Shown here piece after piece: positions 1 through 42,503 of a DNA stretch of 42,503 bases. The stretch is from a virus, in IMG/VR virus record IMGVR_UViG_3300025655_000077, positions 1 to 42,503 of that record, one strand, 5' to 3'. The position numbers and the translations under genes were made by a program. Within the stretch, counting starts at the first letter, position 1, and each line of letters opens with the position of its first letter. The notes under the pieces are model-generated. The model worked only from the letters and a program-made list of their open reading frames with translations. It made no database searches and was not told the origin of the DNA.

Positions 1-125
1 TGACCGACGAGAAAAATGTATACGCCTATGTGTACATGTACGAAAAACGGGCTGACCGATATACCGTCAAGAATATGCTTGACAGTATGATCAATTCCGA
101 CTATTATATGCAGGTAAATCAGTAA
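1..125 (+). CDS. C-terminal end of an unidentified protein (5' truncated by window edge)
   Basis: The frame that begins at base 3 is open from the left edge to a TAA at 123-125 and gives a 40-residue tail rich in Tyr, Asp and Met, ending in QVNQ. No start codon or stop lies upstream inside the window, so this is the end of a gene that starts outside. The fragment is too short to assign a function. It is in the same direction as the gene 21 bases downstream. A strong sigma70-like promoter (79-107) is embedded in it. Confidence 0.6.
   Translation, partial: TDEKNVYAYVYMYEKRADRYTVKNMLDSMINSDYYMQVNQ
79..107 (+). promoter_or_regulatory. sigma70-type promoter, TTGACA-17-TATTAT
   Basis: A perfect -35 TTGACA (79-84) is followed at 17 bases by TATTAT (102-107). 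It lies 40 bases upstream of the winged-helix gene at 147 and overlaps the end of the preceding gene. The same two hexamers with the same spacing recur in front of gp32. It probably makes an early or middle transcript read by host RNA polymerase. Confidence 0.65.
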
Positions 126-146
126 CAAACACAGGAAAACACACAT

Positions 147-662
147 ATGTCTAAGACTGCTGCTCAATTTGTCGCTTTAGAATTCCTTAAGTCTAAGGGT
201 TCCGCTACTCCCGCAGAAATCAACGCACATGTTGGCAAGGGCAACTATGCTGCCAAGTATGTCTGTTATCTCAAGCTTTACGGCTATGAGATTGAGACTG
301 TAAAGGACGGTCGTACCGTTACCGAGTACAAGTTTATCTCCGATGGTGACTCTGCTACTCGGAACTTCAAGTGGGTACCTCCTGCTGAACGCGGCAAAGT
401 CAAGACGCCCAAGGTCAAGGCTGTCAAGCAGCCGAAGGCTAAGGCTGCAAAGCCTGTCAAGGTGCGTCAGTCCAAGCAGACTGTGGCGCCTGTCAAGAAG
501 GCTGCGCGGAATGCGCTCAAGGATCATGCTGACGCTGAGGCTGACCGCTTGCTGGCTGAGATTGGCATGAAGAACGCTGGTGAGTACGCTGGTGGTACCT
601 ACTCTGTTGATCCCGACTGGGACAGCATGGATGGTATTGATGTTGCAAACTTCCTCAAGTAA
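147..662 (+). CDS. winged-helix-like protein with basic, histone-H1-like tail
   Basis: This is a 171-residue protein. Residues 1-65 look like a small winged-helix fold: a helix of the type QFVALEFLKSKG, then TPAEINAHVG, then a two-strand wing around VKDGRTVTEYKF. Residues about 80-125 are a low-complexity Lys/Ala/Pro/Val tail (KAVKQPKAKAAKPVKV), like the basic tails of histone H1 and bacterial H1-like proteins. The C-terminus is acidic. This suggests DNA binding, for host-nucleoid takeover or phage DNA compaction; that is inference. Codon use is unusually GC-ending (AAG, GTC, CGC) compared with the structural genes, which fits high expression. A purine-rich aggaaaa precedes the ATG, and a strong promoter lies just upstream. 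Confidence 0.75.
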   Translation: MSKTAAQFVALEFLKSKGSATPAEINAHVGKGNYAAKYVCYLKLYGYEIETVKDGRTVTEYKFISDGDSATRNFKWVPPAERGKVKTPKVKAVKQPKAKAAKPVKVRQSKQTVAPVKKAARNALKDHADAEADRLLAEIGMKNAGEYAGGTYSVDPDWDSMDGIDVANFLK

Positions 663-672
663 GGAGATATGA

Positions 673-888
673 ATGAATAAGCGATGGTTACTTGCGGGGC
701 TCGCGGCCCTGCCGTTTATCGGTGCTGCTCAAGCTGCACCCACTCGCAACTCTGCTACTTGGCGAGTACCGCCTGGTATTCGGAAGATCCGTGTTCGCTC
801 ATGGAATCCAAACGGTAAGGCCAATCTTGATCGGACACTGAACGTCAAGCCTGGTGAGTTTTTTCGTATTGATGCAATTGAGGACTAA
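673..888 (+). CDS. small exported protein with Sec signal peptide
   Basis: The protein has 71 residues. Residues 1-21 form a classic signal peptide: KR after Met, a hydrophobic core (WLLAGLAALPFIGA) and an AQA-A cleavage site. The mature part is about 50 residues, basic, and carries RVPPGIRKIRVRSWNP and a short beta-like C-terminus. The start is supported by AAGGAG (660-665) eight bases upstream. It follows the previous gene by 10 bases and is two bases ahead of a small membrane protein. I do not recognise a family. A periplasmic role such as envelope modification or superinfection exclusion is possible but unproven. Confidence 0.7.
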   Translation: MNKRWLLAGLAALPFIGAAQAAPTRNSATWRVPPGIRKIRVRSWNPNGKANLDRTLNVKPGEFFRIDAIED

Positions 889-890
889 TC

Positions 891-1067
891 ATGAATGCAT
901 TTCCTTGGGCATTAGGAACATTTGCTATTATCGGTCTTGTGGTGGCAATGATTATCACTGGGTTCGGTTGGGGCAAAGAAAGCTTGCGTGGACAATACCA
1001 TCAGTGTATAATGTTAGAAGCGCCACAGCAAAACTGCATTGACAAGTTTTTAGGAAAACGCAAGTGA
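891..1067 (+). CDS. small single-span membrane protein (58 residues)
   Basis: The ATG at 891 opens a 58-codon frame ending in TGA at 1065-1067. The stop overlaps the GTG start of the next gene as GTGA. Residues 5-27 are a clear transmembrane helix (ALGTFAIIGLVVAMIITGFG). The C-terminal half is short and basic with two Cys residues. It directly follows the signal-peptide protein and could be its membrane partner; a spanin-like pair was considered, but there is no lipobox or periplasmic coiled coil. No family is recognised. Confidence 0.65.
   Translation: MNAFPWALGTFAIIGLVVAMIITGFGWGKESLRGQYHQCIMLEAPQQNCIDKFLGKRK
984..1012 (+). promoter_or_regulatory. possible sigma70-type promoter, TTGCGT-17-TATAAT
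   Basis: A perfect -10 TATAAT (1007-1012) lies 17 bases after TTGCGT (984-989). It is inside the small membrane-protein gene and about 50 bases upstream of the gene starting at 1064. The -35 element matches only three of six consensus bases, so this is a weak call. Confidence 0.3.
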
Positions 1068-1633
1068 ACATTTTCGCAATCGACTCTGATCCGTATCAAG
1101 CAGCCGAATGGATGGTAGACAAGCATGTGGTCAAGATGATCCTTGAGTCCTCACAGCTTCTCTGTACCGCCCATCGGCTGCTTGATGGCGTTCAGTATGT
1201 TGACAAGACTAAGACAGGCCGTAATGTCAAGCGGTGGCGTCTTGCCGATCCGCAAGATGACATGATATTATATTCTGCAACACATATCAATCATCCGTCA
1301 GCCGTGTGGTGCCGCGAAACAAGCGGTAACTACGAATGGCTGTATCGGCATTTCCAAGCCTTGTGCTTAGAATACACCCATCGGTATGGCAAGTACCACA
1401 AGTGTCAAGGCATGTTGTGGGATCATCTTAGCATGACGCCGCGCAACATCAAGCAAGCTCCGTTGCAGCCATTTGCTGTTGCGATGGACAAGCAATATAT
1501 AGTATCAACAGATCCGATTGTGAACTATCGGAACTACTACAAGATTGGCAAAGCGAGGATGCACAAATGGACGAAACGCGAAGCACCGCCTTGGCTCCAA
1601 GAGCCGTCAGACCTCTTCACAGTGAATATGTGA
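1064..1633 (+). CDS. conserved phage protein of unknown function (DKHVVKM motif)
   Basis: The 189-residue protein starts at GTG, overlapping the upstream stop as GTGA. Its N-terminus has a distinctive block: short strand MNIFAIDSDP, then AAEWMVDKHVVKMILESSQLL and TAHRLLDG. Later blocks are HPSAVWCRETSGNYEWL and, near the C-terminus, NYRNYY followed by KWTK. I recall this pattern from uncharacterised proteins of large myophages. The repeated His, Asp and Lys positions suggest an enzyme or metal site, but I cannot name a reaction. The C-terminal codons overlap the next reading frame. Confidence 0.7.
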   Translation: MNIFAIDSDPYQAAEWMVDKHVVKMILESSQLLCTAHRLLDGVQYVDKTKTGRNVKRWRLADPQDDMILYSATHINHPSAVWCRETSGNYEWLYRHFQALCLEYTHRYGKYHKCQGMLWDHLSMTPRNIKQAPLQPFAVAMDKQYIVSTDPIVNYRNYYKIGKARMHKWTKREAPPWLQEPSDLFTVNM

Positions 1634-1785
1634 CGATTGGATATATTCTCAGGTATGAGAAGTCTGTATACGATATGACACCGTTGGAATTTCAAACTGC
1701 ATGTATGGTACACTCTAATGGTTTTATGAATCCAAATAGAGCATTAGAAATCTATCATGCGCTAATGGAAGAGGCTGGGCTATGA
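1567..1785 (+). CDS. small hypothetical protein, start uncertain
   Basis: The frame gives 72 residues if read from the ATG at 1567, which has a GAGG element nine bases upstream but overlaps the previous gene by 67 bases. A GTG at 1630, overlapping the upstream stop, would give a 51-residue protein and fits the tight packing seen elsewhere. The conserved-looking part is the C-terminus: MTPLEFQTACMVHSNGFMNP, then ALEIYHALMEEAGL, a likely helical domain. The stop overlaps the next start (ATGA). Function is unknown. Confidence 0.5.
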   Translation: MDETRSTALAPRAVRPLHSEYVTIGYILRYEKSVYDMTPLEFQTACMVHSNGFMNPNRALEIYHALMEEAGL

Positions 1786-2120
1786 ACCACGATGAACTGC
1801 AAGACCTAATCAAGCGTTTGCGTCTGGAAGATCCTAACGAAAGACAGTATGTTCGTGAAGCGCGAATAATTCTTTCAAAACTTTTGAATGATGCCGCTGA
1901 TGAACTTGAAGCACAACTGGATCTGTTAGCCAAGCAGCAGAAGATCATTCGGCGCATCTATGCAGAACAACTGCCTGATACATGGTTCGTGTGTGGTGAA
2001 CACGGCGAGAAGGATCAGAACAATCTGCCGCGATATATAGAAGTGTGCCCTGCATATGGTGTTGATTGGTCGCAACTGTATGAGCGAACTGATAGGACTA
2101 TTGGTGGAATGGGCAGCTAG
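1782..2120 (+). CDS. hypothetical protein with N-terminal coiled-coil helices
   Basis: This 112-residue protein begins at an ATG overlapping the previous stop. Residues 1-62 are strongly helical and charged (ELQDLIKRLRLED, then AADELEAQLDLLAKQQKIIRRIY). The C-terminal part is Trp/Tyr/Cys-rich with WFVCGEHGEK and ends near GGMGS. No recognised family. Position and direction place it at the end of the left-edge group of small genes. Confidence 0.6.
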   Translation: MNHDELQDLIKRLRLEDPNERQYVREARIILSKLLNDAADELEAQLDLLAKQQKIIRRIYAEQLPDTWFVCGEHGEKDQNNLPRYIEVCPAYGVDWSQLYERTDRTIGGMGS

Positions 2121-2127
2121 AAAGGAT

Positions 2128-2135
2128 ACTAAATA
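2128..2135 (+). promoter_or_regulatory. possible T4-type late promoter box (ACTAAATA)
   Basis: ACTAAATA resembles the T4 late -10 box TATAAATA with two differences. Exactly five bases separate it from the ATG at 2141. T4 late transcripts start on about the sixth base after this box, so the mRNA would begin at the start codon. It lies just after the stop of the upstream gene. Confidence 0.35.
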
Positions 2136-2140
2136 AGAGT

Positions 2141-2395
2141 ATGATATATTCATTCATTGACACAGAAACCGAAGAAGAATTTGAACTTGAGATGACATAT
2201 GATCAACTCAAAGCATTCTTGGAAGCAAATCCGCGCTTCAATCAGACATTCAAAATGAATCTTGGTGATCCCATTCGAATGGGAGTGACAAAGCCTCCTT
2301 CTGACTTCTCAAAATATGTTCTTGGTAAAGTGAAAGAAACAAATCCATTAGGTGGCGCAGTAGAAAGAAGATACACAATACCCAAAGAAGTATGA
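2141..2395 (+). CDS. small conserved phage protein (PPSDFSKYVLGKVKE motif)
   Basis: The protein has 84 residues. It begins with a beta hairpin (YSFIDTETEEEFELEMTYDQL), then a helix and a C-terminal block GVTKPPSDFSKYVLGKVKE. I recall this layout from small T4-like phage proteins that resemble the FmdB zinc-ribbon family but lack the Cys pairs; none are present here. Function is unknown. There is no good Shine-Dalgarno sequence. A late-type box sits five bases upstream of the ATG. The stop overlaps an ATG at 2392. Confidence 0.65.
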   Translation: MIYSFIDTETEEEFELEMTYDQLKAFLEANPRFNQTFKMNLGDPIRMGVTKPPSDFSKYVLGKVKETNPLGGAVERRYTIPKEV

Positions 2396-2423
2396 GTATC
2401 AAACACAAAAGAAAAAGATTTTC

Positions 2424-2466
2424 AAAAGGAGATGGTCACGCAGGTGATTCGTCTCCTTTTGCTTTT
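2424..2466 (+). terminator. stem-loop with T-rich 3' flank upstream of phoH
   Basis: AAAAGGAGA (2424-2432) pairs perfectly with TCTCCTTTT (2452-2460). The intervening bases can also pair (GGTCAC with GTGATT). The 3' arm runs into CTTTTGCTTTT, so this resembles an intrinsic terminator. It ends just before the Shine-Dalgarno sequence of phoH. Either it ends or attenuates transcription from the left-hand genes, or it is a processing/stability hairpin for phoH mRNA. Confidence 0.5.
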
Positions 2467-2478
2467 ACAGGAGCCAAA

Positions 2479-3189
2479 ATGTCTAAGAAACCAAAGAACA
2501 AGACTAGACAACCAGAAGCACAAAAGCAGGCTGCTCATTTTGAGTTAAGACACATCAAGCCGCTTACACCAAATCAGGAGAAAGCATTCAATGCATATCG
2601 ACAAGGTTATCATCTCATGCTCCACGGTTTTGCTGGAACAGGCAAAACATTTTGTGCCCTCTATCTTGCTCTAAATGAAATCTTGACAGGCAACTCAATA
2701 TACAATAAAATAATCATTGTTCGCTCAGTTGTACCTTCCAGAGACATGGGATTTCTTCCTGGCTCTATGAAAGAGAAAGCTGCTGTGTACGAAGAACCAT
2801 ACCGCGAGATTTGTGATAGTCTATTTGGGCGTGGTGATGGATACGATATACTGAAGATGAAAGGTATTGTTCAGTTTACGACAACATCATTCTTGCGTGG
2901 TATCACATTCAATAACGCAATCGTGATCCTTGATGAAAGTCAAAACCTTTCATTTCAAGAAGCTGACACTGTGATGACTCGTATGGGCGATGAGAGCCGC
3001 ATCATTGTATGTGGTGATTTCAGACAAACTGACTTGTTGAAGAGATATGAACAAGAAGGTATCACACAGTTGATGGCCATTACTAAAAGAATAAATACTT
3101 TTGAACATGTGGATTTTCAGAAAGAAGATATCGTTCGTTCTGGTCTGGTCAAATCATACATCATCCAAAAGGACGCAATGGGGCTATGA
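2479..3189 (+). CDS. phoH: PhoH-family P-loop ATPase
   Basis: The protein has a Walker A motif GFAGTGKT at residues 50-57, a Walker B-type VILDESQNLS near residue 152, and the following GDESRIIVCGDFRQTDL segment typical of PhoH/superfamily-1-like ATPases. PhoH proteins are common in T4-like phages; their role is unclear (phosphate stress, RNA metabolism). I start it at ATG 2479, which has AGGAG six bases before it. An in-frame ATG at 2392 would add 29 residues encoded by the hairpin at 2424-2460, so I reject it. The last 60 codons are duplicated 489 bases downstream. The stop overlaps the next start (ATGA). Confidence 0.88.
   Translation: MSKKPKNKTRQPEAQKQAAHFELRHIKPLTPNQEKAFNAYRQGYHLMLHGFAGTGKTFCALYLALNEILTGNSIYNKIIIVRSVVPSRDMGFLPGSMKEKAAVYEEPYREICDSLFGRGDGYDILKMKGIVQFTTTSFLRGITFNNAIVILDESQNLSFQEADTVMTRMGDESRIIVCGDFRQTDLLKRYEQEGITQLMAITKRINTFEHVDFQKEDIVRSGLVKSYIIQKDAMGL
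2683..2711 (+). promoter_or_regulatory. possible internal promoter, TTGACA-17-TAAAAT
   Basis: TTGACA (2683-2688) and TAAAAT (2706-2711) are spaced by 17 bases inside phoH. The spacing matches the other strong promoters of the window. It would add transcription of the cargo genes downstream. Because it lies in coding sequence, it could be chance. Confidence 0.28.
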
Positions 3190-3193
3190 AGAC
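3014..3193 (+). repeat. 180-bp direct repeat, copy 1 (phoH 3' end)
   Basis: This segment aligns without gaps to 3503-3682 at a constant offset of 489 bases. The first two thirds differ at many positions, while the last 61 bases (3133-3193 versus 3622-3682) are identical. The identical part runs over the phoH stop and into the first codons (ATGAAGAC) of the following gene. It includes the box AATAAATA (3090-3097). Confidence 0.9.
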
Positions 3194-3443
3194 ATTCAAA
3201 CAATATTTGACTGAGGCCAATATTACAAACAAAGAAGTGGCTGATATGGCAAATGCTAATGATGCAGCTCTCATCAAGATCATTGAGATGAAACCCGATA
3301 ACTGGAGTAACTTCCGGCTGCTCTACTGGCTGACGCGACCGCACGCCGAGTTTGAAGATACCCCGGCTGACGCACTTAGGAGCGATCATGATGCTGTCAT
3401 TGCTGCATTTGAGCGCGCCATCCAGCCGGTGAAACATGGTTGA
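3186..3443 (+). CDS. predicted internal head protein with capsid-targeting sequence (cargo 1)
   Basis: The 85-residue protein begins MKTFKQYLTE-A, closely matching the T4 internal protein targeting sequence MKTYQEFIAE-A. It has the L-x-E cleavage motif of the prohead protease gp21 at residues 8-10. T4 proteins with this leader are packed into the head, trimmed and ejected with the DNA. The mature part (NITNKEVADMANANDAAL, then NWSNFRLLYWLTRPHAEFED) is not recognised. It is more GC-rich in its middle than its flanks. It sits between intact phoH and a duplicated phoH tail, which suggests recent insertion. The ATG overlaps the phoH stop. Confidence 0.7.
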   Translation: MKTFKQYLTEANITNKEVADMANANDAALIKIIEMKPDNWSNFRLLYWLTRPHAEFEDTPADALRSDHDAVIAAFERAIQPVKHG

Positions 3444-3678
3444 TGAAGTTCACACTGACAATTCCATCTCCGCAGGCAATGAAGATCGACAAAGAAACCT
3501 ATGTGATTTCAGACAGACGGATTTGATAAAGCCCCATGAGCGTGAAGGTATTACTCAGCTTATGGCAATTACCAAACGAATAAATACTTTTCATCATATA
3601 GATTTCCAGAAAGAGGACATTGTTCGTTCTGGTCTGGTCAAATCATACATCATCCAAAAGGACGCAATGGGGCTATGA
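3436..3678 (+). pseudogene. duplicated C-terminal fragment of phoH
   Basis: The frame encodes 80 residues. About 23 are unrelated (MVDEVHTDNSISAGNE and following). The remaining 58 match the PhoH C-terminus from DFRQTDL to the final DAMGL with few changes (LLKRYEQEG against LIKPHEREG; EHV against HHI). The ATPase core with both Walker motifs is absent, so it cannot be an active PhoH. It is either a decayed remnant of a second phoH copy or a homologous tail brought in with the upstream cargo gene. It remains open, with its stop overlapping the next ATG exactly as in phoH. Confidence 0.75.
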
Positions 3679-3682
3679 AGAC
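3503..3682 (+). repeat. 180-bp direct repeat, copy 2
   Basis: This is the second copy of the phoH 3' end (see 3014-3193), in the same reading frame. It carries AATAAATA at 3579-3586, the same late-type box as copy 1, about 90 bases before the next targeting-sequence gene. The final 61 bases are identical to copy 1. Confidence 0.9.
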
Positions 3683-4088
3683 GTTTAGACAGTGGTTGCA
3701 ACAATTGCAAGAGAGTGTGAGAGGTCCAACTATAAGGACAATTTCACACTCTCATGCTCACAATTTCACAAGAAACGCACCATCAAAACAAACGAGATTT
3801 GTTATAGACAATAATGATAAACTTCATATTGGAGATGCGTATAATTTCATTCATGCCCAAATAGCCACACGCGATATGGCCGTTGGAAATGATAAATGGG
3901 TAAAAGATGTAAAGTATGTTGGATACATTTCACATCCAGACAAATCTTACTCCATCGCAAAAGCAGGATCTGTAAGAGGCAGCGGATATAAAAAAGCAGA
4001 CAAACTTGAAGGTCGTGCTAAAGATTTAGAAGATCACTTGAACAGTCATAATTATGAAAGAGGTAAAGATGGAGATTGGGACCGATGA
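3675..4088 (+). CDS. predicted internal head protein with capsid-targeting sequence (cargo 2)
   Basis: The protein has 137 residues and begins MKTFRQWLQQLQE-S. This is a T4-like capsid-targeting leader with an L-x-E protease site at residues 11-13, three residues later than in the T4 type. The mature part is basic and His-rich (HSHAHNFTRNAPSKQTRF, later SVRGSGYKKADKLEGRAKDLEDHL), consistent with a packaged DNA-associated protein. Function is unknown. A perfect 10-bp inverted repeat begins at the codons for the predicted cleavage site. The start overlaps the stop of the duplicated phoH tail, and its own stop overlaps the next start. Confidence 0.7.
   Translation: MKTFRQWLQQLQESVRGPTIRTISHSHAHNFTRNAPSKQTRFVIDNNDKLHIGDAYNFIHAQIATRDMAVGNDKWVKDVKYVGYISHPDKSYSIAKAGSVRGSGYKKADKLEGRAKDLEDHLNSHNYERGKDGDWDR
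3711..3753 (+). repeat. inverted repeat at the leader/cargo junction
   Basis: GAGAGTGTGA (3711-3720) and TCACACTCTC (3744-3753) are perfect inverted copies. GTCC and GGAC inside the loop can also pair. The left arm covers the predicted protease cleavage codons of the gene at 3675. A second palindromic pair, TTGCAA-CAA-TTGCAA, lies directly before it (3697-3711). They may be a recombination junction or an mRNA structure. Confidence 0.6.
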
Positions 4089-4915
4089 TAACATTTTTAG
4101 AGTTTATAATAGAATCAGAATTTAGAAGTAAGCTGATACCAGCAATAAGAAACATCGGTGTGCCTGTTGATGACAAAAAGCATATTCTAAAAGGCAAAAG
4201 AGGCTGGACACATCAAGAAACCGCTGAACATCATGGTATAGGACCAGACAATAGAATCAAAGGTGAGTTGGGATATTGGCATACAGGTAAACACAAGTTC
4301 TATCCTAAACACAATTCAGATTTTGATGGTGAAGAAGGCTTGAATATTGACAGCACAGAACTTGATCCAAGAGCAGGCTCTGTCGCTCTGATGCGTAGAC
4401 TTGAAGAAGGCAATCCTCTTTCTCAGGATTTAAAGCATAGAAGAAAGGGTATTCATAAGATCATCATTTCTGCTGCTAGAAAAAATCTGCCTGACAAAAA
4501 GAATAAAAAGAGAATGAAAACTCTTTACAAGCGTCTCAAAGCATCTGGTGCTGTTTTCAAAAAGACAAAGGGTGTATGGCAAAACGCTGCTGGCGAGATT
4601 GAAAATGAAAAGTCTGTAATGGCTCATCTACCAAACGATCCTACCGGTGAGAAGATTGTATCTCTGGGTCATAAACTAAGAAGAAAGTATAATCAAGATA
4701 CCTTTATTCATAGAACACCAGAGGGTAAAGGTATTGCTCATAATAGAGATGGTTCAGCAGATGTTTATGGAAACAGAACAGCATCTAATGTAGATAATCC
4801 GTATGGCGAAACAAGATTCAAACCTACAAAACCAGCAGATAAGCAACCAAAAATAACTTTTACAGATGAGCCAGAACCTAAATCAAGAAGAGGCAGTTTC
4901 AAAAAGCTGAAGTGA
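4085..4915 (+). CDS. predicted internal head protein with capsid-targeting sequence (cargo 3)
   Basis: The protein has 276 residues and starts MITFLEFIIE-S, the same length and pattern as the T4 targeting leader, with I-x-E at residues 8-10. I start it at the ATG overlapping the upstream stop; GGAG lies 10 bases ahead. The mature protein is very basic, with many Lys, Arg and His (KGKRGWTHQETAEHHGIG, KHRRKGIHKIIISAARKNL, KKNKKRMKTLYKRLK) and a disordered C-terminus ending RRGSFKKLK. Such composition fits a DNA-bound packaged protein. The segment LDPRAGSVALMRRLEEGN could be a small folded domain. No family is recognised. Confidence 0.68.
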   Translation: MITFLEFIIESEFRSKLIPAIRNIGVPVDDKKHILKGKRGWTHQETAEHHGIGPDNRIKGELGYWHTGKHKFYPKHNSDFDGEEGLNIDSTELDPRAGSVALMRRLEEGNPLSQDLKHRRKGIHKIIISAARKNLPDKKNKKRMKTLYKRLKASGAVFKKTKGVWQNAAGEIENEKSVMAHLPNDPTGEKIVSLGHKLRRKYNQDTFIHRTPEGKGIAHNRDGSADVYGNRTASNVDNPYGETRFKPTKPADKQPKITFTDEPEPKSRRGSFKKLK

Positions 4916-4918
4916 TAT

Positions 4919-5074
4919 ATGGATGATGAGTATAAGAAAAAAAGAGACGCTTGGATAAAAGAGCAGTATTTGAATGAGCCGATAAAACCAAGCGGCATGG
5001 GTGGAAACTGGTCTTATAGATTGAGAAAAGAACGAGAGTATGATAAACTCATGGAGCAAAAATGCCAAGATTAG
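4919..5074 (+). CDS. small basic hypothetical protein (51 residues)
   Basis: ATG at 4919 opens a 51-codon frame to TAG at 5072-5074. It begins MDDEYKKKRDAWIKEQYL, continues KPSGMGGNWSYRLRKEREY and ends QKCQD. It fills the otherwise empty gap between cargo 3 and the nucleotidyltransferase and overlaps the latter by 13 bases. The composition is helical and charged. It carries no targeting sequence. Function is unknown. Confidence 0.55.
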   Translation: MDDEYKKKRDAWIKEQYLNEPIKPSGMGGNWSYRLRKEREYDKLMEQKCQD

Positions 5075-5493
5075 TTCTCATTACAGGTGGATTTGATCCT
5101 GTTCACTCGGGTCACATAGAATATATCAATGCGGCCAAGGAACTCGGAGATTATCTGTTTGTTGGGCTAAACTCTGATGATTGGCTTACTCACAAGAAGG
5201 GTAAGCCTTTCATGCCTTGGACTGAACGTCATATGATACTATCAAACTTAAGAAGCGTAGACGATGTATTTGCTTTCGATGACTCTGATAACACTGCTAT
5301 TGACGCTATCCGTCGTATTCGTGAAGAGAACCCAGACCAAACAATTATCTTTGCAAACGGTGGAGATAGAACGAAAGAGAACATCCCAGAGATGGAATGC
5401 GGAATAGATGATGTTGAGTTTGTGTTTGGTATTGGTGGGCAAGACAAGAAGAATAGTTCTAGCTGGATACTAAAGAAATGGAACGAGACATGA
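5062..5493 (+). CDS. cytidylyltransferase-like nucleotidyltransferase
   Basis: The protein has 143 residues with the HxGH-type signature GGFDPVHSGH at residues 9-18, followed by IEYINAAKELGDYLFVGLNSDDW. This is the classic opening of the RfaE-C/TagD group that transfers CMP or AMP onto a sugar or alcohol phosphate. The C-terminal SSSWILKKW corresponds to the second, Ser-rich nucleotide-binding motif. The substrate is not deducible; activated glycerol or heptose for envelope or DNA modification are options. It is embedded among cargo genes, and its stop overlaps the next ATG. Confidence 0.85.
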   Translation: MPRLVLITGGFDPVHSGHIEYINAAKELGDYLFVGLNSDDWLTHKKGKPFMPWTERHMILSNLRSVDDVFAFDDSDNTAIDAIRRIREENPDQTIIFANGGDRTKENIPEMECGIDDVEFVFGIGGQDKKNSSSWILKKWNET

Positions 5494-5903
5494 AGACATT
5501 CAAACAATACTTGGAAGAGAGAGAAGCATCAGGCTGGCTCAAACCAAACGGTTCTGCTATTTTCAACAGAAGCACATGGAGAGATAAAAAAGGCAAGCGA
5601 CAAAAGTTAACACACGGTGATACATACTCTGAACGCACAGGTGTAGAAATGAAAGATACCATAGGCGGTTTCTATCATGACTATGCAAAGCATGTTGATG
5701 GTGCTTTGAAAAAAGGATGGACAAGATTTCACATTGAACACGATCCTGAGAGTAATACATTTCATGGTGTAGTTCAAGGGCAACAAAGGTTCAGAAACAA
5801 GCCGCGGCATCAACAAGCTATTGAGCGCATCAAAAAAGTCATATCAGGAAAAAGTGCAGCATATAAAAAACATAAAGATGAAATAGAAAGATTTAGAGAG
5901 TGA
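5490..5903 (+). CDS. predicted internal head protein with capsid-targeting sequence (cargo 4)
   Basis: The protein has 137 residues and begins MKTFKQYLEE, a T4-like targeting leader with L-x-E at residues 8-10. Its first 20 bases of coding sequence are identical to those of cargo 1, although the downstream parts are unrelated. I start at the ATG that overlaps the previous stop rather than 12 bases upstream. The mature part is basic: GWLKPNGSAIFNRSTWRDKK, HGDTYSERTG, a Phe/His-rich middle and a Lys-rich helical end (RIKKVISGKSAAYKKHKDE). Function is unknown. Confidence 0.68.
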   Translation: MKTFKQYLEEREASGWLKPNGSAIFNRSTWRDKKGKRQKLTHGDTYSERTGVEMKDTIGGFYHDYAKHVDGALKKGWTRFHIEHDPESNTFHGVVQGQQRFRNKPRHQQAIERIKKVISGKSAAYKKHKDEIERFRE

Positions 5904-6571
5904 AGAGGTTTAAGTATGTTGATGGTCTGCCTACTCTGCATCCGCTTGATACGGACGAAAGCACTGGTGAGAGATTCTATATCACACCAAATGGAGTGAA
6001 GCTTCCATCTGTTACAACTGTTCTTGGCCATTTCAAAAAGAAGTCTCTCATAGAATGGCGCAATCGGATTGGAAACGAAGAGGCGGATAAGGTGATGTAT
6101 CGTGCTTCCAATCGCGGCACAAGATTCCACAACATGATGGAAGGTTATCTCCGCAATGAAGATGACTTTCTCAATGGTGTAATGCCTGACATGAGACAAG
6201 CTTTCAACGATATGAAAGAAACGCTTGACTTGATCGACAATATACGCTATATTGAAAGTCCTCTCTTCAGTGAGAAGCTTGGTATTGCTGGAAGAACAGA
6301 CGTTATTGCAGAGTTTGCTGGCGTTCCTTCCATCATAGACTTCAAGACTTCTACAAAAGAGAAGAAGGAAGAATGGATTGATAATTACTTTGAGCAGGGA
6401 ACAGCCTATGCTCTAATGTATGAAGAACTGGTCAATGAACCCATAGATCAAATCGTGATCCTTATCTCAGTTGATTTCATGGAACGACCACAAGTTTTCA
6501 TACGCGACAAGAATCAATACATTCAAAACTTACTCGAAAAGATTCACTTATACAAACAGGAAAAACTCTAA
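5900..6571 (+). CDS. PD-(D/E)XK exonuclease, Cas4/RecB-like
   Basis: The protein has 223 residues and starts at GTG, overlapping the previous stop. The nuclease motifs appear in order: a His in RGTRFH (H77), an acidic residue in ESPLFSEKLGIAG (E119), D134 in GRTDVIAEF, the core D148-F-K150-T, and the helical QGTAYALMY motif (Q166, Y170) typical of Cas4/AddB/RecB-type nucleases. No Fe-S cysteine cluster is visible, unlike true Cas4. The likely role is DNA end processing in recombination or host DNA breakdown. Confidence 0.83.
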   Translation: MKRFKYVDGLPTLHPLDTDESTGERFYITPNGVKLPSVTTVLGHFKKKSLIEWRNRIGNEEADKVMYRASNRGTRFHNMMEGYLRNEDDFLNGVMPDMRQAFNDMKETLDLIDNIRYIESPLFSEKLGIAGRTDVIAEFAGVPSIIDFKTSTKEKKEEWIDNYFEQGTAYALMYEELVNEPIDQIVILISVDFMERPQVFIRDKNQYIQNLLEKIHLYKQEKL

Positions 6572-6783
6572 TGTACTTGGATCCTTGGATGATTCTTACA
6601 CTTTGCCTTGCTTTTGGCGTGTGTGCTTATGTCAGTAGTCGTAGAGGATTTGCTGCTGGTGGTGAGTTTGCATTGCAGTTGCTTGTAGAAAAAAAGATGA
6701 TCAAGATTACGGATGAAGGTGATATTCTTCGTTGGACTCCATATGATGATAAGCCAAAGAGGGCTGTAAGAAAGCGAAAGTGA
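6571..6783 (+). CDS. small single-span membrane protein
   Basis: The protein has 70 residues. Residues 5-22 are a transmembrane helix (PWMILTLCLAFGVCAYVSS). A soluble tail follows with EFALQLLVEKKMIKITDEGDILRW and a basic C-terminus (KRAVRKRK). This looks like a short membrane anchor with a cytoplasmic beta hairpin. The ATG overlaps the nuclease stop (TAATG). Function is unknown. Confidence 0.65.
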   Translation: MYLDPWMILTLCLAFGVCAYVSSRRGFAAGGEFALQLLVEKKMIKITDEGDILRWTPYDDKPKRAVRKRK

Positions 6784-6784
6784 A

Positions 6785-7414
6785 ATGAAACGTTATGTGA
6801 TTGGTGATGTGCATGGTTGCTATGATGAACTGTGCTTGCTCTTAGATAAGATATATGATCATGCTGATGATGATCTTTGTAAGATGATCTTTGTTGGTGA
6901 CTATGTTGATCGCGGCCCAAAATCCAAAGAAGTTGTTGATCAAGTCATGCGAATGAAGAAGAATGGTCATGTGACTCTTATGGGCAATCATGAAGATATG
7001 TTACTTGATGGTGATTTCACTTATGCTGAGGCCACACTTCGCAGTTTCAACAGCCCACTCATGGAACTGCCTGATTATGTAACAGATTGGATGCGAACTC
7101 TGCCGAAGTATTATGAAGATGACACGATCATCGTTGCACATGCTGGTGCAAACCCTGCATTTCCAATGAGTGAACAAAGGGATCAAATACTATTGTGGAT
7201 GCGATATGAAGAATATCATCACGCACAGATGGGTAAGCACTTCTATCATGGTCATACACCACGATTAGGTAAGATCGAACAAATAGATGATCGCACAAAT
7301 GTTGATACCGCCTGTGTGTATGGCGGGCATCTAACAGCCGCTATTGTAGGAGATGATGGTAAACCTGAAGGTTTCATTCAGGTGCCAGCACGAAACAGTG
7401 CGTATAACTTTTAG
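6785..7414 (+). CDS. PPP-family serine/threonine phosphatase (lambda-phosphatase-like)
   Basis: The protein has 209 residues with all three metallophosphatase signatures: GDVHG (7-11), GDYVDRG (38-44) and GNHED (67-71). Later metal-binding His candidates lie in HAGANP and in YHGHTP. Length and motifs match phage lambda protein phosphatase and bacterial PrpA/PrpB. It removes phosphate from Ser/Thr (and sometimes His or Tyr) of proteins, or hydrolyses small phosphoesters. In a phage it could reset host phosphosignalling. The start follows the previous stop by a base or two, so it is probably translated by coupling. It is directly upstream of the tmRNA gene. Confidence 0.9.
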   Translation: MKRYVIGDVHGCYDELCLLLDKIYDHADDDLCKMIFVGDYVDRGPKSKEVVDQVMRMKKNGHVTLMGNHEDMLLDGDFTYAEATLRSFNSPLMELPDYVTDWMRTLPKYYEDDTIIVAHAGANPAFPMSEQRDQILLWMRYEEYHHAQMGKHFYHGHTPRLGKIEQIDDRTNVDTACVYGGHLTAAIVGDDGKPEGFIQVPARNSAYNF

Positions 7415-7440
7415 GAGTTATATATACTGTAGTTATCGGT

Positions 7441-7760
7441 GAAGGAAAACGAAAAACACTGAGGACCGGGGGGCAGTACCCCGCGCCTCCACCAAAGGCA
7501 CTCCGCCACTTAATACATATATACGGAGATAGGCCAGGCAATCCTTCCGTGGGTCAGGCAACGGTTCGAAACGTTGTTGAGGAGTGTCTTTGATGGGGGC
7601 GAACTAGGATCGACTGAGTGTAGAATAGTTGACTGGAGATAACCGTAGGCGACTACGTACAAGCGCAAAACTCTAAATGCAAACGATAACTTTGCACCTC
7701 GTTTGGCACTAGCTGCCTAACATGCGCTCGGAGGGGGCGTGGAAACAGAACCCCTCCACC
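7441..7760 (+). ncRNA. ssrA: circularly permuted two-piece tmRNA (ssrA)
   Basis: The acceptor piece comes first. It has a T-arm CGGGG-GGCAGTA-CCCCG (7467-7483), acceptor strand CGCCTCC (7484-7490), discriminator A and encoded CCA (7492-7494). A 100-base intervening segment follows. The coding piece then begins with GGGGGCG (7595-7601), which pairs with the acceptor strand over 7 bp and places a G-U at the third pair, the alanine identity element. The tag frame starts at GCA (7679) and reads ANDNFAPRLALAA with stop TAA (7718-7720). AGTGT (7616-7620 region) can pair with ACACT (7456-7460) as helix P2. Acceptor-before-coding order is the alphaproteobacterial design. Outer 5' and 3' ends are approximate. 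Confidence 0.93.
7494..7594 (+). other. intervening segment of the tmRNA precursor, removed on maturation
   Basis: The ends of this segment are complementary over 11 bp (7494-7504 with 7581-7591, one G-U). This extends the acceptor stem into a helix of about 20 bp with one mismatch, a natural target for RNase P/E-type processing. Inside are two hairpins: ACGGA with TCCGT, and CAACG-GTTCGAAA-CGTTG, whose loop resembles a tRNA T-loop but is eight bases long. Confidence 0.75.
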
Positions 7761-7788
7761 TTAACACACATGACACAGGAGAAACATC

Positions 7789-8043
7789 ATGTCAAAGAAC
7801 CCTTACGAAATCCGTCTTGAACTTCTTCAAATTGCGCGAGATTTTATCATTGAGCAAAATATGAACGAACGTATTCGTCTTGAAAATGATTGGAACCTTG
7901 AAAGAGAAAAGGCTTCTATTGCTCTTTCAAACGGTGACAAGAACGCAATTCTTCCGCCTTTCCCTTCAGTACCAAACATGGATGCAGAAGCTATCATCAA
8001 GTTGGCCGAAAAGCTTAACGGATTCGTATCCAAGAACGAATAA
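7789..8043 (+). CDS. small conserved T4-like phage protein
   Basis: The protein has 84 residues and begins MSKNPYEIRLELLQIARDFI. It is helical, with a linker NAILPPFPSVPNMDAEAIIK and a C-terminal helix KLAEKLNGFVSKNE. I recall similar NPYEIRLE... proteins as conserved but uncharacterised in T4-like phages of marine and soil bacteria. AGGAG lies eight bases before the ATG. It separates the tmRNA from the membrane operon. Confidence 0.65.
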   Translation: MSKNPYEIRLELLQIARDFIIEQNMNERIRLENDWNLEREKASIALSNGDKNAILPPFPSVPNMDAEAIIKLAEKLNGFVSKNE

Positions 8044-8046
8044 ATA
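8039..8046 (+). promoter_or_regulatory. T4-type late promoter box (AATAAATA) of the membrane operon
   Basis: AATAAATA differs from the T4 late box TATAAATA only at the first base and overlaps the stop of the preceding gene. The start site would be near 8052, leaving a 26-base leader that contains GCGAGG before the ATG at 8078. It implies that the channel/protease operon is expressed late. Confidence 0.55.
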
Positions 8047-8077
8047 AAACTGACACTAAAAAAATAGCGAGGTCAGT

Positions 8078-8536
8078 ATGAAGTCAATTAAGCCGTTCTA
8101 TATCTGGTGGGTCACAAATCTGTTTGTTGCGTCTGGCGTTTTCTGGGCATGGCATAATGGCATCATTGCTAAAATTTGGCATGATGATGTGACAATGATC
8201 ACATCTCTCCTCGCTATTCTTTACGTTGTAACCACATTAATGATTGGTTACATTGCATATCTGAAAGACTTTACTAACAAGATGGTTGATGCTTGTTGGT
8301 TTCTTTCCGAACAGATGCTTGCTCTAGGTATGTTGGGCACTGTAATCGGCTTCATCTATCTTCTCACTTCAGGTATTACATCTGCTTCTGTTACTGATCC
8401 AGCAAGTCTAGCTGCACTATTAGCTAATATGTCTGTTGGTTTAGGCATTGCACTTTACACCAATGCCACAGGCATTCTGTCCAGTTTGATAACAAAGGCG
8501 CTGCTATATGCGGTAACATATGATCATGAAGAATAA
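8078..8536 (+). CDS. MotA/TolQ/ExbB-like ion channel subunit
   Basis: The protein has 152 residues and four predicted membrane spans (about 7-25, 39-61, 80-100, 112-146). The third and fourth carry the family pattern: LGMLGTVIGF (83-92) and LANMSVGLGIALYTNATGIL, matching the core pore helices of TolQ, ExbB and MotA. The large cytoplasmic domain of ExbB/MotA is missing, so this is a minimal pore. In cellular homologues a pentamer surrounds two copies of an ExbD/TolR/MotB partner and uses proton or sodium flow to drive motion. Such a partner is encoded next, with a 17-base overlap. It is probably inner-membrane and late-expressed. Confidence 0.8.
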   Translation: MKSIKPFYIWWVTNLFVASGVFWAWHNGIIAKIWHDDVTMITSLLAILYVVTTLMIGYIAYLKDFTNKMVDACWFLSEQMLALGMLGTVIGFIYLLTSGITSASVTDPASLAALLANMSVGLGIALYTNATGILSSLITKALLYAVTYDHEE

Positions 8537-9173
8537 AAAGTTTGATTTTCGTACTGCATACATTGATATTCTGATCGCTCTATTGATGGGTACAGTTGTT
8601 ATCTTTATGTTGACAACTCTACTCATTGCACCTATTGTACAACAGAACGAAGGCATTAGAAAAAATGCAGACTATGTGATCACAATGGAATGGCCAGTAG
8701 GTGTTGACTGTGATCTTGACTTGTGGGTTCGTGATCCACAAAACAATGTCGTATCATATCGCTTTATGGAAGCAGGGCTGATGTACTTTGAACGCGACGA
8801 TATGGGAAAGCGTAGAAGTGTATATCAGCTTGACAATAAAGAAATCGTAATAGATCCTGACAACAAAGAATATGTCACATTCAGAGGAACATTTTCTGGT
8901 GAGTATATTGTGAATGTGCATGTTTATTCTTGTATTGAAACAGAAGGTACAGGATCAAAAGGCATGGGGCAAGGTTCTATGATAGATGTGCCTGTAACGA
9001 TTGAAGTTGTTAGAATCAATCCAAAATATATGGTTGTCAAAACAATAGAAATGAAAATGGACAGTGTGTGGCAAGAAAAAACAGCAACAAGATTTGTGAT
9101 GGACGATAAGAAAAACATTCTTCGTTATAAAGATGGTTTTGTATCAGTTAGAGTTGGAATAAAAGCACAATGA
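8520..9173 (+). CDS. ExbD/MotB-like single-span protein with YfaP-like periplasmic beta domain
   Basis: The protein has 217 residues. A cytoplasmic stub (KNKKFDFRTAYID) leads into one membrane helix at about 16-38. Asp16 lies at the start of this helix, where ExbD, TolR and MotB have their essential ion-carrying Asp. From about residue 50 there is a beta-sandwich-like region with VGVDCDLDLWVRDP (60-73) and GEYIVNVHVYS. This resembles the DUF2135/YfaP type of extracytoplasmic domain and replaces the peptidoglycan-binding OmpA-like domain of MotB. Gene order after an ExbB-like channel supports the assignment. It overlaps both neighbours. Confidence 0.72.
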   Translation: MIMKNKKFDFRTAYIDILIALLMGTVVIFMLTTLLIAPIVQQNEGIRKNADYVITMEWPVGVDCDLDLWVRDPQNNVVSYRFMEAGLMYFERDDMGKRRSVYQLDNKEIVIDPDNKEYVTFRGTFSGEYIVNVHVYSCIETEGTGSKGMGQGSMIDVPVTIEVVRINPKYMVVKTIEMKMDSVWQEKTATRFVMDDKKNILRYKDGFVSVRVGIKAQ

Positions 9174-9757
9174 CACAAACAATTCTTCTTCTCATAGCAT
9201 TGTTCACAGCACTAGTCATCGCAGCAGCGTTTTACTGGAACAGCAGAACGATAAGAGTTCTAGTCATTGCTTTGATTGTGTTTCTAGCCAACGCTGTTTA
9301 TTTTTCGCTTGATGGTGTAAAAGGATGGCCAGCAGAAGAGAAGAGAGAAGTAAAAGGCATTCTAGCTTCTGTTGTTATAGTCAATCCATCTGATTTTGAT
9401 CCTGGTGCAATCTATATCAGTCTGTATCCCACAATACCTAAGAAGTGGTATGAGTATGTTTATCCAAGAGTTGCACCAAAAACATACTATGTGAAATACT
9501 CTAATGATAGAGCAGCATCCTTTGATAAAGCAAAACAAGCTATTGAAGAGGGACGCGAAGTTCGCATAAATGGTATACCACCAGAAAATGGTGGAGAAGG
9601 AGAGGGCGGTAATGATGAGGGGGAAGAATCGTCTGGTGTATTAGGGCAACTCCTTGAGAGATTGTTGCCTAAAGCTGGCGATACATACAAGCCAACCATT
9701 CCTGATATTGAGATATCTGAACAAATAGTTCCACCAGAGAAAGGAACAAATCAATGA
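9170..9757 (+). CDS. two-span membrane protein of the channel/protease operon
   Basis: The protein has 195 residues. Hydrophobic segments at 3-22 and 27-46 form a hairpin, so both ends face the same side. A folded part with DFDPGAIYISLYP and WYEYVYPRVAPKTYYVKYS follows. Next come a Gly/Glu-rich linker (137-156) and a Pro-rich tail (KPTIPDIEISEQIVPPEK). No family is recognised. Four-base overlaps on both sides tie it to the ExbD-like and HtrA-like genes, so it is likely a part of one complex. Confidence 0.65.
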   Translation: MTQTILLLIALFTALVIAAAFYWNSRTIRVLVIALIVFLANAVYFSLDGVKGWPAEEKREVKGILASVVIVNPSDFDPGAIYISLYPTIPKKWYEYVYPRVAPKTYYVKYSNDRAASFDKAKQAIEEGREVRINGIPPENGGEGEGGNDEGEESSGVLGQLLERLLPKAGDTYKPTIPDIEISEQIVPPEKGTNQ

Positions 9758-10737
9758 AGAAACTTTTAGCAGTGAGTGTTTTAGCACTTGCATTAGTGGG
9801 CTGTAACGAAAAGTCTGCTAAGGAAGTTTATAATGAGACTGTGAATGGTGTTGTTCTTATTCAAAATAAAATCGACGCAACATCTGGAGGAAGCGGCACA
9901 GGCTTCATTCTTGAAGACAATCAAATCGTTACGAATCATCATGTCATTGCTGGTCAGGGGCAAATCAAGGTCTTTTCAAGCAAGTCTGGAAAAGAATATG
10001 AAGCAAAAGTAGTCTACGCTGATCCCATATCTGACATTGCTGTGATTAGATTGAGCGATTGGGAAATGTTTGAAGCAACCGAAAACCCTGTTAATCTATC
10101 ACTGGGCAATAGCAATATGACAAAGCCTGGTGATAGAGTTATAGTCATTGGTCATCCTTGGGGTTTGACATGGACAATATCTGAGGGTATAATATCAGGT
10201 AAGCATCGTCGTGCTGGACCTAATCCAAAGTTCATGGATCAAGTAGATGCAAACTTATTCCAGGGCAACTCAGGTGGTCCCATCTTTGATGTAAATGGTA
10301 GAGTTGTTTGCGTTAGTACAATGATGCTTGCTTTGGAAGGCGGATCATATGGATTTTGCGTTCCTTCTAATCTTGTCAAAAAGGTTCTAAATGATTTTAA
10401 CGCTCTTGGTAAAGTTCATTGGAAAGTTATAAACGTATCAGCAGACTTGACAGATGACGGACAATCTGTTATAGTAAGAGAACTAGAGCCAGATGGAGCA
10501 GCAGCAAAGGCAGGAATACAGCAAGGTGATGTTATTATTGGTATCACAACACCAAAGAACAAAGCCAATGTTAAGTTAGTATCAAATCCAAATGATCTGA
10601 TTACTGAACTTGCTATGCTGAATGGTGATCTGGAAGAAGTTACATTATTTATTGATAGAAAAGGTGAAAAGATGTTCGTGAATATAAAGACAAATCACAA
10701 ACTTTCTTCTGATTATACGCCTGACGCAGGCAAGTAA
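9754..10737 (+). CDS. HtrA/DegP-like serine protease, predicted lipoprotein with PDZ domain
   Basis: The protein has 327 residues. A lipoprotein signal peptide ends in the lipobox LVGC with Cys17. The trypsin-like domain carries the full triad: His63 in TNHHVIAG, Asp94 in SDIAVIRL and Ser173 in GNSGGP. It is followed by a single PDZ domain (about 225-315) with VRELEPDGAAAKAGIQQGDVIIGI. DegQ/DegS-like enzymes cleave misfolded or specific envelope proteins in the periplasm. Asn18 after the Cys gives no inner-membrane retention signal of the Asp+2 type. Two strong sigma70-like promoters are embedded in the gene. It closes the four-gene operon. Confidence 0.9.
   Translation: MKKLLAVSVLALALVGCNEKSAKEVYNETVNGVVLIQNKIDATSGGSGTGFILEDNQIVTNHHVIAGQGQIKVFSSKSGKEYEAKVVYADPISDIAVIRLSDWEMFEATENPVNLSLGNSNMTKPGDRVIVIGHPWGLTWTISEGIISGKHRRAGPNPKFMDQVDANLFQGNSGGPIFDVNGRVVCVSTMMLALEGGSYGFCVPSNLVKKVLNDFNALGKVHWKVINVSADLTDDGQSVIVRELEPDGAAAKAGIQQGDVIIGITTPKNKANVKLVSNPNDLITELAMLNGDLEEVTLFIDRKGEKMFVNIKTNHKLSSDYTPDAGK
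10165..10193 (+). promoter_or_regulatory. full-consensus sigma70 promoter inside the protease gene, TTGACA-17-TATAAT
   Basis: Both hexamers match consensus perfectly (10165-10170 and 10188-10193) at the optimal 17-base spacing. It points to gp33 and gp59, about 550 bases downstream. It would let replication and late-transcription genes be expressed before the late operon in which it is embedded. Confidence 0.55.
10447..10475 (+). promoter_or_regulatory. second internal promoter, TTGACA-17-TATAGT
   Basis: TTGACA (10447-10452) and TATAGT (10470-10475) are again 17 bases apart, 282 bases after the full-consensus promoter and 265 bases before gp33. It is in coding sequence, so the match could be partly chance. 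Confidence 0.4.
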
Positions 10738-10739
10738 TC

Positions 10740-10967
10740 ATGCCTACGAAAGAAGAGATGACAACGTTTTCTTTGGCCATTGAAACTCTGGCCAAAGAGA
10801 AGCAACTATCATATATGGATTCCATTATTGAGTATTGCAATGATACAGGTTTTGAGATTGAACTAGCAGCAAAGCTTATCTCTGGTTCACTCAAGGCCAA
10901 AATTCAACTTGAAGCTGAAGAACTCAACTTCTTACCAAAGTCAAACACCACAAAACTGCCGTTTTGA
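10740..10967 (+). CDS. 33: gp33-like late promoter transcription co-activator
   Basis: The protein has 75 residues with the core YMDSIIEYCNDTGFEIELAAKLISGSLKAKIQLEAEELNFL, matching gp33 proteins of T4-like phages. In T4, gp33 bridges the sliding clamp gp45 to RNA polymerase and activates late promoters. The C-terminal NTTKLPF fits the hydrophobic clamp-binding tail. It is shorter than T4 gp33 (112 residues) but next to gp59 and gp32, as in T4. The presence of ATAAATA boxes in the window agrees with this role. Confidence 0.8.
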   Translation: MPTKEEMTTFSLAIETLAKEKQLSYMDSIIEYCNDTGFEIELAAKLISGSLKAKIQLEAEELNFLPKSNTTKLPF

Positions 10968-10970
10968 TAA

Positions 10971-11567
10971 ATGAAGCTTACAGGATATGAAACTTACTGT
11001 ACCTATCTTGCATTGAAGAGTCATTTTACTAGTGACAAGTATGATTACTTCAAGTATAATGGTAAAGTCAATGCAAGCAAGGAATCGTTCCTGTCTCGCA
11101 AGGATAGATTTCAGTTTGAGAAGCTGGCCAGAAAGTGTAATGATGTAAAGACACACGTTGCACTATCTTTCCTAGCAGATAGGACATGGATTGGAGATAT
11201 GTTGGATGATGGCGCTTTTGAATCTACTCAAAAGTATTTGCGAAAAGTCCAGTCCATGTCCTACGAATTTAAGAATGAACTGGAAAAGTATGATGACATC
11301 AAGTCTCTATTCAAATTAGAAGACAATGGTTATCCTAAGTTCCTCAATGAGTATATGCGTGGTGATCTGTCTCTAGAAACATTGCTGATCATGAACATAT
11401 TCATTGACTTCATTCCAAAGTTTGATGCTAAACTCAAGGACGACTATCTATGGTCCAAGTTCAGCTTCAAAGCACGGAAGTTTGCTCCGTTTTTGCTCCA
11501 AGATTTAGACAAAAAAAAGTTCAAACAAATCTTGAAAACCAAGATAAATGATACTATATATACTTGA
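10971..11567 (+). CDS. 59: gp59-like replicative helicase loader
   Basis: The protein has 198 residues, compared with 217 in T4. It aligns by eye with T4 gp59: YDYFKYNGKVNASKESFLSRKDRFQFEKLARK matches the T4 segment YDVIKYN...RRDKYFFQKLSEK, and later TWIGDML and LSLETLLIMN also match. gp59 loads the gp41 helicase onto gp32-coated forks. It lies between gp33 and gp32. Its TGA stop lies in the -35 element of the gp32 promoter. Confidence 0.88.
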   Translation: MKLTGYETYCTYLALKSHFTSDKYDYFKYNGKVNASKESFLSRKDRFQFEKLARKCNDVKTHVALSFLADRTWIGDMLDDGAFESTQKYLRKVQSMSYEFKNELEKYDDIKSLFKLEDNGYPKFLNEYMRGDLSLETLLIMNIFIDFIPKFDAKLKDDYLWSKFSFKARKFAPFLLQDLDKKKFKQILKTKINDTIYT

Positions 11568-11592
11568 CAAGACGAGATTGTCCTGCTATTAT
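11564..11592 (+). promoter_or_regulatory. gp32 promoter, TTGACA-17-TATTAT
   Basis: TTGACA (11564-11569) and TATTAT (11587-11592) are 17 bases apart, in the short gap before gp32. The spacer holds a perfect dyad, GACAA (11566-11570) and TTGTC (11578-11582), that could be an operator. The transcript would start near 11599, leaving a 42-base leader with GGAG before the ATG. Confidence 0.75.
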
Positions 11593-11640
11593 ATACAAAC
11601 TATACAACGAACATACACTGTTATACATGGAGAACATACA

Positions 11641-12555
11641 ATGACAAACTTTGCATCCCTCAAGAAGTCCTCAACCGATATTTCCCGTCTTACTAAGGAA
11701 ATCGAAAAGATCAACGCACCGCAAGGTAATAACGACCGCGAAGAAGATACTCGCTTCTGGAAGCTGGATCGTGACAAGGCTGGCAATGGCATGGCTGTCA
11801 TTCGCTTTCTGCCTGCACCTGCTGTTGATGGTGATGATGCACTTCCTTGGGTTCGTTACTTTGATCACGGCTTCAAGGGTCCGACCGGTAAGTGGTATAT
11901 TGAGAACTCACTTACTTCTATCGGTCAGAAGGATCCTGTAGGCGAATACAACTCTTCTCTTTGGAATGCTACATCCGACGAGAACTCTTGGCAGCGCAAG
12001 CAGGCCCGTGAACAAAAGCGCAGACTGCACTATGTTACCAACATCTATGTCGTGAAGGATCCTTCAAATCCTGCCAACGAAGGTAAGGTGTTCCTCTACA
12101 AGTTCGGTAAGAAGATTTTTGATAAGCTTACCGCAGCTATGAATCCTGAGTATGAGGGTGATACTCCAATGAATCCGTTCGATCTTTGGAACGGTGCTAA
12201 CTTCAAGCTTCGCTCACGCATGGTCGCTGGCTATGTCAACTATGACACTTCGTCATTTGACAATGCTTCGCCTCTTCTGGACGATGACGCACAGCTTGAG
12301 AAGATTTGGAAGTCTGAATACACTCTCAAGGAGTTCCTGGATCCCAAGAACTATAAGACTTATGATGACCTGAAGAAGCGTCTTGATGAGGTGCTTGGTA
12401 GTTCAGCTACCGCTGTCAATGATCAGATCACCGATTCAGTGACTCAGAAGCCTTCGTTTGAGGCATCAAAGCCCCGCAAGTCTGTTGAAGATACTGCGCC
12501 GTTTGATACAGACGATGAAGACTTGGACTATTTCAAGTCCCTTGCTGATCAATAA
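11641..12555 (+). CDS. 32: gp32-like single-stranded DNA-binding protein, without zinc site
   Basis: The protein has 304 residues (T4: 301). Matches to T4 gp32 include WKLDRDKAGNGMAVIRFLPAP, the VVKDPSNPANEGKVFLYKFGKKIFDKL block and GANFKLRSRMVAGYVNYDTSSF. It coats single-stranded DNA in replication and repair. The N-terminal region carries the basic cooperativity stretch, and the C-terminus is acidic (DTDDEDLDYF), as expected for partner contacts. The zinc ligands of T4 gp32 are gone; the protein has no Cys at all, and YIENSLTSIGQKDPVGEYNSS occupies that place. The start at 11641 has GGAGAA upstream. Codons are GC-ending, consistent with high expression. Confidence 0.93.
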   Translation: MTNFASLKKSSTDISRLTKEIEKINAPQGNNDREEDTRFWKLDRDKAGNGMAVIRFLPAPAVDGDDALPWVRYFDHGFKGPTGKWYIENSLTSIGQKDPVGEYNSSLWNATSDENSWQRKQAREQKRRLHYVTNIYVVKDPSNPANEGKVFLYKFGKKIFDKLTAAMNPEYEGDTPMNPFDLWNGANFKLRSRMVAGYVNYDTSSFDNASPLLDDDAQLEKIWKSEYTLKEFLDPKNYKTYDDLKKRLDEVLGSSATAVNDQITDSVTQKPSFEASKPRKSVEDTAPFDTDDEDLDYFKSLADQ

Positions 12556-12563
12556 ATACGAGA

Positions 12564-12590
12564 GGGAGAGTTTCGGCTCTCCCTTTTTTT
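12564..12590 (+). terminator. intrinsic terminator after gp32
   Basis: GGGAGAG (12564-12570) and CTCTCCC (12577-12583) form a 7-bp GC-rich stem with a six-base loop, followed by seven T. It closes the plus-strand run and overlaps the stop codon of the convergent minus-strand lysin gene. No T-run follows in the opposite orientation, so it works in one direction. Confidence 0.92.
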
Positions 12591-15500
12591 ATGCTAATGA
12601 ACCTGGTGTTGCTCTGTTGAAATGATAACCTTCAGGCATAAACTTAGACCTACGAAATGCTCTGACTTGAGTGCCAGCTGAATATGAAGTGTCTATCATT
12701 GAAGACTCACGCCACTGCTGATCATCATTCATTACCTGATTCTTTTGTTCTACAGGTTTTTCTTGCTGCTGAGGTTCAGGTTGTTCGGTAGGTGCAGGTG
12801 TAGTATTTCTCTCAACAATATCATCTGCTATTCTTGTCTTGTTAGATACAACTCTTAAGCCTGTTCCATCTGCTCGTATACCACCGTTCAATTCACCTTC
12901 GTTGATTTTAGCTAAAGTATCACCTCGTGCGTTTACAACAGACAGATTGTCTTTTTCTGGTATGAAACCACCGAGAGCCATTTCTGGTGCTTCTTCTTCC
13001 ATTGCCGCTGTTGCAATAGATGCATCTTTTTTCATTTCTTCTGCTATCTGTTTAATTTCTTCAACATTTTCTCTGACTGCTTTTGCCATCACAGAACCTT
13101 CTGGTGTTTTCTTAGGATCCATGAAAGGACGACCATCATCATTCTGTATTTCACCGTGACCGTAAACACTGTTCAAAGCATCTTCTGACATTTTGCCCGT
13201 AGCTATCAGTTCAGCAAGATATTTTCTTGTTGCATCTTGTTTCGCAGCAGAATCAGAACCTATCGTAACAATACCAAGAGCATTTGTATTGTTCAACTCT
13301 GTGCCTATTTCCTTTGATCTTGGTGTATCCGGATCAGAAGTTTTTCGTATTTGATTTGGACGAACATTTTCAGGTCTAATTTGATGAACTTCAGCTTGTT
13401 CTGTGTAAAGGCTTTTTTGACTTTTTGGTAATTTTTTCCATTCTTGTTCAGTTATTTTATTACCGGATTCGTCTTGATATGTAGAAACAATTGCTGTATT
13501 ATAACCAAATGTAGGCGCTCTAGGATCTTCACCCTTTTGTAACTTTTCTAGAGTTAATGATGTTTTGTGAAATACGACTCCAGCAAGTTCTTCTTTACCT
13601 GCCATAGCTTCTTCGCCGCCTGGCAAATTAGGATTAAGAGTGTTAGGAATAATCATAGAGTTAATACTGCTTGATGCTGTTTGTTCAGTTTCTTCTTGTA
13701 CTATTTGAGGACCTTCAAGTTTTCTTTCACCTATATTAGGTTGATTTAAAAGACCTGAATTAAATCCTCCCGCAACGGCAATTCGACGTTGAATTTCTTG
13801 CTGTTCTTTTGATAATCTAAAACCCTCTAAAAGTTTCAAATCATCTAATGTTACAGGTCTATTTCCTATACCGAGAAAATCATTTTCTGCGTCTGCGACA
13901 TAGTTTGGATTAGTAAATCCTTTGCCAAACTGATATGATTGCATATTTTCAGGAGTTACACCATTATGCTTACCTATTCTAAAATCCATCCAATCTGCTG
14001 CACCATATTTGCCTGATTCTAAACCAGAAAAGGCGCCGCCCCATACAAACTCATCATCCAATTCAGGATAAAGTCTTTGTTGAACTTCCCTCATTTTTTC
14101 TGCCCATAAAGCATATATGTTAGCAGATTGTGGAGTTTGATATGATGCAATAGGCACACCAGCTTCATCAAATAACTGAGTATCAACTGCTAATCCTTTT
14201 GCATGTGCGCCATCATTTCTTTTACCAGAAAACAATCTCACTCTCAAAGGAAATTCTTCAGCAGCAATTTTAGCAATTTCAGCAAGTCTAGGATCTACTC
14301 CTTTCATATTTCCTGTTATCTTAAACTGCTCAGAGGAATCTTCATATGAAACTTTTGTGCCACTTGACGATGTTGGCGATTCTAATTCATATGTTTCTTT
14401 GACAAGAGCATTAGCGAACTGCTGTTGTTCTTGCGCTTTCAGTCTTCTACGAATTTCTTCAGGACTTTCATCTGTTGTTCCTGTAGTTGGTGGCTGATAA
14501 GCTTGATGAGTCTTATCTACACTTTCCCAGTGTTTAGCTAGTTGCTCTGGATGTCTTAAAGGTTCAAAGTACGCGGCGCCGCCCCTATATCCACCATATG
14601 TGCCAGCTCCGTTTCCTCTACCTGCAATCGCTCCAGATTTAGGAATAAATTTTTCCCATTGTTTAGCCATTGCTTCAATTTGCACATTAGGATCATAAAC
14701 ATTTCCAGAAACTCCATAACGTTTAAGATCATCCTCTCTAAACTGATACATACCACCTCTGTAACCATTTCCTGGTTTAACATGCAGAGATGATTCTTGT
14801 TTACCTAGTGCAAGAGCGAGTCTAGCCCATTCTTGAGGACTACCTGTTTTAACACCAAATGCTTCACCATCTGATGGCACAAAACCATTCAACGTTGAAT
14901 TTGAAAATCTTTGCACTAAAGCAGCGTATAATTGATCTTGATTAACAAATCCTTTTTTATTAGGTACCAGTCTGTCTACAGGACCTGAAGTTCTGGCTAA
15001 TTTTTTCAAGTCTTCATCACTCATGGTATCATATTTTGATTCCATTCTTTTAATCAGAGTCTTACCTTCTTCTGTTTCGGTTCTTTGTAGTCCTGCATTT
15101 TTCAATTCATCGTCAGAAAGCTTCTGAAGATATTTGACTCTTTTATCATTAGCCAATATACCTGTGCCAATAGAAGAATATATGTTATCAACATCAATAC
15201 CTCTTTTTAGCAAATTCTTTTTCATCTCTTCTAATGTGGGTTGAGGAGTACCGGCAGGTCGTGCTGTAGAAGATGTTTCAGCTTCACCTGTATATCCTGG
15301 TCTAGCGGTGCCTTGATATCCACCTCGTGTTTGATTCCATGACATACCACCGCCAGCCAGTTTCGCTTCAATGTTCTTTGTCACAAAGTTGGAAACATCT
15401 GGTATTGCGTCTCTGTAATAGCTAGGAAAAGCCTTTGCGACTTCAATAGGCGTCAATGAGTTCAGGATCATCTGAATGAAACTGCTATCTGTCTTTGCTG

Positions 15501-15591
15501 CGGTAACTCTGTCTCTCACAGGTATACGGAGCAAATCAGACATTTTGAGTGTGTTTTGTTCGCCAGTTCTAGCTAAAGGATTTACTGCCAT
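12589..15591 (-). CDS. multi-domain tail-associated peptidoglycan hydrolase
   Basis: The protein has 1000 residues. Three enzyme-like regions are visible. The first (about 240-360) is a lytic-transglycosylase type with LALALGKQESSLH (the Glu is the likely acid), GYRGGMYQFREDDL and Gly-rich YGGYRGG. The second (about 430-545) is like M15/VanY peptidases: RLFSGKRNDGAHAKGLAVD, then ADWMDFRIG. The third (about 668-835) is like Amidase_2/PGRP: GVVFHKTS, NTNALGIVTIG and YGHGEIQ with DPKKTPEG. Low-complexity linkers separate them. It would cut glycan strands, peptides and the amide bond during DNA entry. It directly follows the gp26/gp51 chaperone pair, where many phages encode their tape measure, so a combined tape-measure role is possible. 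Confidence 0.72.
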   Translation of the reverse strand: MAVNPLARTGEQNTLKMSDLLRIPVRDRVTAAKTDSSFIQMILNSLTPIEVAKAFPSYYRDAIPDVSNFVTKNIEAKLAGGGMSWNQTRGGYQGTARPGYTGEAETSSTARPAGTPQPTLEEMKKNLLKRGIDVDNIYSSIGTGILANDKRVKYLQKLSDDELKNAGLQRTETEEGKTLIKRMESKYDTMSDEDLKKLARTSGPVDRLVPNKKGFVNQDQLYAALVQRFSNSTLNGFVPSDGEAFGVKTGSPQEWARLALALGKQESSLHVKPGNGYRGGMYQFREDDLKRYGVSGNVYDPNVQIEAMAKQWEKFIPKSGAIAGRGNGAGTYGGYRGGAAYFEPLRHPEQLAKHWESVDKTHQAYQPPTTGTTDESPEEIRRRLKAQEQQQFANALVKETYELESPTSSSGTKVSYEDSSEQFKITGNMKGVDPRLAEIAKIAAEEFPLRVRLFSGKRNDGAHAKGLAVDTQLFDEAGVPIASYQTPQSANIYALWAEKMREVQQRLYPELDDEFVWGGAFSGLESGKYGAADWMDFRIGKHNGVTPENMQSYQFGKGFTNPNYVADAENDFLGIGNRPVTLDDLKLLEGFRLSKEQQEIQRRIAVAGGFNSGLLNQPNIGERKLEGPQIVQEETEQTASSSINSMIIPNTLNPNLPGGEEAMAGKEELAGVVFHKTSLTLEKLQKGEDPRAPTFGYNTAIVSTYQDESGNKITEQEWKKLPKSQKSLYTEQAEVHQIRPENVRPNQIRKTSDPDTPRSKEIGTELNNTNALGIVTIGSDSAAKQDATRKYLAELIATGKMSEDALNSVYGHGEIQNDDGRPFMDPKKTPEGSVMAKAVRENVEEIKQIAEEMKKDASIATAAMEEEAPEMALGGFIPEKDNLSVVNARGDTLAKINEGELNGGIRADGTGLRVVSNKTRIADDIVERNTTPAPTEQPEPQQQEKPVEQKNQVMNDDQQWRESSMIDTSYSAGTQVRAFRRSKFMPEGYHFNRATPGSLA

Positions 15592-15593
15592 TT

Positions 15594-15803
15594 CTATCTT
15601 CTCTTAATAACTCTTGCTTTGTTTGCTGCTTCTTGGTCGCGTCTTTCTTCTTCTTTTCTCTTCAAATGTTCAGACAACAAGTCAATGTATATGAACTTTT
15701 CCCAAGGCATCATATTTTCAAGTTCAGCTAGTGAGTATTTGTGAAACTGAACCATAGAGAACATAGTCTTATAGAAGTTTCGGATGTCATCATAGCTGAA
15801 CAT
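15594..15803 (-). CDS. 51: gp51-like baseplate hub/tail assembly chaperone
   Basis: The protein has 69 residues: a helical start (YDDIRNFYKTMFSMVQFHKYSLAELENMMPWEKFIYID, read in parts) and a very charged tail (KRKEEERRDQEAANKARVIKRR). The ELENMMPWEKFIY-type block is typical of the downstream member of tail assembly chaperone pairs. T4 gp51 is a longer hub assembly protein at the same map position. The ATG shares one base with the upstream stop (TAATG). It can also be made as a -1 frameshift extension of gp26. Confidence 0.62.
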   Translation of the reverse strand: MFSYDDIRNFYKTMFSMVQFHKYSLAELENMMPWEKFIYIDLLSEHLKRKEEERRDQEAANKARVIKRR

Positions 15804-16525
15804 TACTGAAAAAAACTTACGAAATCATTATACCTCACTGAATGTGTCTTGCCACATTTTGTGCAATTGCCACTACCGATAACTTCAAAGTATGGAAAGT
15901 TCTTTGTGAACTCTTCAAGCTTCATAAACTGTTCGTTTGTCAGACTTTCAACAAGACTTGCCATCTCATCTGGTGTCATATCTTTGCTGGTATAATACTG
16001 CCCTTTTGTAAAGACACGCTCAATACATGCAGCTACGATCTTGATTGTCTTTTCTATGCTTGTGTCTTTCTCGGTTATAGACTTGATGACAGAGTATGAC
16101 GGATATTTCATTCGGAAAATCAGATCATCATTGAACGCTATATCCATTTCTATGCTATCGTCTTTGACAACAGCAATATTGGAAATGTCTAAGTCTACCT
16201 TGAACTTGCCACCACATTCAATTCCGTCAGTCTTAGTCAGACACACATATCCAACGCTGATCTTTTCTCCGACAGATTTTGCTCTGAGAGCGATGAACAG
16301 ATAATCCACATCAAAGAATGGCAGAGTATCAATGTTCACATCTTTGGAAATCAAGCAATTATTGATGACTTGCTTTGTCGTTTTGATTATTTCCTGTGCA
16401 TCATCTGTACTGACAGCCATCAATAGCAGCTTCTCTTCTTTTACCAGAAACGGTCTGACTTTAACTTCTTTTCCGTTTGAGGGTAGTTTCAAATCATATG
16501 TTGGTACATCAATTGTAGGTATCAT
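15803..16525 (-). CDS. 26: gp26-like baseplate hub assembly protein
   Basis: The protein has 240 residues (T4: 208) and matches the T4 baseplate protein family: LKLPSNGKEVKVRPFLVKEEKLLLMA, then repeated Ile/Val-rich segments and TIKIVAACIERVF. Four Cys residues (95, 104, 221, 224), two of them as CTKC near the C-terminus, could form a zinc site. In T4 it helps assemble the hub. The last codons, AGT TTT TTT CAG, hold a slippery site in -1 register with gp51. AGAGG precedes the start. Confidence 0.8.
   Translation of the reverse strand: MIPTIDVPTYDLKLPSNGKEVKVRPFLVKEEKLLLMAVSTDDAQEIIKTTKQVINNCLISKDVNIDTLPFFDVDYLFIALRAKSVGEKISVGYVCLTKTDGIECGGKFKVDLDISNIAVVKDDSIEMDIAFNDDLIFRMKYPSYSVIKSITEKDTSIEKTIKIVAACIERVFTKGQYYTSKDMTPDEMASLVESLTNEQFMKLEEFTKNFPYFEVIGSGNCTKCGKTHSVRYNDFVSFFQ
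15809..15815 (-). other. predicted -1 ribosomal frameshift site (T TTT TTT)
   Basis: On the minus strand the gp26 frame reads AGT TTT TTT CAG TAA. The seven T have the X XXY YYZ phasing. Slipping back one base continues TCA GTA ATG TTC, that is, straight into gp51 in frame. The product would be gp26 residues 1-239, then Ser-Val, then all 69 residues of gp51 (about 310 residues). No strong downstream stem-loop is obvious by eye. Confidence 0.6.
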
Positions 16526-16542
16526 AAAATATCCTCTGATAA

Positions 16543-17259
16543 TTATCTAATAAAACTGATAGGTGTTCTCTTACCGCCTTGAGCAGTGCTGACAATATTT
16601 TGCTTGCCGTCAACAAAAGTATTGCCTGATGCTGCTGGTTCTTTATCACGACCAACTCTCAGCCACTTGAAGTATGTGAATGTCACTGCAAGTCTCTGAT
16701 ACTGATCGTCAGCCCATGTCATTGGCTGCGGATTGACATTGACTGGATATGCTTTTCTCAGTGTAATACGATATGTTTCTTTTGCATTACCGGTACCACC
16801 GGTTTGAGGAAGACCTTGATTAGGATCAGTATCATATTCTCCTTCATACTCTGTTATCTGTCTTATCTGAATGTCAGTTGCATATTCATCTCTGAACTTG
16901 AAATCAAAGCTGTTTGTCGGATTGATATATTCCATCCAATCATCAAAGAATTTTCTCTCGCGCGATTCGGAACGACACAAAAAAGTCATTGTAGTGTCTT
17001 CATATTGTGTCTGATATGGCAACTTATGACTTGGACCATAGTATCTTGCGTCTACAGACATAAAAGCACGACCAGGCATTTCAGCAGCTTCGCATAGATA
17101 TACAAGTTCACTTCCCATCGTAGCCCAATTGTCTAATAGCCCAATCGGAATATTGATAAAAACAGCAAATCTAGCAGACTTGGCCAGACCGCCGTAATCA
17201 CCCATATTAGATAATGCAGCAGGCATACCCAGATTGGTTAATTTATTGGATAAATCCAT
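16543..17259 (-). CDS. 54: gp54-like baseplate tail-tube initiator
   Basis: The protein has 238 residues with the gp19/gp54 tube-like fold pattern: ARFAVFINIPIG, CEAAEMPGRAFMSVDARYYGP, LPYQTQYEDTTMTFLCRS, then a long beta region ending VTFTYFKWLRVG. In T4, gp54 and gp48 sit on the hub and start polymerisation of the gp19 tail tube. T4 gp54 has 320 residues, so this one is short. The main tube protein gp19 has the same fold, but placement inside the baseplate block and the partner gp48 across the divergent junction favour gp54. Confidence 0.78.
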   Translation of the reverse strand: MDLSNKLTNLGMPAALSNMGDYGGLAKSARFAVFINIPIGLLDNWATMGSELVYLCEAAEMPGRAFMSVDARYYGPSHKLPYQTQYEDTTMTFLCRSESRERKFFDDWMEYINPTNSFDFKFRDEYATDIQIRQITEYEGEYDTDPNQGLPQTGGTGNAKETYRITLRKAYPVNVNPQPMTWADDQYQRLAVTFTYFKWLRVGRDKEPAASGNTFVDGKQNIVSTAQGGKRTPISFIR

Positions 17260-17263
17260 TTTC

Positions 17264-17770
17264 TTATGTCTTTCTAATGAATAGTTCTAGTGATAGTTGG
17301 GAAGCTTTGTCCCATTCTGTAGCTGGTATTTCAATAAATTTGGAACGAACATGCCCATACAAGTATCGTTTTACTGTAGGTCCTATGATAGACTTGACGT
17401 TTCTGGTAGAACTCAACAAATCATATGATATTTGCAATCTGGTTCTAGCAGTATAGTTTCTTGCGGTAGCATACTCTTGCAATCTGTTCAGCAAATTCAT
17501 TCTTTGATCAGGATCAAGATAGTGAATATTAAGACCGAGAAAACCGTCATTGTATTGTTCTATAGGAAATACCATCGGATAAACATCATAGACAGGAAGC
17601 TTGTCTTTCGTCTTGGGATCATACTTGAAAAAGAACATACGCCCAATAGTCGTGGTACCACGCTGTTGCCCTTCCATCTGCATCATACGATTACGCATGG
17701 AAGAAGCAGATCGTGCTTTTTCTGTCATCCAGTCAAATAGTTCTTTTGGTGTGTATCTTTTTATAGCCAT
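17264..17770 (-). CDS. 2: probable gp2-like DNA end protector / head completion protein
   Basis: The protein has 168 residues. The central block FFKYDPKTKDKLPVYDVYPMV, then DGFLGLNIHYLDP, is a strong and recognisable signature. The C-terminal block RYLYGHVRSKFIEIPATEWDKA also matches proteins I recall as DNA end protector (gp2) in T4-like phages. The neighbouring gp4 supports this: in T4, genes 2 and 4 are adjacent and both act in head completion. T4 gp2 is longer (274 residues). There is no Shine-Dalgarno sequence. A late box lies five bases from the ATG, so the mRNA may be leaderless. Another structural role is possible. Confidence 0.55.
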   Translation of the reverse strand: MAIKRYTPKELFDWMTEKARSASSMRNRMMQMEGQQRGTTTIGRMFFFKYDPKTKDKLPVYDVYPMVFPIEQYNDGFLGLNIHYLDPDQRMNLLNRLQEYATARNYTARTRLQISYDLLSSTRNVKSIIGPTVKRYLYGHVRSKFIEIPATEWDKASQLSLELFIRKT

Positions 17771-17775
17771 ATGAT

Positions 17776-17783
17776 TATTTATG
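17776..17783 (-). promoter_or_regulatory. T4-type late promoter box (CATAAATA), minus strand
   Basis: CATAAATA on the minus strand is followed by exactly five bases (ATCAT) and the ATG at 17770. With T4 late spacing, transcription would start at the start codon. It would drive the minus-strand block from the gp2-like gene to the tail lysin. Confidence 0.6.
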
Positions 17784-17792
17784 CGAATTTAC

Positions 17793-17821
17793 TTGACAAG
17801 TGCTTGACATAGCTGTATTAT
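17793..17821 (+). promoter_or_regulatory. strong promoter antisense to gp4, TTGACA-17-TATTAT
   Basis: TTGACA (17793-17798) and TATTAT (17816-17821) have the same bases and spacing as the gp32 promoter, including the flanking ac and ag. The -10 element lies inside a dyad, CATAGC (17808-17813) and GCTATG (17823-17828). It sits in the 80-base gap between gp4 and the gp2-like gene but points the other way. The product would be an antisense RNA across gp4, reading on towards gp48. Confidence 0.5.
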
Positions 17822-17850
17822 GGCTATGCCAGCGATGATAAGCACTACTG

Positions 17851-18285
17851 TTATATACCTAATTCATCTTCAGTGATTAGACGAAACGACCAACCTCTAT
17901 CAAGACAGTATTCAGTGGCTGACTTCCACTTAGCTTGATTCCTACCCCAAGTCATTACCTCAGTGATATACTGCTTAGTTATACGCTTTTTCTTCTTAGG
18001 TTCCCTTGTCTCTTTCTTAGGTTTGACTTCCCATAGCATGGTTTGAATACTTCCATCTTTCATTCTTGCTTTGACAAGAAAGTCTGGAAAATATCTGTGA
18101 CGCTTATTATCTGTTGGGCATATGTAAGGTATAGCAATTTCTTCACTGCTCCATTCTAAAACAGCGGTATTATCATCTAAATATTTCATAACTCTGAGTT
18201 CCCACAACGAACGATAAATGATGTTCGTGGGATCACCTTTGTATTTTTGGTAGTTTTTGGGTGAGAATTTGCCTTTGTATGCCAT
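17851..18285 (-). CDS. 4: gp4-like head completion nuclease-fold protein
   Basis: The protein has 144 residues (T4 gp4: 150), starting MAYKGKFSPKNYQKYKG. Conserved blocks are YRSLWELRVMKYLD, then HRYFPDFLVKARMKDG and LWEVKPKKE. Together they give the E...D...E-x-K arrangement of a PD-(D/E)XK-like fold seen in the gp4 (gp50) head completion family. It acts after DNA packaging, when the neck is attached. The frame is open 53 codons further upstream, but that part would overlap the divergent gp48 gene, so I start at 18285. Confidence 0.87.
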   Translation of the reverse strand: MAYKGKFSPKNYQKYKGDPTNIIYRSLWELRVMKYLDDNTAVLEWSSEEIAIPYICPTDNKRHRYFPDFLVKARMKDGSIQTMLWEVKPKKETREPKKKKRITKQYITEVMTWGRNQAKWKSATEYCLDRGWSFRLITEDELGI

Positions 18286-18292
18286 ATAAATA
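18285..18292 (+). promoter_or_regulatory. T4-type late promoter box (TATAAATA) for gp48 onward
   Basis: This is a perfect match to the T4 late consensus. It lies in the 34-base gap between the divergent gp4 and gp48 genes. The start would be near 18298, with AGGAA in the leader before the ATG at 18320. It probably drives gp48, gp53, gp27 and the gp5 genes. Confidence 0.8.
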
Positions 18293-18319
18293 TATAGAAA
18301 ACAATTACAGGAACTAAAA

Positions 18320-19315
18320 ATGGCTTTACCGATTTTTCCTCTAGTTTTAGGAGGTGCTGCATTAGCAAGATACTTTGAAGAAGATATTTTTCGTGGTCTT
18401 ACTGATGCTAGTGGTGATCTTGAACAAACGAGATATGACTTCAATTACAGAGTTTTTCCAAGTGATTTAGGCGAAGAAGATAACGATCATTATATGATTA
18501 TCAATATTAATATTCCATATAGCGGTTTGTCTGGCGGTCCATTAGGTTCAACTGCAATTGTTGAGGCTCTTACTACAGGTACAGAAACTGGCGACTTTTC
18601 AAAAGTTGATTTGTTGAGATTTGGTAATGATCCGTCACTCGGTGGATTCTTAGGTGATCTTTTATCAGGTGATAAGACAGCTCTTTACAGAGGAACAAAA
18701 AGAATAGCTGAGTCTATTGCTCTCCATATGCCTAACGGCGGTCTTGTTTACACGGAAGACAATAAATATGAAGAGGTATCTATGACTGCAATGGCAGGTT
18801 CTTTTATTTCTGGTGTAGCAGGTGTAATAGATAGCGCGTTAGGAACTAATGGTGCGCTAACAAAAGTTGTTGATGGTATAGGTAGCGCAGTCACTACTGG
18901 CGCTAAACTGGCTGGTTATCCTATCAATCCGCAGGTTGAGGTTCTCTTTGCGACAAGACCTATGAGAGAATGGATGTTTGAAGTTTTACTTGCACCAAGA
19001 AATGAAAAAGAGAGCGAAACTGTGCGTGAAATCATCAGAACAATGAGACTGTATTCAGCACCAGAGTTGACTGGTGCAGGTTTCTTTCTTATTCCTCCAG
19101 CGGAATTTGACATTACATTCTATCGTGCAGGCAAAGAAAATGAATACCTGCCACGCATCAATACATGCGTTCTGAAGAGATTTGAAGTAGACTATGCACC
19201 AGCAGAAGGCAAATACAGCACATTTAGCACAGGTGCGCCAGTCGTTGTTCGTATGAGTATGAATTTCCAAGAAGTAGAGATGCTCCACAAGAAGAGAGTT
19301 GCACAAGGATTCTAA
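18320..19315 (+). CDS. 48: gp48-like baseplate tail-tube cap protein
   Basis: The protein has 331 residues (T4: 364). The N-terminus is membrane-like and Gly/Ala-rich (LPIFPLVLGGAALARYF), as in gp48 proteins. The C-terminal half carries VEVLFATRPMREWMFEVLLAPRNEKE, then FLIPPAEFDITFY and LKRFEVDYAPAEG, which is the tube-like domain. With gp54 it forms the platform on the hub for tail-tube growth. A perfect late promoter and an AGGAA element precede it, and the stop overlaps the gp53 start. Confidence 0.88.
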   Translation: MALPIFPLVLGGAALARYFEEDIFRGLTDASGDLEQTRYDFNYRVFPSDLGEEDNDHYMIININIPYSGLSGGPLGSTAIVEALTTGTETGDFSKVDLLRFGNDPSLGGFLGDLLSGDKTALYRGTKRIAESIALHMPNGGLVYTEDNKYEEVSMTAMAGSFISGVAGVIDSALGTNGALTKVVDGIGSAVTTGAKLAGYPINPQVEVLFATRPMREWMFEVLLAPRNEKESETVREIIRTMRLYSAPELTGAGFFLIPPAEFDITFYRAGKENEYLPRINTCVLKRFEVDYAPAEGKYSTFSTGAPVVVRMSMNFQEVEMLHKKRVAQGF

Positions 19316-20214
19316 TGGCCAGCTTTTTAGACAAATTTCCACTAATTCGCTATACAGTTGACAAGAAACTGCTGAGTGAGTATGATTCAGCAAGAAATCT
19401 GTTATTCCGTGTTCGTGTCATCAAAGAAATTATGAATGGCAATTTGGACACTTACTATAAGTACATCATAAAAGACGAAGAAACACCAGATGATCTTGCT
19501 GACAAAGTATATGGAAGATCAGATGCACACTGGATAATACTATATGCAAACGATATATACGATCCACAGTATGATTGGCCGATGAGCAATCGTGTATTTG
19601 ACAAGTATATTGAAAAGAAATACGGATCAATTGAGTTTGCAAAGACAAATTATCATCATTACGAAAAAGTAATTACCAGAGAAAATCCTTTTGCTCAGAA
19701 GACTTCAGTAACAACATTTGAAGTCAATGAAGAAATATTGACTGATGGTGTTTTGACGCTGACGAATTATTCAACAGACTATGTACCTGGAGAGATTGTC
19801 TATGCTGGAGTGTCAAATGAATCTAATACCTTTTTCGGTGATGTAATTTCATGGAACAATGCAAACGGCCAGATATTCATAGCAAACAGTTTTGGTCAAG
19901 TAAGTCCATTTCAGTCTCTTACTGGACTGACATCAAACGCAAATAGCACGATTCTTAGAATTGATTCACCATCTGTGCCTATGGATGCGTACAATACACT
20001 GACAGATACGACTGACTTTTCAACATATGTAGTTGCAGGTAAAACAGTATTTGAGACAATATCACGCAATCGAATTACCTATTATGACTATGAACAGCAA
20101 TTGAACGAAAACAGAAGACTTATCAAGATTATTCATCCAAGATACTATCAGCAGATTATCAACGAACTCGAATTGCTTGTAAATACACCACCAAATTATT
20201 TTAGAAGACCCTGA
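19315..20214 (+). CDS. 53: gp53-like baseplate wedge protein with inserted beta domain
   Basis: The protein has 299 residues (T4: 196). Residues 1-120 match gp53: LADKVYGRSDAHWIILYANDIYDPQYDWPMS, followed by a helix FDKYIEKKYGS. The C-terminus (YYDYEQQLNENRRLIKIIHPRYYQQII) is the usual gp53 end. Between them, about residues 128-240 are a Thr/Asn-rich beta region absent from T4, accounting for the extra length. gp53 links wedges around the hub. The start overlaps the gp48 stop. Confidence 0.9.
   Translation: MASFLDKFPLIRYTVDKKLLSEYDSARNLLFRVRVIKEIMNGNLDTYYKYIIKDEETPDDLADKVYGRSDAHWIILYANDIYDPQYDWPMSNRVFDKYIEKKYGSIEFAKTNYHHYEKVITRENPFAQKTSVTTFEVNEEILTDGVLTLTNYSTDYVPGEIVYAGVSNESNTFFGDVISWNNANGQIFIANSFGQVSPFQSLTGLTSNANSTILRIDSPSVPMDAYNTLTDTTDFSTYVVAGKTVFETISRNRITYYDYEQQLNENRRLIKIIHPRYYQQIINELELLVNTPPNYFRRP
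19358..19386 (+). promoter_or_regulatory. possible internal promoter, TTGACA-17-TATGAT
   Basis: TTGACA (19358-19363) and TATGAT (19381-19386) are 17 bases apart inside the gp53 gene. An early-type promoter in a structural gene is not expected, so this may be chance; it is listed because the spacing equals that of the intergenic promoters. Confidence 0.22.
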
Positions 20215-20219
20215 TAATT

Positions 20220-21485
20220 ATGCCGACACCAAGAGAAGTAGGAAATAATACTGAAATAAACATTCGTGATGCGATGACTTCATTTGAAGTCAATTTTATC
20301 AGTGGTACAAATGATGCTTTGTTTGCTGATTTGAGCGCCAAAGAAATTACCATGACTGAAAGTTTATTGACGCCGGGATTACAGACTAGTATCACATTAC
20401 ATAGCTTTATGCATAATCCAACCATAAAAGTTCTTGATAATTTCAAATCAGCAGAGGTGGCAATTACAGTGACTAAACCTGTATTGCCTTACTTTGGCTA
20501 TACTGAAGGCTTGAAGACAGGGTGTCGTATATACAGACTCAGTGATAGAAAGTTTATCAATAATAATGTTGAGCAGTTTACTCTTCATGGATGCGATGAT
20601 AGTCTATTGAATGATGCAAGAAATCTGGTATCAAAATCATGGAAATGTGTATCGCCAACAGCTATTGTTGCTGAGGTATTACAGTCTTGCACAGGTGCAA
20701 AATACTTGGATCTCGAATCATCTACTCCTGCAAGAGACTATATTGCAGAAAATATTCATCCGTTTCAGGTAGTAAGTCAACAAGCTGATGTTGCTCTTGC
20801 TGCAAGTAACGATCCGTCGTTTGTCCACTATATGACATACAGAAACAGCTATGAATCGGGTTCTGTTGACCCAAACAACATTCACCATTTTCGCTCACTG
20901 AACAGTTTGACTGCTGGTAATAATGTCGTGGCTAATTTCTTCTTTCAAGAAACAGGTATTAATGCTGGTTATGGCCATCCTGAGTCTATTATTACACATT
21001 CATTTCCGTGCGATTTTGACTATCTGTCTGACATTCTCAATGGTATTGATCTTGATAAAAAAGAAATATCTTCTTTGGTAGTTGTCAATACGATGCTAAA
21101 AATGCAAAGTCTTCTAGGTAATAAAGCAAAAGACTGTGGTATAGGTGGTGGCCAATATATGGCTGCTTTCAGTAATATTAATTCTGCTGGTGAACAAGAC
21201 TCATGTAATACAGATGTTGAGCATCATTTGCTGACAAGACAAGCACGAATGAGTCTGTTGGAATCAGACAAGATTGCATTGAGACTGACAGTACCATGGA
21301 ATCCTGACTTACACGCAGGCAAGATGATTGGTTTTTATCCAGTCAATAAAGGCACCGGTAGATTTGATAACTATGGGCGTGGATTGTATCTCATACATAG
21401 TATGACGCATACACTCAAGACTGGTGGTTATGGTATTACAACAATGGACTGTGTATCACAGAGCGTAGGTGGAGGTATTCAATAA
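20220..21485 (+). CDS. 27: gp27-like baseplate hub protein
   Basis: The protein has 421 residues (T4: 391). It follows gp53 and precedes the gp5-type OB protein, as expected for the hub. Features include TSFEVNFISGTNDALFADLSAKEITMTESLL (a tube-like first domain), the block SKSWKCVSPTAIVAEVLQSC, and a C-terminal domain RLTVPWNPDLHAGKMIGFYPV with GRGLYLIHSMTHTLKTGGY. This is the arrangement of gp27/VgrG-type hub proteins that form the trimeric cup holding the spike. The stop shares a base with the next ATG. Confidence 0.85.
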   Translation: MPTPREVGNNTEINIRDAMTSFEVNFISGTNDALFADLSAKEITMTESLLTPGLQTSITLHSFMHNPTIKVLDNFKSAEVAITVTKPVLPYFGYTEGLKTGCRIYRLSDRKFINNNVEQFTLHGCDDSLLNDARNLVSKSWKCVSPTAIVAEVLQSCTGAKYLDLESSTPARDYIAENIHPFQVVSQQADVALAASNDPSFVHYMTYRNSYESGSVDPNNIHHFRSLNSLTAGNNVVANFFFQETGINAGYGHPESIITHSFPCDFDYLSDILNGIDLDKKEISSLVVVNTMLKMQSLLGNKAKDCGIGGGQYMAAFSNINSAGEQDSCNTDVEHHLLTRQARMSLLESDKIALRLTVPWNPDLHAGKMIGFYPVNKGTGRFDNYGRGLYLIHSMTHTLKTGGYGITTMDCVSQSVGGGIQ

Positions 21486-22729
21486 TGGTTGCTTATCCAA
21501 ACGAAAATAAGATTGTTTATGGTATTGTAGTGGGCGGTAACGACAGTGATCCTGATCCTACAATGTCTGGCGGTGTTCGCGTTTATTGTCCAACTGAATA
21601 TGGTCCAAATGTAGATATCAAACATCTTCCTTTTGCGAGAACACTTGCACAGGGCAATCAAAACGGAATGACAACTGCCAATCCACCACCTGAGCATGGT
21701 TCTGCTGTAATGTGTATGAAGATGGCTGGTCATAGCAGCACAGGACATCTTCATGTTTTAGGTTGCATACCAAATGATATCAACAGAGACTCGACTGTAC
21801 CAGGCAATAGTGCAGCTTTATGGCCAGCTATAGCAAAAGCTATATCAGACATTGCTAAAATTCGTATTCCACCAAATGCAGGTTCTGGTCCAGCTGGTTC
21901 AAAGCCACCAAAAGAAAAAGGCGAATACTGGAAGCATGAACTCGCAAAAGGTATACCATCTACTGCGACTCTCTGGTCCATGTCAGGAATGTTTTTGCCT
22001 CAAGAAAAGAACATATCAACTGCTGTACAAGCTTTTACAAGTGTTTTGACAGGTGATATGCTAGGTAAACTGCCTGGATTGAATATGACGATTGGTTCTT
22101 TGTTTGATAACATGCCCTCAGCATTAAAAGACGCGCTGTTCAAAGAACTGCCACCAGAAATTGGTTTGGCCATGAACTCAATGTCTAAACTTCTACAATC
22201 TGTTGAGATAAACGAAGCTGGCGGTTTCAATACAGCAGCAAAGATCAATCCAGATGTTTTCTTTAAGAACGCAGTGGATGTTCTATCAAATGTTCGTGAT
22301 ATATATGGAATGGTAAGTGTTTTTCAGCGCCTACAATACGACACATCTTTGTACGGTCTTGAAAGTTTGCCGCCTGTAGATTTAGTCATGTCAGGCGGTC
22401 CGTTTGGCGATATACCAATGCAGCTAGACGCTCTAGGAAACTTGACAAGTCTGGTACCAGAACCAGCACAAAAGCTGATTGAAGCTTTTAGTTCGCTCAT
22501 GACAAATACATCAGGAGGGTTCCCAGGTGTATTTCCTAATGCAAATATGTTTGGTGGTTCAGCCGCTGTGATGAATGAGATGTTCAATCGTCTTAAGCCA
22601 GAAGAATATAAAAAAGCTGTTGAACAAGCGCAAAAAGCCATAGCACCTGGAACAAAAGAAAGAACAAATTTGAACAAAATTGTTGGTGCTGCTATGACAG
22701 GCTTAAACATTTTTGATGCTCTAACCTAA
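21485..22729 (+). CDS. 5: gp5-like hub protein: OB-fold domain without lysozyme
   Basis: The protein has 414 residues. Residues about 8-100 form the OB-fold that joins the hub: KIVYGIVVGGND, SGGVRVYCPTEYG, PPEHGSAVMCMKMAGHS and GHLHVLGCIP. T4 gp5 continues with a lysozyme domain and then a beta-helix. Here the remaining 300 residues are helical, Met/Pro/Leu-rich and show no E-D-T lysozyme pattern. The beta-helix is encoded by the next gene. So the T4 gp5 functions are split, and cell-wall digestion is probably moved to the 1000-residue protein on the other strand. Confidence 0.78.
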   Translation: MVAYPNENKIVYGIVVGGNDSDPDPTMSGGVRVYCPTEYGPNVDIKHLPFARTLAQGNQNGMTTANPPPEHGSAVMCMKMAGHSSTGHLHVLGCIPNDINRDSTVPGNSAALWPAIAKAISDIAKIRIPPNAGSGPAGSKPPKEKGEYWKHELAKGIPSTATLWSMSGMFLPQEKNISTAVQAFTSVLTGDMLGKLPGLNMTIGSLFDNMPSALKDALFKELPPEIGLAMNSMSKLLQSVEINEAGGFNTAAKINPDVFFKNAVDVLSNVRDIYGMVSVFQRLQYDTSLYGLESLPPVDLVMSGGPFGDIPMQLDALGNLTSLVPEPAQKLIEAFSSLMTNTSGGFPGVFPNANMFGGSAAVMNEMFNRLKPEEYKKAVEQAQKAIAPGTKERTNLNKIVGAAMTGLNIFDALT

Positions 22730-22766
22730 AAATACACTAATATAATTTATGTAATGAGGATATATC

Positions 22767-23639
22767 ATGCCACCGTCAGACTACAAGAAAGATCAGAAAA
22801 AAACAGTCGATAAATGGGATACACCACCCGATCAAAGAGCAGTTGAAGGAGCTGGAACATATCCAAATCAAACAGTATTCAAGTCAAGAGGAGGTTCTGG
22901 TTGGTCTGTAGACGATAGTGAGGGTGCTGAGTCAATGACATTGTTTCATCGGTCAGGCACAAGATTACAGTTTGGCACAGATGGACACTTTTCTATCACA
23001 GCACACAACGGGCAGTATACCGTTGTTTTTGGAGAAAACCGTATGCTCGTTACAGGCGCACAGGATGTGACTGTTCAAGGTGGAGGTTCTCTCAGAGTGG
23101 AAGGCGACTATAATATGACTGTAATGGGTAATCACAATACCACTGTAAATGGTGATATGAATCTTACAGCAAAGAATTTTAATGCTGAAGTTCGCGGAGA
23201 CATGGATCTTTCAGCAAAGAGTCTGACAATGAAGATGGAAGGTTCCGCTGAAATTTCATCACACGGTATTACATCTATCGCAGGTGATGGTGGATTATCT
23301 CTTACATCAACGCAACAGAGTGTAGCAATCGGTGCATCTAAAGATGTTGCAATCAACTCAAAGGGTGGTAAAACCATGATTGAGGCTGGTACAAGTTTAG
23401 ATATGCGTTCAGAAGATGCTATGGCAATTGAATCGAGAAATGGTGAAATGGCTATAAAATCTGCTGACCTTCTAGCATTGTCAACAGCATCTGATCTTAC
23501 ATTGAAAAGTAGTGCTACTGTTGGCATAGACGGTGGTCCTAAAATTCGTATGAATGAAGGTTTAGCAAAACAAGCAACAGGTGCAAGAAAAGCTATTGCT
23601 ATACTACCTAAACCAACTAATCCAAATAGAGAATCATAA
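22767..23639 (+). CDS. gp5 C-terminal-like spike/needle protein
   Basis: The protein has 290 residues. The start (DTPPDQRAVEGAGTYPNQ and GSGWSVDDSEG) leads to FHRSGTRLQFGTDGHFSI. Long repeats of the type V-x-G-x-x-x-x-V-x-G follow: LRVEGDYNMTVMGNHNTTVNGDMNL, and later MKMEGSAEISSHG. This is the pattern of the trimeric beta-helix needle of T4 gp5 and VgrG spikes. It pierces the outer membrane. It ends KPTNPNRES with no visible metal-binding tip motif. GAGG precedes the ATG. Confidence 0.85.
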   Translation: MPPSDYKKDQKKTVDKWDTPPDQRAVEGAGTYPNQTVFKSRGGSGWSVDDSEGAESMTLFHRSGTRLQFGTDGHFSITAHNGQYTVVFGENRMLVTGAQDVTVQGGGSLRVEGDYNMTVMGNHNTTVNGDMNLTAKNFNAEVRGDMDLSAKSLTMKMEGSAEISSHGITSIAGDGGLSLTSTQQSVAIGASKDVAINSKGGKTMIEAGTSLDMRSEDAMAIESRNGEMAIKSADLLALSTASDLTLKSSATVGIDGGPKIRMNEGLAKQATGARKAIAILPKPTNPNRES

Positions 23640-23642
23640 ATA
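23635..23642 (+). promoter_or_regulatory. T4-type late promoter box (CATAAATA) at gp25
   Basis: CATAAATA overlaps the stop of the needle gene. It is followed by exactly five bases (AACAT) and the gp25 ATG, so T4-like late initiation would give an mRNA that begins at the ATG. No Shine-Dalgarno sequence precedes gp25. Confidence 0.62.
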
Positions 23643-23647
23643 AACAT

Positions 23648-24049
23648 ATGGTAGACATTATCTCAAGAAAACCCGATTATTCAGACCTTGATCTGGATTT
23701 TTTGCCACATCCTACAACAAAAGATGTGATGAAAAAGACAGGTGTAGAAGCAATCAAACGATCTGTTCGCAATCTTCTATTGACAAACTTCTATGATAGA
23801 CCTTTTAGACCAGGCATAGGTTCAAATGCACTAAAGCTTCTCTTTGATAATGTCACACCAATTACAGCTAATTTCTTGAACAATGCTATAAGAGAAACAC
23901 TTGTAAATTTTGAACCAAGAATAAACATTCAGCAATTGGAAGTAAACTTTGATCCAGACAATAATGGTTTCAATGTTAAGCTATACTTTGTAATTGTCAA
24001 CAGAAATGAACCAGTAATAGTCAACCTGTTTTTAGAGCGTATTAGATGA
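23648..24049 (+). CDS. 25: gp25-like baseplate wedge protein
   Basis: The protein has 133 residues (T4: 132) and is a clear gp25 family member: LPHPTTKDVMKKTGVEAIKRSVRNLLLTNFYDRPFRPGIGS (read in parts), then NAIRETLVNFEPRI with the EPR motif and a final hairpin KLYFVIVNRNEPVIVNLFLER. It joins the gp6-gp7 core bundle and starts sheath assembly. The stop overlaps the gp6 start. The expected leaderless mRNA is noted at the promoter. Confidence 0.95.
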   Translation: MVDIISRKPDYSDLDLDFLPHPTTKDVMKKTGVEAIKRSVRNLLLTNFYDRPFRPGIGSNALKLLFDNVTPITANFLNNAIRETLVNFEPRINIQQLEVNFDPDNNGFNVKLYFVIVNRNEPVIVNLFLERIR

Positions 24050-26130
24050 GCAATACACCGACAACTTCACTTAGAATAGCAGAACTTGATTTTGCTACAA
24101 TCAAAGAAAATCTAAAAAACTATCTGAGAAGTCAAAGCGAGTTTCAAGACTTTGATTTTGAAGGCTCTGGTATGTCTGTACTGCTTGATATTCTTGCTTA
24201 CAATACCCACTACATGGGCTATTATCTAAACATGGTAGGTAATGAAGCATTTCTTGATACCGCTCAACTTAGACAGTCTGTAATTTCTCTTGCAAAACTC
24301 ATAAACTATGTTCCAGGCAGCAAGCGTGGAGCAGGTACAAAAGTTAACATTTTAGTTACACCTGCTCCTGAATCAGAAGACACAACATCACAAATTCTAA
24401 CACTTGACAAGTATACACGACTCTTAGGTGCTGATATAGATGGTATCAATTATCCATTTGTAACTTTGAATGCCAATACAGTGCCAAAAGTCAATGGTTC
24501 TTTCTATTTCTCAAATGTAAACATTGTGCAAGGTGAAGTCATTACTCGTCAGTTTGAGATGACAGAACAGAATACCAGCCGCAGATTTCTTATACCGTCA
24601 GCTAATGTTGACATAAACAATCTTACAGTTACAGTGCAAGAATCAAGAACAAACACATACACTATACCATATTCAAGTTACAATGATATCACTGAAATAA
24701 CTAGCAATACCGCAGCATATTTTGTTGAAGAAGATGGAATATCAAACTATGTTATCTATTTTGGTGATGGAATTATCGGTAAGAAACCAAAAAATGGTTC
24801 TGTAATCAATATAACATACATTGACACTGTTGGTGGAGCTGCAAACTCAATCAATAATTTTTCCTTTACAGACAGTGTTGGTGATAAATATAGCAGCAAT
24901 GTTAGAGTATTCTCAATATCACCTACATTTGCAGGTTCTGAGAAAGAAACTGTTGAGCAGATAAGATTTAGAGCGCCATATTACTATACCACACAAAATC
25001 GTGCTGTAACAAGAAACGACTATGAAACACTAATTCTCAAAGACTATCCAAATATTCAGTCTGTTACCGTGTGGGGTGGGCAAGACAATGATCCGCCAAT
25101 CTATGGTAAAGTGTTTATCTCACTAAAAACCAAAGAGAATTACTTTCTGACAGAGCAGGAAAAAGAGCAAATAAAAGAAAGATTGATTGTTTCTCGCAAT
25201 ATTCTTACTGTCATACCTGAAATAATTGATCCAGATTTTACATACTTGCTTATTCGCGGTACTGTATTCTATGATCCAAATCTTACATCATTGACAGCGG
25301 AACAAATTAAACAGAATGTTCGTGCTGCTATTTCAGATTATCGTGATACTGATCTATTAACATTCGATTCAACTTTTAGAAAATCAAAGCTTCAGACAAC
25401 CATTGAAAATTCAGAAAGGTCTATTACTGGTTCTAATTTGAAAATCTTCTTGCAGAAAAGACTGTCACTCGATACATCTATTACGAAAAACTACACTATC
25501 AATACAAACTTTCCTATCAAAAAAGGCGACTTCAATAACAGAATATCTACTTTTCCTGAAATCAATGTTCGCGATTCGAATAATGTTTTGAGACAAGTAT
25601 TTTTTGAAGAAGTGCCAGAAGCATTTACAGGCATTGAGTCTATTGTAATTGTGAACCCAGGCATCAATTATACTTCTGCACCAACTGTCACAATAACTGG
25701 TGACGGTGCTGGTGCGACTGCTACAGTAAAGTTTGGAGGCGGTAGAATACAAGAAATCACAATAACCAATAAGGGTTCTAACTATACAAGAGCGACTGTT
25801 TCTATTACAGGCGGTGGCGGTTCACAAGCAACAGCAGTCGCGCGACTGGAAACAACCATTGGTTCTTTGAGAACATACTATTTCCGAACAAACGGTGAAA
25901 AAGTTATCGTAAACAATAATGCTGGAACAATTAACTATCAAACTGGTGAAATTGTTCTAAGATCCCTTGCTACAACAGGTACTGTAACAAACAGTTTCTA
26001 TGATACAAATGAACTGGTATTTAACTTGCCTATCGATAGTGAAGTGATTACTCCCTTGCGTAATCGTATTTTAGAAATAGACGAGAACGATCCTTTATCT
26101 ATTCAAATTGATGTAGATTCGGAAAAATAA
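24046..26130 (+). CDS. 6: gp6-like baseplate wedge protein
   Basis: The protein has 694 residues (T4: 660). It begins LRIAELDFATIKENLKNYLR and contains GMSVLLDILAYNTHYMGYYLNMVGNEAFLDTA, the hallmark of gp6. The core domain of gp6/J proteins follows (FRAPYYYTTQNRAVTRNDYE). Residues about 525-605 are a Gly/Thr-rich beta module (INYTSAPTVTITGDGAGATA) that recurs in the next two wedge proteins and is not in T4 gp6. gp6 forms the inner ring of the baseplate. Confidence 0.93.
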   Translation: MSNTPTTSLRIAELDFATIKENLKNYLRSQSEFQDFDFEGSGMSVLLDILAYNTHYMGYYLNMVGNEAFLDTAQLRQSVISLAKLINYVPGSKRGAGTKVNILVTPAPESEDTTSQILTLDKYTRLLGADIDGINYPFVTLNANTVPKVNGSFYFSNVNIVQGEVITRQFEMTEQNTSRRFLIPSANVDINNLTVTVQESRTNTYTIPYSSYNDITEITSNTAAYFVEEDGISNYVIYFGDGIIGKKPKNGSVINITYIDTVGGAANSINNFSFTDSVGDKYSSNVRVFSISPTFAGSEKETVEQIRFRAPYYYTTQNRAVTRNDYETLILKDYPNIQSVTVWGGQDNDPPIYGKVFISLKTKENYFLTEQEKEQIKERLIVSRNILTVIPEIIDPDFTYLLIRGTVFYDPNLTSLTAEQIKQNVRAAISDYRDTDLLTFDSTFRKSKLQTTIENSERSITGSNLKIFLQKRLSLDTSITKNYTINTNFPIKKGDFNNRISTFPEINVRDSNNVLRQVFFEEVPEAFTGIESIVIVNPGINYTSAPTVTITGDGAGATATVKFGGGRIQEITITNKGSNYTRATVSITGGGGSQATAVARLETTIGSLRTYYFRTNGEKVIVNNNAGTINYQTGEIVLRSLATTGTVTNSFYDTNELVFNLPIDSEVITPLRNRILEIDENDPLSIQIDVDSEK

Positions 26131-26135
26131 CAGTA

Positions 26136-28538
26136 ATGTCATCTAACTCTAAAATATCAAATCTGATTTCTACTCAGGTACCGTTTTTTGTTAGGAACGA
26201 TCATCAGAACTTTATCAGATTCATTGAAGCATACTATGAATATCTGGAACAGTCTAATACCATAACAGGTATTGGTAATACTGTTGATATGGCCAAGTCT
26301 TTACCCAACAATCTTGATATTGACCAATCAATAGATTTGTTTGCGGAAAAGTTTTATGATACATATCTAAAACTTATACCAAGAAACATCATTGCAGATA
26401 AAAATCTAATTCTCAAACACGCTAAAGAATTTTACGCATCAAGAGGAACCGAAAAATCAATTGAATTCCTTCTTCGAATTATGTTTGGTGAAGAAGATAC
26501 TGAGTTTTACTATCCAAAACGCGACATTCTTCGTGCTTCTGACGGTAAATGGTTTATTGAAAAATCATTGAAAGTTACAGACATATCTGTTGATGGTGTA
26601 GCAAACAATGACATTGCAGCAGTCCAAGATTTTGCCAAGAGACAAATCAAGGGTAACACTTCTCTCGCTACAGCAATTGTAGAACGAGTTGATGTGTATT
26701 ATGAAGGAAGCACTCTTGTAAAAGAACTTAAAATTTCTCAGCAGACAAAAAGTTTTTCTGATGGTGAAATTCTATTTGCCACTTTTACAAAAGAGGATGG
26801 AAGTACACACTCTATCACGGCAAATCTGTTCTCAGGTTTGCTGAACACTGTAACAGTGACAAATTCAGGTACTGGTTATTTTGTAGGTGATGTTGTTCAG
26901 ATTGAAGGTGGCGGAGGTACAGGTGGATCGATCATTGTTTCATCTGTGAGTTCTGGTAATATTTCTGGTATATCTGTGTTAAACGGCGGCGCCGGATTTA
27001 GAGTAAACAACTCAATTCTTATTTCTGGCGGCGGCGGTACCAATGCTAGAGCAAATGTACTAACAGTAGATACAAGTGGCACAGTTCATCCTAATTCATA
27101 TAACATTTCATACACAACAATAGGATCTCTTGCAAATGTAGCGATAAACGTTGCTGACTATTTTACATTTAGTGGTAATGTAACTTCTGGATCAAATGCA
27201 AATACAACAATAGCAAATACAATATTATCATTTATCTTTGCAAATACAGGACCTATTCAGTCCGTTCTATTGATAAATGCCGGTGAGAACTATAGTACAA
27301 CACCAAATGTTTCTGCTGTAGCCAATACAAGAGTACTCAATCTAGGTATTCTAGGTAGAATGCGTATTGATGACGGTGGTCTAAACTATCAAGTTGATGA
27401 TGAAATAGAATTTATCAATGTTCTTGGAGGTTACGGTTCAGGCGCAAGAGCAAATGTATTCAATGTTGCAGCAAATGGTAAAATAACTGAGGTTACATTC
27501 ATATCTAGTACTATAGAAGGATATCCTATAGGTGGTATGGGATATAGCCAAGATAAGCTGCCAACAGCAAATGTGATATCAGGAACAGGTAATGGTGCAA
27601 TCATTACAGTCACCGCAATTCTTGGAGACGGTGAAAATATACCTGCTGGCACAAGCAGTATTGGTGCTATTTCAGATCTAACTATTCTGAACAGAGGTTC
27701 TGGTTATGATACTGCACCAACGCTTAATCTAAGTTCAATAGGTGACGGAACAGCACAAGCTGTTGCGACAATCATCACAGGCACATTTACCTATCCTGGT
27801 AGATATCTGAATGATGACGGGCATTTGTCTGGTTATAACTTCTTGGAAGATAGAGATTACTATCAAGAATTCTCTTATGTTGTAAAAGCAAAGCAATCAA
27901 TTGAAAAGTACAGAAAAGCACTAAAGGATCTTATTCATCCTGCTGGTCTAAAGCTATTTGGTGAGTATCTATACATTGATGATGGTGCAAATCTAAATGT
28001 CAGTGTAACAAGAGCAGCAGAAGATTATAGTTCTACCTTGACATATTCAGGAACATATGAGGCTAATGGTAATTCATTGACAACTTTCGTCAATGTTTCC
28101 ATTCAAGACGCAAGCACTCTTAATATAGCAAATCTTACCAATGTGTTTATTGAATTCTTGTCAGGCGATACAGGAAATCTTGTCAATACAGTTTACAGTG
28201 TAACACCTATCAGCAATACGATGTTCCAGGTATCATTGACAAGAGCAAATGTAGCAAGCATAACCATTGCAAATACAGGAACAGGATATTCAAATGGATA
28301 TATCTACTTTGCTGGTGGATCAGGCAGAGGCGCCAATGCATCTTATACAGCAAATTCAGTCAATGGTGGTATAGAAAACATTGTTATAACCAGCAATGGT
28401 TCTCTGTATATTACAGGAGAGAGTGTTTTTGCGCTTGGTACAGGCGGTGCCAATGCCAATCTGATTGTTACGCTTCAAAGCACAGTATCTAACACTGTAA
28501 ACAATGTAACAGGCAATTTGCTCTTTTCTAGCATATAA
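26136..28538 (+). CDS. baseplate wedge structural protein in the gp7 position
   Basis: The protein has 800 residues. The first 170 residues are a conserved helical domain: VPFFVRNDHQNFIRFIEAYYEYLEQ, DKNLILKHAKEFYASRGTEKS and FYYPKRDILRASDGKW. I recall such proteins from cyanophage-type T4 relatives at this locus between gp6 and gp8. The rest is mostly Gly/Ser/Asn-rich beta repeats of the type GTGY...GGGGT.A, broken by a helical segment near residues 575-620 (DYYQEFSYVVKAKQSIEKYRKALKDLIHP). T4 gp7 is 1032 residues; sequence identity to gp7 is not evident, so the name is by position. Confidence 0.72.
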   Translation: MSSNSKISNLISTQVPFFVRNDHQNFIRFIEAYYEYLEQSNTITGIGNTVDMAKSLPNNLDIDQSIDLFAEKFYDTYLKLIPRNIIADKNLILKHAKEFYASRGTEKSIEFLLRIMFGEEDTEFYYPKRDILRASDGKWFIEKSLKVTDISVDGVANNDIAAVQDFAKRQIKGNTSLATAIVERVDVYYEGSTLVKELKISQQTKSFSDGEILFATFTKEDGSTHSITANLFSGLLNTVTVTNSGTGYFVGDVVQIEGGGGTGGSIIVSSVSSGNISGISVLNGGAGFRVNNSILISGGGGTNARANVLTVDTSGTVHPNSYNISYTTIGSLANVAINVADYFTFSGNVTSGSNANTTIANTILSFIFANTGPIQSVLLINAGENYSTTPNVSAVANTRVLNLGILGRMRIDDGGLNYQVDDEIEFINVLGGYGSGARANVFNVAANGKITEVTFISSTIEGYPIGGMGYSQDKLPTANVISGTGNGAIITVTAILGDGENIPAGTSSIGAISDLTILNRGSGYDTAPTLNLSSIGDGTAQAVATIITGTFTYPGRYLNDDGHLSGYNFLEDRDYYQEFSYVVKAKQSIEKYRKALKDLIHPAGLKLFGEYLYIDDGANLNVSVTRAAEDYSSTLTYSGTYEANGNSLTTFVNVSIQDASTLNIANLTNVFIEFLSGDTGNLVNTVYSVTPISNTMFQVSLTRANVASITIANTGTGYSNGYIYFAGGSGRGANASYTANSVNGGIENIVITSNGSLYITGESVFALGTGGANANLIVTLQSTVSNTVNNVTGNLLFSSI

Positions 28539-28541
28539 ATA
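28534..28541 (+). promoter_or_regulatory. T4-type late promoter box (TATAAATA) for gp8 onward
   Basis: A perfect late consensus overlaps the stop codon of the upstream wedge gene. Initiation near 28547 gives an 18-base leader with AAGGA before the ATG at 28565. It probably drives gp8 and the large structural gene. Confidence 0.8.
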
Positions 28542-28564
28542 TAAAGAATAACTAAGGAACAAAA

Positions 28565-29893
28565 ATGGTATCTGTTTTTTCTGAAAATTTGCGTGTTTAT
28601 AATGCACAACAGTTTAGGCAATCGTTACTAGATCCAAATCCAACGAACATCTATTTGACTTTTGGAAGGTCTACTCCTTGGTCTAATGATGCTGCACCAC
28701 CTCAGGCAAATTCTTCGGTAACTGTATTCAATGATGTTTGGTACAGAATGCTTGGAGCAAAACAGATCAGTGGTAATGACGTTCGTCATGCTATACCTAG
28801 AAACGATTGGACTGCAAATACATCATACGCTGCTTACGATCACTGCACTTGTTCACTCATGATGTATACACCAAATGTAAAATTCTTTGTTCTGACAACA
28901 GACTGGAATGTTTACAAGTGTCTTGGTAATAATAGTGGTGGTTTATCTACTGTCATGCCAACACAGCTTTTGACAAACACAGCAGTTGAAGAATCTGATG
29001 GATACATTTGGAAATACATGTATACACTGACTGCTGAAGAGCGTATTCGTTTTATGACAGATAGTTATATACCTGTTCAGACTTTATCTCTTGATAACAA
29101 TACTCTACAGTGGAGAGTTCAAGAAGATGCTGTAGACGGTTCTATTGAGGCAATAAAAATAACAAACGCTGGAACTGGATACACAAATTCAAGCAATCTT
29201 ATAGTAACGGTAACTGGTGATGGTTCTGGTGCTAATGCTATCGCTCGTATCAATTCAACATCAAATACAATATCAAGTATTGTTATGGTTGATAAAGGTA
29301 GAAGTTATACTTTTGCTGATGTTACTATTTCAGACGGCGGTGGAACAAACGCAGCAGCTAGAGTTATGATTAGTCCACCTGGCGGTCATGGATCTGATCC
29401 TTTGAGAGAACTTGGTGGCTCATATTTGATATTCAATCCTAGAGTAAGAAGTCTAGAAGAAGGTAAACTTGCAGGCGTCAACGATTTCAGACAGATTGCT
29501 ATAATTCAAGACCCTGTGGAAGAATCTACAGGTAATACAGCAACCAAATCTGTATATTCTCAGTTACTGACACTTACCGTCAGCAGCGGTTCTGATAACT
29601 ATATTCATGACGAAATCGTATATCAAGGCGGCTCAATCTCAACTGCATCATTTACAGGTATAGTAATTGAGTGGGATAGCGGAAATAACCAACTGAAACT
29701 GTCCGAAACAACAGGTACACCTACATCAGCAACTATCACAGGAAATACTTCTGCAACAGCAAGAGTTGTAGAATCAGTAACAGATAAAGAATTGGTAAGT
29801 CAATCAGGGCAACTGCTATATATTGATTATGTACAGCCAATTGTTAGAGCAGTTGATCAGACAGAAGACTACAAAATCGTTTTTGAATTTTAA
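28565..29893 (+). CDS. 8: gp8-like baseplate wedge protein
   Basis: The protein has 442 residues (T4: 334). The N-terminal half matches gp8: LDPNPTNIYLTFGRSTPW, VTVFNDVWYRMLGAKQIS, WNVYKCLGNNSGGLSTVMPT and ESDGYIWKYMYTLTAEE. About residues 190-280 are an insertion of the same Gly-rich beta module found in gp6 and the preceding protein (NAGTGYTNSSNLIVTVTGDG), which explains most of the extra length. The C-terminus (SGQLLYIDYVQPIVRA) is the normal gp8 end. gp8 is a wedge dimer. Confidence 0.9.
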   Translation: MVSVFSENLRVYNAQQFRQSLLDPNPTNIYLTFGRSTPWSNDAAPPQANSSVTVFNDVWYRMLGAKQISGNDVRHAIPRNDWTANTSYAAYDHCTCSLMMYTPNVKFFVLTTDWNVYKCLGNNSGGLSTVMPTQLLTNTAVEESDGYIWKYMYTLTAEERIRFMTDSYIPVQTLSLDNNTLQWRVQEDAVDGSIEAIKITNAGTGYTNSSNLIVTVTGDGSGANAIARINSTSNTISSIVMVDKGRSYTFADVTISDGGGTNAAARVMISPPGGHGSDPLRELGGSYLIFNPRVRSLEEGKLAGVNDFRQIAIIQDPVEESTGNTATKSVYSQLLTLTVSSGSDNYIHDEIVYQGGSISTASFTGIVIEWDSGNNQLKLSETTGTPTSATITGNTSATARVVESVTDKELVSQSGQLLYIDYVQPIVRAVDQTEDYKIVFEF

Positions 29894-29908
29894 GAGGAAG
29901 AATAAAAA

Positions 29909-32900
29909 ATGGCAAATACAGCCAATGGAACAGTGCTAACTACCGATTTCAATGTTTCACCATACTATGATAATTATGATGAATCAAAGCAGTTTTATCG
30001 TATTCTCTACAAGCCGGGCTACGCTGTGCAAGCCCGCGAACTTACACAGATGCAGACAATCATTCAGAAGCAGATTGAAAGATTTGGTAAGCATATATTT
30101 AAAGATGGCTCTATCGTTCTTCCTGGTGAATTCTCAATTGAAACTGATCTAGACTATGTAAAGATCAAAGACAATGATAATTCCAATAATGCAGTAACTG
30201 TAAATGATCTTCTGAATACAACTCTAACTGGTGCAACAAACAACATCAAAGCATATGTTGTCAATGTTCTTAATGGTACAGATACTTCCTCAAATACAAA
30301 AACTCTTTATATTCGCTATCAAACTGGTTCAACTGTCAATACAGATATAAAAGTATTTCAAACAAATGAAGTTCTTACATCAAATTCTGGCGTAAATCCT
30401 GTTGCTCTCTCTTCCTCAGCAACAGGTAAAGCGGCAAGATTTCTAATTCGTGAAGGTGTCATATTTGCAAAGCAGCACTTTATCTATTTCCCAACTCAGT
30501 CAATAATTATTAGCAGATATTCATCAGATGCAAATTGCCGTGTAGGATTCAATATTGATGAACAAATTATATCAAGCACACAAGACGCATCTCTTCTTGA
30601 TCCTGCACTTGAGGCATCTAACTATTCTGCACCTGGTGCTGACAGACTAAAGCTTGTTCCAACTCTTGAAGTTCGTTCAATAGACGATACTACAACAGGT
30701 CCAAACTTTGTTGAACTGTTCACTATTCAAAACGGCGTTGTTACTGAAAAGTACGAAAGACCTATTTACAATATTCTTCAAGATGAAATGGCCAAGAGAA
30801 CATACGACGAATCCGGTGACTATTATGTTCGTGGTTTGACAGTTCGTGTTCGTGAAAATCTTGATACAGGAACAAATGATGGTTTGTCAAATACAGGTAA
30901 CAGTCAGTTGCTTTCTGTAGGTGTTGAACCAGGATTGGCATATGTTAAAGGATATGAGATTGAAAAGCTTGTAACAGACTATATCAATATAGATAAAGCC
31001 AACTTCTATCAGAATGCAACAAGTCAGATTGGTACAGCTACAATGGGTAGCTATATTGTTGTTAACGAACTTTCTGGTTCTCTTGTTGCTGACAAAGGAT
31101 CTAAGATATCTCTTTATGATACAGCAGCTAAAACAATTACAAACAGAACATCAAGCAATACTCCTGCAGGAAATGTAATTGGTACTGCTTACATTACAGC
31201 AGTAGAATATAATACTGGATCACTAGGTACAGCAAACGCTAGTATGGTACTATATCTCCATGACATTCGTATGCTTGGATCAAATACATTCAGTTCAGCA
31301 AAAACAATTTTCTTGAATAACGGATCATCAAGAGCAAATGTTGTCGGTGATATTGTCTTAAACGCAAACAATGCAGTTCTAAATGATGTATCACAAGCCA
31401 CATTGCTTTATCCTGTTGGTTCTCTTGCAACAAAGACAGTAAGAGATTCATCAGGTCAACCATCATTCCAGTTTAACTTCTTGCGTTCTCAGGACGTTTC
31501 TATCACAGGCGCAACTGGTGTACTGTCATATACACTGGCAACATCTGGTTCACCAGACAATGAAGTGTTCCCATATGGAACAACAACATTAGGTGATTCT
31601 GATAAGCGTGAAATCTTCTTGACATTCAATGAAGACATTACTGTAAGTGATTCTGTAGCTGGCACTGCAAACTCAAATACAGGCAGTGGATTTAATGTCT
31701 ATCTAACAGGTACTGGAACTCAGTTTACAAGATTCAATGTTGGTGACAAGATTGTACTTTCAGGAAACACAGAGTTCTTTACTATCTCGTCAATCATCAG
31801 CGATTCATCATTAACAACTGTACAGACATTACCTGAAAATCTAACAGGTAATACAATCACTAAAGTTTACAAGAAAGGCGACTTTATTGATCTGACAGGA
31901 AAAGGTCTAACAGCAGGCGCAGAAAGATCAGTGTCTACAACACCTACTGCACTGACAATTGATCTGAAAGAAACATTCCCTAGCGATATCAGCGCAACAA
32001 TCACAACTCAAGCTGTAAGAACAGGTGCACCTGCACAGGAAATTCAAAAGACACTTGTTCCTTCTATCTTTGTAAAGATCAACTGTGCAAACTCTGTTGC
32101 CGGTACTACTGGTCCATATTCGCTTGGTATTCCAGACGTTTATCAGATTCGCAGTATTCGTAAAAAGTCTAATGACTATCCTACAAGCACAACAGATGGT
32201 ACAGATGTAAAAGCACAGTTTGTGTTTGATAATGGTCAAAAAGATTCGTTCTATGATCACGCAACAATAACACCGATAACTGTTCTTTCATCTACCGATA
32301 GACTTCTTGTTGAGTTGGATTATTTCAATCCTGTATACTCATCAGGTAGAGGTTATTTCACAATCGACTCTTATCCTATAAATGATAGCATAACATCAAA
32401 TACAACAATAAGAACAGAAAATATTCCAATCTTCACTTCACCAAGAAGTAAGTTGATCTATGATCTCCGTAATCATATCGATATCAGACCTATAAAGTCT
32501 GCTACAGCAAACACTGGAGCTGTGTCAGTTGCGGGTGCAAGTGTGAATCCTGCTGTCTCTGATGGTTATAACTTCGAAACAAATGGTATGAGATTGTTCG
32601 CACCAGCCACTCAGTTCACATATGATTTCTCTTATTATCTTCCAAGAAGAGATTTGATTGTGATGGACAAGAGTGGATTTGTAACAAACATAAAGGGTAC
32701 TCCTTCAGTATTTCCTGTTACACCTACAACACCAGAAAACTCTATGTCTCTTGCGTCTATCTTTATTCCACCATATCCTTCTCTTGCTCCAAACTATGGC
32801 AAAAAGATTGGTAGAACAGATCAAGCATGTGTTGTAAAGAAACTCTCTAACATTCGCTTTACCATGAGAGATATTGGTGTTCTAAAGCAAAGAATTGAAA

Positions 32901-35900
32901 ATGTGGAATATTACGCAAGCTTGAGTCTTCTTGAAAAGCAAGCCGCTGAACTAAAGATTCTAGATGAAAATGGTTTAGAGCGTTTCAAGAATGGTATCTT
33001 CGTAGATACATTCAGCAGTCATGCTTTGGGTGATACAAGAAATCCAAACTATCGTATCGTTGTAGATCCGACTGAAAAGACAATCAGACCATACTATACA
33101 ATGAACTCTATTGGTTATGACTTTACGCCATCATCAAATACAAATATTCGTAAGACTGGTGATCTTTTGACAATGAATTATACCGAAGTTCCATTCATTG
33201 AGCAAAATAGAGTTACATCATTCCGAAATGTTGAGTTGACAAGCTATCGCTTCTTGGGTGAAGTATTCTTGAAGCCAGATACAGACGTTTGGGTTGACAC
33301 AGAATATGCACCAGATGAACATATCACAGTGGGCGGTGATCTACCAACACAGAACACAACAACAACCGAATCGCTTGGTGTTGAGTGGGGCGAGTGGAAT
33401 ACAGTATGGAACAGTTGGCAAAGTCAGATTGTAGGTTATGAAGCTTACAACTCTAACGGACAACTTGTGGGTAGTTATCAAACACTATCTGAAGCACAAA
33501 GACCGTTTGACAATGACTATGGATTTATTCTAGCAACAGCGAATACAACCGTTATTTCAGGAACAGGTACAGCAACAGGTGTACAAAATTCAAATTATAC
33601 CAAAGTAACAAATGTTGTTGTAAATGGAAGATTCTATTCGACATATCAGTTATCTAAAGGTGATGGACTTATCTATGCTATCACTGCTGGTGGTCAAACA
33701 GGTATCAGCACTAGAACTGGTTCAGAAACATTTGCTACTACAACAACAGAAGCGACTGAAACATCTGAACAGATTGGCACAAAAGTTCTTGATGTTGGCT
33801 TGATACCATATATCAGACCTCAGTCAATCTTTATAAACGTCAAAGGTCTAAAACCATCTACTCAGGTATATGTTTTCTTTGATAATGAACCAATGTCAGA
33901 GTATTCTAGAGCCATATCGCAGAACACATATGATGCATCATTTACAAATGCTTTTGTTGTGAATGTTTCTGATTATGGAACAGATATCGAAACTGATTCT
34001 AATGGTGATGCATACATTGAACTTCGCTTGCCATCAACAAAGAGATTCCGTGTTGGCACAAAAGAAGTTGTTATTACCGATAGTCCAACAAACTCTATTG
34101 ATGCTTCAACAAAAGCAACTGGATACTTTGTTGCACATGGTCTTGTTCAGCAGAAGCAAAATACTATTCTGACAACAAGAAACTATACAACAACTACAAC
34201 ATACACAACTGTTTCTGTAACAGACAGTAAAGATGTTGCTAATACAACAACAGGAAAAACTTTCGTTGGATTTGTGGATGACGCTTCATGCTCTGCATAC
34301 TCATTTATTCCTCAAGTTCCACTTGGTGAAGAAGGCGTCTTCATGACTTCTGTTGACTTGTTCTTCAAAGACAAGCATCCAACATATGGTGTTTGGGTAG
34401 AAATTCGTGAGATGGATACTGCTGGTGGTATTACTCGTAATCAAGTTCCATTCTCTGAGGTATGGTTGACGCCAGCAGATATGAATATCAGTGATGATGC
34501 TTCACTTGCCACAAACATCAAGTTCCCTTCACCTGTATTCTTGTATGCTGATACTCAGTATGCCTTCGTCATTCACACAGTTGCTATCAATCCAGACACA
34601 TACATCTGGGTAGCAAGACTTGGTGAGACAGACATCAAGACTGGAAATCAGTATACATCACGACCATTGAGTGGTACATTCTATACAACAAACAATAATC
34701 TGAACTGGAATATTGTTGACGATCTAGACTTGTATATCAAGTTCTATAGAGCGCAGTTCTCTACAGGAACTGGTACAGCACACATTGGCAACAAGCAGAT
34801 GGAACAGATTGCACTTTCAAATGGTTCATCTTATCTATCAAGCTTGGGTCAACCATTTGTTGGTCGCTACAGAATGACTCTGACAGGTAATACATCAAAC
34901 ATCTCTGTTGGCGATTATCTGATTGGCGCAAACTCTGGTGCTAATGCTGCTGTTCTTGCAGCAAGTGGATCATTGTTTACTGTATCTAATACACAATTCT
35001 TGACAAATGAAGTTCTTACAATTTATGATGCTACTGTTGTATCTAAAGCACAAACTTCTGTAATTACCAATATTGATTCAGCAAGTGGTATTCTGAGAAG
35101 ATATAAAGACAGAGGCAGTACTGATCTAGCTATTGCTGAATTTGAGAGTTCAAATGGTAAGTTTATTATCAATGATGTTATGACAGGTCTTGATAGTGGC
35201 GATACATTTACAGTTACAGGTATCAAGAATATGAGATATGCTGTTGCTGACTTTGAACCATCATTCTTGCGCTTCAACAAAACATCAATTGATTTTGAGA
35301 TGAAGACGGCAGCAAATGCCAGCCCATATACAATGAGTGATTTCATTTCGATCAAAGACAATGAAAACATCTACTTCACATCTGAAAGAGCAATTCTTTC
35401 AAGAACAAATGAAGTTTCTGCTGGTCAAGTGTCTAACAACGTCAAGATCACAATGACAAGTACATCTCAGTATGTTTCACCTGTTGTTGACATGGCAAGA
35501 ACACACACAATCTATGTTGACAATCTAATCAATGCTAACACATACAAAGAAGATGCGACTGGTGTGACACTTGTTCTTTCTGGAAATACAGCAAATATCA
35601 GTATCAGTGATGTATTGATTGGTGCAACTTCAGGAGCAAATACAGTAGTTTCATTCATATCTGGTAACAACATAACAGTTGTTCCTACAGTAAATACAAA
35701 GTTCTCTGTAAATGAAACTGTTACAATATATGATGCTAATGTTGTTGCTAAGGGTAGCAATACTTCAAACATCACAAGCATTGTATATGACAACAAGAAA
35801 CCTGGAGGTCTTCTTATCAACAAGTACATCTCTGTTCCTATCACACTTGCTGAAGGTCAAGATGCTGAAGACTTGATCGTTATGTTAACATCATATCGTC

Positions 35901-36226
35901 CACCTGGAACAGATGTAAAAGTATATGTAAAGATATTGAATGGTGAAGATGGACAAGCATTTGACTATCTACCATGGATCGAAATGGAAACATCAGAAAA
36001 TGCTCCGTACTCATCAATCTCAAACATCAATGACTTCATTGAATATACATACAGGTTCCCTGTTGCTCAAAGAACAGGACCAAATGATGAAGTTCAGTAT
36101 ACAAATTCTGACGGAATAACATTTACTGGCTTCAAGTACTATGCAGTAAAGATTGGTCTTGTTGGTAGCAATGCTGCTGTTGTTCCGAGAGTAGGTGATC
36201 TTCGTGTGATAGCCGTACAAATCTAA
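29909..36226 (+). CDS. very large baseplate/fibre-network structural protein (DUF4815-like N-terminus)
   Basis: The protein has 2105 residues. The first 400 residues match a family I recall as DUF4815 in cyanophage-like virions: DESKQFYRILYKPGYAVQARELTQMQ, IERFGKHIFKDGS, EPGLAYVKGYEIEKL. A central helical stretch (RFTMRDIGVLKQRIENVEYYASLSLLEKQA) is followed by beta-rich, Thr/Asn-rich segments. Two paralogous segments near the C-terminus share the pattern TGNTSNISVGDYLIGANSGAN (nt about 34870-35070 and 35560-35790). It likely replaces T4 gp10/gp11-type wedge periphery and anchors fibres. Asn/Thr-rich codons resemble the neighbouring fibre genes. Confidence 0.75.
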   Translation: MANTANGTVLTTDFNVSPYYDNYDESKQFYRILYKPGYAVQARELTQMQTIIQKQIERFGKHIFKDGSIVLPGEFSIETDLDYVKIKDNDNSNNAVTVNDLLNTTLTGATNNIKAYVVNVLNGTDTSSNTKTLYIRYQTGSTVNTDIKVFQTNEVLTSNSGVNPVALSSSATGKAARFLIREGVIFAKQHFIYFPTQSIIISRYSSDANCRVGFNIDEQIISSTQDASLLDPALEASNYSAPGADRLKLVPTLEVRSIDDTTTGPNFVELFTIQNGVVTEKYERPIYNILQDEMAKRTYDESGDYYVRGLTVRVRENLDTGTNDGLSNTGNSQLLSVGVEPGLAYVKGYEIEKLVTDYINIDKANFYQNATSQIGTATMGSYIVVNELSGSLVADKGSKISLYDTAAKTITNRTSSNTPAGNVIGTAYITAVEYNTGSLGTANASMVLYLHDIRMLGSNTFSSAKTIFLNNGSSRANVVGDIVLNANNAVLNDVSQATLLYPVGSLATKTVRDSSGQPSFQFNFLRSQDVSITGATGVLSYTLATSGSPDNEVFPYGTTTLGDSDKREIFLTFNEDITVSDSVAGTANSNTGSGFNVYLTGTGTQFTRFNVGDKIVLSGNTEFFTISSIISDSSLTTVQTLPENLTGNTITKVYKKGDFIDLTGKGLTAGAERSVSTTPTALTIDLKETFPSDISATITTQAVRTGAPAQEIQKTLVPSIFVKINCANSVAGTTGPYSLGIPDVYQIRSIRKKSNDYPTSTTDGTDVKAQFVFDNGQKDSFYDHATITPITVLSSTDRLLVELDYFNPVYSSGRGYFTIDSYPINDSITSNTTIRTENIPIFTSPRSKLIYDLRNHIDIRPIKSATANTGAVSVAGASVNPAVSDGYNFETNGMRLFAPATQFTYDFSYYLPRRDLIVMDKSGFVTNIKGTPSVFPVTPTTPENSMSLASIFIPPYPSLAPNYGKKIGRTDQACVVKKLSNIRFTMRDIGVLKQRIENVEYYASLSLLEKQAAELKILDENGLERFKNGIFVDTFSSHALGDTRNPNYRIVVDPTEKTIRPYYTMNSIGYDFTPSSNTNIRKTGDLLTMNYTEVPFIEQNRVTSFRNVELTSYRFLGEVFLKPDTDVWVDTEYAPDEHITVGGDLPTQNTTTTESLGVEWGEWNTVWNSWQSQIVGYEAYNSNGQLVGSYQTLSEAQRPFDNDYGFILATANTTVISGTGTATGVQNSNYTKVTNVVVNGRFYSTYQLSKGDGLIYAITAGGQTGISTRTGSETFATTTTEATETSEQIGTKVLDVGLIPYIRPQSIFINVKGLKPSTQVYVFFDNEPMSEYSRAISQNTYDASFTNAFVVNVSDYGTDIETDSNGDAYIELRLPSTKRFRVGTKEVVITDSPTNSIDASTKATGYFVAHGLVQQKQNTILTTRNYTTTTTYTTVSVTDSKDVANTTTGKTFVGFVDDASCSAYSFIPQVPLGEEGVFMTSVDLFFKDKHPTYGVWVEIREMDTAGGITRNQVPFSEVWLTPADMNISDDASLATNIKFPSPVFLYADTQYAFVIHTVAINPDTYIWVARLGETDIKTGNQYTSRPLSGTFYTTNNNLNWNIVDDLDLYIKFYRAQFSTGTGTAHIGNKQMEQIALSNGSSYLSSLGQPFVGRYRMTLTGNTSNISVGDYLIGANSGANAAVLAASGSLFTVSNTQFLTNEVLTIYDATVVSKAQTSVITNIDSASGILRRYKDRGSTDLAIAEFESSNGKFIINDVMTGLDSGDTFTVTGIKNMRYAVADFEPSFLRFNKTSIDFEMKTAANASPYTMSDFISIKDNENIYFTSERAILSRTNEVSAGQVSNNVKITMTSTSQYVSPVVDMARTHTIYVDNLINANTYKEDATGVTLVLSGNTANISISDVLIGATSGANTVVSFISGNNITVVPTVNTKFSVNETVTIYDANVVAKGSNTSNITSIVYDNKKPGGLLINKYISVPITLAEGQDAEDLIVMLTSYRPPGTDVKVYVKILNGEDGQAFDYLPWIEMETSENAPYSSISNINDFIEYTYRFPVAQRTGPNDEVQYTNSDGITFTGFKYYAVKIGLVGSNAAVVPRVGDLRVIAVQI

Positions 36227-36435
36227 TGGGTGTTACTGTGCAAAAGACTAAATATGAGGGTATATACAAACAAAAAGAAGGCGTTCTTCTAAACATGGAT
36301 AATGAGGCTTTGAAAGCGTATAAGGCTAGAAAAGAGAGAGAACGCAAATCTATCTCAACGGAAAAAAGAGTTGAGGCAATAGAATCGGATATCAGAGAAA
36401 TCAAAGAACTACTAATGAAAGCTTTAACTAAATGA
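36226..36435 (+). CDS. small coiled-coil protein
   Basis: The protein has 69 residues. The last 40 are a highly charged helix with heptad-like spacing (ALKAYKARKERERKSISTEKRVEAIESDI, then REIKELLMKAL). The start shares a base with the stop of the 2105-residue gene, and the stop overlaps the next ATG. It may be a fibre-assembly helper or a connecting coil. No family is recognised. Confidence 0.65.
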   Translation: MGVTVQKTKYEGIYKQKEGVLLNMDNEALKAYKARKERERKSISTEKRVEAIESDIREIKELLMKALTK

Positions 36436-37049
36436 GTATTGCAAACGTAACACTTTCAGATACATTTTCTCAATGGGTTGTCAAAACAAACCAATTGATT
36501 GTACAATCGGAAGAAACGAACACACTTGCTGTTGCAGCTTTCAATACAGCAAATGATGTTTCGTATACAGCAGCTAACATATCAGCAGAAATACTTTCGA
36601 CAAATAATGCTTTCATTATAAACATTAGCAATCAGTTGATATCATCAGGTAATTTGACAAATGCTATCTTGTCTAATACCGATATTATGAATACAATCTA
36701 TACCAGTGCAAATACGATAACATCTGAATATCTGGTCTCAAACACTGAATTTATTAGTAACATAACAATAAATGTAACCAATGAACTATTGTCATCTGGT
36801 AATCTGACAAATGCAATACTATCTAACACCATCATAACGAATACAATATATGATAATGCAAATAGTATTGCAACAGCGTTCAATGCAAATTCTAATCTTG
36901 GTTTAGCTTGGAATACAGCCAACTCTGCTTATGAAACAGCTAACTCTGCGTTGGCTAATACTGATTCGTACACATTGGTAATCAATAATCTAACTATTAC
37001 AGGAAACCTGATACTTTCAGGACCTGATGCAGTTCTCAATATGTTATAA
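36432..37049 (+). CDS. fibre-like protein with internal repeats
   Basis: The protein has 205 residues and is Asn/Thr/Ser/Ala-rich. After a short adaptor (LSDTFSQWVVKTNQLIVQSEETN) come two near-identical segments around SSGNLTNAILSNT, at about residues 75-90 and 120-135. These are followed by AWNTANSAYETANSALANTD, a trimeric coiled-coil pattern. The end, NLTITGNLILSGPD, resembles tail-fibre shaft units. It is likely a short trimeric fibre or connector. Confidence 0.68.
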   Translation: MSIANVTLSDTFSQWVVKTNQLIVQSEETNTLAVAAFNTANDVSYTAANISAEILSTNNAFIINISNQLISSGNLTNAILSNTDIMNTIYTSANTITSEYLVSNTEFISNITINVTNELLSSGNLTNAILSNTIITNTIYDNANSIATAFNANSNLGLAWNTANSAYETANSALANTDSYTLVINNLTITGNLILSGPDAVLNML

Positions 37050-37058
37050 GGAAATAAA

Positions 37059-37397
37059 ATGGCAGCATATGTAGAACTCTTTATGGATCAAGGTGCAACA
37101 TTCAACAATGTGATAAATCTATCAGATGACTTGACAAATGCAAACATCAATATCTCTGGCTACATTGTTCGTAGCCAGATGCGTAGGTCATATTACTCAG
37201 CCAATGCTTCAGCAAATCTAACATGTCAAATAACCAACGCTTCTACGGGCGAAATAACAATATCTTTGGAATCAAACGAAACAGCAAATATCAAGTCGGG
37301 CAGATATCTTTTTGACATACAGGTAACAACTCCTTCAAACACAACAGTGCGCCTGCTTGAAGGAATTGTTACTGTAACACCAAGGGTGACTAAATAA
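37059..37397 (+). CDS. small virion structural protein (beta-sandwich, BppU-like pattern)
   Basis: The protein has 112 residues, almost entirely beta: ELFMDQGATFNNVINLSDD, ISGYIVRSQMRRSYYSANAS, GEITISLESNETANIKSGRYLFDI and LLEGIVTVTPRVTK. I recall this D-Q-G-A-T-F ... S-Q-x-R-x-S-Y pattern from small structural proteins in T4-like marine phages, often beside fibre genes; it resembles the N-terminal domain of baseplate upper proteins. AAGGAAA precedes the start. Confidence 0.65.
   Translation: MAAYVELFMDQGATFNNVINLSDDLTNANINISGYIVRSQMRRSYYSANASANLTCQITNASTGEITISLESNETANIKSGRYLFDIQVTTPSNTTVRLLEGIVTVTPRVTK
37389..37396 (+). promoter_or_regulatory. possible late promoter box (ACTAAATA)
   Basis: ACTAAATA overlaps the stop codon of the preceding gene, as other late boxes in the window do. 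Initiation near 37402 would give a leader of about 16 bases containing AAGG before the ATG at 37418. Two mismatches to TATAAATA keep the call tentative. Confidence 0.35.
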
Positions 37398-37417
37398 CTT
37401 AAAGATAAGGAAAAAAT

Positions 37418-37639
37418 ATGTCACTCCTAACAGACAAAATTAAGATTTCAATAAACAATCCTAATAGACTTACTGTTAGGACGGTAGGTATTTCAGCATT
37501 GGCGCAAACAGGTAGATTGTCAAATTTGCTTGATGTTGACGCAAGCAGCCCCAATGAGAATGAAACACTCGTTTATGATGAAGCACTTGAAAAATATGTT
37601 GTAAAAACACTTCCACTTGTTGACGGAGGACACTATTAA
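37418..37639 (+). CDS. small fibre-associated protein
   Basis: The protein has 73 residues. The second half carries LSNLLDVDASSPNENETLVYDEALEKYVVKTL, a motif (L-x-D-V-D ... G/E-x-L-V-Y-D ... K-Y/W-V) common in fibre and collar proteins, where it forms a small beta unit. It sits between two structural genes, and its stop shares a base with the next ATG. The exact role is unknown. Confidence 0.6.
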   Translation: MSLLTDKIKISINNPNRLTVRTVGISALAQTGRLSNLLDVDASSPNENETLVYDEALEKYVVKTLPLVDGGHY

Positions 37640-38973
37640 TGTCTTCCAATAACACAACAGTTCAGCTAAGACGCTCCGACATACCAGGTAAAATACCAAC
37701 AGTTGAACAGTTGTTGGATGGTGAACTTGCTATCAATACTCATGATGGCAAGATGTTTTTCCGTAGAAATGCTAATGGCAATATGTCTATTGTCGAAGTT
37801 GGCATTGATGCTGCTGTTGAAAATGTGCTATATGTGTCGAAATCTGGTGATGATACTGTCTATGATGGTAGAAGCTTGGATAGAAGTTTTAAGACTATTG
37901 AAAAAGCACTGTCTATCGCAACATCAGGAACAACGATTTTTGTCAAAAGTGGCAATTATGTAGAAAATAATCCTCTACAAGTTCCAGCAGGCGTTTCAAT
38001 AGTTGGAGATAATCTAAGAACAACCTCAGTAAGACCTGCAACTACAAATCAAGACTTGTTTCATGTAAGAAACGGTTGTTACATTACAGGATTTACATTC
38101 AGAGATCATGTGTCTCCTGCCGCTGCAATTGCTTTTCCAGATGCTGGCGCAGGCCTTATCACAACAAGCCCTTATATCCAAAACTGTTCTTCTATTACTA
38201 CAACAGGAACAGGCATGAGAGTTGATGGATCAAAAGCTTCTGGTCTTCGCTCAATGGTTTCAGATTCTTATACACAAATAAATGTGGGCGGCATAGGCAT
38301 TCATCTTCTTAACAAAGGATATGCACAGCTTGTATCAATTTTCACTGTTTTCTGTGATGTTGGAATTCTATGCGAATCTGGCGGCCAATGTTCTATCACA
38401 AACTCAAATTCAAGTTTTGGCAATTATGGACTAAAAGCAAATGGTATCAGTGAAGTTCTTTATTCGGGTTCAGTATCAGCAAATGTAAATCAAAATTTTG
38501 ATACAATACAATTGGAAAATCTTTCTGTTAGACCTCGATATGGTGATGCTATAAAATTTGACAATCAACCATTTCACTATACAGTCATCAACACGACTCC
38601 TCTGGTAAGTAATACAGCAACTGTAACAATAGATATCGGATTAAATGACTCTTTATTTACAGGAAATAATGTTGCATTCTATCAACGAAGTCTCATTACA
38701 TCAAGCGGGCATACATTTGAATATGTTGGTGCAGGAATAGATGTTGCAACAGCACTACCACAAACAGGTGGTATTCCTATTCAAGCTAATGAAGTTGTAG
38801 AAGATGATGATGGTAGAGGTAGAGTGTATTATACCAGCACAGATCAGTTGGGTGATTTTAGAGTTGGTAGTGAACTGATATTCAATAGAGCGTCAGGAAC
38901 AATTACAGGTGATACATTTGATAGAAGTCTATTTGCGGTACTAACACCATATATTCTTGCAATAGAAAGTTAA
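37639..38973 (+). CDS. fibre/spike protein with adaptor domain and right-handed beta-helix
   Basis: The protein has 444 residues. Residues 1-50 form the adaptor seen in many fibres (TVQLRRSDIPGKIPTVEQLLDGELAINTHDGKMFFRR, in parts). From about residue 68 it reads VLYVSKSGDDTVYDGRSLDRSFKTIEKAL, then GTTIFVKSGNYVENNPL, PAGVSIVGDN and repeated short Gly/Ser turns, the layout of pectate-lyase-like parallel beta-helices. Such proteins bind or cut surface polysaccharide. No catalytic residues can be assigned by eye. The C-terminal region (VEDDDGRGRVYYTSTDQLGDFRVG) may hold the tip. Confidence 0.78.
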   Translation: MSSNNTTVQLRRSDIPGKIPTVEQLLDGELAINTHDGKMFFRRNANGNMSIVEVGIDAAVENVLYVSKSGDDTVYDGRSLDRSFKTIEKALSIATSGTTIFVKSGNYVENNPLQVPAGVSIVGDNLRTTSVRPATTNQDLFHVRNGCYITGFTFRDHVSPAAAIAFPDAGAGLITTSPYIQNCSSITTTGTGMRVDGSKASGLRSMVSDSYTQINVGGIGIHLLNKGYAQLVSIFTVFCDVGILCESGGQCSITNSNSSFGNYGLKANGISEVLYSGSVSANVNQNFDTIQLENLSVRPRYGDAIKFDNQPFHYTVINTTPLVSNTATVTIDIGLNDSLFTGNNVAFYQRSLITSSGHTFEYVGAGIDVATALPQTGGIPIQANEVVEDDDGRGRVYYTSTDQLGDFRVGSELIFNRASGTITGDTFDRSLFAVLTPYILAIES

Positions 38974-38976
38974 AAA

Positions 38977-39309
38977 ATGGCAGGGCAAGTCAATACATTT
39001 AGAACAGTAACAGCAAATATAACAACTTCAAATACAGTTGTTTACACAACACCTGTTGGAATAACTTCAATTATTCTAATGGCACAAGTTGCAAACATAA
39101 CTCAAAACAACCATCAAGTTTCATTTACTCACATATCTGACGGAAATAGAACAGAATTGCTTAAAAATTATTCCGTTTTGAAAAATGACGCTGCAAATAT
39201 GTTGACAGGAAAGTTGATTGTAGAACAAAACAACTCGGTAGAGATAGAATCATCTTCCAACAATGCACTAAAACTAACAATGAGCGTTTTGGAAACTACA
39301 AATGCCTAA
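38977..39309 (+). CDS. small structural protein of the fibre cluster
   Basis: The protein has 110 residues and is beta-rich: RTVTANITTSNTVVYTTPVGITSIILMAQVANIT, then HQVSFTHISDGNRTELLKNYSV and KLIVEQNNSVEIESSSNNALKLTMSVLET. This pattern is what one expects of a small virion decoration or collar protein. It follows the beta-helix gene by three bases and overlaps the next gene by eight. No named family. Confidence 0.62.
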   Translation: MAGQVNTFRTVTANITTSNTVVYTTPVGITSIILMAQVANITQNNHQVSFTHISDGNRTELLKNYSVLKNDAANMLTGKLIVEQNNSVEIESSSNNALKLTMSVLETTNA

Positions 39310-39547
39310 TATCAATAGACTGAGCGGAAAAGTCGAAAAGATTCCAAGTTCAGAAGCAGATCCAGAAAGATACGACTTTTTAGATTTGGCCAATGCAGAA
39401 CCAGATTTGGGTGTTCCTGCTCTAAATAATGCTATTTCTACTTCAAATACTAACGGCGAGAGAGTTTGGGTAAATCTTTCAAATAATTTTGTAGTAGATT
39501 CAACAGGAAATCTAATAGTAACACAAATCGTAGCAGGAACATTTTAA
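39302..39547 (+). CDS. small structural protein of the fibre cluster
   Basis: The protein has 81 residues with RLSGKVEKIPSSEADPERYDFLDLANAEPDLGVPA and the end NNFVVDSTGNLIVTQIVAGTF. The final V-D-S-x-G-N-L and I-V-A-G-T-F units resemble fibre C-terminal strands. It overlaps the preceding gene by eight bases, which suggests translational coupling. Function is unknown beyond virion context. Confidence 0.6.
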   Translation: MPNINRLSGKVEKIPSSEADPERYDFLDLANAEPDLGVPALNNAISTSNTNGERVWVNLSNNFVVDSTGNLIVTQIVAGTF

Positions 39548-39570
39548 AAAAGGATCAAAGGAAATAGAAA

Positions 39571-41160
39571 ATGGCTAATACTATTATTCAAATTAAAAGA
39601 TCATCAACATCAACAGCACCAACACCAGGGTCACTTGTCGCTGCTGAACAAGCATATTCGTTTTTAAGTGACAAGTTATTCATCGGTAATACCGCAGGTT
39701 CTGGTGTAATTGAAATTGGCGGTAAATATTGGGTTGATACAACTCAAGTATCATTTGATCAAGCAAATGCTGCATTTGAAGCTGCAAACAATGCAAGTTT
39801 AAATTCAAATACCGGTATTGCTGCTGCTTTTTTACAAGCAAACACAGCAAGAAATCATGCTAACGCAGCTTTTGATCAAGCTAATACAGCACTTGAATAT
39901 GCACAACCAGCAATCTTTACTGCAAATGCTGCTATCATAACAGCTAATGCAGCATATGATCAAGCAAATATAGCTACAACAAATGCTGGAGCTGCTTTTG
40001 ATAAAGCAAACTCGGCCAATCTTCTTGCATTTAATACTGGAGCAGGAGCAAATGCATATGCACAAGCTGTAGGTGCAGCTGGTAATGCTTACACAGTCAC
40101 AGTTGGAGCAGCTTCAAACACATATGCTCAAACCGTAGGAACTGCTGGAAATAACTATACAATATCTGTTGGTGCTGCTGCTAATGGTTGGGCAAATACA
40201 CAAGCAGCTGGTGCAAAAGACTATGCAAACAACACTTTTGTAAAGTTAACTGCACCAAATCAAACAATTACAGGCGATTTAAATCTTGTTGGTAATCTTA
40301 TAGTTTCGGGTAATACGACACAAATAAGTGTAACTGAATTGGAAGTTTCAGATCCTCTTATCTATCTTGCTGGTAATAACTATATCTCAGACATTGTAGA
40401 TATTGGTTTTATTGGAAATTATGTCAATGCTACAGGCTCTAATGTTCACACTGGTCTTTATCGTGAACATGAAGACAAGATGTACTATCTATTTCAAGGT
40501 TATGATGCTGAACCTATAGACAATCATATTGGTGCATTTTCTAACAATATGACATTAGCTGTCCTAAACGCGGATTTGAGAACAAGCAATCTATGGTTAG
40601 GCGGCGCAAATGCTATCGTAACAATTGGTGCAGCATTTGATAAGGCTAATGCAGCTAATCTTCTTGCATTCAATACAGGTATCGGCGCAAATGCTTATAC
40701 AGTTACAGTGGGTGCAGCAGCTAACGGATGGGCTAATTCCATCTCAGCAACAAGAAGTGCTGCTTCTAATGCTTATGCTGTAACAATAGGTACAGCTTCT
40801 AATGCTTATGCCGTGACAGTAGGAACTGCTGGTAATAATTATACTGTTACAGTAGGTGCAGCAGCCAATGGATGGGCAAATACTATCTCATCAACTAGAG
40901 CAGCAGCATCTAACGCTTATGCTGAAACGATTGGTGCAGCAGCAAACACAAATGCAGGTAATGCTTCTTATATTAGTTCTGGTATATTAGCAGTTGCTTA
41001 TGGTGGTACCGGTGTAACATCATTTACACAAAATGGTATTCTATATGGCAATACGGCAGGTGGTCTAAAAGTAACATCAGCAGGAACAGAAGGGCAAGTA
41101 TTGCAAGCATCATCTACTGGTATTCCTCAGTTTGGAGATTTAGACGGCGGTACATTCTAA
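39571..41160 (+). CDS. tail fibre with coiled-coil shaft repeats
   Basis: The protein has 529 residues. A short adaptor (TIIQIKRSSTSTAPTPGSLVAAEQAYSFLSDKLFIG, in parts) is related in layout to the GELAIN adaptors at 37639 and 41670. Ala/Asn-rich repeats ANAAFDQANTA and the segment VGAAANGWANT recur in two blocks (nt about 39740-40230 and 40620-40960). They flank a globular insert (LEVSDPLIYLAGNNYISDIVDIGFIGNY). The C-terminus GILAVAYGGTGVTSFTQNGIL with EGQVLQASSTGIPQFGD is the common YGGTG fibre tip. AAAGGA lies upstream of the ATG. Confidence 0.83.
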   Translation: MANTIIQIKRSSTSTAPTPGSLVAAEQAYSFLSDKLFIGNTAGSGVIEIGGKYWVDTTQVSFDQANAAFEAANNASLNSNTGIAAAFLQANTARNHANAAFDQANTALEYAQPAIFTANAAIITANAAYDQANIATTNAGAAFDKANSANLLAFNTGAGANAYAQAVGAAGNAYTVTVGAASNTYAQTVGTAGNNYTISVGAAANGWANTQAAGAKDYANNTFVKLTAPNQTITGDLNLVGNLIVSGNTTQISVTELEVSDPLIYLAGNNYISDIVDIGFIGNYVNATGSNVHTGLYREHEDKMYYLFQGYDAEPIDNHIGAFSNNMTLAVLNADLRTSNLWLGGANAIVTIGAAFDKANAANLLAFNTGIGANAYTVTVGAAANGWANSISATRSAASNAYAVTIGTASNAYAVTVGTAGNNYTVTVGAAANGWANTISSTRAAASNAYAETIGAAANTNAGNASYISSGILAVAYGGTGVTSFTQNGILYGNTAGGLKVTSAGTEGQVLQASSTGIPQFGDLDGGTF

Positions 41161-41181
41161 CACACTATTGGAGTTTAAATT

Positions 41182-41670
41182 ATGAGTGAGAAATATATTA
41201 ATGCATACATTGATTCCGCTGTTGGAATCATACATGAAAACTTGAATACAATATTGCAGTTGAAAGCTCAGTTGCGTGTGACAAACGAACTACTAGGTGA
41301 AAAAGATAGTGTTATCAACAGTCAAATTGCTGAAAAAGATAACACTATCAATTTACTTTCTTCTGAACTATCAAGTTTAAAAAGTCGATCTGTTGATGTT
41401 GAAGAATTGAAAAAGAATGCTAAGTATTGGGAAGATTCATACCATGCAATAAATAACAAAGTTGCACATATGGAAACTCTTACAAAGCAGTACAATGATT
41501 TGAAATCTCAATTTTTTACTGTGAATGAAGAGTTAAAACTTACAAAATTGAAAATTGAAGAATTTGAGACTGTAAGTAAAACTCCTAAAAAGACACTAAA
41601 TATTAAAAACTCTGTACAAACTAACAAAGTTGAAGATAAAAGAAAAGAAATTTTAATAGATGACTTTTAA
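41182..41670 (+). CDS. coiled-coil protein, possible fibre chaperone
   Basis: The protein has 162 residues, nearly all helical with heptads: NLNTILQLKAQLRVTNELLGEKD, INLLSSELSSLKSRSVDVEELKKN, then TKQYNDLKSQFFTVNEELKLTKLKIEEF. The last 30 residues are Lys-rich. It lies between two fibre genes with a GGAG-supported start, and its stop overlaps the next ATG. Position and structure suggest a fibre chaperone or stiff connector, but no homology is claimed. Confidence 0.65.
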   Translation: MSEKYINAYIDSAVGIIHENLNTILQLKAQLRVTNELLGEKDSVINSQIAEKDNTINLLSSELSSLKSRSVDVEELKKNAKYWEDSYHAINNKVAHMETLTKQYNDLKSQFFTVNEELKLTKLKIEEFETVSKTPKKTLNIKNSVQTNKVEDKRKEILIDDF

Positions 41671-42503
41671 TGTCTAACACAGTAATAACTCTTAAAAAAT
41701 CAGCAATACCTGGTTCAGAGCCAACTTCACTTGCAAACGGCGAGTTGGCTATTAACTATGCTGATGGTAAACTGTATTATAAGAGTAACACAGGTATAAT
41801 CAAATCATTCGTATCTGATTTGCCTCCTCAAGCTGATGCATTTGGAACAGTTAATGCAGCAGGAACTCTTATTGTTGCAGATACTTCGGGAGATGTTCTT
41901 AATCTTTTACCTGGTAATAATATTCAAATTACAGGTGACGCTCTTAATGATTCCATAACAATTTCAGCTATTCTAACTGATGGCGCACAAGGTACAACTG
42001 GCGCGCAGGGTATACAAGGTCCTCAGGGAACAACTGGTACACAAGGTGCTACTGGTACTCAAGGTGCTACTGGTACACAAGGTACTCAAGGCGTTCAAGG
42101 TACTACTGGCGCGCAGGGTACTACAGGTACTCAAGGTGCAACCGGAACTCAAGGTACGACAGGTGATACAGGTTCACAGGGTATAACTGGATCAACTGGT
42201 AGTCAGGGTACAACAGGAAGTCAAGGTTCTACAGGTACTCAAGGAACGACAGGATCTCAAGGAACGACAGGATCACAAGGCACAACAGGAAGTCAAGGTT
42301 CTACAGGTACCACAGGTTCTCAAGGCGCCACTGGATCAACTGGTAGTCAGGGTACAACTGGATCTCAGGGTACTACAGGATCAACTGGTTCTCAAGGCAC
42401 TACTGGATCAACTGGTAGTCAGGGTACAACAGGAAGTCAAGGTTCTACAGGTACTCAAGGCACAACTGGATCTCAAGGAACGACAGGATCACAAGGCACA
42501 ACT
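41670..42503 (+). CDS. collagen-like tail fibre (3' end beyond window)
   Basis: An ATG overlapping the previous stop (TAATG) opens a frame that stays open for 278 codons to the window edge. Residues 1-50 are an adaptor: VITLKKSAIPGSEPTSLANGELAINYADGKLYYK (in parts), close to the adaptor at 37639. Residues 55-103 form a small beta domain (LIVADTSGDVLNLLPGNN). From about residue 105 it is an unbroken Gly-X-Y run (GAQGTTGAQGIQGPQG, then GTT/GSQ/GAT/GTQ units). Proline is almost absent; Thr, Ser and Gln take the X and Y positions, as in bacterial and phage collagens. A receptor-binding tip should follow outside the window. Confidence 0.85.
   Translation, partial: MSNTVITLKKSAIPGSEPTSLANGELAINYADGKLYYKSNTGIIKSFVSDLPPQADAFGTVNAAGTLIVADTSGDVLNLLPGNNIQITGDALNDSITISAILTDGAQGTTGAQGIQGPQGTTGTQGATGTQGATGTQGTQGVQGTTGAQGTTGTQGATGTQGTTGDTGSQGITGSTGSQGTTGSQGSTGTQGTTGSQGTTGSQGTTGSQGSTGTTGSQGATGSTGSQGTTGSQGTTGSTGSQGTTGSTGSQGTTGSQGSTGTQGTTGSQGTTGSQGTT
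41983..42503 (+). repeat. collagen-like Gly-X-Y coding repeats
   Basis: At least 57 consecutive nine-base units encode Gly-X-Y. Longer DNA units also recur: blocks around ACAGGAAGTCAAGGTTCTAC appear near 42208, 42286 and 42429 with few changes. The tract is prone to length change by slippage or recombination. Confidence 0.85.

Follow-up and report, generated by a model that had tools for sequence, protein, structure and literature searches.

A conserved phage module encoding a putative minimal stator-type motor and, usually, an exported protease

Introduction

Ion-driven motors of the known 5:2 type power flagella, Ton/Tol transport, gliding, and one anti-phage defense. What might genes resembling such a motor do in a phage, next to a gene for an exported protease? 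We asked this of four overlapping genes, g1 to g4, in a 42.5-kb fragment of a T4-like phage (“the window,” meaning the whole stretch of DNA analyzed), which also encodes gp33-like and gp59-like proteins, PhoH, and baseplate and tail genes. A preliminary description of the sequence knew of no described phage system of this composition, and our literature searches agree: the superfamily is known, and the papers they reached contain no description of a tail-less, three-subunit version that belongs to phages and frequently comes with a protease. If our reading is true, the module would be a phage-owned branch of these motors, built from a tiny channel subunit (~130-155 aa), a partner with a different axle domain, and a constant third subunit, often with a protease as well.

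Results

All four genes lie on the forward strand and overlap by 17, 4, and 4 bases, an arrangement that we confirmed from the preliminary description together with every motif claimed there (LGMLGTVIGF, GLGIALYTNATGIL, Asp16, VDCDLDLWVRDP, and His63/Asp94/Ser173). g1 (8078-8536) encodes a putative minimal four-span channel subunit of the MotA/TolQ/ExbB/ZorA type (152 aa), with the large cytoplasmic domain absent; g2 (8520-9173) a single-span partner of the ExbD/MotB type, in which Asp16 is invariant and the periplasmic part is an all-beta domain (217 aa); g3 (9170-9757) a protein with two spans and a C-terminal tail predicted to be periplasmic, the third member of the triad (195 aa); and g4 (9754-10737) an exported HtrA/trypsin-like serine protease that has a single PDZ domain and, in the window copy, the lipobox LVGC (327 aa). 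A late-promoter-like box, AATAAATA (8039-8046, same strand), stands 39 bases upstream of g1. Median dN/dS over ortholog pairs is 0.087 for g1, 0.10 for g2, 0.14 for g3, and 0.11 for g4; with values of ~0.09-0.14 in all four genes, their products appear to be functional proteins under purifying selection. The set is not a product of chance, as gene order is kept, dN/dS is low, and Asp16 and the protease triad residues are conserved.

Just 5′ of the module lies a permuted tmRNA of alphaproteobacterial type (7399-7760, forward strand; RF01849 103.5 bits, RF04321 120.4 bits) with the predicted tag ANDNFAPRLALAA, which points to an alphaproteobacterial host. Related contigs L014, L016, L042, L046, and L060 also carry a tmRNA, with tags that mostly differ. 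A NinI-like serine/threonine phosphatase or metallophosphoesterase is encoded a short distance 5′ of the module (6785-7414, forward strand), and some group E phages likewise have phosphatases of this kind in the vicinity of the module. The window further encodes a heptose-1-phosphate adenylyltransferase-like nucleotidyltransferase (5062-5493, forward strand; PHROG E-value 3e-29).

Judged by profiles and predicted fold, g1 appears to be a remote but genuine channel subunit of the MotA/TolQ/ExbB family, with ZorA nearest. By itself the window protein scores 13.2 bits against PF01618, under the 22.9-bit Pfam cut-off, and a whole-genome PF01618 search of the window gave no match, so that its membership rests on profiles and relatives. 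PF01618 is matched by 14 of 18 family members (best E-value 4.6e-6), and its cut-off is passed by relatives L106 (24.7 bits) and the chromosomal L161 (35.7 bits). Against the PDB, the family profile found ZorA (8vvn, E-value 3e-5; 8qyy, 0.002; other ZorA entries, 0.002-0.02) and MotA (8gqy, 0.007; further MotA weaker), and all matches span two pore helices, the channel core; 8VVN and 8VVI are ZorAB structures (PMC11890865). PADLOC ZorA models matched p038 of phage 16-3 (7.5e-9), L106 (4.8e-9), and the window g1 (6e-4). With an AlphaFold (AF2) model of g1 (pLDDT 82), the top 50 Foldseek matches were mostly ZorA, TolQ, ExbB, MotA, and PomA, the best being ZorA at a probability of 0.96, with E-values all above 0.1. 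The initial assignment as a minimal MotA/ExbB-type channel is borne out by these profile, family-member PF01618, Foldseek, and PADLOC matches. In register alignments with ExbB and ExbD, whose E-values refer to four sequences only, the last two g1 helices align with ExbB 143-189, g1 T88 occupies the position of ExbB T148, and g2 Asp16 aligns with ExbD Asp25. The second polar site of the pore (ExbB Thr181) is Thr or Ser in most g1 members and Asn129 in the window, and each of the two pore helices carries a polar residue.

The AF2 model of g2 (pLDDT 84) has one helix (10-41) followed by a beta domain. Asp16 sits near the cytoplasmic end of the helix, so that g2, like ExbD, TolR, MotB, and ZorB, has one N-terminal span that carries an Asp where it meets the cytoplasm; the helix starts with YxD, as in MotB. 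All 17 diverse homologues aligned, down to ~25% identity, keep Asp16, and in a 41-sequence alignment it is nearly invariant, one row ending short of it through start choice. The proposed ExbD-type partner with an invariant Asp is supported, while the YfaP-like domain once attached to it is a weak lead, DUF2135 E-values of 0.02-0.12 being below cut-off. Family searches found neither an ExbD-type nor an OmpA-like periplasmic domain: g2 gave no match above threshold to the ExbD (PF02472) and MotB families, and none to PADLOC ZorB models. The periplasmic domain instead bears the signature DxDLWVxDP ... RDDxG ... GxYxVN, which recalls DUF2135 and pre-peptidase C-terminal-like beta sandwiches through sub-threshold matches only. 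Its fold found nothing significant in the PDB; among viral models it has four remote matches (E < 1e-3, TM 0.40-0.46), and a match to a tellurium-resistance-like protein (E-value 3e-3) is a lead only.

A 664-680-aa protein of Vequintavirinae and Phaeobacter phage MD18 (L128:2735-4738, L129:2750-4792, L130:2780-4774) is named “serine protease” in one record, and a weak DUF2135-like stretch was all that we found in it. We considered this “serine protease” (667 aa) as a fusion of protease and beta domain and rejected it, as no protease domain was detected.

g3 has two spans with a short, positively charged loop between them, and this charge places its long tail probably in the periplasm. It has no match to TonB or TolA, the third subunits that reach the outer membrane in Ton/Tol systems, and is a conserved two-span partner belonging to the triad.

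g4 matches Trypsin_2 (6e-31) and PDZ (3e-5) in Pfam, and TIGR02037 with an E-value of 7e-52 and 176.8 bits, under the curated cut-off of 416.2 bits. It thus has the trypsin-like domain, His/Asp/Ser triad, and PDZ of HtrA/DegP, and across its family His63 and Ser173 never vary and Asp94 hardly does. It had been described as an HtrA-like lipoprotein: the intact triad, the PDZ, and the window lipobox stand, but the lipobox is absent from many close relatives and the PDZ, confined to some groups, from most of the wider family. As neither is consistently kept, the defining trait is “exported trypsin-like protease” rather than “lipoprotein with PDZ.”

The module is widespread in Alphaproteobacteria phages, temperate and T4-like alike, including the long-studied temperate phage 16-3 of Sinorhizobium meliloti, in which p036-p042 are mostly unnamed. 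IMG/VR holds 41 close relatives of g1 and 40 of g2, and all contigs of sufficient length keep g1-g2-g3-g4 in the window order. Of 50,697 named phage records, 27 contain a distant g2 homologue; all 27 are Rhizobium or Sinorhizobium phages, and the homologues stand in cassettes with matching membrane proteins. Profile comparison of the window type with the Rhizobium-phage type by hhalign (g1, 1e-12; g2, 1e-33; g3, 7e-6) indicates that all three are homologous across the two types. Further scans found the module in likely prophages of Ensifer, Shinella, Rhizobium, and Metarhizobium, in MAGs labelled Roseobacter and Ahrensia, and in many environmental viral contigs.

How firmly are the genes linked? 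Among 47 loci, sorted into 13 phage groups by our judgement, g1 and g2 are adjacent in all 47 and in every group, and outside the module genes no neighbor family spans more than 4 of the 13 groups. g3 comes next in nearly all groups, going undetected in one (L102/L103). The protease adjoins the triad in six groups. AF3, N34, and the L116 record encode it at a separate genome site, and searches of RHph_I1_18 and the L120 record did not detect it. The expected co-occurrence of four genes therefore holds for g1-g2-g3, which are never unlinked, but loosely for the protease.

Bacterial chromosomes carry a sister form of the triad. Of 397 genomes from the order to which Rhizobium esperanzae belongs (Hyphomicrobiales), 44 have a g2 homologue, prophage copies counted. 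At most loci examined, g1, g2, and g3 share a strand, g1 is larger (235-300 aa), and the protease is absent alongside. These triads form one supported clade (13 rows, 95/84) apart from the phage sequences, in a tree whose rooting is not fixed. Separate standard ExbD/TolR genes are found in 8 of 8 triad-type genomes checked; together with the separate chromosomal triad, this argues that the phage module is not merely a captured tolQR. The chromosomal triads (L153-L159, L161-L164, L166, L184-L186) come from Hyphomicrobiales and other Pseudomonadota and represent an apparently unnamed stator system, in Hyphomicrobiales apparently also an unstudied one. A Sel1-repeat gene lies 5′ of some of them, and those of L154, L161, and L166 are near genes resembling PQQ/quinoprotein genes, mostly judged by eye.

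When is the module made? All 19 close relatives compared have TAAATA ~25-40 bases 5′ of g1, and in the window the box also precedes three tail or structural genes (18320, 20220, 28565), there at -31 to -42. The proposed late-type box is upheld by this position, its conservation, and the structural-gene copies, but not by its count across the window, which is not enriched over chance. In many temperate relatives the module directly follows endolysin and Rz/Rz1-type genes; in phage 16-3 it comes after an endolysin gene, and in L069, L078, L090-L094, and L099 an Rz-like i-spanin and an overlapping o-spanin-like ORF lie beside it (PHROG check of the pair on L069, L078, and L094). Several T4-like relatives instead have the module amid genes for DNA metabolism. 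The TAAATA box and the place after the endolysin and Rz/Rz1 genes argue for late expression and an envelope job. The earlier suggestion that the module weakens the envelope for lysis needs narrowing, since an endolysin and Rz/Rz1-type pair stand just 5′ of it in many relatives, and we reject spanin substitution as a general rule.

Discussion

We favor, tentatively and at somewhat less than an even chance, the reading that g1 and g2 form an ion-driven motor of the 5:2 type that remodels the host envelope before lysis, beside endolysin and spanins. The two would make a compact inner-membrane motor of the MotAB/ExbBD/TolQR/ZorAB superfamily in which, by analogy, a g1 pentamer would enclose a g2 dimer and Asp16 would ferry H+ or Na+ between polar residues conserved in the final two helices of g1. 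The two periplasmic beta domains of g2 would be moved by this ion flow; g3 would adjoin g1-g2 in the membrane as a constant third subunit, and the exported trypsin/HtrA-like protease, usually added by the phage, would share the compartment of the beta domains, perhaps with a physical link. The module would be made late and be active while the cell is still energized, when it would loosen or remodel the envelope before lysis sets in, at surface proteins and at the links between outer membrane and peptidoglycan. Once a holin triggers, the ion gradient collapses and an ion-driven device would stop; we infer that the module acts before that point. This reading is favored by the homology, the late-type signals, the intact protease, the conserved linkage, and the invariance of Asp16. 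Several findings count against it: the window g1 is below the Pfam cut-off, g2 has no ExbD or MotB match above threshold and its beta domain no significant PDB match, the protease is absent or distant in several groups, and the neighbors of the module in several T4-like relatives serve DNA metabolism, not lysis. A chromosomal triad without a protease, outside phage loci, also means that the core job need not concern lysis.

The main rival, doubtful but worth taking seriously, is superinfection exclusion or lysogenic conversion, in which motor and protease would alter the envelope and block adsorption or injection by other phages. An envelope location fits this, as does presence in both temperate and T4-like phages; in temperate relatives, moreover, the module is flanked by the tail/lysis block on one side and the nucleotide-metabolism/att-int region on the other, where morons typically sit. 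However, known T4 exclusion genes are early, against the late-type box of the T4-like group, and the strong constraint on the parts would be unexpected of exclusion genes, which probably change fast as a rule. We think it unlikely that the g1-g2 motor uses ion flow, without ATP, to pull or unfold envelope proteins or to sense damage by rival phages, with the linked protease cleaving; if true, phages would have invented or adopted a Zorya-like motor whose effector is periplasmic. A phage counterpart of Zorya, with the motor sensing a second phage's envelope damage and a periplasmic protease replacing cytoplasmic nucleases, seems distinctly improbable. The lack of ZorA's long cytoplasmic tail would suit a periplasmic effector, and ZorA is nearest to g1 in PDB, Foldseek, and PADLOC; but g2 matches no ZorB model, the protease is not constant, a ZorC/D/E-like match is absent among the four products, and a close chromosomal relative of the triad has no protease.

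The g1 and g2 proteins could also act as a decoy or poison, co-assembling with and blocking subunits of host stators (Zorya, Tol, Ton, Mot), given a channel core homologous to these stators and the ExbD/TolR genes that sister-triad-type bacterial genomes have of their own. An inhibitor would not need all three genes, so that the matched g1-g2-g3 set in nearly every group speaks against a decoy, as do the invariant Asp and dN/dS of ~0.1, and we consider this very unlikely. The least probable reading is an auxiliary metabolic module powering outer-membrane uptake in the infected cell: the Ton system is the nearest functional precedent and a phage ExbB gene has been so interpreted (PMC11361711), but the module lacks a third subunit resembling TonB with its long periplasmic arm, and what recurs near it is a protease rather than any transporter family.

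A phage gene of the MotA/TolQ/ExbB family has a precedent in the lone “TonB-system energizer ExbB” gene of chronic phages of Lentisphaerae, a single annotated gene for which no g1-g2-g3-protease module is reported (PMC11361711). g4 shares with HtrA, DegP, and DegS a trypsin-like core, catalytic triad, and one PDZ, but it is shorter and under the curated TIGR02037 cut-off, and its module relatives often have no PDZ. Like MotA-MotB, the module has a channel subunit whose profile matches MotA chains; unlike it, g1 has no torque-interface domain and g2 no OmpA-like peptidoglycan-binding domain. The likeness to ExbB-ExbD and TolQ-TolR lies in the pore helices and in Asp16, matching ExbB 143-189 and ExbD Asp25; in contrast, g1 is shorter by ~90 residues, the periplasmic domains of g2 and ExbD share no sequence relationship, and the module has no TonB/TolA-like arm. 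Closest is the ZorA/ZorB motor (PDB 8VVN, 8VVI; PMC11890865), the best match of g1 in sequence and fold, whose single-span partner likewise has its counterpart encoded adjacent to g1. The pair is not the long-tailed ZorA with ZorB that defines Zorya, nor are ZorC, ZorD, or ZorE effectors among the four products scanned: g1 has no long cytoplasmic tail and covers the channel core of ZorA models only, and g2, with no ZorB model match, has a DxDLWV-type beta domain. To this core the module adds g3 and, usually, a protease, and it is carried by phages.

Follow-up and report, generated by a model that had tools for sequence, protein, structure and literature searches.

We propose that a 1000-codon open reading frame in a 42,503-nucleotide virus record (IMG/VR IMGVR_UViG_3300025655_000077; this whole 42.5-kb stretch, which carries T4-type genes, is the window below) probably encodes a virion-associated tail lysin of a T4-like phage, in which conserved ends would enclose swappable hydrolase cassettes that cut the cell wall at entry. 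A preliminary description of the same DNA saw three kinds of peptidoglycan hydrolase in this one chain and named the failure of two of the three folds as grounds for dropping the idea. That finding is real but overstated: the amidase is supported by homology to Amidase_2 domains, the M15 fold is supported with a doubtful active site, and the transglycosylase, although plausible, is suggestive only. With two of the three folds supported, the stated ground for dropping the idea does not apply.

The locus and its neighbours

The frame runs uninterrupted from ATG to stop on the minus strand, and the coordinates, motif positions and gene neighbourhood first reported for it are all correct. This includes its position after a gp26/gp51 pair: the lysin gene starts 2 bases beyond the stop of a 69-codon gp51-like ORF, which in turn follows a gp26-like gene. 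The name gp51 is one that we assign by position and similarity, and a Pfam search with the 69-residue product returned zero matches. The plus strand carries gp59- and gp32-like genes and, beyond them, genes of the gp48, gp53, gp5, gp25, gp6, gp7 and gp8 types; the T4 names of the neighbours are derived in part from PHROG product names. The features are as follows.

12589..15591, minus strand: probable modular tail lysin, whole ORF, 1000 aa (complete frame, family, slot)
15262..15591, minus strand: conserved N-terminal region, residues 1-110, helical in the model (family matches)
14953..15240, minus strand: second shared region, residues 118-213 (identity to relatives)
14482..14889, minus strand: transglycosylase-like stretch, residues 235-370, with Glu266; suggestive (PF06737 below cut-off, hhalign E 0.009)
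13957..14379, minus strand: predicted M15-fold domain, residues 405-545 (structure matches, alignment, hhalign)
13027..13659, minus strand: Amidase_2-like domain, residues 645-855 (blastp, PF01510 in the relative L007, hhalign)
12589..12996, minus strand: C-terminal region, residues 866-1000 (identity to relatives)
15594..15803, minus strand: gp51-like small ORF, 69 aa, MPWEKFIYIDLL (same motif upstream of 30 of 31 family genes)
15803..16525, minus strand: gp26-like hub assembly protein (PF12322, E 4e-54)
16543-17259, minus strand: tail tube gene
17264-17770, minus strand: gp2-like gene
in 17851-18444, minus strand: gp4-like gene
22767..23639, plus strand: gp5-like spike, 290 aa; its model search matched spike-type models only and no lysozyme model

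A family with shared ends and a changing middle

Relatives were located through their gp26 neighbours, and their alignment seeded a scan that returned 36 loci, one of them the window's own sequence. The family as such is matched by neither a Pfam nor a PHROGs model, and its complete members span 668-1293 aa. The N-terminal region of the window protein finds each of the 35 family rows (E <= 0.004, alignments of 45-116 residues). Residues 118-213 are 36-39% identical to L087 and L088/L089, with a weaker resemblance to L006/L112, and C-terminal residues 866-1000 are 49% identical to L087 and 29% to L090/L003, the similarity being weaker in others. As judged from these alignments, family members have the N-terminal end in common and close ones the C-terminal end too, while the predicted hydrolases between them vary.

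When 17 members were scanned with hydrolase models at E <= 0.1, Phage_lysozyme2 was found in six, Peptidase_M15_4 in four, Transglycosylas in three, and M23, Amidase_2, SLT and GDSL in one each; the window protein matched no hydrolase model at this threshold. In the nearest relative, L087, Phage_lysozyme2 (E 1e-22) occurs together with SGNH-type motifs and an M15-like region that reads DLMH. Because L087 also carries several hydrolase types, the window is not alone in combining them in one protein, and several hydrolases per tail protein appear to be a habit of the family and of its slot. Among 50,697 records of named phages five match, all of them rhizobial or mesorhizobial phages and through the M15 part only (best-piece identity 34-38%), four of the five matches lying within annotated tape measures. 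When only the M15 and amidase regions were used to scan viral contigs, the window's own contig was the sole return, and the N-terminal region of the relative L105 had no match among named phages.

Candidate hydrolase domains of the window protein

Searches of the whole window protein against Pfam, PHROGs and PDB sequences found no hydrolase. No Pfam hydrolase model reached its own cut-off on the protein, and single-model searches of the window record with PF06737, PF01464, PF01510, PF13539 and PF18013 gave nothing at E <= 10. Nor did tape-measure Pfam models, or gp5, lysozyme-family and spike models, match the protein; its matches to KRAB, NOD2_WH and TFAM were taken as chance. The AF2 model of the whole protein is weak overall (mean pLDDT 50) and is rich in globular domains and low-confidence linkers. 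Foldseek with this model gave no match at E <= 0.001, and the VIA-align list for it is without lysozyme or Amidase_2 entries, though such folds may be present all the same.

Amidase_2 homology of residues 645-855 is well supported by comparison with relatives. By blastp the region matches L093 (E 1e-13) and L007 (E 2e-12), with L093-L095 all matching, and the domain of L007 is itself PF01510 (E 3e-13; 50.7 bits against a cut-off of 26). Aligned by hhalign to the relatives' domains with the window left out of their alignment, the stretch scores E 5e-9, which 0 of 60 shuffles reach; on the window protein itself PF01510 does not reach its cut-off. His675 (FHK) and His812 (GHGEIQ), presumably zinc ligands, are invariant in three of three rows, and the third ligand is without confident placement. 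The domain holds an insertion of about 28 residues, and an MDP motif lies at 824-826. A combined three-domain alignment was dropped because it misplaced the amidase rows.

An M15 fold at residues 405-545 is likewise well supported, here by both modelling and alignment. M15 L-Ala-D-Glu peptidases head the structure-match list (LysECD7 8q2g, Z 8.5; ChiX 5opz, 8.4; T5 2mxz, 7.2; RB49 23ri, 6.7), the best of them, 8q2g, aligning over 104 residues at rmsd 3.4, and the fold covers about residues 421-543. The AF2 model is uneven here, with block means of pLDDT of 56-88 over 421-520 and 37 at 521-530. The hhalign comparison with relatives' domains aligned without the window gives E 1e-22 (0 of 60 shuffles reach the score), and a search of the window record with Pfam M15_4 finds nothing at E <= 10. 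Like those peptidases, the window protein keeps the zinc motif His-x6-Asp, from H463 to D470 in HAKGLAVD, and it also keeps Asp533; it differs from them in lying inside a large tail protein and in carrying Asp536 at the third zinc His. The motif ADWMDFRIG, which the preliminary description had read as an M15 signature, is not intact: DWMD (533-536) stands where five of five aligned relatives read DxMH. This replacement puts M15 activity in doubt, and the protein is therefore not filed as an active M15 peptidase. Missing catalytic residues had been named as a further ground against three hydrolases, and here the outcome is divided: His463, Asp470, His675 and His812 are all present, but Asp replaces His as third zinc ligand of the M15 domain, and that of the amidase has no confident placement.

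Residues 235-370 are transglycosylase-like, as several weak comparisons suggest. In a region-only scan PF06737 scored 13.6 bits against a cut-off of 27 (E 0.11), and the PF06737 and PF01464 profiles gave nothing at E <= 10 on the window record. An hhalign E of 4e-6 came from an alignment that had included the window and was discounted as circular; with the relatives realigned without it the value is 0.009 (0 of 60 shuffles), for the top-scoring of 18 overlapping segments. Using just two rows gives 0.078 (2 of 60 shuffles reach the score). A putative catalytic-Glu ES motif (Glu266-Ser267, in KQESS) precedes a G..Q motif (GGMYQF, with MYQF at 281-284), and the E-S, G and Q columns are common to four of four relatives in an alignment that was made with the window included. 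Among pairwise comparisons, shuffles reached the score in 9 of 300 cases for L109 (the best), 17 for L090, 19 for L118 and 33 for L087; L092, L096, L105, L104, L088 and a second L109 region gave no signal. Neither blastp nor phmmer matched the stretch to the family, tblastn in phages returned only hits at E 7 in sheath proteins, and AF2 of the stretch alone had a pLDDT of 43, a model that was not used.

The slot after gp26 and gp51 in other T4-like phages

The family gene occupies a constant position. Of 35 family loci examined, four have too little upstream sequence and 31 have at least 1100 bases; in all 31 the gp26 match ends 200-233 bases ahead of the family gene, and in 30 a small frame with a PWE motif lies between the two. 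Many contigs are near-identical, so the independent cases are fewer than 31.

Isolated cyanophages have large hydrolase-bearing proteins in the same slot, as in S-PM2 (p207/p208), S-SCSM1 (ORF213/214) and S-CREM2 (gp208/gp209). Fifteen slot genes were seen in eight isolates, nine of these were scanned (one of them incomplete), and all nine give a hydrolase-model match at E <= 0.01. There is therefore no need to invoke a tough or modified host wall, as the preliminary description had done. In S-PM2 and S-SCSM1 the glycosidase and the peptidase are split over two adjacent slot genes, in contrast to the single slot gene of the window. No sequence similarity could be detected between the window protein and the slot proteins of S-CREM2 and S-N03, so the analogy with them rests on position and domain type.

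Two of these phages have virion proteomes. In the available text of the S-SCSM1 report, ORF213/214 were detected by mass spectrometry in virion preparations, and its authors note that proteins may merely have stayed in suspension after purification (PMC9602691). In that of the S-CREM2 report, ORF208/209 were found in virions with 73 and 71 unique peptides, and are classed by the authors as endolysins, perhaps inside the capsid (PMC10665884).

A broader, uncurated set of 56 proteins was taken as the longest frame starting at most 900 bases past a gp26 match, from 65 loci tried. Some are cut by contig ends, those with identical first 80 residues were removed, and L003, L006 and L007 were set aside as family. 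Hydrolase models at E <= 0.01 gave 15 model-to-protein matches, and hence at most 15 of the 56 proteins (SLT 4, Phage_lysozyme2 3, Phage_lysozyme 2, and six other models 1 each).

Function of the window protein

We hypothesize that the conserved ends would fix the lysin in the tail, in the hub or the tube interior, that gp26 and gp51 would serve as assembly chaperones, and that the swappable peptidoglycan hydrolase cassettes would be placed between those ends. On tail contraction the lysin would leave through the hub and make a small local hole in the wall. The sugar-peptide bond would be the target of the amidase-like domain, and the glycan that of the transglycosylase-like stretch, provided that this stretch is indeed a transglycosylase; the M15-fold domain, should it have kept its activity, would cleave the stem peptide. 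By analogy with the cyanophage slot proteins the window protein would be present in the virion; its enzyme activities, ejection and timing are predictions of this scheme.

The proposed role, wall opening during entry, is that of the T4 tail lysozyme, which is encoded by gene 5 and is, as far as the consulted text of PMC3004832 goes, the only known enzyme of the particle. Unlike gp5, the window lysin has no gp5 spike parts in its chain, and a separate gp5-like gene lies at 22767-23639. Because no lysozyme model matched the spike-like product of that gene, the lysin would do the job of gp5 in T4.

In favour of a tail lysin are the gp26-gp51 slot, the differing cassettes with shared ends, the M15 fold, the amidase homology and the detection of slot proteins in virions by mass spectrometry; against it, the window protein lacks any hydrolase-model match above cut-off, its M15 domain has a substituted third zinc ligand, and the authors of the S-SCSM1 and S-CREM2 proteomes, in the text available, allow other readings such as carry-over (PMC9602691, PMC10665884). 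The lysin may also be a reduced one, in which the amidase-like domain alone is active, the M15 fold, no longer catalytic, may serve to bind peptidoglycan, and residues 235-370 have no enzymatic function. We consider this unlikely: Asp536 in place of a zinc His that five of five relatives have, and transglycosylase evidence that stays under every cut-off, would both fit it, but Asp can bind zinc, His463, Asp470 and Asp533 are kept, and Glu266 aligns with the Glu-Ser of four of four relatives, though in an alignment that held the window. That the protein is instead an endolysin freeing progeny at the end of infection, and not a tail protein, strikes us as very improbable. The S-CREM2 authors do name the slot proteins endolysins in the text available (PMC10665884), and the domain types overlap with those of endolysins. 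However, all 31 loci place the gene next to hub genes, complete members are 668-1293 aa long with common ends that lack enzymes, and slot proteins are reported from virions of S-SCSM1 and S-CREM2 in the portions of those papers drawn on here (PMC9602691, PMC10665884).

Is the slot protein a tape measure?

A tail lysin could at the same time be the tape measure, the counterpart of T4 gp29, and the preliminary description had raised such a link. This reading contains the tail lysin that we prefer and adds tail-length control. The gene directly follows the gp26 and gp51-like ORFs, and a tape-measure gene is expected to come after the tail or hub chaperones; T4 itself has hub gene products and the gp29 tape measure, according to the consulted part of PMC3004832. 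Tail lengths given in the available text of PMC10665884 are 418 nm for S-CREM2, 138 nm for S-N03, 129 nm for S-H34 and 140-170 nm for S-CRM01. The corresponding slot ORFs measure 1565+1456, 933+722 and 936+735 aa, and a single 864 aa in S-CRM01.

Between S-CREM2 and S-N03 we compared 59 reciprocal best ORF pairs (ORFs of at least 150 aa, antisense shadow frames included; S-CREM2 bases 57,400-172,000 only, S-N03 whole). A length ratio of 1.5 or more occurs in the two slot ORFs alone (1565/933 = 1.68 and 1456/722 = 2.02). The next-highest ratios, 1.48 and 1.37, belong to antisense shadow frames, and the next large baseplate gene has 1.18. Such growth is what a tape measure would do, yet it falls below the threefold tail difference.

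A hydrophobic segment is common in tape measures. Three of the four slot proteins of S-CREM2 and S-N03 reach a 19-residue hydrophobic mean of 1.8-2.1, whereas the window protein has no such segment (best 19-residue Kyte-Doolittle mean 0.95) and neither has any complete family member (best mean 1.09).

That the window protein is a tape measure bearing lysin domains is quite possible, if short of an even chance in our estimate. The slot-ORF ratios between a 418-nm and a 138-nm tail, the position after hub chaperones, and the placement of the nearest named M15 relatives within annotated tape measures in four of five records all point towards it. Against this, the ratios come from a single phage pair, the window protein is rich in globular domains and low-confidence linkers, and the window is a fragment outside which another tape measure may lie. 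Given the missing hydrophobic segment and the lack of similarity to the S-CREM2 and S-N03 slot proteins, we keep the tape measure as a strong rival and do not file the protein there. The suspected link thus draws support from slot-ORF lengths and rhizobial tape measures and is not proven for the window phage. A hydrolase inside a large tail protein is also seen in T5 pb2, TM4 Tmp and the rhizobial phage tape measures, those of T5 and TM4 being recorded as carrying lysin domains in the consulted part of a review; T5 and TM4, known here by description only, differ from the window protein in that two or three hydrolase types per chain are proposed for the latter.

More broadly, we tentatively suggest, with more doubt than confidence, that the gene after gp26-gp51 is an unrecognised tape measure of marine T4-like phages, which in the lysin family would double as a multi-enzyme lysin with exchanged cassettes and fixed ends, such that one gene would set both tail length and wall specificity. 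Lysins in phage tails, and tape measures that bear them, are already known. In the literature covered, at the level of titles and abstract openings, we found neither the slot named as a tape measure nor a three-hydrolase tail protein, which does not prove their absence. Two or three bond specificities per tail chain, with the middle swapped among relatives, would supply, from nature, a collection of matched entry enzymes that act on aquatic bacteria. Should the slot also hold the tape measure, T4-like cyanophages would gain a gp29 counterpart, unnamed in the literature covered, and the genes that grew in the phage with the 418-nm tail, S-CREM2, would be explained. Both the multi-hydrolase tail lysin and the tape measure are testable in isolated cyanophages. 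The extra length in S-CREM2 is, by eye, largely Ser/Thr/Asn-rich in gp208 and made of repeats of about 13 residues in gp209.

Enzyme-type motifs in relatives of the probable tail lysin

Motif reading places SGNH/GDSL-type motifs in three family relatives of the window's probable tail lysin, the nearest of which is L087:

L087, residues 598-695: SGNH/GDSL-type motifs
L090, residues 640-734: SGNH/GDSL-type motifs
L003, residues 637-731: SGNH/GDSL-type motifs

Read the same way, a further relative, L006, has them in the usual order (GDSI, GTND, DGVH). Because GTND precedes YHP or DGYHP in L087, L090 and L003, and GDSI comes last, the motif order suggests that these motifs are circularly permuted in the three proteins.

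Another multi-enzyme member of the family is possibly L109, in which an SLT domain (residues 221-309, E 2e-8) is accompanied by an ACGV motif near residue 440 that we take to resemble a CHAP-type cysteine site. The 1293-aa member L108 contains an SSGCL motif at residue 829, reminiscent of L,D-transpeptidase sites; Pfam gave no match in this protein at E <= 0.05.

Cyanophage proteins following gp26-gp51

Among isolated cyanophages, one of the two proteins encoded at this position in S-CREM2, a phage with a 418-nm tail, is gp209 (L128 9185-13552), which contains a long run of ~13-residue repeats of the FQQSMGSVAPAGG type, whereas the shorter S-N03 counterpart lacks the run. One of the two S-PM2 proteins is as follows:

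L123 2280-5780: p207

Near its N-terminus (residues 66-220), p207 matches the ADP-ribosyltransferase model PF01129 just over the cut-off (E 1e-5), and this match precedes the tail lysozyme domain of the same protein.

Other genes of the window

4076-4915 (+): match above the cut-off to PF23780, a model for S-adenosylmethionine lyase (E 2e-8)
22767-23639 (+): gp5-like spike, 290 aa
29909-36226 (+): 2105-aa protein, PHROG 358 and DUF4815
41670-42503 (+): tail-fibre or collagen-like gene, incomplete, as the record ends inside it

The PF23780 gene is likely a counter-defence or metabolic gene. No lysozyme model matched the gp5-like spike. The 2105-aa protein is homologous to proteins of 2476-2668 aa in S-N03 and S-CREM2.
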